From NCBI GenBank assembly GCA_900323505.1, contig OOIN01000016.1, forward strand, positions 62,001 through 126,000: a DNA stretch of 64,000 nucleotides. The letters are read 5' to 3'. A program made the position numbers and the translations under genes. Under the pieces are notes generated by a model that was given only the letters and a program-made list of their open reading frames with translations, was not told the origin of the DNA and made no database searches. Shown here piece after piece: positions 1 to 64,000 of this stretch; within the stretch, counting starts at the first letter, position 1; each line of letters begins with the position of its first letter. The stretch comes from Ustilago trichophora (Eukaryota; Basidiomycota; Ustilaginomycetes; Ustilaginales; Ustilaginaceae).

Positions 1-1817
1 CCTTCATGCCTCTTGAGCTTCCACGTGCGCACCACAGCATCCGCACCTGCACTTGCAAACTCGCCATCGTTCAACCAAGTCACCGCCTGGACACCATTCG
101 CATGTGCATTCTTGATCGCGATGTTCTTCATAGGCTTCTTGACGCTCCACACGTACACGTGGGTGTCCAAGCTGGCCGATACCGCGTGGGTTCCATCCGG
201 CGAGAATCGAAGATCGTTGATGCGCGCCGAGTGGAAGACCCAGTGCGCGATCTTGAGCGACTTGGTGGTAAGGTCGTACACTTGGATCTTGCCGTTGGAC
301 TCTCCGGCTGCGAGAAGAGAGAGTTGAGGGTCAAACGCCAGCGCGGTGACGGCAGATCGGTTGTTGGTGAAGACGGTAGATTCGACAAGTTGATCGGAAG
401 AATGGGTGTAGAGGTGCACTTTCCCGTCTTCAGCTCCAACGGCGATAAGCGAGGCGTCGGCAGAGATGGTCGCCGAGGAAGGGGTGTAGTTGGTAGCATG
501 GTGGGTCTTTTGACCATTTTCGATGATATCGATGCCATTGGAGCCGGCGACGACAACAACGCCGCTGATGGAAGCAGCACTGCCTTTAGGCTGGCTAGAT
601 GTAGATACGGCTGCTCCTGCATACTTGCCATCAGAGATCTTACGCACCGAATCGTCCATACTAACTACAAACGCACCATCGCGAGTCGAGTGCACACCCA
701 ACACTGCCGCACTCAGCCCCTCCCCACCGCTGACCGGCTTGCAAACACCATCCGCCGACCACGAAAGCACCTTGCCATCGTAGCTTCCACCCACCAGCGT
801 CTTGCCATCATGAGCCACGTCGAGCGAACGCACGCCGAAGCTCTTGCAAGCACCATGGAGCTTGTTGACCTTGCCACCTTGCTCGATGACGTTGAGATCC
901 CCCGAAAAGCTGAGCGAGATGATGCGGTTGCCAGCCCAGACAAGACCCACCTGCTGATCGTCGACCTTTTGGCTGCTCTGACCGTTGAAATCGTGCGACG
1001 CTTCGATCTTTTCGGCGGCAATATCCCAGACTTTGACAAAGCCGTCGGCGCCAGCGGTGGCAATCCTTTTGCTGTCGGGGGAGAAGTCGACGGCAAAGAT
1101 GGTTCCAGTATGTCCACCGGATGCTTTGGCTGAAAGCTCGACGATGGTGTCGCCCGTCTTGCCATCGTAGACAAAGACCTTGCTGTCCGAGCCGACCGAG
1201 ACGAAATGGTCGCCATTGGGTGCATAGGCAACATCCTGTACGAAGCGAGAGTGGGTGTTGATGGTCTTGTTGTACTTGTAGGGAGCACCATGGTAGAATA
1301 CGAGGTTGTTGTCGTCTGCTGCGGTGACAGCGCGGAAGGGGCGATCCTTGCGGATGGCAACGGCGTTGATCTGTCGACTGTGCCCCGTCACTTCACCAAC
1401 ACTGGAACCGCTGTCGAAAGAGAAGGCATGCCCAAAACGCTCCCTTCCATCGCCGACAGCAATGATGCGCTTCGACTCGCCATCCCAGGCAAGGTCGTTG
1501 ATACGGCCAGCAATGACTTTGACCTCGTTCTTGATAATCTGCTCATCACCGACCAAGTCCCACACTCGCACGTTACCGGCCTGATCTGCAGAGGCGCAAT
1601 AGTAGCCGGTGGGAGAGATGCGAGCTACCGTGGTGGGCTGAGTATGCTGCGAATAGGCCAGGGCTGGCTTGGAAGGGTCGGTGATGGAGCGTACGTAGAC
1701 GGTACGGTTCTGGCAGTAGACGACCTTTTCGCCTTTGGGATCGGCCGAGATTTTTGTGGATTGGGCACGGGTGGTGGCAGGATTGCCTGGAAGAAGATTT
1801 TGTAGTGTCGCCGACAT
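1..1817 (-). CDS. AIP1: Actin-interacting protein 1 (WD40 protein), 3' end outside the window
   Basis: The minus strand is open from an ATG at 1817 to the window edge (605 codons plus two bases), with no intron visible. The protein begins MSATLQNLLPGNPATTRAQS. It shows successive WD-type blades such as SADQAGNVRVWD, VGSDSKVFVYDGKTGD, AGADGFVKVWDIAAEK and SASLDTHVYVWSVKKP. The length and blade content match Aip1/WDR1, a double seven-blade propeller of about 600-615 aa, so only the last few residues should be missing. The known role of the family is to cooperate with cofilin in actin-filament disassembly in the cytoplasm and at cortical patches. The long plus-strand reading frames over this region are antisense shadows. 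Recognition as AIP1 is by sequence memory of the family and is strong. Confidence 0.9.
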   Translation of the reverse strand, partial: MSATLQNLLPGNPATTRAQSTKISADPKGEKVVYCQNRTVYVRSITDPSKPALAYSQHTQPTTVARISPTGYYCASADQAGNVRVWDLVGDEQIIKNEVKVIAGRINDLAWDGESKRIIAVGDGRERFGHAFSFDSGSSVGEVTGHSRQINAVAIRKDRPFRAVTAADDNNLVFYHGAPYKYNKTINTHSRFVQDVAYAPNGDHFVSVGSDSKVFVYDGKTGDTIVELSAKASGGHTGTIFAVDFSPDSKRIATAGADGFVKVWDIAAEKIEASHDFNGQSSQKVDDQQVGLVWAGNRIISLSFSGDLNVIEQGGKVNKLHGACKSFGVRSLDVAHDGKTLVGGSYDGKVLSWSADGVCKPVSGGEGLSAAVLGVHSTRDGAFVVSMDDSVRKISDGKYAGAAVSTSSQPKGSAASISGVVVVAGSNGIDIIENGQKTHHATNYTPSSATISADASLIAVGAEDGKVHLYTHSSDQLVESTVFTNNRSAVTALAFDPQLSLLAAGESNGKIQVYDLTTKSLKIAHWVFHSARINDLRFSPDGTHAVSASLDTHVYVWSVKKPMKNIAIKNAHANGVQAVTWLNDGEFASAGADAVVRTWKLKRHE

Positions 1818-1863
1818 AGTGTTTATTCAGCAGATGGGATGGAGACGAGAAGAAGGAAAACGC

Positions 1864-1926
1864 GATGATGATGAAGATGATGATGATGATGAGGAGGAGG
1901 AGGAGGAGGAGGACGAGGAGGATGAC
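1864..1926. repeat. GAT/GAG trinucleotide microsatellite
   Basis: An imperfect run of GAT then GAG triplets lies about 50 bp upstream of the AIP1 start, probably in its leader. It is visible directly in the sequence. It is in a non-coding position on both strands, although it produces Asp/Glu or Ser-rich spurious reading frames. Confidence 0.85.
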
Positions 1927-2167
1927 AAGCACAGCCCACAGCCCATAGCCCATAGCCTCTGTGATTGCAGGTTGAACTGCGCTGTGACTTCAGGGAGCGT
2001 TGCACTCCACACACACACATCTGTCACTCTAAACGCCACGCGGCACTGCCGAAATTGTTTGAATAGAAGAAACACCAACACTCAACGTCTGTGCGCTATG
2101 ATTTTTGAGTTAAAACTGTTAGACCAAGATATCGCACACCTTTCAGTTTTTCCTTTCCAAATCGATT

Positions 2168-2198
2168 CTGTACAGTACTGTACAGTACTGTACAGTAC
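2168..2198. repeat. Palindromic tandem repeat, unit CTGTACAGTA
   Basis: Three perfect 10-bp units plus one base. Each unit is made of the overlapping self-complementary words TGTACA and AGTACT, so the tract can form hairpins and contains several TACTGTA/TACAGTA heptamers. It sits between AIP1 and the large secreted precursor gene and could be a multivalent binding site. Confidence 0.9.
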
Positions 2199-2585
2199 AC
2201 TTCATCATCATCATCATCGTCTCTCTTTCTCTCGCCGAAGCTCCCAGCCCAGCTGCACGACTTTATGAAATCCTCCACTGTGGGATCAACGGTCGACCGC
2301 ATCAAACGCTCTTAGCCATCACACTTTCGCCCACCTGCAGTATCTTTTTGCGTTTAAACACCCACAAACTCAGACAGACAAAAAAGTCCTGTACAGCGAC
2401 AACAGTGCGGGCGTGGGAAGCTCGATTGAGTGGAGTCGAAGTCGGACTTGCCACATGAAAGTGATGCCGACTTTTCACCCTCGCTACTGTACTTTGCTTG
2501 TTGGAATACGCCGACTCTTTTTCTCCCACTTATCTAGTCGTTGTGGTGGTGGTGGTGGTGGTGGGTACCTGACCCCTGTGATGTG

Positions 2586-2592
2586 TATATAA
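2586..2592 (+). promoter_or_regulatory. TATA box (TATATAA) of the large precursor gene
   Basis: A consensus TATATAA lies about 190 bp upstream of the ATG at 2780 and is followed by a pyrimidine-rich stretch typical of fungal transcription start regions. The assignment is inferred from position. Confidence 0.55.
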
Positions 2593-2779
2593 GGCAACAA
2601 GCCAGCTGGTGGCCGACCGCACCTCATTTCATTCTCCTTTTCTACTTTTTATGTCATTCTACCATCATTATTACACATCTGAACCCTCCAGCAGAATCTC
2701 GACACACCAAAACATCCATTGCCTTTCCCAACGGCGTCGACAGGCATCGACGTTTTCCGTTTGGGCTTAGTCTGCAACC

Positions 2780-5700
2780 ATGAGGTTCCTCTTTTTCTTC
2801 GCGGCTGCCTACGTCCTCATGGCGGCTGTTGCGTGCCAGCCGCTTCGAGAAGCAAAAGCCGAGCTCCAGTTCAGCAAGAAAGCTTATCGCAACCCTCCCA
2901 AGCCTCCCAACCGCGCTCGATCGGCCAGTCCTAAAGTCAGGCGTGTAAGTCTTTTGATTCTCCTACCTCTCTTGTCTCGTTTCGTCAGTTCAATTCCAAT
3001 TCTTACCACTGCAATCTCTACACTTTGTGCATATGACAGAGAATCAAAGCAATGCTTGAAACGGCAGGTGAAGCTGTGTCCGGCTTTGTTTCTCGCTTTC
3101 GTTCCGGCGATGCAGGAGCCAAGGCTGCAGATGAGGCAATTGAAGCTATAGGTCGTCGTCGAGATCCCCTTTTCACCACCAAGCCCAAAGCTCGACCCTT
3201 TGGCTCTTCCGACACTTTTTACGAACCATCCACTATCGGACCTGAATCGCCTGACTCGTCCACTCCAAAGCCTTTCCAATTCAGCGGTCAAGAAGCTGGC
3301 TATGTGGGTGATACCGATCGCAACTCTCGCACTTCTAAGCTATATGACAGGCCTTCCCTCTCGTCTATTCTGGGTCCTGAAGCCGACAAGGCAGGCAGTA
3401 AAGTTAGACCGGCCACAGAGACCGAAGTCGAAGGCCAGGAAGACAAGCCCAAGCACATATGGGAGGACCCCAAGAACAGGAAAACGATGGTGATAGCTGC
3501 CTCGGTCAGTCTTCTAGCCACTTTGCTCATCACTCGCCAAGTTCAACAGAATATCGACACCACCAACAATCTCAACGCAGCCATAGCTAGTACCCAGGCT
3601 CAGAATGAAGCTGCTTCCCAGCAGGCACTTGCTGAGAACGAGGCCCTCGAAGCTGGTGGTTCCGGCAGAAGCACGTTCCAACGTCGCGATCAGTCCTTGT
3701 CTGCTACCAGCCACAATCAGCTCTCCAAGCGAGGTGGTCCCTTCAACAAGGCTGGTGAGGCGATCGGTAAAGTCGGAACGCGTATTCGAGGCTCTTGGCA
3801 CAATTTCAAACTTCTCTGGCTCAAGTCGGCAGTCCTCAGATTTTCAGTCTTGTGGGGTACAGCCATCCTTACAGCATCGTCGATCACTGGCGGTATCCTT
3901 TACCACGACCACTTGAAGGACAAGAAGCATAAGTCTGAATTGCAAGCCGAACCGCAAGCCGAGCCTCCCATTGCTCCTCCTCCTCCCGAACATCCAAATC
4001 ACACTCACAAGAAGCGCAGTATCGACCCAAGCATCGCAGGAGCATCACACGCCCAAGTCAAGCTCGAGAAGCGCTTCAACCCATTCCGGGCCGTCAGCGA
4101 GTGCTTTCAGAGGACATCAGTGGTCGAGCAAGCTCGAGCTGTCAGGGACATTGTTCAACGTTATCCGATGGAAGCAAAGCGAGTGATGATCAAATACATC
4201 ATGGGTGCCTCAGCATTCCTGGGTGTCGCTGGTGCTCTACTCTACTACGAGATCAGAGGTAGTCGTCAGCCTGCTCCTGAACCTGAGCTGCCCACCAACC
4301 AGGCGGTGCCAGGGACGCCTTCCCCTCCGACTGCTGCTTCTCCCCCTGCCGAACAGTTCATTCACGCAAGGCTCTACAAGCGTTCCATCCATGTCGATCA
4401 GAGCCTCACCCCTGAAGAGACTTCTTCCGAGCACAAGCCTGCAAAGTTGCAAAACCGACTTTCGAAGCGACGAGCTCCCCTCTTTGCAGTCGATGAACTT
4501 GCAAAGGGCGCCCAGGAGGCCTCTGAGAAGACTCCGCTCTTGCATTCAACATCGATGTCTGAAAAAGCTACTTCTGTGATCCCGAAGGAATTTTCCCCAA
4601 AGCCCCTAAAGCAGATCGAGGAAAAGGCACATCCAGCGCCTCACGAGGAAAGATTTCGGAAGGCGACATACCCAATACCCGACGAGGAAAGAAATCTCAA
4701 GGAGCCATCTCGAATAACTGAACAAATCATCTATGGGCTTGCAATTACAGTGGCTGGGCTTACCTTCTCCGGTATCATGGAAGGCGGAGCGTACCTACTA
4801 GGAGCTCCCTGGACCCGCGAGCACAAAGAACAAGCAGAGCGCGACGCTCGTTTCCTCGACTGGTACAAAGCTCATTCTCAAGACGACGCGACTCTGCACA
4901 AGCGAGATTCCATCACGGTGAACTTCAGACGTCTGTCAAAGCGCATGATGGATACGAGTCATACCTTGGCCAGGAGTCAAATGCTAGCCTCTGATGCCGG
5001 TCTTGCATCGCCGCAGACTGTTGCTGCTGCTCACTCTGCTATGCAGAGACAGGAGCAACTCGATTCCAAACTCTCCAAGCGTGCCCCGACCTTGGCTGAT
5101 CTCAGGATCGCGACTGAAAATGCCCTCGAAGCTCTTCGGAACAGGAACAGGAGATTGCAGATGGGTCCAGAGCTCCCCCGAGTCCAGCGCCGTCCACCTC
5201 GTCCCGTTCACCAGCTTGGTCGAAACCCTCCGCGACGAAACGCGCAGCTAACGAGGAAGCAGCAGATCGCGCTCATTGCCGTTGTGTCCACAATGTACTT
5301 CGGTCCCGTGATCGCTGCGATCCTCTTCGCTCGATACCATCATCAAAAGCTTGACCAGAACAGGAAGCAGCAAGAGAGGGAGAAGAACAATCAACAACAG
5401 AATCCTGGACTTTCAAAGCGAGCCTTGTCGTCTGCCGACATTCTTCTTGCTGAAGATGACATGGAAGCTCTTCGGACGAGGGTCAGAAGATTGGCGAGAG
5501 ACCAAGGTTCAGGCAGAGCTCAACGCCGTCCGCCTTTGCTTGAGCGCACTCTAGGTCAAGATCCTGGTCTCAATGCTGAACTCACAAAGGCAGAGATCGC
5601 GCTTTACACCTCCATGGCGGTGGTCGTTGCCGCCGCGACTGCGGCTGTCTTTCTTACAGTTAGACACTCTCAAGCGACAAGGTCCGGTCAGCACTGGAAG

Positions 5701-8700
5701 GAGCAAGAAGGGGAGAAGTTCCACCACCGACGCGATCCAGAGCTTTCCAAGCGCGGTATATCTTTTGAAGAACTCAAGACCGCTTCGGAGGATGCCTTCG
5801 AGGCACTTAAGAGCAGTATTGAGAGATGGAAGAGACTCCGTCAGATCCGCAGAGCCCGCCGCCGTCTCCTCCTCCCAGTGCACACTCTAGGCCAAAATCC
5901 TCGAAACACGATGACTAGGCCAATGCTCACGTGGAAGCAGGAAGTCGCCATCTACGTCGCATTGTTCGCCATCTCCGGTACCCTTGGCTACTATTATGCA
6001 AAAAAGCTGTACGAAATCGAAGAGGAACACCGACGAAGGAAAAAAGCGCAGGAGGAGAACAGGCAGCGACACAATCCTGGGCTCTCCAAGCGTGGTCTGT
6101 CGTTGGGATCGTTGGGAGAGCTCAAGATCGCTTCTGAGGATGCCGTCGAAGCACTTCGAATCAGGCTCAGGCGATGGCAGAGGCAGAGGTGGAGGGACCA
6201 ATATCTCCGTAGAGGCCGTCCTCGTCCACTTCTCCCGGTGTACACCCTCGGTCAGCACCCAAAACCAGGGCCGTTGCTCACGAGGAAGCAGGAGCTCGCG
6301 CTCTTTGCAGCTTTGATCAGTGTGACAAGTCTGATTACCTTCTTCGTCGCAAAGAAGCCCGTGATCGAGCAGAACCGAAGACGGAAGAAAGAGGCACAGG
6401 AGCGAAATCGGAAGCTTCTGCACAAGCGCGCATCCGCCTCCGGGTCACAACACCATGCCGAGCATTCCTTACAAGCGTTTGCTCCCGCCGAAACTACCAA
6501 CGAACGAGTTAGTAGCGAACTCCGACCTCAATCTGGTATTCAGCTTGGATCCCAGGCTGTTCCTCAGCCAGTTCCTCAACCTGTTTTTCAACGTGGTCCT
6601 CAATCTGTTCCTCAACTTGGTCCCGAACATGGTCCTCAACCTCGTCCTCAAAATGAGCAATTAACAGCTTTGGAGAAGCTTTTCAAGTATAAGATCAGAG
6701 TAGCTGTATTAGCGGGAGGTACGTCCGCCGTCATATATGGCTTTGTAAAGCTTTTGCAATGGATTGACAAGGGTGACAAGAAAGCTGAAAAAAATATCCA
6801 ACGCAGAGGTCTGTACCCGCGTTCCATCGAGGAGCAGCGGTCACAGGCGAGGCAACTCTGGAAGCGGGCCATCGCTTCACCCCTTATCGAAGCCGAGCTC
6901 GAGAAAGCCTCCGACACCCTTGTCATAAAGAGAGTCAAGAGCCTAATTGACAAGAGATACTCTGCAGGCGAACTGTGCAGTGCTGCAAAGTCCTCCATGC
7001 GCTTCCCACCTCTGTTCAAGCGGGGTGATGTAGGCGATGCGGCGGCCGAATCATGCGGCGAGGTGATCCAGAGGCTCCGCGACGCGATCCGCCGAAGCGA
7101 CGAACGCCGCCGGAAACTACGCAAAATAGCACGGTGGACCCAATTGGGAGGTTTGGGCTTGTTATTAGTGGAACTACTCGGCCTTGCGATCTACATACAT
7201 ACTCCAGCTGGCCGCCGTATGTTGGAGGAATACCATCGAACCCACCCACGCGCCGACACCACTTCCGGTACCGAGGTCGATTCAACCAGACCTCTGCAGA
7301 AACGAAGTCGAGATCTTGTCAAGAGAGCCATTGGCCGTTCTATCATGCCTGCCGCTGCGGAACAGGTGGAGCAGGCGCTTGAAGTGTTAGGCAACCCTGC
7401 GGCAGAAGAAAGGTTGCGCGACACGCTTCAGGATCAGCAGGAGCAGCGCAACAGTCGACTCGCCGGGCAAGCTGGTCGATACACTCTTTATGGCACTGGC
7501 ACAGCTGCAGGACTGGCAGCAGTGGCCTTTGTAATCTGGCAAGTGGTTAAAGCTGGCCACAGTGTGGCGAGTAAAGACAAGCCAGGCGGCCAATACGCCG
7601 GCACCGAGCACTTTTCCAGCAAACGCGATCACGTCCTGGCCAAGAGAGTTAATCCGCCCATCCGGCCTCTTACCGAAGAAGAGGTGGCCCAAGCGATTGA
7701 AGCGCTAGGCAGGCCTATACAGGAGGATCTGTGGCTCGCCAGATGGCGAGCATGGCGGCAACTTCGCATCAGGCGAGGCTTAGAGAAAGCTAGCAAGATA
7801 GCCTGGTATGTCTCGCTCGGAGACGAGATGAAGCTCAAGGCAATGAGATCAAGCCCACATTTCAATCGACACGACGACACCAATCCCGTTGGCGAGGTCA
7901 TTTCACCCAAGCAGCAGCACAAGCGCGACCGCATCCTGGTCAAGAGAAAGCTTCCTCGTATCATGAAGTCTAGACCTGTCCTACCTGTCACTGAAGAAAA
8001 ACTGGAACAGGCGGTTGAAGTGATAGGCGATCCCGACTTGGAAGAGCGGATGCGCATCAGATATCAGCAAATCGAAGAAAGGCGGCAGGCCGACCGGCGA
8101 GAGCGCAACATACGGAGGGCCAAGTCAGCCGCCAAGTTTGTCATTGGTGTCGCCTCAGCGATTGGAGGCATAGCTCTGCTTGACTGGTGGTTCACACCCG
8201 AAAGCAGCCGTAAAGAGGCAAGAAGAGTCCACCAATTACACCGACGCAACGACGACACCAATCCCGCTGACGAGGTCAGGCCCACCAAGCAGCAGCACAA
8301 GCGCGATCACGTCCTTGTTAAACGAAGCGGTGTTGCACCTGTCAGCGAGGCCTTGGAGGATGAAGCCGTCGCTCGAACCGGCAATCCGCAGCTGGAAGAG
8401 CGAGTGGCACTTGCCAAGATCTACGCCACAATTGCCGGCATCGCCACAGCAGTATATGGCTGTGCAGCTGCTATCGGAATCGGGATCTACAAGCTTGTCG
8501 ATCGTGCGATCAAGCGCAAAGAAAAGGCACGAAACGACCATCACAAGCGCGCCGACATCTTCCCAGTCGCCGAAGTCGACATGATCGCGGCTCAAGAAGT
8601 CACTGGCAATCCTCTTCACGTTCTTTGGAGGCAAAAAGTCGCATTGTTCTGTGACAAGTTTAGCAAAGGTCTCGCCACCACGGCTGCCGTGCTCGGAATT

Positions 8701-9756
8701 GGCACCGGGGTTGCGTATCTGATTCACGAGGCCTACAAGCACCTGGGTCCGGGACGGGACAAGTCGGACCAGTACATGTCGAAACGTGACATGGTGCCCA
8801 CCAAGCGCGATGTTCAGGCAGTCGCCCCAGTTGCCGAAATCGAGCTGGCCACTTCGGTCGAGGCGACCATTGATCCTCGATACGAAGAGTGGAAGCACAA
8901 AGCGGCGACGATCTGCAAAAGAGTCATCTTGGGTGTGGCAGCAATGGTTACGGCGCTGGGAGCCGGATTGGGAATCGGATACTTCTCGTACCTGCACGAC
9001 AAGCATGATGCTGCAAGAAGTACCGAGACTGATGCTCTGCCCACTGCTCCTATCCACGACTTGATCCACCTTCCATCTCGACAGCCGAGACGTCTCGTCA
9101 AGAGGAGCCTGCCCGAAGCCGAGGAGAGCGAGGAGATGATGTCGAAGCGGGAATCGTCTGCCACGTCTGATTTGGTCAAGCGTGGCGAGAATATAGCCAC
9201 AGGACCTCTGATTTTGCGTGTTTTCCGACAGGTTGCGATTGGAACTCGACGATCCGGTATCAACTTTTTCGAGCTTGGAGCTTCGGAGGAAGTCAAGCCT
9301 CAGCCTCAGCATCAGTCTCACCATCGGCATCGACCACATCATCCAGTCTCATCTTCAACCTCGTCTTTGCCCCCCATCCTGACCACCTCGGTTCCTCCAG
9401 GTACGATCGCCAAACTGATGCTATCCCATCCACGCTGGCGAGAATCGCAACGTGACATCGGAACCCCTCCCTCCGGTGCTTTGTCTGACCATGGCCAGTT
9501 GCACAAGCGTACAGTTGAAGCTGCAGCGCCAGAGGTACAGGAGAAGCGCGGAAATAGTTCTGCTACGTTGCGCTTTCCTCTGCTCACCGTGATCTCACTG
9601 GGTGCGCTGCTGGCTTTCAAGGTGAAAAAGGGTCTCGCCGTTTCGGATCACGTCGAGCGACCGTATGGTGATCGCAGATACTTTGCCCATCCACCGCTCT
9701 ATCCCATGCTGAGAAACCGACAGAGGCAGACGGGATGGGATGGCTTTCCACTTTGA
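2780..9756 (+). CDS. Large secreted Kex2-type repeat precursor with about 16 hydrophobic helices
   Basis: Two exons (2780-2944 and 3040-9756) give about 2293 aa. Residues 1-20 form a clear signal peptide (MRFLFFFAAAYVLMAAVACQ). The rest carries about 35 Lys-Arg sites, many written LSKR, LVKR or HKR, that would suit the Golgi protease Kex2. Between them lie separate hydrophobic stretches of 17-27 residues, near residues 203, 319, 442, 618, 797, 907, 1022, 1139, 1273, 1421, 1536, 1753, 1849, 1932, 2017 and 2234. Modules near residues 735-1180 share an acidic helix (A-x-E-D-A-x-E-A-L), an LGQ-x-P turn and an LT-x-KQE lead into the helix. Modules near 1480-1900 instead share EALG/EVIG-[ND]P-x-x-EER. 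Repeat precursors cut by Kex2 are known in fungi (for example smut Rep1), but I do not recognise this one. Processing is inferred. The products could be membrane-active or surface-coating peptides. Uncut, it would be a multi-pass membrane protein. Confidence 0.8.
2945..3039 (+). other. Spliceosomal intron in the large precursor gene
   Basis: A 95-base GTAAGT...CAG intron. Splicing joins codon 55 (after ASPKVRR) in frame with RIKAMLE of the long second reading frame. It therefore attaches the signal peptide to a 2238-residue open frame that otherwise lacks one. It is the only intron I can place with confidence in the window. Confidence 0.85.
6530..6655 (+). repeat. Pro-Gln repeat encoded inside the precursor gene
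   Basis: A run of imperfect short DNA repeats based on GTTCCTCA(A/G) encodes a Pro-Gln-rich linker of about 35 residues (units such as VPQP, GPQS, GPQP). It separates the first block of similar modules from the next helix. It is visible directly and probably arose by slippage. Confidence 0.7.
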
Positions 9757-10351
9757 CTTTCGCTTCATCTCCTTTCTTTTTTTCAGTTCCAACTTCACTC
9801 TTTCGTTGAGAGGATGGGCCGAGTGCACCCCCACCTCCGTCACTTTTTTGCACCTTCTTTTCCCCCTTTCTTACGTTCATTTCTTTACTCGTGTTTCATC
9901 GTCTAATCATGCTTCCATTCTTTCACACAGAAGCATGCGGCTGTGGTTGCAGTGTTGATGATGTGCAATTTTTCATTCATTTCTTCTTTCTTTGCGTGTA
10001 TGATATGATTCGGGTGGTGGTGATTCGATGCCGACCTGTCAAATTTCGCGGATAAGGCGCGTTCGGAAGCTCGCCCGAGATCGCGCGATTTTGGTTTGCC
10101 GAGATTGATAACAAGCTGCAGGAAACAAAAGCAAAAGAGCGCATCTCCGCACTTTTGGTCCTCCCAAAACCCTTTCTCCTTCTCTGTTGTGTCCTACCGA
10201 AGTACTGTAGGTTCTTGTCTCTTTTGCTTCGATTCTGTCTTTGCCTTTTCAGCTCTGCTCGGTTTTGTAAGTCTGCTTCTCGCTGGGAGATCTTTCTTTT
10301 TCACCACCACCACCACCCTTAGCAAGTATCGCAAGCTAACTCTTGTTCATC
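9757..10351 (+). other. Intergenic, precursor 3' end to racemase promoter
   Basis: A T- and C-rich region without a credible gene. It should hold the 3' untranslated region of the large precursor gene and the promoter and leader of the racemase-like gene. One TACTGTA heptamer lies at 10203 and a short CCA run precedes the racemase start. Confidence 0.6.
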
Positions 10352-11149
10352 ATGGCTCCCGTTGCGTCGACTACAGCCATCGTATCCAACATGGCAACTT
10401 CCTCCTCCCCCGTGTCTTCGATGTCGTCGACGACTGTGGACATCTATGTCGTCAATCCCAACAGCTCTTCGATCATCACTGATGCGCTTTCGGCGTCTCT
10501 TTCGCCGCAAACGCCTCCCGGATGTACTTCCCACTTTATCACTGGTCCTCCTTCGAGTCCAGAGTCGATTCAAGACGTACCCGGATCCATCATTTCCGCC
10601 GCCGAAACCTACCGTTCCCTCCTCGCCTCTTCGCCTTCCTCTGATCTCACCTTGCATCCTGCATCGGCTTTCCTCGTTGCATGCTTTTCCGACCATCCGC
10701 TTGTGGGGATCTTACGACAGAAATGTCCCAACAAACCCTCGATCCATCTGCTGGAAGCTGCCATCATTCACGCTTTGACGTGCGGCACTCGATTCGGCGT
10801 CCTCACCACCGGCAAAAGCGTGGTGCCAGACGTCGAGGCAGGCGTCAGGAAGGTGATGGGTGGAAACAGCGATAGATACGTCGGCACCCATGCAACCGGA
10901 TTGGGGGTGGTAGAGTTGCAAAGTGGCAACAGGGACAAGGTGGAAGGGTTGATGAAGAAGGGGGCGCAGGAGTTGGTGGGGAAGGGAGCGGATGTTATCA
11001 TTTTGGGATGTGCAGGGATGACGGGGATGGAAGGGTTGGTTAGGAGGGCTTGTGCCGAGGTTGGCGAGCAAGAGGTGGCAGTTATCGATGGCGCAAAAGC
11101 GGGAATGCAGATCTTGGCTGGATTGGCGAGGGTCAACTATAGGTCATAG
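10352..11149 (+). CDS. Asp/Glu/hydantoin racemase family protein (DCG1-like)
   Basis: A 265-aa single-exon protein starting at the ATG in ATCATGG. After a Ser-rich first 28 residues it enters a Rossmann-like strand, VDIYVVNPNSSS, typical of the family. The two cysteines expected for cofactor-independent proton transfer are present: C111 in LVACFSDHP and C220 in IILGCAGMTG. Relatives include bacterial hydantoin racemases, which interconvert D- and L-hydantoins, and yeast Dcg1, a nitrogen-catabolite-controlled protein of unknown substrate. The fold and cysteine pair are seen. The actual substrate cannot be told from sequence. The neighbouring oxidase is convergent and need not be related. No secretion signal is seen, so it is likely cytosolic. 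Confidence 0.85.
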   Translation: MAPVASTTAIVSNMATSSSPVSSMSSTTVDIYVVNPNSSSIITDALSASLSPQTPPGCTSHFITGPPSSPESIQDVPGSIISAAETYRSLLASSPSSDLTLHPASAFLVACFSDHPLVGILRQKCPNKPSIHLLEAAIIHALTCGTRFGVLTTGKSVVPDVEAGVRKVMGGNSDRYVGTHATGLGVVELQSGNRDKVEGLMKKGAQELVGKGADVIILGCAGMTGMEGLVRRACAEVGEQEVAVIDGAKAGMQILAGLARVNYRS

Positions 11150-11357
11150 GTCAAGGGAGGAGATTGGCTCAATTTAGAATGTACTATCATTAGACGGCGA
11201 TGGCAATTCATCTTCCCCTTGTCCACCCAGCACAGTCACACGCGCTCACAACCACCTTTCATCAGCATCAGAAAATAACATTGCAAGTGTATCATCATCA
11301 TCATCAACATAACATCAGAAATCATCAAACACTCTCGCGGGCGTATCTTTGGTCTAT

Positions 11358-12962
11358 CTATGCATGAGCGAGACCCTGAGGGAAATCGAAAATGTTTTCC
11401 GGATCCCACTTCTTCTTCAACTCCTTCAACCTTTCCAACCCTTTTCCGTAGTATGCTTTACCCCAATCGTCCAACCTTGCATCTACGTAATTGACGTATG
11501 CGCCCCACTCGACCTTTTCATTGCTGGCCATTGCCGTCTTTACCAGATCGTCGTATGCGTCATGCACCTGTTTTTGAGCCTCTGGCTTGTCGTTTCCTGG
11601 GAAACCGTACGAGTAGAACTGAGAGATGAATGCGGCTTTATGCGCGTTGAAGCTGCTCTCTTCGTTGGCTTTAGCAGCGGGATAGCTGAGTGGACCCAAA
11701 AAGTCGAAGCTGATACTGTTGCCTGTACCTTGTAGATTGGCGTAACCGTTGAGTTTGTTGACCAGCTTCAAGGCCGAGTTGTAGTCGTAGGTGGAGACGA
11801 GAGGTTGGACGAGGGATTTTGCATAGAACTGTTCATGATCTTTACCAGCTCTTCCTCGAACATCCAACGATCCCATGATGTCAACGAGACTTTCAATCCA
11901 GGAGGTGAAGGGCTTCACTTGGACGTTGGACGGTTTGATCCCGGCAATGACGTGGAAGAGGGTGAGGAGGTGATCGTGGGATGCGCGCGAAGTGTTGATG
12001 TGTTGACCGCTAAGTTGACAAGCGTTGTTGTTGAAATCTCCTGCCGCTTCGCCGGCGATCAGGAGTTCTCCGCCAAAGTTGGGTCCAAAGCCTGTCTCCT
12101 TGTCAGTGGATAGGGTTTGCTGCTGGAGGGCGACAATGGCTTTAGCACAGTCCTCGTTTGTCTTGTAACTATAGGTAAAGTTCAAGATCCGTTTAGGAGC
12201 AGATTCGAGGCTGAAGGTGAACGAGGTGACGATGCCAAAGTTGTTGGCACCTCCTCCTCGAAGACCCCACCAAAGGTCGGAGTTTTTGTCCTTGGTAACG
12301 GTCAAAACATTGCCGTCCTTATCCACCATTTGCATCGATGTGATCCTGTCAAGTAAAAAACCCCAAGCTCTGGTAGTGAAACCAAAGCCACCTCCCAGTG
12401 CATGTCCACCCACCCCTACCATCGGACACGTTCCGTGGGGCAAAGCAAACTTGCCGTCATCCCAAATCTTTTGCGCCAGTGTACCGAGTCGTACACCAGC
12501 CCCCACCGTAGCTGTTTTGGAAGCCTTGTCGACATTGATGGCGTTGAGATTACGTAGATCGATGACGACCGAACCATCCTGACCGCCGAGGGAGTAAGCT
12601 TCGTAGCTGTGGCCACCGGAACGAGGGGTGAGCTTCTGCTTGCCTCCTTGGGCCGAGACACATTTGACGATGGCCGAGACGTCGGCTTCGTGATCGGGGG
12701 CGGCGATGACGAGCGGTTTGTAGTCGAAAAGCGGGTTGTAGGAGGAGCGGAGAGTGGCGTAGTCGGAAGAGGTGGAGTAGGACTGATCGTATCCACCGCT
12801 GGAGGAGAGACACTGACGAAGGTTTGAGGTGGAGTCTTCGGTAGAACGCGGGAAGAGGGGTGGGGTGGAGGGGTCGAAAGTGTAAACGGGGAAGGCGGAG
12901 GTGAGGCTCGGGGAGAGAAGGGAAAGGGCCGCCGCCCAAAGGGTCAATTTTGCAAAGGTCAT
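11358..12962 (-). CDS. Secreted FAD-linked carbohydrate oxidase (BBE family, glucooligosaccharide-oxidase-like)
   Basis: A 534-aa protein with a signal peptide (about residues 1-23), an FAD-binding type 4 domain and a C-terminal berberine-bridge (BBE) segment (residues about 485-530, with Y-x-N-Y-x-D and an YYGKGLERL motif). H118 in SGGHSYEAYSLGG and C179 in PHGTCPMVGVGGH are at the positions that make the double covalent link to FAD in glucooligosaccharide oxidases and berberine-bridge enzymes. Family members of the AA7 type oxidise the C1 of mono- or oligosaccharides to lactones and reduce oxygen to hydrogen peroxide outside the cell. Oxidation of another alcohol or alkaloid substrate is possible. 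A TATA box stands about 95 bp upstream. Confidence 0.9.
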   Translation of the reverse strand: MTFAKLTLWAAALSLLSPSLTSAFPVYTFDPSTPPLFPRSTEDSTSNLRQCLSSSGGYDQSYSTSSDYATLRSSYNPLFDYKPLVIAAPDHEADVSAIVKCVSAQGGKQKLTPRSGGHSYEAYSLGGQDGSVVIDLRNLNAINVDKASKTATVGAGVRLGTLAQKIWDDGKFALPHGTCPMVGVGGHALGGGFGFTTRAWGFLLDRITSMQMVDKDGNVLTVTKDKNSDLWWGLRGGGANNFGIVTSFTFSLESAPKRILNFTYSYKTNEDCAKAIVALQQQTLSTDKETGFGPNFGGELLIAGEAAGDFNNNACQLSGQHINTSRASHDHLLTLFHVIAGIKPSNVQVKPFTSWIESLVDIMGSLDVRGRAGKDHEQFYAKSLVQPLVSTYDYNSALKLVNKLNGYANLQGTGNSISFDFLGPLSYPAAKANEESSFNAHKAAFISQFYSYGFPGNDKPEAQKQVHDAYDDLVKTAMASNEKVEWGAYVNYVDARLDDWGKAYYGKGLERLKELKKKWDPENIFDFPQGLAHA

Positions 12963-14258
12963 GCCTACTTCCCTCTACTTGATAACGATATCGGAGGAAG
13001 AGGTAAATGGATGGATGAGGTAGAGGGTCGAGGAGGAGAAATGGGGCCTGGCTATATATGCATGCCTTTGCCCAGGATACTCAAGTACGGTAAGACATTG
13101 CGTGCAAAGAGAAAAGGGGACCCTACCCATGCTGCCGCAGCTTCATCAGAAATGTGTGGGGCATTGTTACACCACCTGGATCACCTGGACCACCTCCCAC
13201 CGCAAACAACCGAAGCCCTACCACCACCGCCACCATGGTACAACCGAACCCGACCCGGCACCGCAAAGCACACACCCACACGTAGGATTTCCGACCACCC
13301 TAAAGCCCCGCCACCAATCGCACTGCACCGTACCACCATATCCACACCATACCCACACATACAATGTCTCTCTCACAGCCACCTTGCTCGAGAAAGTCTT
13401 ATCGGAGCAAAGAATCCGAAGGAATCAGAAGCCCCAAGCCCCATTCCGAGCGTGTTATGCAAACAAGCCTCGTCTAGGCACCCTCCTTCTTCGTCTCTCC
13501 CACACACACACACACACAGGTCCCTCGAGCAGCAGTAGCACTTTGGGAAAAGGTCACTTTCCAAGCCATCGCTCACACCAAAACTAGCGCCATTCGGATA
13601 CAGCAAAACAGCATGTTGCGAAATGATGTGGGGGGTTGGGGTTGGGGCACCTCCGCCGACAGGGTCTTTAAACTCTCGGCAGGTCTTTTCGCCGGTGCCT
13701 AGTAGTGTACTGTAAGTAGTTTGAGTTAAAACTGATGGATTTCTCCGATGGCTGACGTCGACGTGCTGCTCTCCTCTTTCCTTTTTCGGCTTTTGACCGT
13801 TACAGTTCCATACTGAGACGCAAAAGCTTAACATTCTAGATTTATTTAAAAATCAGACAGGTGAAAGGGAAAAAAAGACGGTCTAACACGTTCTGTACAA
13901 AACGTTTTCGCCCGAGTCGATTACAAATGTGCATCGAAAGGACAGGAAGATGCGTTGCTCTCCGTCAAGCTGCAAATTGAGATTTTGTGACCTTGTTCTC
14001 AACATCAAACTGAACATCCTTGCTTCTCAACTCGTTTCCTTTCGACAACATCATCTCTTGGGCGCACATTGATCCTCCTCAAAATTCCTGGATTATTCCA
14101 ACCCTTATCGCACAGGGCATCCTCTTCCAACCCCGCGTCAGCACCGAACACACGCACGCACTCGTCCCAAACTCCTCTTCCGCGCACAACCGCCACACAA
14201 CTGCCCCTTTTTTTTTTAACGAACATCATCTCGATCTTTGCTCAAACTCCGGCCCAAA
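12963..14258. other. Divergent intergenic region, oxidase / microprotein
   Basis: A 1.3-kb shared upstream region of two head-to-head genes. It contains the oxidase TATA box, repeated ACCACCTGGATCACC-type words near 13175-13200, a (CA)9 microsatellite at 13501-13518 and a TACTGTA at 13708. The overlapping reading frames here do not look like real proteins. Confidence 0.55.
13053..13058 (-). promoter_or_regulatory. TATA box of the secreted oxidase gene
   Basis: TATATA lies about 91-96 bp upstream of the minus-strand ATG at 12962 (it reads CATATATAGCC on that strand). It is assigned by position only. Confidence 0.5.
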
Positions 14259-14540
14259 ATGGTATTTCGACAACTCCTCAATCCATCCATACGAATCCGT
14301 CGCCTGGCAACATCTTCCTTTTTCATCGCCACTTTTGCCGCCTCCATCTTGACCGTTTCTCTATCCGCTTCGACCATCTTACCCTGTCCTGCCAATTCCC
14401 GCTCCTCATCCCGCGGAACTCTCTCCGATTCCGACTCAAACGAACAAAATACCAACTTGATCAAAGGTCAAAAAGTCATCTTGACAAAAAAAGGCGGTTG
14501 GATAGAGGTCGATCTACCTCCAACTCCAAGCAAACAATAG
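14259..14540 (+). CDS. Small membrane or mitochondrial protein, 93 aa, unknown function
   Basis: This starts at the ATG in CCCAAAATGG. The protein has a basic N-terminus (MVFRQLLNPSIRIRRLATSS), a hydrophobic stretch (about residues 20-38, FFIATFAASILTVSLSA), then an LPCP motif, a Ser/Asp-rich middle and a tail containing KKGGWIEVDLP. The N-terminus suits a mitochondrial presequence or a signal anchor. The LPCP element and a terminal GGW-I-E motif recall small conserved fungal membrane proteins of unknown role, which is why I call it a gene although it is short. I cannot name a function. It is convergent with the DUF1308-LCCL gene (185 bp between stops). Confidence 0.6.
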   Translation: MVFRQLLNPSIRIRRLATSSFFIATFAASILTVSLSASTILPCPANSRSSSRGTLSDSDSNEQNTNLIKGQKVILTKKGGWIEVDLPPTPSKQ

Positions 14541-14725
14541 CTTTCTTTCCTCCTCGACCCATCGACACTATCGCAGCATCAACACACCTTGAAAAGTTCG
14601 TCCAACTCATCTGTATTTTATTCCCAGCAAATCAGCATTCGGTTTCTTTTTCCATCGCACAAGCACAACTCTGTTCATCCCTCTCTACAAGAGGAAATGG
14701 TTGTTTTGCCATTGCATTCCAAAAC

Positions 14726-17700
14726 CTACGTCGATCCAGCGGGAGCATCTACCCACATCCCCTCGGTGGTTAGATTGGTAACCATGGCAGCACGTGTAAA
14801 GTCACCCGGAGAACCCTGGTAGCTGAGAGCGAGTCTGAGGTAATGCGGGGTTTCTACAACCGTTGCATTGTTCACCGGTAACCCTTGACTTTGCACCTCC
14901 TTAGCATAGACATCGACCAGACTGGTGAGGTTGAAGGAAGTTTCGGATCCCTGATAGCGCAATACGTCGTTTACGAGGAGTGCGTATCCGTCCCAATCTG
15001 CTTTTTCTCGTCGAGGAATTTCGTTCCACTTGACCACCTGTTCTTCTTGTTTCCAACTGCTCGCAGTGGTGTTGAAACTCGCAAGAGCAGTACCGCCAGT
15101 AGCATCGCCACGTACAACCGCTGTATCCTGCAGCAGCCCATCGAACCCCCACCTCGCTACACCGTTGGTAAACATGCCCAAAGCAAAAGCGATATAGATC
15201 AGACTTAACCTCGTTGGAAATGCACATGCTGGCAACAACACCAGTGCCAGAATGTAATGATGCAATCTCAGACTTTCGCCCGGAACAGCGGCTGCCAATC
15301 CAACCATGACACCTCCCACCAGATATAGGCACAGATACTTGGGTAAGAATCCCGACTTTCGAATCACTCTGATCTGATTAACGCCGATCAGGAGGACGAT
15401 GAGGACGATGATGAGGAGCGAGATGAGACTGCCAGGCTGTTGACGGATGTCGTGGGCTACGAGACGTTGGAGTGGGATTTTGTCGAATACTACGTTGAGC
15501 AACGTTCCGATCCACCAGAATGCCAGTGTGAAGACGGTGCTTTCGAGAGGGAGGTTGATGAATGCTGGCCAGACGAATCGGAACGTCAATCGCCAGATGG
15601 CATAGCAGGTGAATAAAAACGGTAGGAAATCTCCCATTGCCGATCCAATAGGTGGAGGATAGCCGCGAGGATAGGAAACCATGTTGATATGCCAAAATCC
15701 AAGACAGCAGAGCGTCCAGAACCACACGATCGGTTTGGGTCGAAGAACAAACCCAACCACCGCCGAAACCACCGTATTCACCACATAGCCTTTCCATCTT
15801 TGATCCGTACACTCCGCCTCTCCCTCAACAGCCTCGAATGTGAACGCTAGAGGAAAGACCGAATCGAATCCGACCGAATCGATCCCATTCGCTCTGCTAG
15901 CTTCGAATCCAGCATAAGCCCCGATCAGACGAACCGATCCACATCCACCTCTGGAATTCTCAACCACCCCAGCATGAATCGCCGCAGCACAGATGAACGA
16001 ATCACCCCGGTAGGTCCGATTTCCATCTCCTCCACCGCCCACCACCAGCGGCTGGTAGTTGATCAGCCCATCGCCAACAGCGCGCGGATTGAGCAACGTC
16101 ACATCCACGCAGTTGGCAGGACAACGAAACGCTTGTCCGAGCTGATCTGCGGGCGTGTAGAACGGTGTACAGTCCTGCCCGTTGAGCCCACATTCGGCAT
16201 TTCGCAACCAAAACGTCGATGTGCAAGACAAAAACGCAGGCGTACGCGAAACCCCATCCACACCCATCACCGCCGACTCGTACCAGAGCGACTTGGAAAG
16301 ATACGCAAATCCCAAAATCCACCCAATGTACACCAGACACAGCAGCGTCCAATGCAGCTTGTTCAGCTTGAAATCCGCCGTAACGCCGCGCCACCATTCG
16401 AGTCCGGGCTGTTGAGCGTCTTGCTGGTCAAAGACTTCGCCGTCGGGCTGATGTTGTTGCTGGGAATCGATCCGACTGTTGTAGTAGATCTCGCCTCGGA
16501 TGTGAGGATCTTTCCATGCAACTGGATCGGTAAGCCGAATCCAAGCTCGCTCTATTCGTGCAAAGGGCCACCAGCGATAGTGTCGGACGGCGAGACGTAC
16601 CGGTGGTATGGGACCAAGAATCCATCCACGTGCACGACCGGTACTACTTCCCATGCGGAAGCGTCCACGGCCTGATTCCGAGGAAGGGTCTTGTCCAGAA
16701 TCCTGAGCGTAAAAGATGGCTTCCACCTCGGGCTGCAAGCTGAGCGGCGTCAGCGGTATGGCGCTCGTCTTTTTGATGGAATCAGGGGCAGAAGCGTTGA
16801 GGCTATCGCTGCGATAGCTAGAGCCAGGTAGACTACTGTCGTTGGTCTCGATCTCTGGCTCCTGTGTCATAGCCATGGGGTTGAGCGAGTACATGATGGC
16901 CGCTGATGACGAAGGCATGTTATCGGCAACGCGATCATCGTCGATCGTGTATCCCTGTACATGATGCTGTCCATTGCTACCGTTGGTATTGCTGCCATTC
17001 GCACGACCGACGGTCGCCTCGCTCTCAACCTCATCCGCCACTGGAGGTCCAAGACCACCAGGATAACCCTCCAGAACCTCTCTCCACTGTGGAGCCTTTG
17101 TCGTAACGCGCATCTGCTCACTCAACGATCTTGGATGCAACACGATGAAGCACGAATAAAACCCATCCTCCTGCCTCTCCAGCCTTTCCAACTCCTCCCC
17201 GTCCACACCATACAGAATGCTTTGCGTGTGCTCCGAATACGGACGACGACTCATCTCCTTGAGCAGCCACTGGATGCTGTCCATGTTGCTCGTCAGCGTC
17301 GTCATGCCGTAGCGTGCACAGGCGTGCATCGATCGTAGCGTCGTATACGTCTGTCCGCCTGCTTGGTGGACGGTACTCTGGCGAAGCTTCTTGTACTTGC
17401 TTCTGGGTAGATCTTCCGAGATGTCTCGCCAGTCGGCGCCCCATAGCTCGCTGAGACAGCTCTCGAGCGTGTCGACCATGTGCGAGATAAAGTGGGCGCG
17501 AGGCAGGTCGGGATAGACTTGTCTGAGGACGGAAAGAGATTCGAAGCCTCCAGGACCCAGATCTTCCAACGGTTGGATGGGGAGGATGAGGCATCGACGA
17601 AGTTCCTGATGCTCAGGTCCGGACCATTTGGATCCTTGCCAAAAGTCTTGCGGATCGACATGTGGATCTCCAAGCAGAGCTCTCACCCTTCTTTTCTCGT

Positions 17701-19531
17701 TTGGCCCACCTACCGTAGCACTGACCCGACGAAGCCGATCGAAGGCGCCAACGGTGGCAAACAGTTCGACTGGCGTACCCTCTGCCGAATTTGTCGACGA
17801 TTCTCGATCGGATCTTCCCCAGATGGGCGCCAAAATGGCGTCAAAGAGCGTCTCGATGGTCATTTCACGCTCGAGCTGAATCGCAAGCGCTCTACCCTCT
17901 TTGGCAGCCGCATTGTCCAGAGCGCGCGAAGCCTCGTCCTGCTGATCTTGGTGGAGAGACAACTCGGCTGCTCTTGCCTCGAGCGCCTCTTTGCGTATCG
18001 AAAAGGTGCGAAAGTGATGCTGGTAGAGTGCGCCGGACCCATGTTGGCCTTGGTCGAGCTTGGGATGTCTCTTAGACTCATCGAGCGAGCAAGTCTGTGC
18101 ACCGCTCTCGTCGTGGAACAAGCCGTGGGTGGTATCGCTGACGAGAGCGATCATGGCGGTGACATCGAGATTGATCTTTTTGGTGGTACGCCAATGTGGT
18201 TTCTCTGGCGCCCTGGGGATCTTGGGCAGTCCCATGGGTTTTGCTTCAACAAAAGTACCAGTAAAGGCGGTACTCGGAGGTTGGAAGTCGTCGAGTAAGC
18301 TAGCGGGTAGCGATCTGTATCCAAAGACCATGTCGACGTTGTGTGATTTGGCTTGTTCGGCGATGGCTGCCAGACGATGGTTGAAACGATCCCACTCGGA
18401 CATTTGATAAAACTCTGCCAAAGCCGCTTCTCTGGATTGGTTCGAGGATGGGAGCGGCTGTGAGGGTGTTTGAAGCTCCATGCGTGTAACGACGATCTCG
18501 ACGTGAATGGGGACAAAGGGGAGGCTGCGGCCATACTCTTCGGAACGCTGTACACGTGCACTTGCTTCTGTATCGGCGGCAGCACGAAGTTGGTGGATGA
18601 GCTTGGTAAGGGAGCACTTTCTGGCTGCCATGTCGAAAGCGATTGATTCGACCTGCTGAAACGACGAGCCATTTCCACCATTTGCACTGCTTGAGGCGCA
18701 CTGTGCTGTGTGCTGATGCTCGTGAAACGATTCTGCCGTTCGGTTGGTTCGACTTGACGTAGTTCGACCTTGGTCTTGTTCTGAACCCGAATCCGAGCTG
18801 GAATTGTCTTGATCGTCGACCATATAGCTCTCGGCCTCCCTAAACTCCTGACGCAGCCTCTCTGGTTTGACGATGTAGAGCCTTGTCCAACGATCTCCAT
18901 TGTGCGAGACCATGTCTACCTTGACGCTCTGACTGTTGACGTTATCTCTGCGAGGTTTTCGCAACTTTTTCTTGCGCCTCAAAGCGGCCGACATGTCGAA
19001 TGCAAATCGGTCGTGAATCGAGAGCAGAGGACCATGTGTGAATGCAACGTAGAGCAATTCTTCCCAGAGACGAATGTGATGTGTACCGTTCGAATACGGA
19101 TGCGGTTCCTCCCAACTTTGCCTTTCGGCTGCCGATCGTTCGAGTGCGAGGAGCTCGGATTCGACCTGACTGCGAAGCACCGTGAGACCTTTGAGCGAGG
19201 TGGAAGCCATGATGCGCTGACGATGCTCGTCCCATCTTGGACCAGCGATGGGGCAATAGGCTCTGGCTAGCGTCTCTGCATTGGGTCGATAGCCGAGTGT
19301 AGATGAAGAGGAAGGATGGAGAGCAGGACCGTAGCTGTAGGCGGGGGCGAGGGTGAGCCAGGTACGATAGGTGTTGGCGAAATCTTCGATGGAAGCATGG
19401 ACGACTTGGAGACCATCGCGCATTCGAGAAGCTGGGATTGATGGTGGTGGCATGATGGCGAGTACCACGATGTGAAAAAGTGTGAGTTTGGAAGAGATGG
19501 AAGCCATGACTGATGGTGTTGGACAAGCCAT
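14726..19531 (-). CDS. DUF1308-LCCL fusion: large multi-pass membrane protein
   Basis: One uninterrupted frame of about 1601 aa. The N-terminal half (about residues 30-830) resembles DUF1308/UPF0415 (human C7orf25): KKINLDVTAMIALVS, then VGGPNEKRRVRALL, and near the end FYSCFIVLHPRSLSEQ. After a Ser/Asn/Gln-rich linker comes a first membrane helix (about 1057-1080). An LCCL-type domain follows (about 1100-1230) with cysteines in FLSCTSTFWLRNAECG, RCPANC and FICAAAIHAG, then several more helices and a glycosylatable tail (NLTSL, NNAT). Fungal LCCL proteins are usually separate membrane proteins, so the join is unusual. No stop or clear intron separates the halves. The start is uncertain: ATGs at 19531, 19507, 19453 and 19423 are all in frame, and 19453 gives a cleaner N-terminus. 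Function is unknown. Confidence 0.8.
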   Translation of the reverse strand: MACPTPSVMASISSKLTLFHIVVLAIMPPPSIPASRMRDGLQVVHASIEDFANTYRTWLTLAPAYSYGPALHPSSSSTLGYRPNAETLARAYCPIAGPRWDEHRQRIMASTSLKGLTVLRSQVESELLALERSAAERQSWEEPHPYSNGTHHIRLWEELLYVAFTHGPLLSIHDRFAFDMSAALRRKKKLRKPRRDNVNSQSVKVDMVSHNGDRWTRLYIVKPERLRQEFREAESYMVDDQDNSSSDSGSEQDQGRTTSSRTNRTAESFHEHQHTAQCASSSANGGNGSSFQQVESIAFDMAARKCSLTKLIHQLRAAADTEASARVQRSEEYGRSLPFVPIHVEIVVTRMELQTPSQPLPSSNQSREAALAEFYQMSEWDRFNHRLAAIAEQAKSHNVDMVFGYRSLPASLLDDFQPPSTAFTGTFVEAKPMGLPKIPRAPEKPHWRTTKKINLDVTAMIALVSDTTHGLFHDESGAQTCSLDESKRHPKLDQGQHGSGALYQHHFRTFSIRKEALEARAAELSLHQDQQDEASRALDNAAAKEGRALAIQLEREMTIETLFDAILAPIWGRSDRESSTNSAEGTPVELFATVGAFDRLRRVSATVGGPNEKRRVRALLGDPHVDPQDFWQGSKWSGPEHQELRRCLILPIQPLEDLGPGGFESLSVLRQVYPDLPRAHFISHMVDTLESCLSELWGADWRDISEDLPRSKYKKLRQSTVHQAGGQTYTTLRSMHACARYGMTTLTSNMDSIQWLLKEMSRRPYSEHTQSILYGVDGEELERLERQEDGFYSCFIVLHPRSLSEQMRVTTKAPQWREVLEGYPGGLGPPVADEVESEATVGRANGSNTNGSNGQHHVQGYTIDDDRVADNMPSSSAAIMYSLNPMAMTQEPEIETNDSSLPGSSYRSDSLNASAPDSIKKTSAIPLTPLSLQPEVEAIFYAQDSGQDPSSESGRGRFRMGSSTGRARGWILGPIPPVRLAVRHYRWWPFARIERAWIRLTDPVAWKDPHIRGEIYYNSRIDSQQQHQPDGEVFDQQDAQQPGLEWWRGVTADFKLNKLHWTLLCLVYIGWILGFAYLSKSLWYESAVMGVDGVSRTPAFLSCTSTFWLRNAECGLNGQDCTPFYTPADQLGQAFRCPANCVDVTLLNPRAVGDGLINYQPLVVGGGGDGNRTYRGDSFICAAAIHAGVVENSRGGCGSVRLIGAYAGFEASRANGIDSVGFDSVFPLAFTFEAVEGEAECTDQRWKGYVVNTVVSAVVGFVLRPKPIVWFWTLCCLGFWHINMVSYPRGYPPPIGSAMGDFLPFLFTCYAIWRLTFRFVWPAFINLPLESTVFTLAFWWIGTLLNVVFDKIPLQRLVAHDIRQQPGSLISLLIIVLIVLLIGVNQIRVIRKSGFLPKYLCLYLVGGVMVGLAAAVPGESLRLHHYILALVLLPACAFPTRLSLIYIAFALGMFTNGVARWGFDGLLQDTAVVRGDATGGTALASFNTTASSWKQEEQVVKWNEIPRREKADWDGYALLVNDVLRYQGSETSFNLTSLVDVYAKEVQSQGLPVNNATVVETPHYLRLALSYQGSPGDFTRAAMVTNLTTEGMWVDAPAGST

Positions 19532-19850
19532 GGTCTGCAGACAATGAAATTGCTGCCGAAGTGCCGAATTACATATTTTGTGTGGAGGCCGAGAAAAGCA
19601 AGAGAAAAAAAGGCAGCGCGGCAATTGTGATTCCGACGAGAACAACTTGCTTGTATGAATCGCCGATTTCTCATCAGTTGACTCTCTTTCCATGACGATG
19701 CTATATCGACAGAAGGCAAAGCGCTATTCACACATACACAAAGGGGGAGAAAAAATAACGAGGGACGTCTACGTGTAGAGAGTGCAGCTTGTGCATTGCT
19801 ATAGTACAGAGGCGAGGCGATATTAATAGAATATGTGTATTATAGATCTC
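19532..19850. other. Intergenic, DUF1308-LCCL promoter and dehydrogenase 3' end
   Basis: About 320 bp between two minus-strand genes. An in-frame N-terminal extension of the upstream frame continues to 19693 but begins with unlikely sequence. ACAAAGGGG at 19738 is one base from the smut pheromone-response element consensus. Nothing else was recognised. Confidence 0.5.
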
Positions 19851-20882
19851 TTAGAGGTTGGCGCTGTTGACCTTGTTTGTTTGGGAGACGGCGACGAAAC
19901 GGTAACGAACGTCACCTTTCTTGAGGCGTTCTACAGCGTTGTTGATGCCTTCCTCTGTCATGGGTACTTCCTCGATGATGGGCTTGATTCCGTGTCTGGC
20001 GGCAAACTGGAGCATTTTTTCGTGAACTTCACGTGTGGCTACCAGCGAACCCTGAACCTTGAGCTGTTTGCCAACAATGGGCATGTAAGGGAAGACAAAG
20101 TCACCCTCATCTACCGAAAGCGGGATGATGGTAGCATCCTTCTCGAGCACCTTGAGGTACGTCTTCCAATCGGGTTGAGCGCTGGTAGTGACCATCAAAA
20201 AGTCGACAGGTTTGACGCCTTGCAACTTGGGGTTGTTCTTGGCTGCCACAAATTCGTGTGCACCCAACTTGATCGCCTCGTCCTTCTTGTTCTCGGAACC
20301 GGAGAATACGACAACATCGCAACCCATCTTGTTCAAAAACTGGATCGCAAGATGTCCCAATCCACCAATACCAATCACACCCACCCGGTCGTACGAGCTG
20401 ATCCCAGCATCGTGCATGGCACCAAACACGGTGGCACCACCGCACTGCAACGGAGCCGCATGCCTGAGTTCCAAACCTTCAGGGATGAGGTGACAGAACT
20501 CCTCGGTGATGACAAACTTGTCACCGAAGCTAGCCTGATCCAAGTCGGCGTTGGCATACATCTTGTTGGAATAGCAGTTGGTATCACGACCCTTTTTGCA
20601 AAACTTGCAGTTGCCGCACGAATCGTGGTTGTAGCCCCAACCTACACGATCGCCCTTGTTGAAACTTTTGACTTGGGATCCAACCGAAGAGACGATACCG
20701 ACTCCTTCGTGACCGAGAACCATGTCCTTCTTGAGGAAATGGATGTCGGTGTAGCAGAGACCAGAGTGGGTAATGTCGATGACGACATCACGCGGATTGA
20801 TGGTTCGATCGGTTCCTTGAGCCTTGACCACTTTGCCCGATGAGGAGCCTTTGAAGACGGTGCCGAGGTTGACGGTGGTCAT
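19851..20882 (-). CDS. Zinc-dependent alcohol dehydrogenase (cinnamyl-alcohol-dehydrogenase-like MDR)
   Basis: A 343-aa medium-chain dehydrogenase. The catalytic zinc ligands C43 (SGLCYTD), H58-E59 (LGHEGVG) and C147 (PLQCGGAT) are present. So is the structural zinc lobe C89-C92-C95-C103 (CGNCKFCKKGRDTNC). The nucleotide site is GIGGLG (171-176), and Ser rather than Asp after the second strand (VVVFSGSE) favours NADPH. The family reversibly oxidises primary alcohols to aldehydes, often aromatic or branched ones; the exact substrate is open. The start is chosen at MTTVNLG because upstream codons are low-complexity leader. A TATA box lies about 105 bp upstream. It is probably cytosolic, as no targeting signal is seen. 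Confidence 0.92.
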   Translation of the reverse strand: MTTVNLGTVFKGSSSGKVVKAQGTDRTINPRDVVIDITHSGLCYTDIHFLKKDMVLGHEGVGIVSSVGSQVKSFNKGDRVGWGYNHDSCGNCKFCKKGRDTNCYSNKMYANADLDQASFGDKFVITEEFCHLIPEGLELRHAAPLQCGGATVFGAMHDAGISSYDRVGVIGIGGLGHLAIQFLNKMGCDVVVFSGSENKKDEAIKLGAHEFVAAKNNPKLQGVKPVDFLMVTTSAQPDWKTYLKVLEKDATIIPLSVDEGDFVFPYMPIVGKQLKVQGSLVATREVHEKMLQFAARHGIKPIIEEVPMTEEGINNAVERLKKGDVRYRFVAVSQTNKVNSANL

Positions 20883-21888
20883 ATTGATGTTGATTGGCGG
20901 AGGGTTGTTAGTTTCGATATAAGGATAAAGATGCTTTTGAGGGGGGAGAGGGGATGGCCGAGGATGGATGGGAAAGTCAGCAGTTCTTATATATCTCTTT
21001 CCAGCTCTGGCAGGGACGGTGGGACTGGAATGTGGGAGCAACACAGCCTAATCAACCCCGACACAGGTAAGCGTGGAAACTGAGGCGGGCTGGAACAATT
21101 CGTGTTTTCAGAAGAAATGCCATCTGACGCACACGCACCTTCCATCTCTACTTTCGCACTTATGCAACGGCAATACATCCCAACCACACCTCGACCTCGA
21201 CCTCGTGCGACATCCAATCATCCATCTCTATCCCACGCCAAAAGGCGATGCGCCGTATTTACCGCAATCCAAATCAACCCTCTTGTTCGTTCGCGTGGGC
21301 AACGGAAACTTTTGCATGACGCAGCCCAAACAACCCTCTCTTTGACCTTCGGCAGAGTCAGTGACAGAATCATGCACACGGTCGTACCTCGGCGTCATTC
21401 GAAAAGACCAATGCATCCGATCCGGCTTCTACTCTTCTCGAGACATGCACTTTGTCTGTGTTTGTTTTTCTTTTGGCACGCAAACATTATGATGACATAC
21501 GACATCCACGGCTCTTTGCAAAATGCCGGTTTTTTTTTTTTTTCTTGTTTGAAATTCACAAAAAACGTGAGATTTTTCCTTCGCTAAGCTTCGATTTTTG
21601 CAGATCTTCCCGAACAAAAAAAAAAGTCATGGCTAAACTGCCAAACCACGAGGATGAGAAAAAGCCGATTGCCGAGATTCTTCTTAACCGGTTTGCCCTT
21701 GTGTGTGTCGAGTTCAACAGAGGTTAAAGTCCGAGCCTGTTACCCGATGGTGAGTCAAGCCGGACTTATATCGGATCATGCAGACACAGAGTAACCGGCA
21801 ACTTTACTCCTGTATAATGAAGATCATACACACGTGGTTATACAAAACCACAACGGACGTTGGGGACATGATGGACATTGCATGTCGT
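20883..21888. other. Intergenic, dehydrogenase promoter and RING-gene 3' region
   Basis: A 1-kb region between two minus-strand genes. It holds a TATA box for the dehydrogenase, T-rich tracts (T12 near 21532) and A-runs. Short frames here overlap one another and have no family resemblance, so I see no gene. Confidence 0.55.
20987..20993 (-). promoter_or_regulatory. TATA box (TATATAA) of the alcohol dehydrogenase gene
   Basis: TATATAA on the minus strand, about 105 bp upstream of the ATG at 20882. Positional inference. Confidence 0.55.
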
Positions 21889-23094
21889 TCAAGTTAGATC
21901 CGCGCATGCGCCGGCGGCAAAACTTAACCTTCGCTTCTCGCTCTCGAGTTTAACCAGGAGTCTTTCTCGTCGCTTGGCAACGTCTGTCCTCCTAGCTGCA
22001 GCAGAGGCGGTCTCTTCTGAGGCTAGGTTTGATTCTCCAACCTCTCCTACTTCATCCCGGCTCTTTCTCCTGCGGCCTCCAGAACGTGGTGGATACTGCA
22101 ATAGCGGGCTCTGGTCATAGAACCTCAATTGTTGCTTGCCACTTCTTAACCAGCATTCCAATTCGTGCAGCAAATGTCTCGCCACTTTTGCTCCCACAAA
22201 CTCGCCCACCAGTCGCACCGTTTCATCGTCGCTGATCCTAAACACCTTGACGAGGCTGAGGATGTACTGCGTGAGAAACTCTGCATCCACTTCGGGCCAT
22301 ATCGAGAGTTCTCGTCGGAGAAACAGCGTTATTCGTCGTTGGATCTCGCCATTTTGCCGAATTTGACTTGGGTTGGGACAAGGCCGATAGTTGGTGTGCC
22401 GATTGGATCCTACGTGGGCAGCGTAGAGGGTGTGCTGGTAGATGTACTTGCGGAATTCCAGGGTTTGGGTAGGATCGGGTGGGGGATTGCGGTCTCGGTG
22501 TGCTCGAGCACGTTGCACGCGGGAAACGATGGCTGCTCGATCGACGACACTTCCACCAGCAGTGGTGGGGTGAGATGTGGATGCGGATGCAGTTGAAGAG
22601 GCAGAATTGAGAGGCGCAGGCGGCAAGTGAAACCGCAGATAATCAGCATCCCCACGTACAGCATGAATGACGTACTCGCCTACAGATGCCAAACAGAGTG
22701 GGCAGCAACGTCGGATCTGCACCCAGCGCACAATGCAACTCAAGCAAAACTGTGAGTGCAGACAGTGAGGTAGCACGGTTCGGTCATTGAAGGGGGATGT
22801 GTGACAGATTAGGCAGTGGTCCTCGTCGTCATCATTGTCGTCTTCTTCTGCTTCATCGGTGTCCTCTGCTGCTGTTGTCGATGGCAGGTGTGAGTCAGGA
22901 CTGAGTGTGCGACTTGAAGAAGAAGGAGCGCCAGCAGTGGATGAAGAGTGCAGAGGTGGGTCTACGGCCCTCGCCTTGCCCTTGTCGCTGCGGCTGCTGG
23001 AGAATGCCTCATCGTCGTCGGAAAGCGCACCTGTAGGTGTCTCGGTAAGAGCGGGAATCACATGATCTTTGGTCGAGGTGTGTGGCGTGCGCAT
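21889..23094 (-). CDS. RING-finger protein, TOPORS-like E3 ligase
   Basis: A 401-aa protein. An acidic, Ser-rich N-terminus (residues 1-92) leads into a C3HC4 RING: C94, C97, C111, H113, C117, C120, C131 and C134. Right after it comes a YVIHAVRGDADYLRF segment that matches the position of the conserved strand following the RING in TOPORS. The C-terminal half (RRITLFLRRELSIWPEVD, LLHELECWLRSG, FYDQSPLLQYP) resembles the rest of that family. TOPORS proteins are nuclear ubiquitin and SUMO E3 ligases that act on chromatin factors. Fungal members are little studied. The start is the first true ATG, at MRTPHTS; an in-frame GTG lies six codons upstream. It is head-to-head with the deaminase-like gene. 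Confidence 0.8.
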   Translation of the reverse strand: MRTPHTSTKDHVIPALTETPTGALSDDDEAFSSSRSDKGKARAVDPPLHSSSTAGAPSSSSRTLSPDSHLPSTTAAEDTDEAEEDDNDDDEDHCLICHTSPFNDRTVLPHCLHSQFCLSCIVRWVQIRRCCPLCLASVGEYVIHAVRGDADYLRFHLPPAPLNSASSTASASTSHPTTAGGSVVDRAAIVSRVQRARAHRDRNPPPDPTQTLEFRKYIYQHTLYAAHVGSNRHTNYRPCPNPSQIRQNGEIQRRITLFLRRELSIWPEVDAEFLTQYILSLVKVFRISDDETVRLVGEFVGAKVARHLLHELECWLRSGKQQLRFYDQSPLLQYPPRSGGRRRKSRDEVGEVGESNLASEETASAAARRTDVAKRRERLLVKLESEKRRLSFAAGACADLT

Positions 23095-23472
23095 CACCTC
23101 CGCCTTTTGCACACAGAAAGAACGTCAACGTTGGTGGTGATGGTGGCAAGCGGGTAAGAGTCTTACTGAATAATTGTGGAGGATTTAATTGTTTCTTTTT
23201 TATTGAAAAAGGGAAACTCGGACGAGCTGATAAGATAACAATCTCGGAGTTGGCCGCACGACATACTTCCCGACGTTCTGTGGAAGTCTCGCAACATCCG
23301 ACGGGCCGACGATCCCCACGCTCTTGGTTCCCTTTCCATTCTCATCATCGTCTTATGGTATCATCGGTCGTCGCTTGACTGCAGTACAAAAGAGCTTATC
23401 TTGCCACCACCATCGCTCTCCTTTTGTGTTCCATTCCTTCCACCATCCCCCCCGTGCAAAGAAAAAACCACA
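23095..23472. other. Divergent promoter, RING gene / deaminase-like gene
   Basis: 378 bp shared by two head-to-head genes. It is T-rich near the RING gene and C-rich near the deaminase gene. No TATA box or coding sequence was recognised. Confidence 0.55.
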
Positions 23473-24150
23473 ATGTCCACCCAACTGCATCACAATCACC
23501 CACCATCCCATCTCCTCAACCACCTCCTATCCACAATCACTCACTCCATCATCCCTCTCACCACCTCGGCCGTTTCTAGAGGCTGTAAAGTCTTCGGAGC
23601 CTCCATCTTGCACAAATCCACCTTGAAACCCATAATCTCTTCCACCAATGACGAAATCACCTCGCCCCTTCTCCACGGCGAGATGTCGACCCTGTTCGCT
23701 TTCCACCGATACAACAACACAAAACAGCCTTGCGAACGAATCGATCCCAAAGATTGCATCTTTCTAACCACCCACGAACCTTGTTCGTTATGCTTGAGTG
23801 CTATCACTTGGTCAGGTTTCGACAATTTCTACTACCTCTTCACTTACCAAGACACCAAAAAGGTCTTTAGCATCCCTCACGATATCAGGATCCTACAGGA
23901 GGTCTTTCAAACACACAAGGAAAACCAAGAGCAAGAGGTAGAGGATGCGAAAGAACAGGTCCTATATAATAAGAAGAACGCCTACTGGGAATGTTTCTCC
24001 CTAGCAGAATTGGTAGAACAATCACCAGAGGTCGAAAGAGATGGACTCAGAGAGAGAATGGAAAGCGTGAAAAGGGAATACAACTCGCTCTCGGATACAT
24101 ATCAACAGTCGAAGAGTAGTCAAGTCGCTGGTCAGATTCCGCTCGCCTAA
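23473..24150 (+). CDS. Cytidine/deoxycytidylate-deaminase-fold protein
   Basis: A 225-aa protein starting at the ATG in CACAATGTCC. It carries the zinc and catalytic signature of the deaminase superfamily: H68-G-E70 in LLHGEMST, and P103-C104-S-L-C107 in HEPCSLCLSA. H68, C104 and C107 should bind zinc, and E70 is the proton shuttle. The segment SPLLHGEMSTLFAF fits CMP/dCMP- or guanine-type deaminases rather than adenosine deaminase. The C-terminus (about 140-225) is charged and coiled-coil-like. The substrate cannot be read from sequence; a nucleoside, nucleotide or base is most likely. No targeting signal is seen. Confidence 0.8.
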   Translation: MSTQLHHNHPPSHLLNHLLSTITHSIIPLTTSAVSRGCKVFGASILHKSTLKPIISSTNDEITSPLLHGEMSTLFAFHRYNNTKQPCERIDPKDCIFLTTHEPCSLCLSAITWSGFDNFYYLFTYQDTKKVFSIPHDIRILQEVFQTHKENQEQEVEDAKEQVLYNKKNAYWECFSLAELVEQSPEVERDGLRERMESVKREYNSLSDTYQQSKSSQVAGQIPLA

Positions 24151-24306
24151 ACACACTCTCACGCCCGTATTCACACAGAAATAGAGATAGTGATACAGTA
24201 CAATGCAACAATGCAACGATGCAATTCCAACGAAATATAGTTGAACCTATGGTACAGTGCGAATCAAGAAAAAGAGCCAAGAACCGAGTGTAAAGTTGAG
24301 AAATGG

Positions 24307-25527
24307 TCACATCATACCAGCGCCGATCTTGGAACGCCAACCAGGAGCTCTTTCAAATCCGTTGCTACCCGTCTGGAAATCGATCAACGTCTGCTGAATC
24401 TCCTGCCTAGTGGTCATAACGAATGGTCCGTACTGGAAGACTTCCTGATCCAGCGGTTCTCCAGCGACGACAACCATGCGTGCCTTTTTGTCGCTACTAG
24501 CGTTGGTGATGCGTACACCCTTCTCTCCGTCCTTTGTCAGCACCAGAGTGTGATACGCTTCCACCACCTCTCCTGGCGTTGCTGCCGTAGAAGGGTTGAA
24601 TGCGAGCTTCTCTCCTTCTGCCGAGGTTGAAGTAGAAGCAGAGTGATCTCCGACAACGATGGATCCTTCCAAGGTGTAGATGAATGCGTTGTACCTCGGA
24701 TCGATGGTTTGGTATACACTGCCAGATGGCTCGAGATGAATGTCGAGGAACAGTACACCTCCGTTTTTGGGAAGCTCGATGGGACTCTTCACGCCATGAG
24801 ACTCACCAGCGACGACTTTGATTTTCCAACCTTTTTCGGCTTGCTCGTTTTCGTCGTTGGTTTTGGATTCGGCGGTGGGGATTTGTGCTGCGCGGTATTC
24901 TTGGTAGCTGGGTGGTTCCTTTTTGGCTTGTTTGGGGAGATCAACCCACAGTTGCAAACCCACCGGATCGGGAAGTTTGTTGCCGGCTTCATCTCGATGC
25001 ACGGGCATCTCGGCATGCATGATTCCATGCCCCGCATTCATCCATTGCACGTCTCCGGGACCGATGGTTCCAGCGTGTCCTGCGAAGTCCTCGTGTTGCG
25101 ATTGTCCATCAAGAATGTACGTGATTGTGGTTTGCCCTCGGTGGGGGTGGTCGGGAAAACCAGCGCCTTCGCCAATACGAAAGTGATCGAGCATGAGGAA
25201 GGGAGAAATGTTGCGGAGGGCAGGAGTGCCGATGGATCGCCTCACGACCGCACCGGCTCCTTCGGCAGTTTCAATGCTGCGAACCTTTTTGGCGACTCCA
25301 CGAGAGATGGTTCTTGCGATGGACGACATGCTGTTCAGTGATTCGGATTGAAGCGTGCTTGAAGTAGGTTGCTGCGAGAAGAGCAGTGTGATGAACGGGT
25401 GGATGAGAAAGATTGCGACCGAGGCAAGGAGCAGAGTCCACGAGAGGTTAAAGCGAGATTCCTTTTTGAGAGTAGCAGTCGTAGTGTAGGATGCCTTTGC
25501 TGGGGAAAGGCGTGCGGTGCTCGTCAT
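24307..25527 (-). CDS. Pirin with an N-terminal hydrophobic extension
   Basis: A 406-aa protein. Residues 66-406 are a full-length bicupin pirin with the metal ligands H126 and H128 (FPDHPHRGQ), H170 and E172 (AGHGIMHAEMP). A C-terminal cupin follows, ending near FERAPGWRSK. Pirins are iron-binding proteins: nuclear cofactors in animals, and quercetinase-like dioxygenases or metabolic regulators elsewhere. The first 65 residues are extra. They have a basic Ser/Thr-rich start followed by a helix (about 30-52, LSWTLLLASVAIFLIHPFIT) that suggests a mitochondrial or ER membrane anchor. An internal ATG (MSSIARTIS, 25332) would give the ordinary soluble form. A TATA box is about 80 bp upstream. Head-to-head with the MFS gene. 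Confidence 0.9.
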   Translation of the reverse strand: MTSTARLSPAKASYTTTATLKKESRFNLSWTLLLASVAIFLIHPFITLLFSQQPTSSTLQSESLNSMSSIARTISRGVAKKVRSIETAEGAGAVVRRSIGTPALRNISPFLMLDHFRIGEGAGFPDHPHRGQTTITYILDGQSQHEDFAGHAGTIGPGDVQWMNAGHGIMHAEMPVHRDEAGNKLPDPVGLQLWVDLPKQAKKEPPSYQEYRAAQIPTAESKTNDENEQAEKGWKIKVVAGESHGVKSPIELPKNGGVLFLDIHLEPSGSVYQTIDPRYNAFIYTLEGSIVVGDHSASTSTSAEGEKLAFNPSTAATPGEVVEAYHTLVLTKDGEKGVRITNASSDKKARMVVVAGEPLDQEVFQYGPFVMTTRQEIQQTLIDFQTGSNGFERAPGWRSKIGAGMM

Positions 25528-25603
25528 ACAAAGGTGGTGGACGAAGGTTGTGCGTGTTGTTGAAAGAAAGATTGGGAGATGTATGGCTGTTGAACAAGGA
25601 TGC

Positions 25604-25613
25604 AATATATACC
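25604..25613 (-). promoter_or_regulatory. TATA box of the pirin gene
   Basis: GGTATATATT on the minus strand, about 80 bp upstream of the long-form ATG at 25527. Its position supports the long form with the N-terminal extension as a transcript start. Confidence 0.5.
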
Positions 25614-26217
25614 TTTGATGGAGGAGGAAGGAGGAGGCGGAAGAGGAGGTACTGTGAAAGGGTAAAGTGGTCGGACATTGACAAAGTGCGTCAAAATCCG
25701 GGCTGTCCGTGCGTAGAGAGACTTGCGGGGTTAAACATTTGTATCGCCGCGCCCATGCTGAGCATTGAGCTTTCCTTCCCGATCTTAACGATTTGGAGGA
25801 AAGGCAAATCGGTCGATTTGGGAAAACGCATACCCGCGGCTATTTCTCGTGCTCGGCATCTACAACGGGCCATACAGTAAGGCAAATCGAACTTTTTTTT
25901 TCTTTGCAGGGTCGCGTGGCATTAATGGACCCTTTTGTTTGGCTGAGGCGAAAAATGCCCTCTCTCTTCTCTCAGGGATATTTTGAGCGGGGAAGCGGAG
26001 CTGTCAAAACATGCTCTCCTTGGTGCTCGCCATCGAGGAGAACAAGGCGACGTGGCATTCATTTCGTGACTGTCCAGCGATACCCTCGAGTCACGCTCAG
26101 CATCTAAATGACACGCTGCAAACAGACTCTGAGTTCGACATGTCGAAAAGAAGAAAAAAAAGGGGTCAGAGTTGGCGATGGGTGTGACCTTGCACAAACA
26201 CACTCTTTGTCATTTGC

Positions 26218-26378
26218 TCAAGCTCAACAATACAGTATTCGATGTTGGACGACGACAGGATCTTGATGGTTTTGGCCAAGATGCACGCCCGGAAAAGGGA
26301 ACCGAGTCTCCCGAAAACACTTCTTTGCAGATAGAAACAAGCGAATGACATTTCATGGTCAAGCTGAACAATACAGTA
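26218..26378. repeat. Pair of 20-bp direct repeats ending in TACAGTA
   Basis: TCAAGCTCAACAATACAGTA at 26218-26237 recurs with one mismatch at 26359-26378 (spacing about 141 bp). Both copies lie in the pirin/MFS divergent promoter, so they may be two binding sites for one regulator, or the remains of a local duplication. Confidence 0.75.
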
Positions 26379-26509
26379 GGAAGTCGCGGAGAATTCTCCG
26401 GGCCTTGGAATTTCATGCTGCAGGGTGTACTGTTTGAAGCGTCAAAGTCCGCTCCAATGGTGTTGAACACGAGATTGGGCGCCAGTGGGCTTAGTGGGCG
26501 CTAGACATT

Positions 26510-26553
26510 CTAGGCAGGCTAGGCAGGCTAGGCAGGCTAGGCAGGCTAGGCAG
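26510..26553. repeat. Tandem repeat, 9-bp unit CTAGGCAGG, about 4.9 copies
   Basis: Exact tandem copies are visible in the sequence and are followed at once by TTACTGTATA. This is a simple minisatellite in the divergent region. It has no spacers, so it is not a CRISPR array. Confidence 0.9.
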
Positions 26554-27089
26554 TTACTGTATATGGCTTCGGGTACCTTTCCGGAATTTGGAGCCAAATC
26601 GCCGCGTTGAAGAGCAACGATTGGTGAATGCATCTTGACATTGTCGACTACTGTAACTTAGTCACAAACACTTCTCACGTTCGATTTGGTTACCTTTACA
26701 CCGTCCAATCACAACAGTATCGCACTCGTCTCCACCGAGCCAACTCAATTCGGCCTACGAACCGTGTGGATTCCATCCGAACCTTGTCGACAAAGGCGGG
26801 CTTCATCTCGGCGTCTTTCCGAGGCTGACTCCCTCTTCTCTGTCATCACATCACATACAGCACATGCTCCTCCCACATCGAGGTTTGGCAAGCTGTGTGA
26901 CACATAGAGAAGCAACAAAGCTCAGTCGGTGGCTACTAGATCAAATGAAACATTAAAAACCAAACAGAACTCCTCCTCCCTCCTCATACTCTCTCTCCCT
27001 CCCTTCATCAATGGCGACATCTCTCGAATCCCATCACGCCATACTTGCTCCATATCTACCATCTTCACCAACCCACCGCTTTATATAAT

Positions 27090-28709
27090 ATGGACCAACT
27101 CGAACTCGTCGCTCATGCAAACGAGTTTGATCACAACTACCAACAGCAAGAACTCGAGTATCTCGAAGCAACACAGTATCACAATCAAGTGCAGCCTTCA
27201 CCTTCCTCTGACACCACACAGAAACATGCCGTCAACATCAGCGACATAGAGAAAGGCGTGCCTACCACTCCTCAGGAGGAGACTCCCCAATCTCATCCTT
27301 CAAACGCGCCCGGCTCTGCTCGAAACAGCACTTGCTCACAACCTGCACCACATGATCCCTCTCCCACCCAAGACCATCCTGGCCCTATCAAGGACCGCGG
27401 CTGGGCAGCATGGAAGTTTGTCCTCGCTTCTGCCGCAACCGAGTTCATGATCTGGGGTGCTTCTTACGGCTACGGTTCCTTCCAAGACTACCACCAGCAC
27501 GATCCACGATCGCCCTTCCATCAGTCCTCCCTCACTGCCACCTCATCCATCGGAACCACTTTGCTGGCGGGTCAGCATTTCATCCCGCTCTTCACTTTTG
27601 GTCTCTACTCGATCTTCCCCTCGCTCATCAAAAAGTTTACCTACACTTGCGTAGTCGCATCTTCGCTCTCCTTGTTGATCGCCAGCTTCGCCAACTCGGT
27701 TGCCCTGCTCATCGTCTTCCAAGGTCTCTTGCTCGGTATCTTTGGTGGTAATCTCTTTACCACCATCATTCTGTGGTTGCCAGACTGGTGGGATCAGAGA
27801 CGTGGTTTTGCTACGGCACTCATCTTTGCCGGTTCCGCCATCGGTGGCATTCTATGGCCCATCATCTTTACTCAACTTCTCGAACGTATCGGTTTCAGAT
27901 GGACATTGAGGACATGGGCCTTGATCCAGCTCGTCGTCTCAGGCTCTGCAGTCATGTGCATCGTACCCGGTCACAAGCTCCAACCCATCACAAGACCCAT
28001 TCGATGGAAAGCTATCGTCCCGGGCTTCCCTCGCTCCCTCCTCTCCCCGCTCACCCTCCTCAACTGCGTAGCCCTTCTCACCCAAACAACAGCATGGTAC
28101 TCGGTATCGCTCAACATCTCCAACTATGCTTCCTCTATGGGTTTCTCCAGTTCCACCTCTACCGGCATCCTTTCCGTATTCAACGCCTCGGCTGCCATCA
28201 CCTACTTCATCCTCGGCTACCTCGTCGATCGTTTCCCCTACCCACTCATCATGGCCACCTCCACCACCCTCAACCTCGTCTTTACCGTCCTCGTCTTCGG
28301 ATTCGCCGGCAATTCTCTTACCAAAATCATCGTCTACGTTGTATTCTTCGGCATCTCCGGCGGCGGCTTTTCCTCCTTCCTCACCCCAGTCTCTCGAGAC
28401 ATCCCTGACAAAAGTAGAAGCCACGAATTCTCCCTCCGCTTCCTCTACCTCGTCGCAGTCCGAGGTCTAGCCGCAATGTTGGGCCCCATCATCGCCGTCC
28501 AATTCTACCCGGACCATTTGGGCTCCCAATCCACCTACGGCAGCTATGGATTCACCCCATTCATCGCCTTCATCTCGGCCACTTTGGCGCTCTCTACACT
28601 GGCTTCACTCTGCATTTTTGCATTCAAGAGGTACATCTCGCCTAAACAGCAACGTGCCAAAGCCCTTAGTGAGCCGATTACTCCTCCGCCCGAGGCGGTG
28701 GCCGCGTAG
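27090..28709 (+). CDS. MFS transporter, monocarboxylate-porter type
   Basis: A 539-aa protein with a hydrophilic N-terminal tail of about 105 residues and then 12 predicted membrane helices. The first helix begins at WAAWKFVLASAATEFMIWG, and the loop between helices 4 and 5 has the FGGNLFTTIILWLPDWWDQRRGFA-type pattern of monocarboxylate-porter relatives. A central loop sits near residue 305 (GHKLQPITRPIRWKA). Family members carry monocarboxylates, riboflavin or other small molecules by proton symport across the plasma membrane. The substrate here is unknown. The ATG chosen (MDQLELV) directly follows a TATATAATATGG context; an in-frame upstream start would add 15 unconvincing residues. It is divergent from pirin. 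Confidence 0.88.
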   Translation: MDQLELVAHANEFDHNYQQQELEYLEATQYHNQVQPSPSSDTTQKHAVNISDIEKGVPTTPQEETPQSHPSNAPGSARNSTCSQPAPHDPSPTQDHPGPIKDRGWAAWKFVLASAATEFMIWGASYGYGSFQDYHQHDPRSPFHQSSLTATSSIGTTLLAGQHFIPLFTFGLYSIFPSLIKKFTYTCVVASSLSLLIASFANSVALLIVFQGLLLGIFGGNLFTTIILWLPDWWDQRRGFATALIFAGSAIGGILWPIIFTQLLERIGFRWTLRTWALIQLVVSGSAVMCIVPGHKLQPITRPIRWKAIVPGFPRSLLSPLTLLNCVALLTQTTAWYSVSLNISNYASSMGFSSSTSTGILSVFNASAAITYFILGYLVDRFPYPLIMATSTTLNLVFTVLVFGFAGNSLTKIIVYVVFFGISGGGFSSFLTPVSRDIPDKSRSHEFSLRFLYLVAVRGLAAMLGPIIAVQFYPDHLGSQSTYGSYGFTPFIAFISATLALSTLASLCIFAFKRYISPKQQRAKALSEPITPPPEAVAA

Positions 28710-28857
28710 ATCCAATCCTTGGTCATTTGCAGTCTTGATTTCTGGTCTCTTTACTTGTCACCGTAGCATACGTTTTGAGGGTCTTGATATGAATGGGATT
28801 CCTGGTAGTGAATGGTGTTTGCTGTGCTAATCCATGATTGCATTCCACTGAAAGGCA

Positions 28858-29637
28858 TTATTCGCACTGGCTGGGTTGACCTTGGTAGAGCATGTAAGGC
28901 CAATCTACGAAGCCTCTTTTTGCTCTTTTTTCGTCGATTTGATCGATGCCTAGGATTTTGAAGCCTGCTTTGAGGTAAGTGCCTTTTCCCATTGGGCTTG
29001 ATTCGAGCCAGGCGGGTATTGCTTGTTTGTCTGCTTTTTTGGTGCCCCAATTGACGAGGGTTGAGCCTAGGCCTTTTCGTTGGTGGTTGGGGAGGATGGT
29101 TAGGAGTTTTAGGAAGTAATAAGTTTTACCTGCCATTATGGATTCGCGGGTGCGGTTCATTTGGGCGAAGAATCTGTTTGCTAAGCATGGATCTTGGGAT
29201 TCTTTTGCATTTGAGATGGGACTATCGAGAGGTGTGGTTGGATCGATACGTTGCCAAATTGAAAAGCCTACCAATTCGGATTCCACTGGAAGGTCCGATG
29301 AATCTTTCCCTTCCTCCTCCTCCTCCTCCTCCTCCTCCTCCTCATCCTTCTCGGAAGAAGAGGGGGGTAGGGTATAAACACCCACGACGGTATATTTCTT
29401 TCTTCCATCACTCGAAAACAATTCCGCCTCCTGTCTAGCCATAGTCTTCTTGACAGTTTCTTCCATACTTAAAGTGCTTCCAGTGGAAGGATCTTTTTCC
29501 GATGCCAAGATCGTCGAAATTTCATCCGGCGTCGTATTCGAGCTATCGTTAAAGGCATGATATTTGATAATTGCCATCTGTCGATTTTCACTCGCTCGAA
29601 CAAGTCGTCTAACATAGCGTGTTTGCGTTTCGACCAT
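28858..29637 (-). CDS. GNAT-family N-acetyltransferase
   Basis: A 259-aa protein. The acetyl-CoA site is seen at residues 176-195, LKLLTILPNHQRKGLGSTLV, which contains the Q/R-x-x-G-x-G/A motif of GNAT enzymes. The later strand-helix (AWLESSPMGKGTYLKAGFKI) is the usual fourth motif. An insertion of 11 consecutive Glu (about 99-109), encoded by a (TCC)n-type repeat, splits the N-terminal part and is probably a disordered loop that can vary in length. Related fungal enzymes acetylate small amines, but the substrate is unknown. A TATA box lies about 115 bp upstream. Confidence 0.85.
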   Translation of the reverse strand: MVETQTRYVRRLVRASENRQMAIIKYHAFNDSSNTTPDEISTILASEKDPSTGSTLSMEETVKKTMARQEAELFSSDGRKKYTVVGVYTLPPSSSEKDEEEEEEEEEEEGKDSSDLPVESELVGFSIWQRIDPTTPLDSPISNAKESQDPCLANRFFAQMNRTRESIMAGKTYYFLKLLTILPNHQRKGLGSTLVNWGTKKADKQAIPAWLESSPMGKGTYLKAGFKILGIDQIDEKRAKRGFVDWPYMLYQGQPSQCE

Positions 29638-30280
29638 CGTAATTTTGGCTTGGTTGAGTTGGGCTTCAATCCAGATTCAGCGTATTGTGGTGTAAACCGA
29701 AAAGTTAAGGTTGTGGTTTAAAGTAGAACAAAAAAACCTATTGATGCGGGATATATAAGGTTCAAAGAAAGAATGATTGCGAGTCATAAATGTGCGCAAT
29801 TACCTGGTCCGAGCGAGCCCTTTGCTTTCTCGAGTACGGAAAATTCCATTTCCCGAAATCAAAATATACTCAGTTCCACCGATATTTTGCCAACCGCTCG
29901 TCAATCCCCCACCACTCATCTCCGCGGCATCCAACCCATCCTCCTTTCCTTCACTTGTAAATCTTTAATTCTCAAGTTCCCCCCGCCCACCTGCAACGCG
30001 CAAAAGATTTATGCCTCACCATTCCCAAGTCGCAACGCTCAACAGTCTCTACGGTTGCTCGATCGTCATCGTTGCACCTACTTACTCCCTCAGACACCTC
30101 TTACACCACTGTTGACCCGCAAACACCTCATCCTCAAACGCTCACAACAGCAATGCATCCACCTTTGTCACTCGCTACCTATTCTCCTCATCCCGACCTA
30201 GGTCCCACAATCGTGCTTGCATCCCCTGCTTCATTAACAGAGCATCATTGTACAAAAGTGCATCACCCTTGGCTGCCAAC
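29638..30280. other. Intergenic, GNAT promoter and zinc-finger 3' region
   Basis: 643 bp between two minus-strand genes. It carries a TATA-like ATATATAAGG at 29751 and otherwise C/T-rich sequence. No gene was recognised. Confidence 0.55.
29751..29757 (-). promoter_or_regulatory. TATA box of the GNAT gene
   Basis: TATATAT on the minus strand, about 115 bp upstream of the ATG at 29637. Positional inference. Confidence 0.45.
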
Positions 30281-33200
30281 TCAATCTACGTAAAAAGTGA
30301 AGACGTTCAACATCTTTTGCGCTGTACTCAAAAACTCCTCTGCCACCTGCCAAGTCCCCGCGACGCCCTTCAACTCGTTGCCCATATCCTGAAGCACAAA
30401 CGGCCAATCCTGAATCGGTTGACCCAGCAACGTCGCCCCTTCCTCCAGTGTGCCGTGCTGCAACCAGCAATCGTTGCTCGAGTCGAACTGGATCCCCGCC
30501 ATCTCGGTCTCCCTGTCCCCTGGACTCGGTCGCTCCGCATCGAGCTGCAAACACTGATCCGAGACCAGCTCGACAGGCGCCTCGCGAACCTCGGCAGAAC
30601 ACTTGCACAGCTGACGTCGTCGTTGTGCAGCAGATCGCTGGAGCCGACAGAGGATGACGAGGATTCCAAATGCCTGTCCTAGGCCTTCCAGGATGGTAGG
30701 CGTGAGCGTGGAGAGTCGAGGCATGCTCATAAAGTTGCCGATAACAGCGCCGGCGTGGACGGCAGCCCAGCGTTGAAGGCGAGTGTTGCGGTAGGGGCAT
30801 GAGTCGGGATCGACACAGCTCTCGCAGCGTAGAGGGATGGCTGTCTGAATGCCCGGTCTTGCAGCGGTGCCTTTGGAGGAAGAGGAGGAAGAGGCGCCAT
30901 TGGTCGAGCTATTGGCGCCAGACGCCTCGCTGTACTCGCCACAGGTCGCAACGAGGGCGTGGACCACATGGTGTGCGTTGAAAAGCGCAGAAAGCTGAAT
31001 GACGTGGAATCGGAAATGCAGTTGAAAGCGGTCGTTGTTGGGTCCAAGTGTCGTGACGCGTGCTTTTGCCGCACCGAGATTACCGTTCTCGCCAGCATGT
31101 GCGGTGCTGCTATGCGGTCGACTGAACCCGGTCGAGTTGGCGACAGGGTTCGGCATGTACGACTGGTGGTAGAGTCGCATCCATCTCGACAGGGCTGCCA
31201 TCATCATTTCGGGCGTCATCACGTTCAGATGGTGATACGCTACGCCACCCTTGATGCAGAAGGCCGATTCGAGACCCGCTGCAAACGAAGGTTGAGCTGG
31301 GCTGAAATCGGCAGCATACGATGTGCCTGTTCGGAACGGCGGCGTGTATCGAGCGATCCACAGCAGATGTAGACCTTCCAACAAGCTCAGCAACGCAAAA
31401 TGCTCCTTGACCGTAAAGCAGAGCATGCGTTCCAGATCACGTTTGGCCTTTTCGCTCTCCTTTTCACCGCCATCGTGTCGTTCATCGTTCTTGGCCGTGG
31501 CTGGAGATGGCGCATCGATGCCAAAGAGCGCATCTAGGATCGGACCGAGTTGGCGCTTGCCAGAGCAGAGCGGACGCTCGTTGCTCTCGCGCGTCGTCTT
31601 GTGTTCGAGTACGAGCTTTGCCCACTCGATAGCTGTCTTTGCATCCCAAACATCGTCGGCACAAGGGACCAGCGCCTGACAAGCGATCCTACCCATACTG
31701 CGCATCTGGCTGTAGCTGGACAGAAACTCGGAATGGTGCGACTCGGTGATGCTGTGGCAGATCATGTTGCGGTTGACCTCTTCGGCATCGGACCACTGCT
31801 TCCAGACACCGTGCAGACGCTCGAGCAGGGTCTTTTGCTCGGCAGACAGTTTGTGTGTCGTCTGGTCTCGTGCTAGCACTTCGAGCTCGACGAGCGCCAT
31901 CTGGATGTTGGGACCCAGCAGTCGCTGCAACGACTCCTCCCATGGTCCAATTAGGAACCAAATACCTTGGCGCCACGCGTACTCACGACCGAGCGAGCTG
32001 CCTGTATAGGTACTGTGGATGGATTTGCGACGGATGCTCTCATCGCGACAGAGGAATGCATAGAGATGTGTGAAAGCCATGACCGCAGTCGCTTCGCGCA
32101 TGAGTTGAGGTTGGTCGAGGTAGAAGACGGCGCCCGCCCAGATGCTGCGGAAGACGAGTTGCCAGAGCTCGGCACCGTAAGCCTTGACATCAGCTCGTGG
32201 CTGCCAAAGCGTACCGATGGCGAGGAGCGAGATGAAGACGTATGGTCGTTCGGCAGCCAATCTGCGATGGTCGAGAAGCCAGTACGACGGTAGAAGAGGC
32301 AACATGGAGCGTGTGTGTCGGGTGGCAGCACTGAAGAGCGATGCGGCAGTGAGACGTGGCGGCTTCTTGGGGATGTTGACACCATGCAGGACAAGATCGC
32401 GCGTGCTGGCACCAATGTTGGTTGCTGCCTGATCGCCGACCTTTTCGACGGAGCGAGTCATCTCGTCGGCGTCGTCGATGTTGCCGTTCGTTGGTGGATG
32501 GCGTGGTGTTCCTGGTGTTGACCTGCCCGAGTTGTGCGCCGAGTCGGTGAAGGTGGCAAAGGGAACAAGATTGGCCAGTGGCTGTGGGACTGGATGCGAA
32601 GATGGTGCGGCGACGGATTGTGGTTCTTGCAGATGTGGTGTCTGCTGCTGCTGCTGTTGTTGTTGCTGCTGCTGAAGAGGCAGAGCGCTAGACTGATGCG
32701 ACTGAGTTTGCTGCTGCTGTTGCTGTGATGGGCCTGGTTGCTGCATCTGAGCTTGTATTGGCTGAGCTGCTGAAATGGATTGCCCGCTTTGATCTGCATA
32801 CGCAAAAGCATCGTTGGACATGGCAGCACCCGTCATGCCATGATAATCGACGGGCGCCATAGGCTCATGTGGAATAAAGCTCGAGATAGAATCCATGAGG
32901 ATCGATTGAAGGATGTCGTCAAAGAAGTTTTGGCCTTCGGTATCGGAATTGGAGCTAGATCCCCATGAGGGGGAGGGCGCCGTCAGCGAGGCTATTGAAA
33001 GTGGAGCGGCCTGATCTGCAGATGCAGCTGCCTGACCATAGCCAGCTGTGGGATGGAGTGCCGAAGACGAGGTGCTGCCATAGTCATTGTACGAGATGGG
33101 TGCGCCATAGAGGTTGGGATAGAAAGGCAGAGACGAGGAAGGCGTGGCTGTAGCCGCAGCGGCCGAAGCACTCGAGCTGCCAGAGTCGTAGAGTTGAGAT

Positions 33201-33826
33201 TGGTTGCTCTGCGATTGCCATGGACTTTGGCCTAGGCTTGAAGACTCGCTTGCTGAGGTTTGCGGATGAGCTGACGAAGCGGAATGAGAGGCAGATTCAT
33301 TGCGCGGGTATGGATGGTAGTGTTGCGATCTGTAGTAGCCCGAGGAGGAGGAGGAGGATGCTGCCGGGCGTGATGCGCCGTCGGGGGAGAAAGCGGAGCT
33401 GTGGTTTGCGTTGGCGGAAGGCGAACGATTCGAGGTGGCATCGTATGTGCTGAGAGGATGTGCGCCTGCCGCCGAGGTGGATGTACGAGATAGAGACGAC
33501 CTTTGCTGGGGCAGAGCCGAGTTTGAGTTTACGTCTGGCAAGGAGACATCGAGATCATCGATGTGATCCTCTGCATCCTCATCGGACTTGATGCCGCTAT
33601 CACCGCCGCTACCACCACCGATCTTGACGGCGGACAAGTTGGGTTGATCCGGATGAATCCGCTTCTTGTGGCGCTGGAAACTATCGATGCGCTTGAACTC
33701 CTGGTCGCAGTCTGGGCATCTCCACACGGCCTCATCCGAGTGTGAGAGAAGGTGGCGGCGCAGATGGACAGGTTTGGAGAAGAGGTAGTCGCATCCAGCG
33801 TGTGGACATGAGATTGTTTTGGGCAT
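30281..33826 (-). CDS. C2H2 zinc-finger transcription factor with fungal-specific regulatory domain
   Basis: A 1181-aa protein. Two classical fingers stand at the very N-terminus: C7-x4-C12-x12-H25-x3-H29 and C37-x2-C40-x12-H53-x4-H58. Residues about 60-470 are low-complexity (Ser, Ala, Pro and Gln runs; two polyQ stretches encoded near 32641-32740). From about residue 540 a fungal transcription-factor middle domain follows (LPLLPSYWLLDHRRLAAERP, ISLLAIGTLW, AVFYLDQPQLMREA), with an N-terminal REYAWRQGIWF segment typical of this C2H2-plus-Fungal_trans class. It should be nuclear and bind DNA; targets are unknown. The start is the first ATG (MPKTISCPHAG). An in-frame TTG lies upstream but is not a credible start. 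Confidence 0.9.
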   Translation of the reverse strand: MPKTISCPHAGCDYLFSKPVHLRRHLLSHSDEAVWRCPDCDQEFKRIDSFQRHKKRIHPDQPNLSAVKIGGGSGGDSGIKSDEDAEDHIDDLDVSLPDVNSNSALPQQRSSLSRTSTSAAGAHPLSTYDATSNRSPSANANHSSAFSPDGASRPAASSSSSSGYYRSQHYHPYPRNESASHSASSAHPQTSASESSSLGQSPWQSQSNQSQLYDSGSSSASAAAATATPSSSLPFYPNLYGAPISYNDYGSTSSSALHPTAGYGQAAASADQAAPLSIASLTAPSPSWGSSSNSDTEGQNFFDDILQSILMDSISSFIPHEPMAPVDYHGMTGAAMSNDAFAYADQSGQSISAAQPIQAQMQQPGPSQQQQQQTQSHQSSALPLQQQQQQQQQQQTPHLQEPQSVAAPSSHPVPQPLANLVPFATFTDSAHNSGRSTPGTPRHPPTNGNIDDADEMTRSVEKVGDQAATNIGASTRDLVLHGVNIPKKPPRLTAASLFSAATRHTRSMLPLLPSYWLLDHRRLAAERPYVFISLLAIGTLWQPRADVKAYGAELWQLVFRSIWAGAVFYLDQPQLMREATAVMAFTHLYAFLCRDESIRRKSIHSTYTGSSLGREYAWRQGIWFLIGPWEESLQRLLGPNIQMALVELEVLARDQTTHKLSAEQKTLLERLHGVWKQWSDAEEVNRNMICHSITESHHSEFLSSYSQMRSMGRIACQALVPCADDVWDAKTAIEWAKLVLEHKTTRESNERPLCSGKRQLGPILDALFGIDAPSPATAKNDERHDGGEKESEKAKRDLERMLCFTVKEHFALLSLLEGLHLLWIARYTPPFRTGTSYAADFSPAQPSFAAGLESAFCIKGGVAYHHLNVMTPEMMMAALSRWMRLYHQSYMPNPVANSTGFSRPHSSTAHAGENGNLGAAKARVTTLGPNNDRFQLHFRFHVIQLSALFNAHHVVHALVATCGEYSEASGANSSTNGASSSSSSKGTAARPGIQTAIPLRCESCVDPDSCPYRNTRLQRWAAVHAGAVIGNFMSMPRLSTLTPTILEGLGQAFGILVILCRLQRSAAQRRRQLCKCSAEVREAPVELVSDQCLQLDAERPSPGDRETEMAGIQFDSSNDCWLQHGTLEEGATLLGQPIQDWPFVLQDMGNELKGVAGTWQVAEEFLSTAQKMLNVFTFYVD

Positions 33827-33960
33827 TCTGACGTTGCCAAAGCCCGGGAGAGACGGAAAGTTGAGCGGCCCAAGAGGAAAGTTTAGGGTTTCATATCGTG
33901 GAGAAGTTTGCTCGAGGTCACCAACCACAAGAGTGAGAGATCGAGTATTCAAGCCTCGAG

Positions 33961-33984
33961 CATGAGCATGAGCATGAGCATGAG
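33961..33984. repeat. CATGAG hexamer tandem repeat, four copies
   Basis: Four exact CATGAG units about 135 bp upstream of the zinc-finger gene start, probably in its leader. Seen directly. Confidence 0.85.
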
Positions 33985-34502
33985 GATGGCTTAGTCGAGG
34001 ACCGAATCCGAGCCAAAAGATGGGTAGGTGCTAGCCAAACGAATGTCGATGTTGTGGTGTGGTTTTGTGGTTGGAAGTGGGAGGTGGAGACGTATTCCGG
34101 GCACCACTGGAATGGTTGGATGTTGGGTAATCGTGCAAAGTAATTATTCGAGATGGTGTCGAGATGATGGATCTGACACGGACTGGATGGGAGTGAGGAT
34201 GATGACGACGCTTCAAGGCCAGCCGGATGAGATCCGAAAGAGAGCAAGGGTTTGAGTGTGATAGAGTCAAAGGCCCAAAACAGTGGTGACACAGGTGGGG
34301 GCGTGGGAAAAAATAAAACACTAAAAAGTCTCCCATCAAGAAATAAATAAATACATAAAAAAACAAAAGGGCCCCCATCCAGCTATCTGGTTCACATTGA
34401 CAAAGCTCAGCCCGATTAGCTCTGCTGTACATCTCTCTCTCCCTTTTCAAGTCGCGAGTGCAATGTGACACTGAATGAGTGCAAATCAGTAAGAGAGACA
34501 AA

Positions 34503-34510
34503 GAGAGAGA

Positions 34511-34541
<31 letters not shown>

Positions 34542-34567
34542 TGTGTGTGTGTGTGTGTGTGTGTGTG
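34503..34567. repeat. GA/GT dinucleotide microsatellite
   Basis: Alternating blocks of (GA)n and (GT)n over 65 bp. Alternating purine-pyrimidine GT runs can adopt Z-DNA and are length-variable. Confidence 0.9.
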
Positions 34568-35823
34568 GGGTGTCTATACTTGAAGATGATCTCTGTCGCG
34601 GTTCTGCCTCGGCACTCTCCGACCGCTTCTTTCTGTTGGTATTTCTCATGCCTCACGGGAGTGCGCCGATACTCTGGAATCACAAGTGCAGTACTGTGTA
34701 GTAGTAGGATTACGGGAAAGTGTTTGAATCGAGCCTTTTGAAGACATCAGATGTTTTCAAAGCAAAAGATGCATTTCCAGGGTCTACTGTAGAAATGGCT
34801 TCGGATGTGTGGGGTAAAGAAGGGATTTCGTTGGGGTTGCACAGGGCTCACATTACTGTACACTACTTCAACCTGTAGCTCACAGCTTGTTAATTTCAGC
34901 AACGACAGCAGCAGCTTACGACGCTCCTTTTTTGTTTCGTTTTTCCGATCCCATATCGCTGTGTCGAGCTCGCTATCTTGGCGTTTCCCTCAGCCAGCAA
35001 GCAATGCCAAACCCTCCTTTCAAATTCGAAATCTGTACGCCTGGGCTCCTTACACAAAAGTGAGCATTACTGCGTTCTTGTTGACAGTCGAATGTTTGGT
35101 CCTTCACATCTCCTTTTGAGAGAGCAGTCGAAGAGTGACATTTCCTACATTTTCTTCGTCCATATCGTCGTTCTTCTCGTCAGAAACTATCATATTTCAC
35201 GCGCCAGTCTCGGTACTGAGCTGCAGAACAAGGAAATCCCTTTTTTCTCCAAATGCGGCGGTAACACCTCGCACAAGCCTGTTTTTCAAGGCTCCGGTGG
35301 TGACCCTCCACTTTCTTTTTTTTTTTTTCATCCGAAATCCAAAATGCAAAGGGGTAACCTTCCACATTCTCTGTGTTCTTGTACGACCCTCAGGTTCCCA
35401 CACCCTGACCGCGCTCGCTATACGATGGATGGATGTCCTTCCCCACACTCCGCAAAGCTCATTCGTCTTCTGAAAGCCAAACTCTCTTCCCGTTTCCTAC
35501 GCCCGTGTGCTTGCAGTCGCTACGCCTTTGCCCAGAGAGCAACCTCCCCCACGCTTCAATCTCATATCCGTTTTCAAACCATCTCTCTCTCTCTCTTTAA
35601 ACCCTGCCAACGGCCCTTTTCCTTCTGTGCCACCACCCTCATCTCATTTCCACCCATATCCAGCCTCCCTCAACATCTGCTGCCAGGTCAACTCGGGCTT
35701 GCCAATTCGCACTCAAGAAACAAACACAAATTACCGCAGCGCTCAACTTTGTCCTCCTTTCCTACAAACCGATACCCCAACACCATCCCTTTTGCTCTGG
35801 ACTCGCGCAGCAACACACTCAAG

Positions 35824-36795
35824 ATGAGTCTCAGCGTCAACTCGATTATCGAGCGTCTCGGCGGGTACTATACCCAAATCACCTCGACCACCGCCGGTAC
35901 TGCCGCATTGGCCGTTTTTGCCCTCTACGTCGTCCGCAAGTACTTCCAGCGACGCAAGCGTCTGGCCGCCCGCAAAGCCTGGTCCAACACCACCCGCGAA
36001 GTCGCCGTCATCACCGGAGGCTCGGGCGGTATCGGCATCGAAGTCGTCAAACGTCTCTCTGCAAAGGGCGTCAAAGTCGCCATCCTCGACATCGTAGAAC
36101 CCAAAGCTGGCATCCTCTCCAACACCGTCCGCTTCTACAAGACAGACCTGACCGACTACGATAGCATCCTCACCGCCTCCAAATCCATCGAGAAGGACCT
36201 TGGCCCCGTCACCATCCTCGTCAACAACGCCGGCGTCGCCAACGACGGCCCTAGCATCCTCGAATTCGACCCCAAAAAGACCAAACTCACCATCGATGTC
36301 AACCTCCTCTCCCACTTTTACACACTCAAGATCTTCCTCCCACACATGATCCGCACCAACCATGGTCACATCATGTCCGTCGCAAGCGCAGGCTCCTTCA
36401 TCATGCCCGCCGGAGGCGCAGACTACGGCGCCACCAAAGCAGCTCTCGTCTCCCTCCACGAAACACTCCAGCTCGAGCTAGAGCTCCTCTACCAACAACG
36501 TACGGGGGTTCATTGCAGTATCGTTCATCCATACTGGATAGCTACTGGACTCACTGAGCAAATCTTTGTCAAGTCTTTCCATGACAAGATGATCAAGCCT
36601 GCTCTTGTTGGTCAGAAGATGGTGGACCAGCTTCTGAGCGGTCAAGGTGGAAGTCTCTATATCCCTGGCTGGATTGGAAATCTTGCTTTTATTCGAGTGC
36701 TTCCTCATGCTCTCCAGCACCGAATTCGCATCAACGGAACCCTTGACCTTGCTGCCAACAAACGCGAAGACCGACCTAATCCTCCCATGCCTTGA
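35824..36795 (+). CDS. Membrane-anchored short-chain dehydrogenase/reductase (SDR16C/retinol-dehydrogenase-like)
   Basis: A 323-aa protein. A hydrophobic segment (about 24-38, AGTAALAVFALYVVRKY) followed by basic residues suggests an N-terminal anchor in ER or lipid-droplet membranes. The Rossmann motif TGGSGGIG is at 64-71, with D89 after the second strand (AILDI), which favours NAD(H). NNAG is at 134-137, and the catalytic set is S188, Y201 and K205 (ADYGATKAAL). Members oxidise or reduce lipophilic alcohols, retinoids or sterols. The exact substrate is unknown. The start follows CTCAAGATGAG and gives a normal family N-terminus. Confidence 0.9.
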   Translation: MSLSVNSIIERLGGYYTQITSTTAGTAALAVFALYVVRKYFQRRKRLAARKAWSNTTREVAVITGGSGGIGIEVVKRLSAKGVKVAILDIVEPKAGILSNTVRFYKTDLTDYDSILTASKSIEKDLGPVTILVNNAGVANDGPSILEFDPKKTKLTIDVNLLSHFYTLKIFLPHMIRTNHGHIMSVASAGSFIMPAGGADYGATKAALVSLHETLQLELELLYQQRTGVHCSIVHPYWIATGLTEQIFVKSFHDKMIKPALVGQKMVDQLLSGQGGSLYIPGWIGNLAFIRVLPHALQHRIRINGTLDLAANKREDRPNPPMP

Positions 36796-37567
36796 TGGGC
36801 AATATGAGCTTTGTTCAGTCGCGCAACATCCTGCTCTTTGTATCTCTTCCAAGTCTCTGAAACACTCGATCTCGAATGAAACGTTGATCTCCACGATGTC
36901 TGTGACGTGCATGTTGAACCGAGTCTATATGGCAGCACATAGGATGGTGCGCATACTATGAAACGATGGTCGAGCTTGAGGTACAAGGCTATCGCGTTCG
37001 GCATGTCGATGGTGCGCCGGCGGCAGGCTGATCATCGGGAAAGGCATTCTTTCAGGCCAAGCCTTGAGCGAGACTTCTGCGTGGATGCGGGAGGAGCCGG
37101 AGGCTGATTGAATCCGGAGAAAGTAGATACAGGAGTTGCTGCCTTTGATCTTTCCCGAGTGGGCTTGTATGCGGTACGTCGACTCGCACAAGAGGGAAAT
37201 GGTTGTGATTACCGATTCAGAAGACAACGCCATCGTGGGTTCAGACACAGACAGTTCAGCAACAAGGGACGGTCAGAAGAGAAGCGAACCGGAGGAAGCG
37301 TCCACCTCTTTGCGACCTCGCAAGAGAAGGACGGCGCTGTAAGACGATGACGATCTAGGTTTTCACTTCCAGCGCCGCTGGCCGATGTATGTTAGCATGT
37401 TTCTTTTCAGGCAATCGAACGATTGCAGTCCCATTACGTCACAAGCGATGAAGCGATACCGAAGCAACCATCACACGCCGATCGCACGCCGCACTTCTGT
37501 GCCAAGGTCTATCCATATCCATTGCACAATGCGCGTATCTAACGTCTACAAGCGTCCGTGCGGCTCA
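36796..37567. other. Convergent intergenic region, dehydrogenase / methyltransferase
   Basis: 772 bp between two convergent 3' ends, which is long for such a pair. It includes a possible plus-strand exon or short gene at 37133-37342 (see findings). Otherwise nothing was recognised. Confidence 0.5.
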
Positions 37568-38692
37568 CTACTTCTTCTTGATCATAACGAAGCATAACGG
37601 CCATCTCAAATGCAACTCTTGCACCTCTTTGCCATGATTGGCTCTGGTTACTTCTGCCTTGAGCTTTTCCAAGAAACGATCTACAACGTCTTTTCCACCA
37701 TGGTTTTGCTTGTCGTCCTTGTGTTGTGCGAGGTAGGTGTGGGTTGCAGACCAGGTTCGGAGGTAGCTTGCCATTTGGTCCCAGGTGAGATGCTTGTCCA
37801 TGGTTGCGTGTTCTTGGTTGCCTTGGAATTCTTCTACTACGTCGGGGGAGAGGCCGGGTGTGTTTAAGGGAGTGGAGGGGAGCGGTGGCCAACTGGACCA
37901 GATTTGGTCTTTTTCCAGGCCGGAGGTGGAAAAGGTACGTTTGAAGGCCGTGCTGTCGTCCCAGTGTGAAGCGATGTCGGAGTAAGTGGTGGGAAAGGGG
38001 ACGGGTTCGAGGCCTTGGTTGACGATGGACCGACCTGGTTGTTCCCAATACTCGCCGATGGAGTCGATTCCATCATCGGCTTTGGTAGTGTCGGTTGGTG
38101 CGAGTCTGGGTGATCCTGGTCCGTGACCATCCCTCAGCGCAAAGCGGTTCAACAACCTTCTGGTGCTTGGAAAGTCGGGTAGGAAAAAGTCAGGATAGCC
38201 GTACAAACATACACTTCCTCCTGGCCTCACTACGCGAGTCAACTCGTTCCAGAATTTGGGATAGTCAAACCAGTGTGCTGCCTGTCCACTCGTGACCAGA
38301 TCCACACTGCTGTCTGGGAGGAACGCGAGCGATTCAGAGTAACCCTGTTTGTACTCGATCTTTCCCAGTGCACCTTTGGAGCCGTCCGAGGCGCGAGGGA
38401 TAAGGTTGTCCGGAAGATCAGGGGTCGAAGGCGTGATAGCTGCTTCTACCATCTTGGCGGACGGATCCAGCCCAATGACGCGGTCGAAATGGGGTAGGAG
38501 CGAGACGGTAGAGATGCCTGGTCCACAACCCAAATCCAGAGCTAGACTGGAACCAGCCGGAGGGGACGAAACGGTCGCTGGTCGAGGTCCAAAGTGATAC
38601 GCAAGCACCTTGTCATGTACCCATTTAGGGTACGACGGTCGAAAGGCGAGATACGCCGCCGCGTCGAAAGTGGTTCGAGAGAACGTAGCCAT
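37568..38692 (-). CDS. Class I SAM-dependent methyltransferase
   Basis: A 374-aa protein. Motif I is LALDLGCGPGIS (about 50-61), which binds S-adenosylmethionine. It is followed by an acidic end of the second strand (VIGLDPSAKM) and motif IV-like DLVTSGQAAHWFDYPKFW. The order and the N-terminal F-D-A-A-A-Y-L-A-F-R-P-S-Y-P entry match the trans-aconitate-methyltransferase-like fungal group (yeast Tmt1 relatives). The methyl acceptor is probably a small carboxylic acid but cannot be determined. Proline-rich insertions in the second half (LPSTPLNTPGLSPD) are likely loops. It ends MIKKK; no peroxisomal or secretory signal is seen. Confidence 0.88.
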   Translation of the reverse strand: MATFSRTTFDAAAYLAFRPSYPKWVHDKVLAYHFGPRPATVSSPPAGSSLALDLGCGPGISTVSLLPHFDRVIGLDPSAKMVEAAITPSTPDLPDNLIPRASDGSKGALGKIEYKQGYSESLAFLPDSSVDLVTSGQAAHWFDYPKFWNELTRVVRPGGSVCLYGYPDFFLPDFPSTRRLLNRFALRDGHGPGSPRLAPTDTTKADDGIDSIGEYWEQPGRSIVNQGLEPVPFPTTYSDIASHWDDSTAFKRTFSTSGLEKDQIWSSWPPLPSTPLNTPGLSPDVVEEFQGNQEHATMDKHLTWDQMASYLRTWSATHTYLAQHKDDKQNHGGKDVVDRFLEKLKAEVTRANHGKEVQELHLRWPLCFVMIKKK

Positions 38693-38980
38693 CGTCTACC
38701 TTGCGTGCTTGATGGTCCAAAGTACGTTGTCCTAGTGCTGTTGCTCGTCGTCTAGTGTGCTTGCTCTTGTGCTTCGTCTAGGTGATTGCTAAACCCTTTC
38801 TATGCGTTGTTGATGATCGTGCTTGTTGGCGGAAAGTAGCAAAGACTATATACCAATGAAGTAGTAGGTCGGTCGGACAAGGCGGTAACACACCTCCGCT
38901 TCTACCGGAACTACCTTGCCCTTGCAAAGGCCGCACAGACGCATTTTCCTGCGCAATACAAGACACAGCGTGGGGGACAG

Positions 38981-39043
<63 letters not shown>

Positions 39044-39543
39044 ATTCATGGATTTCCATCTGCAAGAGTCGTGGCGCGTGTGTGGAGTTCTGTCGGCCAT
39101 CCAATGCCGATTTCTCGTACTTACCGCCGGAATTCGCCTTTTGGACCCCCACACACCGACGGCACACATATTTTCTTCAAAATAGGTATCGCCGCCCAAT
39201 TCCTTCGCTCAGTCTCGATTGCGCCTGAAAAATCCGCCCGCCCTCCAAGAAGCCATCTTCTTTGGTTTACTTGGCAATGCCGGCGCGGCTTTGTCGCCGT
39301 CTGCTTGGCGATGCCTTCACCGACGGCACATTCGGACAATGCAGATCTGGTGAGAAAAAACTTCGATTGCAATGCGAGGAACAGAAGAATGCTGAATGTG
39401 GGATGCGAGAGAATCCTGAAAACGATGCTGGGACGAACATGTTGGAAATGCAAGATGCGAAGGAATGCAATGGGGAGGGATTTCTATGAGTGCAGAAGAA
39501 AGGTTGAGAGCGGAGCGCTTTGGTCAATATCCTCGGGATGACC
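38693..39543. other. Intergenic, methyltransferase promoter and ATOS-gene 3' region
   Basis: 851 bp between two minus-strand genes, dominated by an A58 homopolymer. The frames covering the homopolymer are artefacts (poly-Lys or poly-Phe). Confidence 0.6.
38981..39038. repeat. A58 homopolymer tract
   Basis: 58 uninterrupted A residues lie between the methyltransferase start and the ATOS gene end. No coding sequence ends just to its left and no flanking target-site duplication is obvious. It therefore looks like a slipped homopolymer, and its exact length may be an assembly estimate. Confidence 0.9.
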
Positions 39544-42042
39544 TCAGCGAATCGATGGCCTGGTGACACGCTGTGGAAGCGCCTCTGGAGCTGGCTCGAC
39601 GCTTGCTCCGTCAGCGTCGTCGATCATCATCTCGGCCAGCTCATCCTCGGCTTGGCGCCATGCTGGCCGCAGCTTGGGGCTGGCCGTCGGAGAAGGCGTG
39701 TGGCTCCTGGCGAACTGCTCCGACAATTTCCTCAGCAAGCTGGGCCTGTCGTTGTTGGCCTTCTTGGCGGGACGACGCAGGGAGAAGGGTGAGTCGACAG
39801 AGACGCTCTCTGTTTGCAAGGACGTAGCTGCCGATTCTTCCACGCGGCCGAGGGCGGATACGCTCTGTACGCGAGCTTCAGACAGTCCGGCTGTCGAGGC
39901 GGAGCGGATACGCGAAGGGCGCATCGGTGGTGGTAATGGAGATGAGCTCCGGGGTGCGGCTTGTGCGGCTGGGGTAGAGGTCAGATCGGCGTCGACCTTG
40001 CTTACCGACGTTTTGCCAGAGCGCGGTGTCCAGCGCGTGGATTGGGCAGAGGCTGGCTCGGTATCGCTGCCAACCACGGCCCTCGTGAGTGCTGAACTTG
40101 ACGCCAATGCAAATGGCTGCGGTGCTGAGCTGGCGTCGATCGCACCACCGGGTTGCAAGGAATCCATTCTAGCGTTGGCAGGCATCGTGAAGGCAACAGA
40201 CGATGAGCCCTGGTACGATGTGAGAGACAGTGCCAGCTGCCGATTGAATTGCCCGTCTGTACCGGTTCGAGACCAACCGTGGGATGGCTGGCCAAAGTTG
40301 CTTTCCTGACTGCTAGCGCTCCACAGGCTCGTCGGCGAATGAATGCGACCGCTGTACTGGTCGCGCACATTTGCCGACTGCTGCATCGAAGATGCGCTAC
40401 CCTGCCAGCGTTCGCCGTTGGGATCCGAGTTGAGAGGAGCGGCGTGATCGTCCGATTCGATGCCAACGGCTGAACGGGCTGCCTGCATGGTAGGGCCCTG
40501 AATCACGATGCCAAGTCCACTACGATTTGGACGCATTGCGGATGCGCCTGTCTGTGGTGGTGATGATAATGATGCAGAGTTGGCCAAGGATGCTGCTCTG
40601 AACTCGTCTGTCGAACGATGCGCTGACCTTGCCTCGTAGTGAAGCTGAAGCCAGTCCTCTTCAGGTCCGTTGTAGGCCGAAAAGCGCTGAGCGCCTTGAC
40701 CCGGCGTTTCGACCTGATCGACGAGCTTCTCACCTGAATCGAGCGCACGAGCTCCAAAGACAAGGCGGATGGACTTGTGCAGGTAGATCCTGGGCGGTCT
40801 GCTCGCCTTGCCGCTGCTTTTCTTGGTTTGCGTCTGGCCAGCCTCACTACGACTCCGTAAGCGGCGTGGCTCAGATCCGTCGAAACCAGCTTGATGATCG
40901 TCGTGCTGAGGTCTTGAAGGCGGGCAGCAGAACTGGAGGTGGATGGCGAAGCGAAGGGCCTCTTTTGCTGGCGCGCGTACGTTGCATGGCGTACTTCGAT
41001 TGCTAGCTGAGCCCTCCTCGCCTGGCGCTGCACTGGGGTTGGTGCTGTGGCTCGGCCGGACCATGGTCTTCTGACGGACAAAAGTTTTGGTACCGGGCTG
41101 CATGTTGGTGAGATCGTAGGGTACGAGGAAGAGCTTGACGGCATTGAGGTCGGGGTACTTGACAATGAGCTGAATCTGACCTTTTGGTGGGACGGCGTAG
41201 CCAGGAAAGGCGGGCACTTCGACTGGCTCAGTGGTAGCTGTAGACAAAGCGGAGTCGGTGCTCAAAGCAGACAGGCGCCGTGTGAGAAGCATGTTGTGGT
41301 AGTGGGCTTCGAGATCGATGGTGCCGACATAAGGGCTTCCCAGGGCAGCTGTGGAGCCCACGTTGGACGCTGCTGCTGGCGCATCGATGGCGTGAAAGTC
41401 GTAAAAATGAGCGGGGAACTTGACGTGCAGATGCGGTGGACATCGCAGAGAGGGCTTGCATCGACCCATGCCCAGAACACCGATTTCTGCGTCAAAGATG
41501 AGCGGTTTGGAGGCGGGCATCGACATTCGACCGCGCAGGAGCGATTCCTGAAAGGAGCCGACCAGACTGCCAAAGTTGGGCGTTGGACTGGAAGCAGAGA
41601 AGCTGTATCCGGAAGAGCGGCGTCGGGTGTTGATGGACCTGGAAAAGCTGGAAGAGGGCATCGGCGGAGAGACGGCGTAGCCTTCGTCGAAGGGCGTGTT
41701 GGAAGTTGGAGACCGGGATGGACCAAAGGGACTACGCATCAGGCGAACGGGACCACTGACGTGTCGCGAGGACGGTCGCGAGGAAGGTGCTGCAGAAAAA
41801 CCGGAGGTGGCTGGACCAAGTGGACTCGGAATGATGCTTTCAAAGCGGTCCGCATCTGCATCGATGCTGGTACCAAACAGGCTCGGGCGAGGTGAGTCTG
41901 GGGACGTGAAGGATGCGATCTGTCCATAGGCTTTTGGAGGCTTTGGCGATGCCTTTGAGGTGCTATCCTTGTCTGCAGTACGTTCGGAAGCCAGAGCAGA
42001 CCGGCTGAGCGGGCTGCTCGGGAAGGCGCTATAGAACGACAT
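39544..42042 (-). CDS. ATOS (FAM214) family protein, possible meiotic or transcription regulator
   Basis: An 832-aa protein. A Ser/Pro-rich N-terminus leads to the family's conserved GSFQESLLRGRMSMPASKP block (about 164-182) and a CPPHLHVKFPAHFYDF patch. The second conserved block comes next: PPKGQIQLIVKYPDLNAVKL, FLVPYDLTNMQPGTKTFVRQ, then LRFAIHLQFCCPP and RIYLHKSIRLVFG. These are the two domains of ATOS/FAM214, which includes a fission-yeast protein linked to meiotic chromosome segregation and the fly factor Atossa. The role here is inferred from the family. The remaining C-terminal third (about 530-832) is low-complexity. Its ATG is followed by T-rich leader, and it is divergent from the serine-rich orphan gene. 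Confidence 0.85.
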   Translation of the reverse strand: MSFYSAFPSSPLSRSALASERTADKDSTSKASPKPPKAYGQIASFTSPDSPRPSLFGTSIDADADRFESIIPSPLGPATSGFSAAPSSRPSSRHVSGPVRLMRSPFGPSRSPTSNTPFDEGYAVSPPMPSSSFSRSINTRRRSSGYSFSASSPTPNFGSLVGSFQESLLRGRMSMPASKPLIFDAEIGVLGMGRCKPSLRCPPHLHVKFPAHFYDFHAIDAPAAASNVGSTAALGSPYVGTIDLEAHYHNMLLTRRLSALSTDSALSTATTEPVEVPAFPGYAVPPKGQIQLIVKYPDLNAVKLFLVPYDLTNMQPGTKTFVRQKTMVRPSHSTNPSAAPGEEGSASNRSTPCNVRAPAKEALRFAIHLQFCCPPSRPQHDDHQAGFDGSEPRRLRSRSEAGQTQTKKSSGKASRPPRIYLHKSIRLVFGARALDSGEKLVDQVETPGQGAQRFSAYNGPEEDWLQLHYEARSAHRSTDEFRAASLANSASLSSPPQTGASAMRPNRSGLGIVIQGPTMQAARSAVGIESDDHAAPLNSDPNGERWQGSASSMQQSANVRDQYSGRIHSPTSLWSASSQESNFGQPSHGWSRTGTDGQFNRQLALSLTSYQGSSSVAFTMPANARMDSLQPGGAIDASSAPQPFALASSSALTRAVVGSDTEPASAQSTRWTPRSGKTSVSKVDADLTSTPAAQAAPRSSSPLPPPMRPSRIRSASTAGLSEARVQSVSALGRVEESAATSLQTESVSVDSPFSLRRPAKKANNDRPSLLRKLSEQFARSHTPSPTASPKLRPAWRQAEDELAEMMIDDADGASVEPAPEALPQRVTRPSIR

Positions 42043-44094
42043 GTGGGTTTTTTTTTGTTCGATTTGTGCTTTGAGGAGATGGCGATCGTTAAGCTTCGTT
42101 GTAATTGTAGTTTTTTAGAAAGTTTCAAAGATAGAAGAAAACTAGTCGGCGAGACCATAGATGGGGCGATGAGGTCGCCATAGCTGATGTTATGGCGTTG
42201 TTAGTCCATGTTTGGAGTGTCGTACGATTGACAAAGCTTGCAGATCGAGTTGAGATGACCTTGTATGCGAGCTTGGTTAGGGACGTGCGGGCCAGGTTTC
42301 AAGGCACGTTAAATGCTTTGAGATAGCTGAGATGTTATGGTGTTGGTTGTGGTTATGGTTGTGGTGGTGGTGAAGGGGAAGTGTGACTAAACTGCGCAAT
42401 GATCAAGGTGGTGTGTGCGGCTGCTATTCAGGACTGAAAGGGTCTCGTTCTTTGCTCTGTGGCTCTGCTGCCCAAAAAAGTGTGGATTCTTTGTGACTCG
42501 TCCATGGCTATGGAGGGGCAGCAAGCGACACACAACCTCTGAAAGCGGCCTTTCCGGTTAAATCACAAAATCACACTTTTTTTTTTTGGATCGGCGGGAC
42601 GCTGCGAGGGTTTTTATGCTGTGCCGCCCCTCCACACAACCTGCTGTTCGGATAAGAGCCGATGCTGCCGATCCACACGATGCCATCTTTGACGGACGAC
42701 TGTAGCTCGATGTCAGAGCCTAAATCATCGAATGTGTAAGTACAGCAACGAGCCAGGATGTTCTGAACTCTGCTCATGCGTGGAAGATGTGTCTTATGGA
42801 AGAAGCTGGTGAACAGCTCTCGGTAGCGCACAAAAGAGGCTTGCAGAAAGAGCTACCAAGATGGCATCGGTATCTGGATTTAACAGGCTTGAATCGACAT
42901 CAAGAGGCCAGACAGGCTCAGTAAGCTGACTCCATCGAAAAACTCTTCAGTAGAGTTAGGGTCGTCACAAAGTTGATGCTTCGAAGAACAGCATCTCTAT
43001 CTTGGACGGCATCGCTGCTGGATCTCGAAATCGGGGATGATGACAATCTGCGATCGAGGTTGCCTGTCTCCGCCTCTTTTGCTTGCTTGCCATCGAGTGT
43101 GTGCCTGGCCAGCACGATTGTGTGCCTTTTCTTGGCCACAGTCACAAGATCAGGCGATTCTCCTGAGAAAAACACAAGAAAACAAGGGTCAGTCAAGAAT
43201 CCCACGAGAGCTGCAGGCGGAGTACCAAACGGGCGCGTTCTTCTTTTCATGTTTTCTTTCGGGTCTCAGTGCAGCCAGCCTAACCAGCGATCCTTTGAGA
43301 CTCTCTGCATGTTGGAAAGCACAAAAATGTTGGATTTTGCGTCACAACCGTGTCGTTGTGCAGCCAAAAAAAAAAAAAAAAGAAAAGAAAAGAGGCTTCT
43401 CGCAGGCTTCACCCGCGGCCGTATTTCGGACCTCGTGTTTCATCTCTGCAGAAAAGAAGAGCGTCGTGTGTCTCCTCATGTGCCCTCGCTTGCGTCTGTC
43501 AGAGTGTGGATTTTGTTTTTCGAGGTTTCTGATGCATGCTCCTGCAACAATGCTGCATTGCCATGCAGACCAGACCCAATTGCAAATCCAAATGCAGGGA
43601 CCCCACCGAATTTTGGCGCCTCACCGCTCAACTGCAACCGCTCAACTAGACAAACACACTCTCTCTCTATCCCGACGACCAACCAGCCAAAAACATGGCC
43701 TGATCTGCCAACCTAGACCATGACACTCTCGAGTATCCCCGCCTTGGTCTTGGAGACGCTCATCGACATTTGAGCATGCTGAATCGTGTATCTCTCGCAC
43801 CACCACCATCAGCCGTCACACCATCTTTCACCACTCACCTCTACGCTTGCACGCTCCCGTTGCACAGCCCATCTCTGCTGTGTGGGTCAGCGCAAGGTTA
43901 GCACCCGCATCTACACGAACATGGAGTAGCCCAACAACATCAACGCCTTTCCCTAGATTTACTCCACAACCGATGCCACACCGGGCAGTCTCTAGACCGG
44001 AACATCCACTCCTAGATCCTCAGAATCGGATCCGCTCCGCCGGCTAGACGTTGTGCCATCGATTTGCGCTCCGGCTTCTGGCCGTATCAGCACC
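42043..44094. other. Divergent intergenic region, ATOS gene / serine-rich orphan
   Basis: A 2-kb stretch with T-rich and A-rich homopolymers (A16 at 43366) and GT/GGT-rich repeats near 42340-42380. Frames of up to 247 codons occur but overlap each other and run through homopolymers, so I do not call a gene. Confidence 0.55.
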
Positions 44095-46119
44095 ATGTCG
44101 GATCTACCGATGGAGATCGCCCGCACCGCCTCGCCCGCAAGCACAAAGCAAGTGGCCTTCGATCACAAATGCCAGGTCATCCCCGAAGGTGATTGTGCTG
44201 AATTGAAGAAACTGCTCAGTCTCTGCCCAACCCGCGCACAGAGTCCTCCCATCGTCGGTTCATCGTCGCGCCCAGGTGGCATGATCGCTCGCGCCATCTC
44301 TCCACAGTTCGTCAGAGCCAAGTCGCCTACTCTTAAGAAAGCCACAGGTCTAGGCCATGCTGCGCCAAACACATCCACATCCTGGAAGAATCGCCTCACT
44401 AGCTGGGGCAGCATGGACAAGAGCTCCATTACTGGCAGTCTCTCAGCAGCGTTTGCAGCGCCATCCCAACCAAGCAATGTCGGTCCCCGTCTCGTTGCGC
44501 CAGTACCAGCCAGAGGTACAGCTAGTCCAATGATTCCATCTTCCGATGACGACGACTCGGTCGAAATCTCACCCTCCAACGAAAGCATCATCAGCTTCGA
44601 CGACATTGATGCCGAATTTCAGCATGCTGTCTCGGGAGTGGCCATGCACCAGCACCACGCGCCTGTCGCGACCGTTCTTGCTGCTCCTTGCCTAGATCAG
44701 CCGCCTCGCCCGCCCAGCTCTTTTGCTCGCAGCGTCAGTGAACTCCATCCACATCGTCCCATGTCGGGCGGAAGACCCAAGAGCTGTCTGGTACGCTCTA
44801 TAACGCCTCAAGCTCCTGGACCGCCCCGCCTACTGGGCGACGGCACAGGGCCGCTCCGTGCCACGAGATCGCATGATCGAGAAAGCTGCTTGGCGCGGAG
44901 AAGAAGAAGGGCCGATGGTGTTCCTGTCGTTTGCCCATCACCGCTCAGCTCTCCTGAGGAAGAACGAGGTCCAATGAATTGGGGAGCCGAAGCCTCTGGG
45001 TCTCGAGCTGCCAACAGTCACAAGCCCGCAGCTGCGCCAATCGAAAAGTCATCCAAGCTCTCTCGTTGGAGACGCTTCCGTAGAGCTGCTTCCGAAGAAT
45101 CGTCGCAGCGCTATGAGCCCAGCAGCTCGAGCAGCTCGATAACAGCTGCTCACATGGACGACGTGGCCATTAAACGTCAGATCCAAGCTGGTCGATGGCC
45201 GTTCGAAGCACCGTTAAACGCGGAATGCAGTTGCAAGAACTGTCAAGACAAGATTGAAGTGGGACTGACATCCGATTACGAGCCCAAGTGGACGCGTGCA
45301 GCTAGGATACGGTGGCTAGAGGCACAGGAGGATGCAGCTGCACCATCTCAAGGCAATACCTCGGCTTCAGTGTCCAAGCTGCCACGGTCAGCCAGTCGCA
45401 CTGCGATTCAGGCTGATGAAGTGGCTCAACTGCACAACGAGACGGTGCATCCGATGACAGCCGCCGAGCTGGCGGAAGAACCGACATCCCCAACGGTCGA
45501 GCAAGGTGAACCGGATTCGATCACAGCAGCAGCCGAGGCCATCAGTGTAGCCGTCAAAGCACCCAATCCCACCGGGCTGGAAGAAGGCGACGATACGTTG
45601 CGGCGAGAAATCATTGCACGTCGGCAGAGAATGGCGAGGCAGAGCCCAGTCATGCGATACGGTGCCCGCAGCATGATGCGTCAAATTGAAGAGGCGGAGC
45701 GCAGAGAGGAGGAGGCAGCACGAGACAGGGCACGCAGTCGAGCATGTGGGTCTGGGTCTGGGTCTGGACGCTCGTCACCTGCATCGCCGGCCATGTCACC
45801 ATCGCAGCCGTCGACCCCAGAGTCCGGTTCGGTCTCGACCACGCCGCAAGAGCGAACAGCCGAGGGACAGGCCGCGACCTCTTCCTACTTTGAGCTGCAG
45901 GCGCCTCCTCAGCGAGTACGGTCGCCGTTGATCCCCGCTGATGTGGGAGGCAAACCTCGGTATGCGAGACCTGTTGCTACGGACGCTACAACCTTATCCA
46001 TGGGAAGCGTGGCGCGATCGCTCGAGGCCTTGACGTCACCGACAGGGTCATCAGCGTCCAACTCGCCCGTACCGAGCCCGGCATCAGAGAGGAGGTCTGG
46101 AAGTGCAAGCATTGGATGA
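44095..46119 (+). CDS. Serine/proline-rich protein of unknown function, 674 aa
   Basis: Not recognised. It starts at the first true ATG (MSDLPMEIARTASP). Most of it is Ser/Pro/Ala-rich and probably disordered. Two parts look folded or conserved. One is a short N-terminal helix (CAELKKLLSLCPTRAQSP). The other is a segment at about 362-425, VAIKRQIQAGRWPFEAPLNA, which continues with a CSCKNC cysteine cluster and a WTRAARIRWLEAQ helix. The cysteine cluster has only three cysteines, so zinc binding alone is doubtful. A Glu/Arg-rich coiled-coil stretch follows near 535-565 (EEAERREEEAARDRARS). The codon pattern and length support a real gene. Cytoplasmic or nuclear location is likely, as no signal peptide is seen. 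Confidence 0.75.
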   Translation: MSDLPMEIARTASPASTKQVAFDHKCQVIPEGDCAELKKLLSLCPTRAQSPPIVGSSSRPGGMIARAISPQFVRAKSPTLKKATGLGHAAPNTSTSWKNRLTSWGSMDKSSITGSLSAAFAAPSQPSNVGPRLVAPVPARGTASPMIPSSDDDDSVEISPSNESIISFDDIDAEFQHAVSGVAMHQHHAPVATVLAAPCLDQPPRPPSSFARSVSELHPHRPMSGGRPKSCLVRSITPQAPGPPRLLGDGTGPLRATRSHDRESCLARRRRRADGVPVVCPSPLSSPEEERGPMNWGAEASGSRAANSHKPAAAPIEKSSKLSRWRRFRRAASEESSQRYEPSSSSSSITAAHMDDVAIKRQIQAGRWPFEAPLNAECSCKNCQDKIEVGLTSDYEPKWTRAARIRWLEAQEDAAAPSQGNTSASVSKLPRSASRTAIQADEVAQLHNETVHPMTAAELAEEPTSPTVEQGEPDSITAAAEAISVAVKAPNPTGLEEGDDTLRREIIARRQRMARQSPVMRYGARSMMRQIEEAERREEEAARDRARSRACGSGSGSGRSSPASPAMSPSQPSTPESGSVSTTPQERTAEGQAATSSYFELQAPPQRVRSPLIPADVGGKPRYARPVATDATTLSMGSVARSLEALTSPTGSSASNSPVPSPASERRSGSASIG

Positions 46120-48994
46120 GCGAGGACGACGTGAGAGGAAGCAGCGCATCGACCCTTTCTGTAATCGACCTTCGACATGCAGTCGCTTGAACATGTTTGC
46201 TCTTCGTGTGCTTGTAAGTGAGTTTGCGAGAAACGATGTGCATGCTTGAGAGCAGCGGCTTGAACCGAAGCAGCACTGCTCGAAAGGTGAAGATCCTGTG
46301 GTGCCATGAGAGAGCACAACATAGGATAAGTTGGAGGCGTCATTTCTCGCACGGTTTGTGTCATTTTTTTCGATCCACGAGAATGTGGGTCTGATAGGCC
46401 TAACAGATTTTGCTCCATTCCTAAATTGTGATCCTTTGAGGCTGTTGTTCAAAGTGGAGAATTTCCAAACAGCCACGCGGCGGCACTTCGTCAAGTTCGA
46501 AAGCGATTGCGTGCTCTGGCGAATTGACGAGGCATCAGGCGCTACGGCTGTGCTTCTTTCTTTTTCTGTTTTGGCACTCCGTCCCCCCGCAGAAGTGTTT
46601 TGGCTGGTTCCGGCCTCCTTACCTCGTTGCACAAAAAAAAAAAAAGAATACAGCCAACAAGATCCCTTTACGGCTGCTTGCACTGAACAAGCCAACTCAA
46701 AGCTCATCGGCTTGGTGAGCAGACCAATCCAAGAGCACCAATTCGATCGCATTACCAGAGGCTTACTAGTGCAAGATTGATGGAAAATGAAAGGGGTGCG
46801 GGCGCGGATCTTGACATTTGCCGGCAGAGTCGCACGGATCGCTTGTCATGCCCACAAAAGAGTAAAGAGTGGACACGGGCTGGACTGATTCGCCAGACGG
46901 TGTAGAGCGAAGGTTCAAGGAGAGATTGTTTGCCAAGGGTCTCCACCGAAATCAAGATTTGCTATGATGGCTGGCTAGTGCCGCTGCCGGGAGCACGACA
47001 TCAGATCGAATGCCGCGTTGATAAGGCAGATCTGTTGATTTCTTGAGGACAAGGACAAAAAAAAAAAAAAAAAAAAAAGAAAAAAGAAAAAAGGTCTGCA
47101 CAGCACCGCTGCAACATATCGTCAGCCCACTTGCCCGCAACCCAGAGGCACCCTGAGAGAGTGAAAAGATGGCCCACAGTTTAGCCTCTTCTCGCAATTT
47201 TGCTGATTCACGTTCTGTTAACTTTTTCCTTTTGGAGAACACCACACTGGCAAAGTGCCGAAGAGGAGATGGTCCGCGGCCTGACTTGTTGTTAACTTTC
47301 TTCTTTTCAATTTTCAAAAAAAAAAAAACAAAAACAAAAACAAAAAGGCGGGGCATTTTGAGATTGTTAACTTATCGTTCCAGACGTTCCACAGCGTGAC
47401 ACCCTCATGTCGTATTGCGCCCACTCTTGCGACTGGTTTCCTTGTGGTCCTTGTCGCACAATGCAATCTCCTAAACGGCTTCAGTGCGCAGGGAAGAACA
47501 TCGGTGTATCAGCATCTTCTCGTCCCACCGAAGTGGTTTATGAAACAAAAACTCTCCGGGCTGCAACACACACAGTCGCTGCAGTGCTCTTGCGATTTCC
47601 CTGCATAGACTGACAGCGATGTCGCAATCCTATGCCCGTCTTCAGTCACACTTGCATCTTCCTCTTGCTTTCACCGGCAGTGGCGGCAACTTCTTCTTGC
47701 CCTCTCCCTCTCCACACTGTCGGTTCGACGTTCTTCTTGGTTGCTACCGGGACGACACCGACATTTCACATTGAAATCACACAATGGCGTGCGCTCCTCC
47801 TCCCCCTTCCTTGTCCTCCAACCGGCACTGTGGGACACTCTTGTCTTGGCTGCCTGAGTTCGATGGCAAAACGCATGGCTATACCTTACTGTGCACACAA
47901 TCACAACGTCACAACGTGCTCAGCCTTTCTTCTTGTGACGGCTTGAGCACGCTATCCTCTGACCATTGTCGCTCTGATCGTCTCGACCTATTCATTCCCC
48001 GCCCACTTTCACCTTCTCTTCCATCTTCCAAAAGAAGCAGCATCTCAACAGCTTCCAATCGTTTGCCACGCGTTGTTTCTCTAGCCTGCATCTTCTACCA
48101 CCAAAACAGCTTGGGCTACGATCCACTCGTCAACCTTGTCTTCTGCTCAGCACGCCATCCTTCTATTCGTCCTACAGGTTCCGCTCTTTCTCCTTGCCTC
48201 ATCACCATCTTATCATTCCATCGCAAGTCTCAGGAACCACGCTAGTCGCCTTAGCCTGTCTATCCGACTTCGAGCCCAGACTCTCGTCTAGCCACGCAAC
48301 GCCATCCTCTCGTCCACCATCGCCATCTTCTAGGTTTGCACACTACGCCCATCTGCTCGCTTGATCAACCTCAAGATTTCATCCCGTCTCGCTTCGTCAG
48401 GCTCGCATCTGCCAAGCCACGAGCACCCGCATCCATTCCTGCGTTCCTGCCACCTCCTGCTCTATCTTGTCACTTTCATACTTGCTTGCTTGCCTCGTGG
48501 TGCCGACTCATTTCCCGTCTCGCTTTCCTTTGACCACGACATCCATCCGATCCCCGTCTCAACCAACAATCGTTACTGTGTATTCACTCTTCCCCTTCGA
48601 CCCCATCAACCTTCTTCGAAGAACCGAGGTTCCACCCGCCAGACGCCGGCACCTGCCTCGTTTGTCCGACCCGTTCTTCTCATTGAACCTTGGCACGCGA
48701 TCTTGTCTCTCGTCTTCCACTTCGCTCGCCACCCCGTTACCACTTGACGAAGGCCGATTCCCCTCACTCATCAACATCTCAACTCCGCTCTGTCCTTTGC
48801 TTCTTGTCGCCTCGTCCAACATCCCGAAGCGAATTTGAAAGCAGCCATCGTCTCTGCTTCTCCCCTCATCAAGACTATATAGACCAGTATCCGATCCTTT
48901 CCTCTATCGCCTCACGTTTCCCCCCATCAACTCTCCTCTCTCCACCTTCTCCCGTGTCGGCGCATTCCTCGCCACACACCCCTTCTCCCCCAAC
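46120..48994. other. Long intergenic region and leader before the sulfate permease
   Basis: 2.9 kb without a credible gene. The left half carries A-tracts (A13 near 46632, A22 at 47057, A12 near 47319). The right half, about 47.6-48.99 kb, is strongly pyrimidine-rich on the plus strand up to the permease ATG, which suggests a long 5' leader or core promoter. Short upstream ATGs are present. Nothing else was recognised. Confidence 0.55.
47057..47078. repeat. A22 homopolymer tract followed by A-rich imperfect repeats
   Basis: Twenty-two A residues followed by AAAAAG-type interrupted runs to about 47093. Similar shorter tracts occur at 43366, 46632 and 47319, all intergenic. Confidence 0.85.
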
Positions 48995-51697
48995 ATGGCC
49001 TCACAACCTCATCACGAGGCCAAGCCCTCCCTTCGCCAGAGGGGTGCCGACGCCTTCAAGTGGGCCATCGGCTACAATGACACAGAGATCAACCGTCTCG
49101 GTGTCCCCGTCGTCAGCAGTCGCGACTGGCTCGCTAACATTTTCAACCACCCTGGCTCCAAAGCCTACGACTACTTTGACAGCCTCTTCCCCTTCCGCAA
49201 ATGGATTGCTTCCTACAACTCCCAGTGGCTCTTCGGTGATATCATTGCTGGTGTCACCGTCGCCCTGGTGGTTGTTCCTCAGTCCATGTCCTACGCCAAA
49301 CTCGCTGGCCTTGCTCCTGAATTCGGTCTCTACTCGTCCTTTGTCGGTGTCATGATCTACGCCATCTTCGCCACCTCCAAGGATGTCACCATCGGTCCCG
49401 TCGCTGTCATGTCCCTCCAGACCTTCAACGTTATCCAGAACGTCTTGCGCCACACCAACGAGTGGTCGCCCGAGGTCATTGCCACCGCCCTTGCTTTCAT
49501 CTGCGGTGCCATCTGTCTCGGTATCGGTCTCCTTCGTCTTGGATTCATCGTCGAGTTCATTCCCACCCCAGCTGTGGCAGGTTTCATGACTGGATCAGCC
49601 ATCCAGATCGCCGCCGGTCAGGTGCCCAAGCTGCTCGGCCTCAAGGTGCAGACCAACAGCAACCCCGCCTACCGCGTCATCATTGACACCCTCAAGGCGC
49701 TGCCCAAGACCGACATCAATGCCGCTTTCGGTCTCCCAGCCCTCGTCTTCCTCTACTTTATCAAGTGGTTCACCGGATGGCTTCCCAAGCGCTACCCCCG
49801 TACCGCCCGCGCCATGTTCTTCATCTCGGTGCTGCGTAATGCTTTTGTCATTATCGTCTTCACCGTCGCCTCCCGCATCTGGTTGGGCAACTACAACCCC
49901 AAGAAGTACCCCATCAGCATCTTGCTCCACGTCCCTCGTGGTTTCAAGCACATTGGCCAGCCGGTTCTCAACTCGACCCTCATCTCGGATCTTGCCCCGC
50001 AGCTGCCCGTCTCGGTCATCGTCCTCCTGCTTGAGCACATCGCCATCGCCAAGTCCTTCGGTCGTCTTAACAACTACAAGATCAACCCTAACCAGGAGCT
50101 CATCGCCATCGGTGTCACCAACCTTGTCGGCCCCTGCTTTGGTGCCTACGCCGCCACTGGTTCCTTCTCCCGAACTGCCATCAAGTCCAAGTCAGGTGTG
50201 CGAACTCCCTTGGCTGGTTGGTTCACTGGTATTCTTGTCCTGATCGCCATCTACGCTCTCAGTGGCACCTTCTACTGGATTCCGAACGCCGTTCTTTCGG
50301 CTGTCATCATCCACGCTGTTACCGACTTGGTCGTGCCCTTCTCGGTCTCGTACAAGTTCTGGCTCATCAGCCCCTTCGAGCTCATCATCTTCCTTGCTGC
50401 CGTCTTCGCTACCGTCTTCTCCAACACCGAGAACGGCGTCTACGTCTCGGTCGCCGCCTCGTTGGCGCTCTTGCTCATCCGCATTGCTCGTCCTCGTGGT
50501 CGGTGGCTCGGGTTTGTCCGCATCCACCATGGCAACACGGATCCCAACGAATCCACCATCACCCTCTCGCACCGTGATGTCTTCGTGCCACTCGACGACA
50601 AGGATGGCATGCGCGACCCCTCGATTCATGTCGAGCCTCCCCCGCCTGGTGTTCTCATCTATCGATTCGAAGAGGCTTTCACTTACCCCAACGCGTCCCA
50701 TCTCGCTGACCTGCTTATCGACCGAGTCAAGGAGACCACCCGCCCAGGCAGGCCTACCACATCGAACAAGCTCGGTGACCGCCCTTGGAACGACCCTGGT
50801 GCACCTAACCCACGCCTTGTCAAGGCTGCCCGTGCCATCACCTGCCGCAGCCGCAAGGACGAGCTCAACGACGCTGACCTGGACGGCTCCATCATCGACC
50901 GACGCCCCATCCTGCGTGCTATGATCTTTGACTTTAGCTCGGTGAGCAACGTCGACACCACCTCTGTGCAGACCCTCGTCGATGTGCGCACCGCCGTCGA
51001 GCGATACGCCGATGCCAAGGTCGAGTTCCACTTTGCCAACATTCTGTCTCCCTGGATCCGTCGTGGTCTCCTTGCTGGTGGATTTGGTCTTGGCTTCCCA
51101 TCCAAGCGCATCACCGAGATCGCACCCGTTGTGTCGCAGCCTCAGAACGTTACTTTGTCCGCACGCGAGTTGCAGGCACGAGAGCAGGCCGAGGCCGACC
51201 GCCGTGCCAAGGCTATCGAGCGTATGAGCCACAAGAGCGCCAACGAGGGCTCTGCCTACCCCTTCAAGGGTCGTGCTACAAAGCCGCTCACCGAGCTCGA
51301 AGCCGGTCTTGCTGGCGATGGCGCTGCTGCTAGCCGCAGCCGTGTCGACCTGCATGAAGGGTACGACGATACTGACCCCGACCGCATCCGCAAGGTTACC
51401 ATCGGCGAGGCGCTCTACGACGTTCAGACCTTGGATCAGGATGAGACCAATAAGGGCTCTTCCGCCAACACCCCTTCGCGCGATAGCATCGAGAAGCATC
51501 TCGAGGAGGGCGCAGCTACTCACCATGGTGAACGCCGTCCCTCGGACCCCACAAGCCAGATCTCGGTCCCCATCATCTGGGGTAACGACCTGACACCCTT
51601 CTTCCACCTCGACCTCTCAGCCGCTCTCGCAGCTGCCACAGAAGGTCTTGGCCAAGACTCGCAAAACAGCAGCTCGAGCATCGACAAGAACATCTAA
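48995..51697 (+). CDS. Sulfate permease (SulP/SLC26 family) with STAS domain
   Basis: A 900-aa protein. The N-terminal sulfate-transporter signature region is clear (ALVVVPQSMSYAKLAGLAPE, then GLYSSFVGVMIYAIFATSKD and IGPVAVMS). It is followed by about 10-14 membrane helices up to residue about 500. A cytoplasmic STAS domain sits at about 520-720, including MIFDFSSVSNVDTTSVQTLV, with a long charged insertion between its first strands (RPGRPTTSNKLGDRP). The C-terminal tail is hydrophilic. It matches the length and order of yeast Sul1/Sul2 high-affinity plasma-membrane sulfate importers. Family members are usually induced by sulfur starvation, but no such element was verified here. The ATG follows CCCCCAACATGG. 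Confidence 0.93.
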   Translation: MASQPHHEAKPSLRQRGADAFKWAIGYNDTEINRLGVPVVSSRDWLANIFNHPGSKAYDYFDSLFPFRKWIASYNSQWLFGDIIAGVTVALVVVPQSMSYAKLAGLAPEFGLYSSFVGVMIYAIFATSKDVTIGPVAVMSLQTFNVIQNVLRHTNEWSPEVIATALAFICGAICLGIGLLRLGFIVEFIPTPAVAGFMTGSAIQIAAGQVPKLLGLKVQTNSNPAYRVIIDTLKALPKTDINAAFGLPALVFLYFIKWFTGWLPKRYPRTARAMFFISVLRNAFVIIVFTVASRIWLGNYNPKKYPISILLHVPRGFKHIGQPVLNSTLISDLAPQLPVSVIVLLLEHIAIAKSFGRLNNYKINPNQELIAIGVTNLVGPCFGAYAATGSFSRTAIKSKSGVRTPLAGWFTGILVLIAIYALSGTFYWIPNAVLSAVIIHAVTDLVVPFSVSYKFWLISPFELIIFLAAVFATVFSNTENGVYVSVAASLALLLIRIARPRGRWLGFVRIHHGNTDPNESTITLSHRDVFVPLDDKDGMRDPSIHVEPPPPGVLIYRFEEAFTYPNASHLADLLIDRVKETTRPGRPTTSNKLGDRPWNDPGAPNPRLVKAARAITCRSRKDELNDADLDGSIIDRRPILRAMIFDFSSVSNVDTTSVQTLVDVRTAVERYADAKVEFHFANILSPWIRRGLLAGGFGLGFPSKRITEIAPVVSQPQNVTLSARELQAREQAEADRRAKAIERMSHKSANEGSAYPFKGRATKPLTELEAGLAGDGAAASRSRVDLHEGYDDTDPDRIRKVTIGEALYDVQTLDQDETNKGSSANTPSRDSIEKHLEEGAATHHGERRPSDPTSQISVPIIWGNDLTPFFHLDLSAALAAATEGLGQDSQNSSSSIDKNI

Positions 51698-51994
51698 ACA
51701 CAATACGCACTCCACACAAAAGAATATGCCTAGCTGTAACTGCAGCTAGATGGATTATACGAAAAAAGTCTCCTTGTGTCGTTCTTCTCCCTCGTCACCG
51801 TGTCACTTGTTTGGTTTTCTGGATGTTTTTTATCTCACACTTTATCCCGTTTTTTCACGCTCATGTACTTGTAAATGAATAGATCTTCATCTTCTCACGT
51901 TTCACTCTCTTGATCTGTGTCGATGTGCGAATGATGTTAAGCGGGGAATGTGTATATTAGATTTGGCAGATGCGCAACTTAGCTTTGCTTAAGG

Positions 51995-52528
51995 TCAACG
52001 CTTGACAGGATGCTGTTCGATGATGTTCTTCAATGGGTCCATGTACCATTTGACATTTGGGTTGGACTTGAACCGTTCTACATGAACCAATCTTGTTTGT
52101 TCCTCTCCTCCGATAGGTGATTCGTGACACCAGAGTAGACTTGCTATTTCGTCCATTTTCAGGTTGAGATTTCTGCCTATTTGAGAATCAGGCTTGATGA
52201 TGCTGTAGAAGTAGATTCGCTTTACTGGATAGTACGAAGAAGGTGAAATGGTACCTACGGACTTTGATCCGTCGGTATGGGCCAATTCGAGTGCTTGGAT
52301 TTGGGTGTATGCGTCGAGCGTGGGGCGTAAAGATGGGGTTGCAGAGAGACGCTTGAAGGGAACGGAATAGCGCGCATGCACGTGATACTGGTCAAACAGG
52401 AAGACTTCGATCATGGTTTTATCGAGACTGTTTTGAACGTTGTTGCCAATGACAAAGTTACAGCACAGAGAGAGGATGAGAGCTAGGATGGAGAGACGAA
52501 GTTCGAGGAGGTGAGTGAGCCAAACCAT
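51995..52528 (-). CDS. Putative secreted effector, cluster member 1 (177 aa)
   Basis: Signal peptide about 1-28 (LSILALILSLCCNFVIG), then a mature region of about 149 residues. It shares the cluster core: FYSIIKPDSQIG (107-118), IASLLW (128-133) and, after a variable gap, VKWYMDPL (159-166) before the C-terminus. It is the most diverged member and is separated from the others by about 1.2 kb. It lacks a cysteine pattern and has no match to a known enzyme. Secretion into the plant-fungus interface is inferred from the signal peptide and the cluster context only. Confidence 0.75.
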   Translation of the reverse strand: MVWLTHLLELRLSILALILSLCCNFVIGNNVQNSLDKTMIEVFLFDQYHVHARYSVPFKRLSATPSLRPTLDAYTQIQALELAHTDGSKSVGTISPSSYYPVKRIYFYSIIKPDSQIGRNLNLKMDEIASLLWCHESPIGGEEQTRLVHVERFKSNPNVKWYMDPLKNIIEQHPVKR

Positions 52529-53698
52529 GATTGTGAAATTCCAGCGCTTTTCAGAGCAGCAAGCTAGGGCACTTTATCCAACCTCCAACCGACTTGACCT
52601 CCTCCTTTATGTACAACCCAAGATCTGAACAACTAGCAGCCTAAAGCGCCGCTTCGGAAGATATATGTGACCTCAGCACGGCCACAGCTCATGCCGAGTT
52701 ACAAGAAGGGAAGAATCAACCTTCGAAAGATCACAGTACCTCTGTGGGACCCTGCTCCGTTCGGCAACCTTCGCAACCCCCACACTCTTTTGTTATAATT
52801 GAGTACACCACCATCTACCAACCATGCCGGCGGAGGGTGCCGGTTGGTGGCTTATCCTAAATTCCCGGGCCCACTTGCGTATCGATGGGATTTTAGCAAA
52901 AAAACCTAGGCAACCTAAATAGGCGCCACACCGTTGTCAGAGAGAAGTATCATGGTCTGGCTACAAAGTGTGCGCTTGATGAAGTTGCACTATCCCGGCT
53001 GAGCATCGCTCTCTCGAGCATATTGGAAACTGATTGTGATTCCGGCTAGACCAGTGAGGCCTGAAGCTCGATGAGGCTCCCAGCCCGCAGTAAGGGGCTG
53101 GTCGAGCGCATAAGGCGAGCGACAAGGACAAAAAGGAGGGAGTACATGGTGGGAAAAGAATTGCTGAGCTCGCTAGGCGAGGCCTAGCAAAATGTATAGA
53201 GGTGGTGGTACTAAGGAAGAATGACACAGGACGAAAAAACATAGAGGCATAATGAAGTGGGTGACGTGGCGAGCTCTCCTCGCCCAGACGCTCTCGCCCT
53301 GTCGCACGAGGTGCATAGCCCCTCGCATCCAGGAGAGGAGCAGATGAAAGTAACTCAAGTGCACAGGCTAGGACGTACGGCGAGATGGAGATTTGGATTG
53401 AATTAGGCTCAAGGGTGCCTTTTCGATGGCCGATGGTGCGCTCAACTTGCCATGACGGAGGTTGGTCAAGCGTCAATAGGCATCATCAGGGTGTACATGA
53501 TTCCAAAGTAGCTGGCGATGAGGAGAAAGTAATAATTAATGATGAACTTCTTTTCGTTACACGACGATTGTCTTCTCTTCAACCAGGTGTGCAGAAAGGG
53601 AACAAGGACTGTTCGCGAAGAAGCGAGGCATCCAACTGGCAAGGATGAAAAGATTCAACGACTTTGACATCCCAAAGGACATTGTTAAGAGGTCGAGG
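52529..53698. other. Intergenic within the secreted-protein cluster
   Basis: 1.17 kb between members 1 and 2, containing the first copy of the downstream repeat (53055-53320). Short frames here share peptides with frames in the second repeat copy only because the DNA is repeated. They contain stops and do not look like genes. Confidence 0.6.
53055..53320. repeat. Cluster flank repeat, copy A
   Basis: Degenerate copy of a sequence found again near 57501 and 59011. Shared words include AGCTCGATGA, GGGGCTGGTCGAGCGCA, GACGTGGCGAGCTCT and CCCAGACGCTCTCGCCC in the same order. It lies just downstream of cluster member 2. Confidence 0.75.
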
Positions 53699-54235
53699 CT
53701 AAAGGTATCTGAACACTGTCTCCATGTCTACGAGCGGCCATCCCCAGCCCCTATCTCTTATGATATCCACATGCACAATTTGTTCGTAACCGTTGTGGTG
53801 CTTCCACAGCACGGAAGCGATGCTGTCACGGAGTCCCATACGTTGTCCGAGTGGGTGTGCAGAAGGGATGATGCTGTAAAAGAACGCGCTTGTGTCACCG
53901 ATAATAGGCAATCTAGGCCTGCCAAAGATTCCCAAAGTTTCGCCGACCTGCCTCTGGTGCGTCGTTACCGGCACCACGCCTGTAGTCTGGGCGAGCTGCC
54001 ACGCGTCGTGCTGGAAATTCGGCAGTGAGTTCCAGTTGTAGTCGGTTATGTGCTCATATTCTCCAGTGCCGTAAAACAGATGGTGTCGACGGAGATAATA
54101 TGCCTGTTGTGCCCTGACACGGTTCAACATGTATACAGACACATGATCGTTAGGATCAACAGCGACAGCGATGAGTCCAAAGGAGAGAATCGTCGCGATC
54201 AAGACGACGAGAACTCGATAGGAGCTGCGGATCAT
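53699..54235 (-). CDS. Putative secreted effector, cluster member 2 (178 aa)
   Basis: Signal peptide about 1-26 (VLVVLIATILSFGLIAVAVD). Family features are PNFQHDAWQLAQTTGV (72-87), FYSIIPSAHPLGQRMGL (119-135) and IASVLW (139-144), then IVHVDIIRD and a W-rich stretch GWGWPL (163-168). A small secreted protein without recognisable catalytic residues. It is closest in shape to member 3. The function is unknown; effector is an inference from secretion, family expansion and host lifestyle. Confidence 0.78.
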   Translation of the reverse strand: MIRSSYRVLVVLIATILSFGLIAVAVDPNDHVSVYMLNRVRAQQAYYLRRHHLFYGTGEYEHITDYNWNSLPNFQHDAWQLAQTTGVVPVTTHQRQVGETLGIFGRPRLPIIGDTSAFFYSIIPSAHPLGQRMGLRDSIASVLWKHHNGYEQIVHVDIIRDRGWGWPLVDMETVFRYL

Positions 54236-54912
54236 GATGACTGCGTATGCCGTTCGAAAGGGTTTTGGTTGGAGGGGATGCTGGAGCCTCCATTAAAATG
54301 ATGAGAGTCGCAATCGTACTTATACGCTTCGTGCGCTGCCCCTGCTCCTCCGCCGGAAAAGCGGTTCAGAGGAAGTGGGTACACAGCTCGAAACCCACGA
54401 TGCATTGTTGCGCACATTTGACGCCACGAGCCATTCTTAGCGAGCTGCCGACTCTTCACCAAACCCAAGAGCCCACCTGGCTAATCGCGTTGTGGGTCGC
54501 CCAGACCACGTCCACCAACCCTCGAGTAAGCTGCTTGAGACAAAAGAGCAGGAGCACGCCCTTGTTTCGATCGACTTTGCTAAGTACAGTAGGTCAAACT
54601 TTCAATCGGTAAGTGTGCTTCATGCTTTCCCACGCTGGAAGCCATCACTCCACAGCGGCAACTAGGTGTGCTGCTGCCAAAGCAAGATACAACGATGCAA
54701 GACAACGGGTATGAGCGGCAAGAGACTTTTGATTTAGCAGTCTGAAGAGAGACGTAGAGAAAAAGCAGCCTATTGCATGTGTTGAGGGATGCAGACACAC
54801 GGATGCCACCGGCGGGGAGTGTGTGTCCTTGCATGAAGGAAGAAGGGGGATTTTGGCAGGATTTTCCGCAGTTTTGACCAAAAAAACCAGAGAAGACAAT
54901 GTCGTTGAAGCT
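54236..54912. other. Intergenic, upstream of cluster member 2
   Basis: 677 bp holding the promoter of member 2 and the 3' region of member 3. One TACAGTA heptamer lies at 54585. No gene was recognised. Confidence 0.5.
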
Positions 54913-55437
54913 CTAAACGTGTCCAAGAACTCGTTCCAAAGGGTCAAGGCTCCATTGCACACCATGGTCAGCGATCACGTCAACCAGTGCTACTTTCGGC
55001 TCGCCGCTTCCCTTCCTCCACAGCACGCTAGCGAGCCTCTTTGGATTCTGCGGGACGGCCAGTTGCATTTCTTTTCCAAGAGTACTTTCCGGATGTACCA
55101 GGCTAAAGAAGAACACCTCTTCTGGGCCCTTCTTTTTGACTTTGAAGCCCAAGACGCCTGTAGTTTTGATGATGGGCTTTTCCCGGCTGACAACCTTTAC
55201 CCCGCTAGCTCGTGCCAGATCTAGCGCCTTTTGTTCAAAGTTCGGAATGCTACTGTGATCGACAGTCTCAAGTAATCTATATCCAGGAGATTCGCGGTGC
55301 ATGTCCACCTGCATGATTTGGGACCTAAGTCGCATTTCATGGACGAATTCTTCGTCGAGATCTGCAGCAAGAGCGCCCAGGGCGAAGATCGCCAGCAGAA
55401 GGAAGAGAGGCGCAAGTCGCAGATGTCCGTTGATCAT
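54913..55437 (-). CDS. Putative secreted effector, cluster member 3 (174 aa)
   Basis: Start chosen at MINGHLRLAP, which opens a clean signal peptide (about 1-25, LFLLLAIFALGALA); an in-frame upstream extension spoils it. Core features are IPNFEQKALDLARASGV (64-80), FFFSLVHPESTLGKEM (109-124) and LASVLW (135-140), then a W in VQWSLDPLERVLGHV at the end. A lysine-rich insertion KVKKKG (99-104) is specific to this member. Unknown function; same family as its neighbours. Confidence 0.78.
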   Translation of the reverse strand: MINGHLRLAPLFLLLAIFALGALAADLDEEFVHEMRLRSQIMQVDMHRESPGYRLLETVDHSSIPNFEQKALDLARASGVKVVSREKPIIKTTGVLGFKVKKKGPEEVFFFSLVHPESTLGKEMQLAVPQNPKRLASVLWRKGSGEPKVALVDVIADHGVQWSLDPLERVLGHV

Positions 55438-56154
55438 CTTGTTGGGTCTTAGTTGATGGCAGAAGAGAAGCAAGTATGCTTGCGGTGCAAAGTATGGCCT
55501 GGCCCTCAACCTTTCATTGCCTTGCTCGATCCCACCTCACTCCGTTTCGCTTCCGAAATTCAGATGTACGCTGAAAGTTCTGCCAATCACGCAAGGCATC
55601 GCATGAGTCGTGGCAAATCAGACTGACAAAGACTTTGCATGCAAGCGTACCGCCAATGTGGGCAGGACGTGGGTTCAGCGGGGCTGCGACTCTGCACAAA
55701 GCCCCTGAAGAGTACATCACGAAGCCACGCAGTGTTGAGCGTCTGCAAAGGCGAGGGCAGTTGGAGTTTCAGGGGCTAGGTTCTGACCAAAGCAGAAATT
55801 TGGATGTCACCGAGCAGATCCTGCTACAGATTGCTATGTCCCCCGTGCCATTAAGGGAATGCATGAGCAACGGGTGACTTTGCTCCTCTAGTGCAAGTTT
55901 TTTCAAATCTAATGAGAATCAACGAGAGAATAGTTGGCCATCACTCATGCTTTCGCAATCGTGAAGAGATGCTTTGAGAAAACGAATAATGGATTGATTG
56001 TATGAGTGAGAGTGTGGAATGAGCGGAAAGAGGCGACTTTGAAATGACAGTGAAATCTCTTCGCAGAAAGAGGGCTAGTAGCTTCATGGTCAGTGCTGAA
56101 GAAAAAAATGACGAGCTAGGTAGCTACAGGGAGGAATAAAAGCAGGTTGCAACA
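55438..56154. other. Intergenic within the secreted-protein cluster
   Basis: 717 bp between members 3 and 4. A plus-strand frame of 80 codons near 55635-55877 has no family resemblance and is not called. Confidence 0.5.
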
Positions 56155-56838
56155 TCAATGCACATGCGGGGCAATGCTTCGCAGGCTCTCTCCCAGCGAT
56201 TCTCCAATTTCTCCCAACGATTTGGCCATGTCCTTGATCTCCGAACCTCCTTCCTGCTTTTTCAGCTCACCGATCAACTTGCCCAAGGGCTCTTCGAGGT
56301 TGTTTGGCAGATCCGGATACTCTTCAACGGCGACCAGCTTAAATTTCTTCGTTCCGGGCTCATTCCTCCACAGGAGTGTAGCCATCTTCTCGTTTCGAAG
56401 ACCCATATGGTCCGCAAGATTATCCGCACCGTAACCTTTCCGGTTGGAGGGGCTAGTATCACCGGGGCGGATGATACTGACGTAGTAGTCGGTTTGACGG
56501 GGCTTATCCTTGATACCCAAGAGAGACTGTTTCCACGACGGGAACTTTACTCGGTCGACAGTAGCAAACTTCCTGAGTCCCTTATGTTGAGCGAGCGACC
56601 AAGCCTTGTCTTCAAAGCCCCAGACTGCTCCATAATTGTGTTTGATTTCCATGTCTTCCAGGATTGGCAGCTTACCTCCCGACGCTTCCCTTTGAAGTTC
56701 AAGTTGGGCTGTTCTTACCCTGCCTTGCATGGATTTGTCTGTTCCGTATAGTTTCGACCGCCAGTAAGCCGATACAGTGGAAGCCAGGACTGCAATGAGC
56801 GATATGCAAGCCATGCGATTCTTGATGACGGCAAACAT
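56155..56838 (-). CDS. Putative secreted effector, cluster member 4 (227 aa)
   Basis: Start chosen at MFAVIKNRMACISLIAVLAS because it opens the signal peptide (cleavage near 24). Core features are YGTDKSM (31-37), FEDKAWSLAQHKGL (75-88), YYVSIIRPGD (118-127), LADHMGL (141-147) and MATLLWRNEPGTKKFKLVAV (152-171). The longest member, it has an amphipathic, Lys/Glu-rich C-terminal extension with IKDMAKSLGEIGESLGESL (201-219), possibly a helix, ending APHVH. Unknown function. Confidence 0.78.
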   Translation of the reverse strand: MFAVIKNRMACISLIAVLASTVSAYWRSKLYGTDKSMQGRVRTAQLELQREASGGKLPILEDMEIKHNYGAVWGFEDKAWSLAQHKGLRKFATVDRVKFPSWKQSLLGIKDKPRQTDYYVSIIRPGDTSPSNRKGYGADNLADHMGLRNEKMATLLWRNEPGTKKFKLVAVEEYPDLPNNLEEPLGKLIGELKKQEGGSEIKDMAKSLGEIGESLGESLRSIAPHVH

Positions 56839-57896
56839 GCTTGTGAAGGATGTCTGAGCCAGTCGATGGCTCAGAAGGTAGGACGTGAGAGGTTGGATGG
56901 AGGGAAAACACAGGGCATAGTCACGCCGATCAAGTATTAGTACCTTTACGCCCCTCGCTTCATGCTGCTTCGGAAGCAGCCCGCTTGTGCAGAACAGCAG
57001 CTGAACGGCAGGCTCGTTTGCCACGCTGCGAAGAAAGTAAAATTTCCACCGCCCACAAGCAATGTCGCCACTCAACTGTAGCACTCAACTGTAGCAAAGT
57101 GAAGGCAGGAGAGTCACTGTTGGTGGTTGAGTGGTGTTGCGCTGAAGGGAGATCTGCGAGGCGACCCTCCATTGTGGGTGGGATACTGTGGGATCAAGAA
57201 GCGTGCAGTTTGACCCCTGGCATCACCTCGGTGGGTCATTGTGTGCAGTATTCAAGCAGACTCCCTCGGTCTAGGCTGAGATTCGCTCGCTTGAGCAAAG
57301 AGGAGGGACAACTTGATTTCTAGGCACGTTCGAAACCAGACTTCGTGGACTCCTGGCCTACCACAGGGCATTATTAGGGAGAAAAGGTGGGCGAAAAATG
57401 CATCGTGTGCAAAGCGAGGGTGTGCAGGACGGGAACAGAAAAAGCTTCTCGACTTCGTATCACACATTGCATAGATATGATGGTGTTGCAGCTAGATCTG
57501 TGAGGTCTTGAGCTCGATGATGTTCCCAGTCAGCCATAAGGGGGCTGGTCGAGCGCAGAGGGCAAGCGACAAAGACTAAGGGAGGGAGACAGGCTGGGAA
57601 GTGCTGAATTCGCTCGACTATGCCTAGCGACGATGGCTGCAGTAGTATAGACGAAAGGTGATGAAAGTATCAAGAAGAACATAATGAAACAGGGTGAGAT
57701 GACGTGGCGAGCTCTGCTTGCCCAGACGCTCTCGCCCTTCCGCACGAATTGCAGACAAGGAGGCCGAAAGAAGAGAGTGGGAGGATGCGGCGGTCTCCAC
57801 TCTCCAGAACGCTGTAGCCCTCGTTTGGAGTGGTAACGGCAAGACTTTAGTCTATGCGGCACAAGCATCAAGTGGGCCTCACCACATAGCCAGCTC
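56839..57896. other. Intergenic, promoter of member 4 and flank repeat copy B
   Basis: 1.06 kb. Next to member 4 lies an upstream segment (about 57102-57200, with GAGAGTCACTGTTGGTGG and GCGACCCTCC words) that recurs upstream of members 5 and 6. Flank repeat copy B follows at 57501. No gene was recognised. Confidence 0.55.
57501..57765. repeat. Cluster flank repeat, copy B
   Basis: Same ordered words as copy A (GAGCTCGATGA, GGGGCTGGTCGAGCGCAG, GACGTGGCGAGCTCT, CCCAGACGCTCTCGCCC). It lies downstream of member 5, the same relative position as copy A to member 2. Confidence 0.75.
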
Positions 57897-58559
57897 CTAC
57901 CATCGGCCAACGTATTGCCAGCCTCGCAGTGACGCTTCCCGCATTTCCTCCATCTGCCCATTCTTTTTCCAGGGATCCAGAATCTCTATCAACCTTTTCA
58001 AGGGATTCCCGACATTTGGCGGAACCGGATACTTGTCTACAGCGACCAGCTTGGATCTCCACTTAAGAGCATCCTTTACGATCTCTTGCCTCCACAAGAG
58101 CGACGCCATTTGATCTGATTGAAGTCCCAAGCTTTCTGCAAGTCTGTTCAGCTTGGGGTCGCGATTGTGGGGGCGGATGATACTAAGATGATAGCTGGTT
58201 TCACGAGGAGTACCCTCAAGTTTGGCTCCTAATAAACGGTCCCCCCATGTGTGGAGCTTGGCTCGGGGCACAGTACGGAAGTACTTGATTGAATTATACT
58301 TTTGAGCGAGCTTGAGAGCATTTTCTTCAAGTCGTGGTGCTTTAATATAGCTGGAAAATCCTCGATGGGGCTCGAATAGCGGCGATTGAAGGACCGTGCC
58401 CTCGGTCACTTCCTGTTGAAGTCTATAGTGAGCATTCCTCACCTGTTCTAGCATCTCTGCATCCGCTCCATATGGCCTCGACCACCAGCTGCCCAACACA
58501 GTGGAAGTCAGCGATGCGATGAGGAAGATACACTCAATGCTTTTCCTGAGGGCCAACAT
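57897..58559 (-). CDS. Putative secreted effector, cluster member 5 (220 aa)
   Basis: Start at MLALRKSIECIFLIASLTST (signal peptide about 1-23); an upstream in-frame ATG would bury it. Core features are YGADAEMLEQVRNAHYRLQQ (30-49), ENALKLAQKYN (79-89), YHLSIIRPHNRD (123-134), LAESLGL (140-146), MASLLWRQ (151-158) and LVAVDKYP. It is most similar to member 4 and to the broken member 6. The C-terminus lacks the His-Val-His ending. Unknown function. Confidence 0.78.
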   Translation of the reverse strand: MLALRKSIECIFLIASLTSTVLGSWWSRPYGADAEMLEQVRNAHYRLQQEVTEGTVLQSPLFEPHRGFSSYIKAPRLEENALKLAQKYNSIKYFRTVPRAKLHTWGDRLLGAKLEGTPRETSYHLSIIRPHNRDPKLNRLAESLGLQSDQMASLLWRQEIVKDALKWRSKLVAVDKYPVPPNVGNPLKRLIEILDPWKKNGQMEEMREASLRGWQYVGRW

Positions 58560-59359
58560 GTTTGCGAAAGACGTCTGCTCCGGTCGATGGCTCAGGAGTT
58601 GAGATGTGAGGTTTTGGATGGGAGGCAAACGCACGACGAAGCAATTTCAATCAACTTCAAGTACCTTTCCAGCCGTGGCTTGATATTCATTTGAGAACTG
58701 GCCCGCTTAGGTAGAGCAGCAACGTGAGAGACTGGTGCATGAAAAAAAGTAAGTCTTCCACAACCGCCAAGAAGCATTGTCTCCACTCATCGGTGGCAGA
58801 GTGGAAGCGGGCGTCCTAAGTACCCACTGTTGGTGGGGGATAGGCATTGTGCGTTGAAGTCGGTGAGCTGACCCTCCAGAGGTGGTGGGTGGTGGGTCTC
58901 GATGGGACTGGAACCACTGGAGCTAAGTGGTAGCTGGCCCTTCCTTCAAGCAGATACATCGCTCGCCCAACTATAATGAAGCGAATATAATTTGAATGCG
59001 ACTGGAACAGCAGGGCCTGCGGCTCGATGAGGCACCCGGTGCGCAGGTTAAAGTCAGTAAAGAGGTGAGCAACAGTTACAAAGGTTGAGAATGCAGGATG
59101 GGAATAGAAAAGGCTAACTCGCTATGCCTCGGAAAAGAGAATGGTACTGAAGGGAATCATTATTTGAATTGAGGTTTGAAGGAGTGGACGAGATCAAGTG
59201 GTGAGCCCCGCTGGCCGAGACGCTCTGGTCCTACCACACAAGTTACATGCTCGTCACCATGCTAGTGGAAGGAGATTTGTTGAGAGTAGTGATGGCGGGG
59301 AAGTGGCCTATACAGCTGAGAGAAACTAGTGGAGTTGATCACGTATTGAACGACCATGC
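58560..59359. other. Intergenic, promoter of member 5 and flank repeat copy C
   Basis: 800 bp. An upstream segment with CCACTGTTGGTGG and GCTGACCCTCCAG near 58820-58880 resembles the one upstream of member 4. Repeat copy C starts near 59011. No gene was recognised. Confidence 0.55.
59011..59250. repeat. Cluster flank repeat, copy C (most degenerate)
   Basis: Retains GCGGCTCGATGAGG, GAGACGCTCTGGTCC and CACACAAGTT-type words in the order seen in copies A and B. It lies downstream of broken member 6. Confidence 0.6.
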
Positions 59360-60006
59360 TCAGCCAACAGGTCGTAAGACCTTCTTCATCGACGCCTCGA
59401 CCTTGGCCAATGGCTCTGCACTTCCTTCGAACGGCTCGTTTAACGAATTAAGTGACGTCAGAACATCCTCAACTTTCTGTAAAGGATATTTGACCTCTTC
59501 CAGATAAGGATATTCGCTGATGTCGATCAATTGGACTTTCTTCGTTATGGCATTCTGTTTCCATACGAGCCTTGCTATCCTGTCTTTTGCGAGACCCATA
59601 CTGTTTGCAAGACCGAACCTGTTCTTGCGGCCATCTCCAGGACACTGGCAAAGTAGTGGTATGCTTGAAGATTCCTCTGTCCCTCTCTAGCAGAAGCCTC
59701 CGACGCCTCGGTCGGTTCAGAACTGCCAAGGTACATGACCCCGTTAGCTTGAGCAAGCTTCCAAGCCCTTTGTCGCAGAAATGGGGTTTTCCAGTAGGCA
59801 AAGAGCCCAGTCTTCGGCGCAAGCTTCCCCCAATCACCTGTACCCGCATGCATTTGTTCCCTACGAAGGTCAAGTTCAGCTGTCCTTGCCTGCTCGATCA
59901 TTTCTGCATCCACTGCATTGAAGTGGGGCCTCCAAGCGGAGACCGTAACAGCTAGAACTGCGATGAGGAAGACATAAACAATACGGTTCTTGGCGACAGC
60001 AAGCAT
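59360..60006 (-). pseudogene. Frameshifted secreted-protein cluster member 6
   Basis: The frame starts with a signal peptide (MLAVAKNRIVYVFLIAVLAV) and family features DAEMIEQARTAELDLRREQ and RAWKLAQANGV. It then leaves the family register right after YHYFASV near 59640 and stops at 59575. The expected continuation (PGDGRKNRFGL, MGLAKDRIARLVW, then a normal C-terminal region) is intact in another frame down to 59360. Comparison with members 4 and 5 suggests loss of a few bases at the S-[IV]-[IV]-R-P motif. No short intron with good splice sites fits. It may be a true pseudogene or a sequencing slip; there is no homopolymer at the break, which favours a real lesion. Confidence 0.75.
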
Positions 60007-60619
60007 TCTTGCTAACAAGGGTGAAGCCTGTCTGGGAATTGGAACCTTGGGTGTATGAATTTGGACGAGGATGATTCAGATGCAACCGAGGTCAGTCATC
60101 CATATATGCCCTCTCTCCATGTGGCTGAAGACAGTAGATCACAGGCGAGGAGCAGTGGGCAGGACTAGCACGATTTTCTGTCACATTTCCTGCTGTGCGT
60201 CACGATTTTGATCGCCAAGCATCGTCGCCACACACATTTCTGCAAAATGGTAACACTTGGTGAAGGCCGAGGTGGGAGAGTCCCACTGCTGGTCGGTGAG
60301 AGACCTCAGCCAATTCTGTGAATCAGCTCGGGCGGGGCTCGATGGAATAATGGAGGGCGCTATTCGACCCACTAAGCCTAGCTCAGTGCGCCCTACCATT
60401 GGACCGACACTTCAGAAGACGCCTTCGCAGGTAGAATGGCTCTTTAGGCAGAGTGAAGGAGTGGGAGACTAGATTGACTGCAAAGAGGAAGTAAAAAGAG
60501 AGTAACGGGAAAAGCAGAAAGTGAAGCTTACTCGTGCTGTGCTTTGATTGGACGAGTGGCAATGTAAGAGGAAGGGGAGAAAGAGGGTTGGGACAGAGAC
60601 AGTTGACCGACAACAATGC
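60007..60619. other. Intergenic, promoter of broken member 6 and 3' region of member 7
   Basis: 613 bp. A segment near 60265-60340 (GAGAGTCCCACTGCTGGTCGG) again resembles the upstream repeats of members 4 and 5. CATATATG near 60101 may be the old TATA box. No gene was recognised. Confidence 0.5.
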
Positions 60620-61267
60620 TCAGTGAACGTGTTTGGCCATCTGCTCCAAAGGCTTGGTACCTTCCTCCAATGACGCGAGAGCCTCGTCGAGTGGCTGAAA
60701 CGACCATTTGGAGCTTTTAAAATGACCATCCTCGTATAGATCAACCAAGTCCAGGTCCTTCTTCCTGGCGGCTGGATTGAGCTTCCATCTGATCACAGCA
60801 ACTGTTTTGTCGCTGATCTTCAACTTTTCAACAAGTCCCATGTCTTTTGCAAGATCGTCGCCAGGACGAATGACACTCCACATATAAGTACGTTCCCGTG
60901 GCCCCTTCTGTCTGAGGAGATGAGCTCTCCACCAAGATGGAGGTGTACTTTCCTTCTTAGCTTTCATGAAACCCGGTCCTTCGGTGTTGGCATGTACCCA
61001 AGCGCTATCTTCCACACTAGGTATATTAAGGAACTTGCGCACCTTGGCAGAAGGCCCAACGTATTCATTCCAATTGTGTCCCGACTGCTGATGGAAATTC
61101 GACTTGTCGGCCTTGAATCCTTCAAGCAGGGACATGTGTGCATCTGCAACTTTCGAGTTCCTTGAGCCATACAGGATAGGCATTGCCGTGACCAGAGTCG
61201 CAAGGATGACGACTGAAAAAATTAGCCGCTGGATCTGTAGAGCCATGACTGACTTCCGTTTCTTCAT
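60620..61267 (-). CDS. Putative secreted effector, cluster member 7 (215 aa)
   Basis: Start MKKRKSVMALQIQ or, seven codons in, MALQIQRLIF. Either opens the signal peptide (LIFSVVILATLVTAMP, cleavage near 28). Core features are EDSAWVHANTEGPGFM (86-101), YMWSVIRPGDDLAKDMGL (128-145) and TVAVIRWKLNP (155-165), then LDLVDLYEDG and WSFQPLDEAL. The usual A-S-L-L-W reads A-V-I-R-W here, a radical change of the core. The ending AKHVH matches members 4 and 8. Unknown function. Confidence 0.78.
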   Translation of the reverse strand: MKKRKSVMALQIQRLIFSVVILATLVTAMPILYGSRNSKVADAHMSLLEGFKADKSNFHQQSGHNWNEYVGPSAKVRKFLNIPSVEDSAWVHANTEGPGFMKAKKESTPPSWWRAHLLRQKGPRERTYMWSVIRPGDDLAKDMGLVEKLKISDKTVAVIRWKLNPAARKKDLDLVDLYEDGHFKSSKWSFQPLDEALASLEEGTKPLEQMAKHVH

Positions 61268-61777
61268 CAGAATCGCCGTTGAATTGTATCGAGGGCTGGT
61301 GTTTGGCTGATGGCTGATGATGAGTCTGCTAACAGGAGCTTACGAAGCCTCTGAAGATTCGGCCCTCTCTCTTCATTGTCTGTTTGAGGGACCCCAGGTG
61401 TGAACAGTCGGCGAACGGCGGGATGTCGGTGGATCTCCACCGCCGAAATGCACTGCTGTCGCAACCACCTACCCCCCCACTGCAACGGGCTGGAAAGAGA
61501 AGTGGGATTCCTTGGCATCGACTGTTGTGAAGTACATGTTAGCGGTTTGCTGCACCTCAGATTTATGCCTCAGCTGTAAAGGTCGTTTCAAGCATTGGTC
61601 GCACTTTTTGAGGAATAGCAGAGAGAAAGATGGAATTGGCGACGAAGTAATGGAAGGACAGAATAGTAGGCAGATCGAAATGCGTATTCGCAAGTGCTTT
61701 CACCAGATGGTGGACAAGGTCTATCACGTGTAAAGGAGTGGTTAACGTTTTCTAGATGGATACCCCGAGTCTAACGT
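61268..61777. other. Intergenic within the secreted-protein cluster
   Basis: 510 bp between members 7 and 8. Short frames only; nothing recognised. Confidence 0.5.
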
Positions 61778-62363
61778 CTAATGGACGTGTCCAACAATCT
61801 CCTGCAAAGGTTCGGCAACCTTGTCCAAGGGCTTGAGAGCATCTTGCAGCGGCCTCTTAGGCCAAACAACCTTGTCATTGTATGTGTACTTGCTGATGTG
61901 AATGAGCTTCTTCTCTTGCGTCTTGGGATTATACTTCCACAGCAACGAAGCCGCTTGCTTTTTGGTCAATTCCAACTTCTTTGCAATACCGTCTGTAGGA
62001 CGGACCTTACTAGAGAGATAGACCTGCGGTTTGGCTCTGAAAAAGACCTTCTTTAGCCAAGAGGGTTTCTCCGTGCCGACGTGAATGAATCCTTGATCTT
62101 GTTTATTGGCGTGATCCCAAGCGTTTCTCGAAAGATCAGGAGAGTTGGGAAACTGGCTTGGCTTGAGGTCTATAGTGGGTCCTTGGTACCACTCCTTGGC
62201 TTCTCCGTAGGTAACAAGATCGATGACTTTGGATTCAATCAGCATACTCTTATCCGTCGATGTCAGCTCTCGCCCTTTTCCTGTACCAAGCTGCAGAGAC
62301 GGCCGTGGTCAGAGTCGTAAAGAGGAGGAAGGAAAAAATCAACTGTCGGATAGAAGGGGCCAT
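61778..62363 (-). pseudogene. Frameshifted secreted-protein cluster member 8
   Basis: The ATG at 62363 opens a good signal peptide (MAPSIRQLIFSFLLFTTLTT) and reads AAWYRKRARADIDG before a stop at 62250. A one-register shift near 62255-62265 opens TDKSMLIESKVIDLVTYGE, which aligns with GTDKSMQGRVRTAQ of member 4. The rest is intact in that frame: AWDHANKQDQGFIHVG, YLSSKVRPTDGIAKKLEL, AASLLWKYNP and the end GHVH. The lesion is thus a single-register frameshift just after the signal peptide. The downstream frame has its own ATG but would lack secretion. It may be a pseudogene, a sequencing error or a strain polymorphism. Confidence 0.72.
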
Positions 62364-62845
62364 GTTTGACTTTGCCAAGCGTCTGACCAGTTGCTTGAAG
62401 AAAGGAGGAAACTGGTTTGAAAGGAGGATTTGGGAGAGGTTATTGATATAGCCTCGAGACCTTTCCCCTTGGAGGAATGCGGATCTGCTGTGGCAAAAGG
62501 GAAGGATCTCACTCAAAAATAAGTGTCCGGAAATGAGGTCCCCACCGCCAAGCCGTCGGTGCATGGGAAATGCGAACTAGCATTAGAGAGGTTTTGTTTC
62601 TCTAAGATCACAAGTTTTGCTTTTTCACTTTCGGATTTTTGTGAGCCAAATTCGGTGGTGTATGTTTAGCGTCATCCTGGTGTGGAATCAATGGGGAAAC
62701 AAATCCCAATTTTCTCAGACTTTTCTCAGCAAAACCTGTTTGGGCTTATGAGCCAACTTCGACTTCCGCTTTTCACTCACAACGGGTGGTACAAAACCTC
62801 TATTTGAGAGAAAAGTTACATAGACCAAACCTTCGAGCTCAATGC
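62364..62845. other. Intergenic within the secreted-protein cluster
   Basis: 482 bp between members 8 and 9. A TATATCA word on the minus strand near 62445 is about 85 bp upstream of member 8. No gene was recognised. Confidence 0.5.
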
Positions 62846-63487
62846 TCAGTGCACGTTTTCGACAATCTCTTGAAGAGGTTTCTCAATCTGCTGCAGAGGT
62901 TCGGCAGTCTCCAGCCGAGAGTGGACAGCCTCCCAAGGCTCGAGAGCTTGTTCCAGCGGCAAACCCGGCCAAGAGACCTTGGGGTTGTCCTTGAACTCCT
63001 CAACGAAAACGAGCTCTTTCCGTTGTTTCCTCGGATTATATTTCCACACCAGCGACGCAGCTTTGCCTTTCTCTAGCTTCATCGTATTTGCAAGATCGTC
63101 ACCAGGATAGACCTTACTGGACAGATATACGTAATGCTCCGGCCTCGCTCCGAGCAACCACTTCCTCCATCGAGACGGATACTCTGTCGCTTTGCCAACA
63201 TGCAGAAAGCCGTGCGCTTCGTCAAAGGCTTGCCCCCACGCAATCTCCGGTAGATTAGGAGCGCTGGGATACTTGCGTGACTCCGGTGTAGTCGTGGGTC
63301 GCAACCAAGGCTGTTTGGTTATTTTCTGGACATCGGCATCAATAATCCTGGAAGCCATGATCATAGCATTGTCCGGGTTTTTCGCTTGTCTTGACTTAAC
63401 AGCTCTGGGCCAGGCTGCAAAAGTGCTCTCGATCAGAGTTGCAAAGAGGATGAAGGATAAGATCAAGTGTCGAATAGAGGATACCAT
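62846..63487 (-). CDS. Putative secreted effector, cluster member 9 (213 aa)
   Basis: Start at the first true ATG (MVSSIRHLILSF), which opens a signal peptide (about 1-25); an in-frame GTG lies six codons upstream. Core features are LPEIAWGQAFDEAHGFLHVG (79-98), YVYLSSKVYPGDDLANTMKL (119-138) and AASLVWKYNPRKQRKELVFV (143-162), then VSWPGLPLEQAL and the ending ENVH. It is clearly the closest relative of broken member 8. Unknown function; part of the expanded family. Confidence 0.8.
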   Translation of the reverse strand: MVSSIRHLILSFILFATLIESTFAAWPRAVKSRQAKNPDNAMIMASRIIDADVQKITKQPWLRPTTTPESRKYPSAPNLPEIAWGQAFDEAHGFLHVGKATEYPSRWRKWLLGARPEHYVYLSSKVYPGDDLANTMKLEKGKAASLVWKYNPRKQRKELVFVEEFKDNPKVSWPGLPLEQALEPWEAVHSRLETAEPLQQIEKPLQEIVENVH

Positions 63488-64000
63488 CTTTGACTGTGGT
63501 TGCACGAACGTCTCGGTAATCGTCAGAAGGTTTTGAAGAGAGGAACTCTGGCCTGAGATGTGAGGAAAAGATAGGTGAAGAGGAAAACTCCGCAGGCGAT
63601 TGCAGTCTTCTAACTACCACGTGCATCGTGTTTCGGAGCGCTCTGAATCGAGCCGACCAGCTGTGATCAAAACAGATGTGAAGCCTTGCTGGTATGTTTT
63701 GGATCTGATGAAATGAAGTCTCCACTGCCGACGAGTATTTTCTTGCCAAAGCTCAGTAGCCAGAGTCCAATGAACGGTAGATGGATGTGGGTCAGAGTGC
63801 TCGATACCCACCGTGAAGCTGGACCGCAGTGCTGTCGGAGGTATCCAAGTTCCACCATTGCCGCTCCTTATGCGCACACAGTTGTGGCTTGCATGCAGTG
63901 TAGGCATCGACCGATCCTTGAAAGATAAGCCGCACGCTGATAGAATGGAAAGTAGGAAGGAGATGAGCGTCATCTAAGATACCCCCTTTGTGTTTGGATC
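63488..64000. other. Upstream region of cluster member 9, to window end
   Basis: 513 bp with no recognised gene. It should contain the promoter of member 9. Whether the cluster continues beyond the window cannot be seen. Confidence 0.5.

Follow-up and report, generated by a model that had tools for sequence, protein, structure and literature searches.

The closest described systems are the Kex2-processed repeat proteins (KEPs) of fungi. In the available text of PMC4617103, Rep1 of Ustilago maydis is a 652-aa protein with 12 amphipathic repeats of 34-55 aa, and cutting at its Kex2 sites yields a 228-aa peptide besides 10 small amphipathic ones. Hum3 of the same fungus has 828 aa; of its 17 amphipathic repeats, each 31-36 aa long, 14 are set apart by putative Kex2 motifs (same text). 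Ece1 of Candida albicans is also a KEP, and its product candidalysin is described as cytolytic in the accessible part of PMC9769878.

A gene in the 64,000-nucleotide stretch of Ustilago trichophora DNA that we analysed (the window) shares with Rep1 and Hum3, as far as that text describes them, a signal peptide, a long chain, repeated modules with Kex2-type sites at their borders, and the fungal group. Its product differs from them in its length of 2,293 aa, its membrane-grade helix in each module, its modules of 64-146 aa that are at most 49% identical, and the helix-free pieces between modules. We favour, as fairly probable, the explanation that the gene encodes a secretory-pathway precursor cut by Kex2 into about 16 membrane-type peptides of one helix each, active at membranes or surfaces.

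A one-intron gene and its relatives

The gene spans window positions 2780-9756 on the plus strand. An ATG at 2780 opens exon 1 (2780-2944, +), which encodes a signal-type peptide and the beginning of the chain, and a GT-AG intron (2945-3039) leads into exon 2 (3040-9756). There is no internal stop, and the model that the sequence-only reading had proposed, a signal peptide spliced to a chain of about 2.2 kilo-residues, is correct in its coordinates. Residues 1-19 are hydrophobic, the basis on which they were called signal-type, and this segment is conserved in a diverged second copy on another contig of the source genome (the C16 copy) and in P0003, a 2,991-aa protein of Sporisorium scitamineum. 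P0003 matches exon 1 (its residues 1-56, window 2780-2947, 63%) and the beginning of exon 2 (residues 55-389, window 3037-4032, 44%) as separate pieces, thereby supporting exon 1 and the splice; the C16 copy was read with an intron at the equivalent position. The only DNA repeat found in the gene is a 12-base unit at 6557-6651, and an origin by tandem DNA repetition was rejected.

Two further relatives, P0001 and P0002, bring the family to five proteins; all four relatives keep the plan of helices and Lys-Arg (KR) sites. The predicted P0001 and P0002 lack a signal peptide, probably since the gene prediction missed exon 1. A protein search with exon 2 alone gave no match at E<=0.001; P0001 and P0002 were found with a two-sequence alignment and P0003 with a four-sequence alignment, each search scoring about 8,000 candidates of bounded length that shared most words. 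No family locus beyond the two copies appeared among the best-scored candidates from the source genome, which is apparently a hybrid. P0003 has in common with the window protein the signal peptide, exon junction, N-terminal module, KR-bounded helices and a helix-free cassette with the motif LRVFRQ; it differs in having 22 helices and four such cassettes, which are more alike than the window modules are. The features of the gene are as follows.

2780..2944, +, exon 1: hydrophobic signal-type peptide and chain start; 63% match to P0003 1-56
2945..3039, +, GT-AG intron, at the position equivalent to that in the C16 copy
3040..9756, +, exon 2: reading frame open to the stop, with KR-bounded modules
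3040..3732, +, module 1 (exon 2 portion): one helix, to the first KR (LSKR)
3733..4017, +, module 2: one hydrophobic helix
4075..4383, +, module 3: one hydrophobic helix (FNPFRA...)
4471..4905, +, module 4: one hydrophobic helix; mostly within a stretch missing from the C16 copy
5083..5421, +, module 5: one hydrophobic helix, LSKR end
5422..5754, +, module 6: one hydrophobic helix, LSKR end
5836..6093, +, module 7: one hydrophobic helix, LSKR end
6094..6429, +, module 8: one hydrophobic helix, LHKR end
6430..6867, +, module 9: Pro/Gln-rich stretch (12-base repeat 6557-6651 inside), then one hydrophobic helix
7024..7305, +, module 10: one hydrophobic helix
7327..7626, +, module 11: acidic stretch, GNP, one hydrophobic helix
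7948..8304, +, module 12: acidic stretch, GDP, one hydrophobic helix
8326..8517, +, module 13: acidic stretch, GNP, one hydrophobic helix
8551..8787, +, module 14: acidic stretch, GNP, one hydrophobic helix; structure modelled, low confidence
8809..9105, +, module 15: one hydrophobic helix
9184..9510, +, helix-free KR-bounded cassette, LRVFRQ motif; four KR-bounded copies in P0003
9511..9753, +, module 16: C-terminal hydrophobic helix; the C16 copy ends just upstream and lacks it

Modules 3 and 15 are drawn from the second KR upstream, another KR lying just before the helix, and module 16 from the KR one before the nearest. Module 1 holds a conserved N-terminal stretch, and its counterparts in the five proteins form one cluster; the module 3 counterpart (FNPFRA...) is preceded by a dibasic site in all five.

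Helices, Lys-Arg sites and their conservation

Beyond the signal peptide, the window protein has 16 hydrophobic helices at a Kyte-Doolittle threshold of >=1.4, a number with which a biological-hydrophobicity score of <=2 agrees and which matches the roughly 16 single helices first read from the sequence. Shuffled versions averaged 1.6 Kyte-Doolittle helices, with a maximum of 6 (n=300). Across the five proteins the count runs from 7 to 22. Helical models, at low confidence (pLDDT 58.9 and 54.6), were obtained for one module and for the N-terminal module. Module 1 is longer than the 64-146 aa of the others, eight of the 16 modules exceed 100 aa, and pairwise identity peaks at 49% with a median of 25% (120 pairs). 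The module order originally described (acidic helix, basic stretch, hydrophobic helix, tail) holds for modules 11-15 and fits the others only loosely. In P0003, 14 of the 22 helix-bearing module entries are unlinked to modules of the other proteins at E<1e-3; module clusters are single-linkage and include two overlapping pairs of entries (P0002 modules 2/3, P0003 modules 3/4), so their sizes are rough.

The earlier estimate of about 35 KR sites was close: we counted 36, far above composition shuffles (mean 14.7, maximum 27, n=2,000; maximum 28 in a further 1,000). RK (13, expected 14.6) and KK (9, expected 9.2) are not raised, and RR is somewhat raised (36 versus 23.3). KR density is 15.7 per 1,000 aa, about ninefold the 1.8 in 16 other, hand-picked ORFs of the window (8,979 aa in total). 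The relatives have 30 (C16 copy), 38 (P0001), 17 (P0002) and 39 (P0003) KR sites. In the four proteins for which KR was compared with RK, KR is the commoner, at 36/13 (window), 30/9 (C16 copy), 38/14 (P0001) and 17/7 (P0002, p=0.064).

Kex2 prefers an aliphatic residue at P4. In the window protein, C16 copy, P0001 and P0002, 74 of 121 KR sites have L, I, V or M there (Leu in 59), compared with 22/90 for RR, 10/43 for RK and 20% of all residues. P0003 adds 28/39, for a five-protein sum of 102/160; in the 16 other window ORFs the figure is 3/16.

KR is also the dibasic pair that the family keeps. Among distant ordered pairs of proteins, 91/167 KR were retained, against 19/97 RR, 2/61 RK, 0/29 KK and 1815/10878 dipeptides overall, in local alignments counted in both directions that possibly pair non-equivalent modules. 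Retention was 1/5 in the alignment of the window protein to P0002, and 7 of 27 aligned KR sites of the window protein are not KR in the C16 copy. Between these two copies, KR residues (51 codons) are 86% identical, helix residues 70% and others 64%. The family thus has sites that fit Kex2, KR with an aliphatic P4, conserved above other dibasic pairs.

Every one of the 15 interhelix gaps of the window protein contains a KR, and KR with an aliphatic P4 alone covers 14. Across the five proteins the figure is 67 of 68 gaps, the exception lying in P0003; random placement averaged 57.5 and matched it in 0 of 5,000 trials, or in 1 of 5,000 (56/57 gaps) when the near C16 copy was left out. Tests on single proteins were weak (p 0.13 for the window protein, 0.25 for the C16 copy, 0.15 for P0001 and 0.30 for P0002). 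The sequence-only reading had staked itself on KR sites between helices persisting in relatives, and they do, although conservation is far from full. An in-silico KR digest of the five proteins gave 165 fragments, of which 70 carry one helix, one carries two and the remainder none; one predicted P0003 helix has an internal KR and is for that reason not among the one-helix fragments. The window protein alone gave 37 fragments with KR cutting only, where the KEP criterion is at least 4 with KR/RR cutting.

With 10% Arg and 6% Lys in the chain, one might suspect an artefact of composition or gene model, in which KR pairs arise by chance. We regard this as extremely improbable. Chance KR was rejected on the shuffles and on the density relative to the 16 other ORFs, RK and KK are not in excess, and the raised RR comes without the P4 bias. 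The four relatives with the same plan, and the conservation of KR over other dipeptides, also disfavor it.

Topology

In hydrophobicity score the helices resemble those of two transporters encoded in the window, one a sulfate permease and the other of the MFS family, and on that basis the precursor could be inserted with many membrane spans. Kex2 has its catalytic domain in the lumen of the trans-Golgi (available text of PMC2515848), whereas with every helix spanning the bilayer about half of the sites would be cytosolic. KR sites would then be split about equally between odd and even loops (20/16, 13/17, 19/19, 9/8 and 23/16 in the window protein, C16 copy, P0001, P0002 and P0003). The interpretation in the sequence-only reading did not include this topology problem.

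The helix scores, and the public names of P0003 ("hypothetical protein" and, in one record, "Transmembrane protein"), would suit an uncut multi-span protein of the smut cell surface, in which KR is a loop feature with no role in processing and half of the sites lie beyond the reach of Kex2. We consider this unlikely. Positive-inside alternation is absent from all five proteins (even/odd basic residues per flank 3.06/3.81, 3.58/3.42, 3.69/3.00, 1.86/2.29 and 2.77/3.14) and clear in the MFS transporter (2.50/0.58), although the sulfate permease, a weak control, does not show it clearly either (1.12/1.88). A fixed alternating topology did not fit these flank charges. The conserved and P4-biased pair is KR rather than RR, RK or KK, and a helix number ranging so widely within one family also speaks against a multi-span protein. 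Nor does a transporter or channel identity find a known family: no Pfam family at the curated cut-off and no PDB chain at E<=1 matched window exon 2, and no Pfam family at E<=0.01 matched P0001-P0003. In our view no fixed alternating topology is imposed on the helices as they are translocated or held.

Proposed processing and significance

That four relatives keep the helix and KR plan suggests that the precursor is cut into many peptides of one helix each. The architecture, KR enrichment, P4 bias and conservation partly support the Kex2 precursor first read from the sequence; cutting, peptide release and a membrane- or surface-active role are inferred. Two copies of a Kex2-type gene are present in the genome, the P domain identified by family search and the protease part by reading. 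The signal peptide would direct the chain into the ER, and the late-Golgi convertase Kex2 would cleave at KR, often in Leu-x-Lys-Arg. Twin KR sites five residues apart would free short linkers. The products would be about 16 differing fragments, mostly of about 60-145 residues, in each of which a single membrane-type helix lies between charged ends, and helix-free pieces, the LRVFRQ cassette among them. The fragments with a helix may then form a coat on a membrane or surface, or insert into it, whether the fungus's own surface or host or microbial membranes.

Within this Kex2 reading, such products could be water-insoluble coat peptides that assemble on the hypha, as in Rep1, without inserting into membranes. 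The shared fungal group fits this idea, as do the amyloid-like fibrils that U. maydis Rep1 peptides form according to the available text of PMC4617103. The helices are also rich in small residues, with 1.0-3.6 [GA]xxx[GA] motifs per helix in the family versus 0.7-0.9 in the two transporters. We nevertheless find it rather doubtful: the predicted products exceed those of Rep1 in size, and their helices, of membrane grade, lack amphipathicity (mean moment 0.12-0.17; 0.12 and 0.19 in the two transporters), the likeness to Rep1 being one of description.

The Candida Ece1 precursor is likewise laid out in KR-bounded modules; it is much shorter than the window protein, its modules are small, and the likeness is again by description. 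Within the same Kex2 reading, peptides that permeabilise host or competing cells in the manner of Ece1 would accord with the rapid evolution of the protein (comparing the two copies, dN/dS is 0.51 over 1,571 well-aligned codons; three genes nearby have 0.08, 0.10 and 0.16) and with module turnover, modules differing between these copies. Fast evolution also fits with relaxed constraint, and we judge this role improbable.

Two published KEP surveys would probably have dropped such multi-helix precursors. In the parts of the sources available, the Le Marquer survey discarded TMHMM-positive proteins (PMC6339444) and the Umemura survey required repeats of <=100 aa with an identity score >0.6 (PMC7329392). 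The first filter would very probably discard the window protein because its 16 helices score like transporter helices; under the second, by our own measure rather than the survey's code, the best pair is 49% identical and half of the modules exceed 100 aa. Among the matches listed in a literature search, no title or abstract start dealt with this family or with Kex2-cut multi-helix precursors, which may be in print.

Tentatively, it is possible that smuts possess polyproteins from which Kex2 cuts more than 12 different one-helix membrane peptides per gene, a library whose members come, go and diverge one module at a time. Lumenal access to sites between successive membrane-grade helices would then imply an unusual way of translocating or holding them, and raises the question of how a Golgi-lumen protease reaches sites on both sides of 16 such helices. 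If the precursor is cut, one gene would give this plant-associated fungus a varied set of membrane-type peptides.

The candidate precursor gene and its diverged copy

The sequence-only reading had proposed a giant secreted precursor at 2780..9756, in which about 35 Lys-Arg (KR) pairs alternate with about 16 single hydrophobic helices. The pattern is real and lies at that position, with 36 KR pairs and 16 hydrophobic helices beyond a signal-type hydrophobic segment at residues 1-19. Composition shuffles of the protein gave a mean of 14.7 KR pairs and a maximum of 27 (2,000 shuffles), and the KR density of 15.7 per 1,000 aa is roughly nine times the 1.8 measured across 16 further ORFs in the window.

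Features of the gene, in window coordinates:
2780-9756, plus strand, candidate precursor gene from ATG to the end of the stop codon; spliced product of 2,293 residues
2945-3039, plus strand, single GT-AG intron, from gene-model reading
9184-9510, plus strand, LRVFRQ cassette, helix-free and KR-bounded, ahead of the last module, from motif search

Protein searches returned three relatives: P0001 (2,093 aa), P0002 (1,271 aa) and P0003 (2,991 aa). P0003 is a Sporisorium scitamineum protein with a signal peptide, recorded as a hypothetical protein or Transmembrane protein. Its matches to exon 1 and to the beginning of exon 2 fall in two distinct stretches of this genome, which supports the gene model. 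Going by its relatives, the fungus is most likely a smut or kin to the smuts.

Contig C16 of the assembly (38.8 Mb, 45 contigs) carries the gene a second time, in a neighborhood shared with the window. DNA matches longer than 1.8 kb, 73-89% identical, cover the gene and both its sides (window 1-26000 against C16, L007-L009). Encoding 1,857 aa, the C16 copy shares exon 1 and the intron position with the window gene and is 63% identical to the window protein over 1,701 aligned residues; it lacks several of the window protein's modules and carries others of its own. It stops just before the window protein's last helix (L007, about 8468), past which the matching frame is no longer open. Neither exon 2 nor P0003, used as queries against this genome, turned up a third locus of the family among the best candidates scored. 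Since the gene neighborhood, the Kex2 P domain (found twice by family search) and a sulfate permease (found twice, plus a further fragment) are all doubled, the genome resembles that of a hybrid or a strongly diverged diploid.

Judged by its codons, the precursor chain is evolving rapidly: dN/dS between the two copies is 0.51 (1,571 well-aligned codons), compared with 0.08, 0.10 and 0.16 for three neighboring genes, whose dS between window and C16 is 0.5-1.1. Reading frames that stay open over 1,271-2,991 residues speak against decay.

Elsewhere in the window, the minus strand at 56155-63613 has four stop-to-stop ORFs that look alike, each 239-309 aa long (56155, 57897, 60620, 62846), with hydrophobic stretches close to the start. 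They may form a tandem array encoding secreted proteins; the two of them tested had no Pfam match at E<=0.01.

Lys-Arg pairs as candidate processing sites

The excess is of KR and not of RK, with KR/RK counts of 36/13 in the window protein, 30/9 in the C16 copy, 38/14 in P0001 and 17/7 in P0002. Kex2 prefers an aliphatic residue at P4. Across the four proteins, 74 of 121 KR sites have one (Leu at 59), compared with 22 of 90 RR and 10 of 43 RK pairs; in P0003 the figure is 28 of 39 KR sites. Nine neighboring KR pairs in the five proteins form a twin site, KR-x5-KR (KR-DHVLV-KR and variants).

KR also falls between the helices. Across the five proteins, 67 of 68 interhelix gaps contain it, a number that random placement (mean 57.5) reached in 0 of 5,000 trials; with the near copy on C16 left out, 56 of 57 gaps do (reached in 1 of 5,000), and taken protein by protein the test is not significant in the four examined (p 0.13-0.30).

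Conservation of KR between relatives, the lack of which would have counted against the sequence-only reading, holds in part. When distant relatives are aligned, KR is kept at 91 of 167 positions, compared with 19 of 97 RR, 2 of 61 RK, 0 of 29 KK and a baseline of 1,815 of 10,878 for all dipeptides; these counts come from local alignments, in which every comparison enters once per direction and modules paired by BLAST may not correspond strictly. However, retention is incomplete, at 20 of 27 sites between the window protein and its C16 copy and 1 of 5 from the window protein to P0002. Taken together, the order, context, place and conservation of KR agree in favoring processing. The genome contains two Kex2-type genes, in which a family search identified the P domain, and inspection of the sequence the protease part and a hydrophobic anchor at the C-terminus.

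Predicted products and the placement of the helices

In-silico cutting of the five proteins at every KR gives 165 fragments, 70 with one helix, 1 with two and the rest with none; one P0003 helix itself contains KR and falls outside the one-helix count. The window protein would yield 16 one-helix fragments, all of 59-144 residues except for one of 284. For modules 3, 15 and 16, where a KR lies <=12 residues ahead of the helix, the module start was set at the preceding KR. The helices commonly have a charged stretch before them and a hydrophilic tail after.

The modules are diverse. Within the window protein the closest pair is 49% identical and the median is 25% (120 pairs), and clustering gives two larger groups alongside numerous small ones and singletons. 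A PVAE...GNP pattern recurs in the C-terminal modules; one of them was modelled, at low confidence, as a short helix that turns at NP into a single long one. The LRVFRQ cassette occurs once each in the window protein, P0001 and P0002 and as four tandem KR-bounded copies in P0003 (residues 2605-2936); that of the C16 copy escaped the motif pattern and is visible in the alignment of the two copies. Within module 9, a 12-base repeat (window 6557-6651) codes for a Pro/Gln-rich stretch, in which the C16 copy has eight residues fewer.

The helix scores resemble those of two transporters encoded in the window. If each helix spanned the membrane, successive loops would lie by turns in the lumen and the cytosol, and KR, which is split about equally between odd and even loops, would lie about equally on both sides. 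Basic residues do not alternate across the helix flanks of the five proteins; an MFS control alternates clearly (2.50 vs 0.58 basic residues per flank) and a sulfate permease control less clearly (1.12 vs 1.88). Because the flank charges do not alternate, we read the chain as one that would not be designed to adopt a fixed multi-span topology. The precursor reading is likeliest to stand or fall on the way in which the helices are held.

Relation to known Kex2-processed precursors

The nearest known kind is the Kex2-processed repeat proteins (KEPs) of fungi and, in the same group, Rep1 and Hum3 of U. maydis (PMC4617103). Of two KEP surveys, one discarded membrane proteins by TMHMM (PMC6339444) and the other required repeats of <=100 aa passing an identity score of 0.6 (PMC7329392). 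The first of these filters would very probably exclude the window protein, and the second probably would too. On present evidence it appears KEP-like in its workings, and it would not be a clear member by the operational definitions of both surveys. The family is real and conserved and, as far as our searches can tell, undescribed within the literature searched. The precursor is most likely a variant of the Kex2-processed kind, whose processing we infer, with one membrane-type helix per product.
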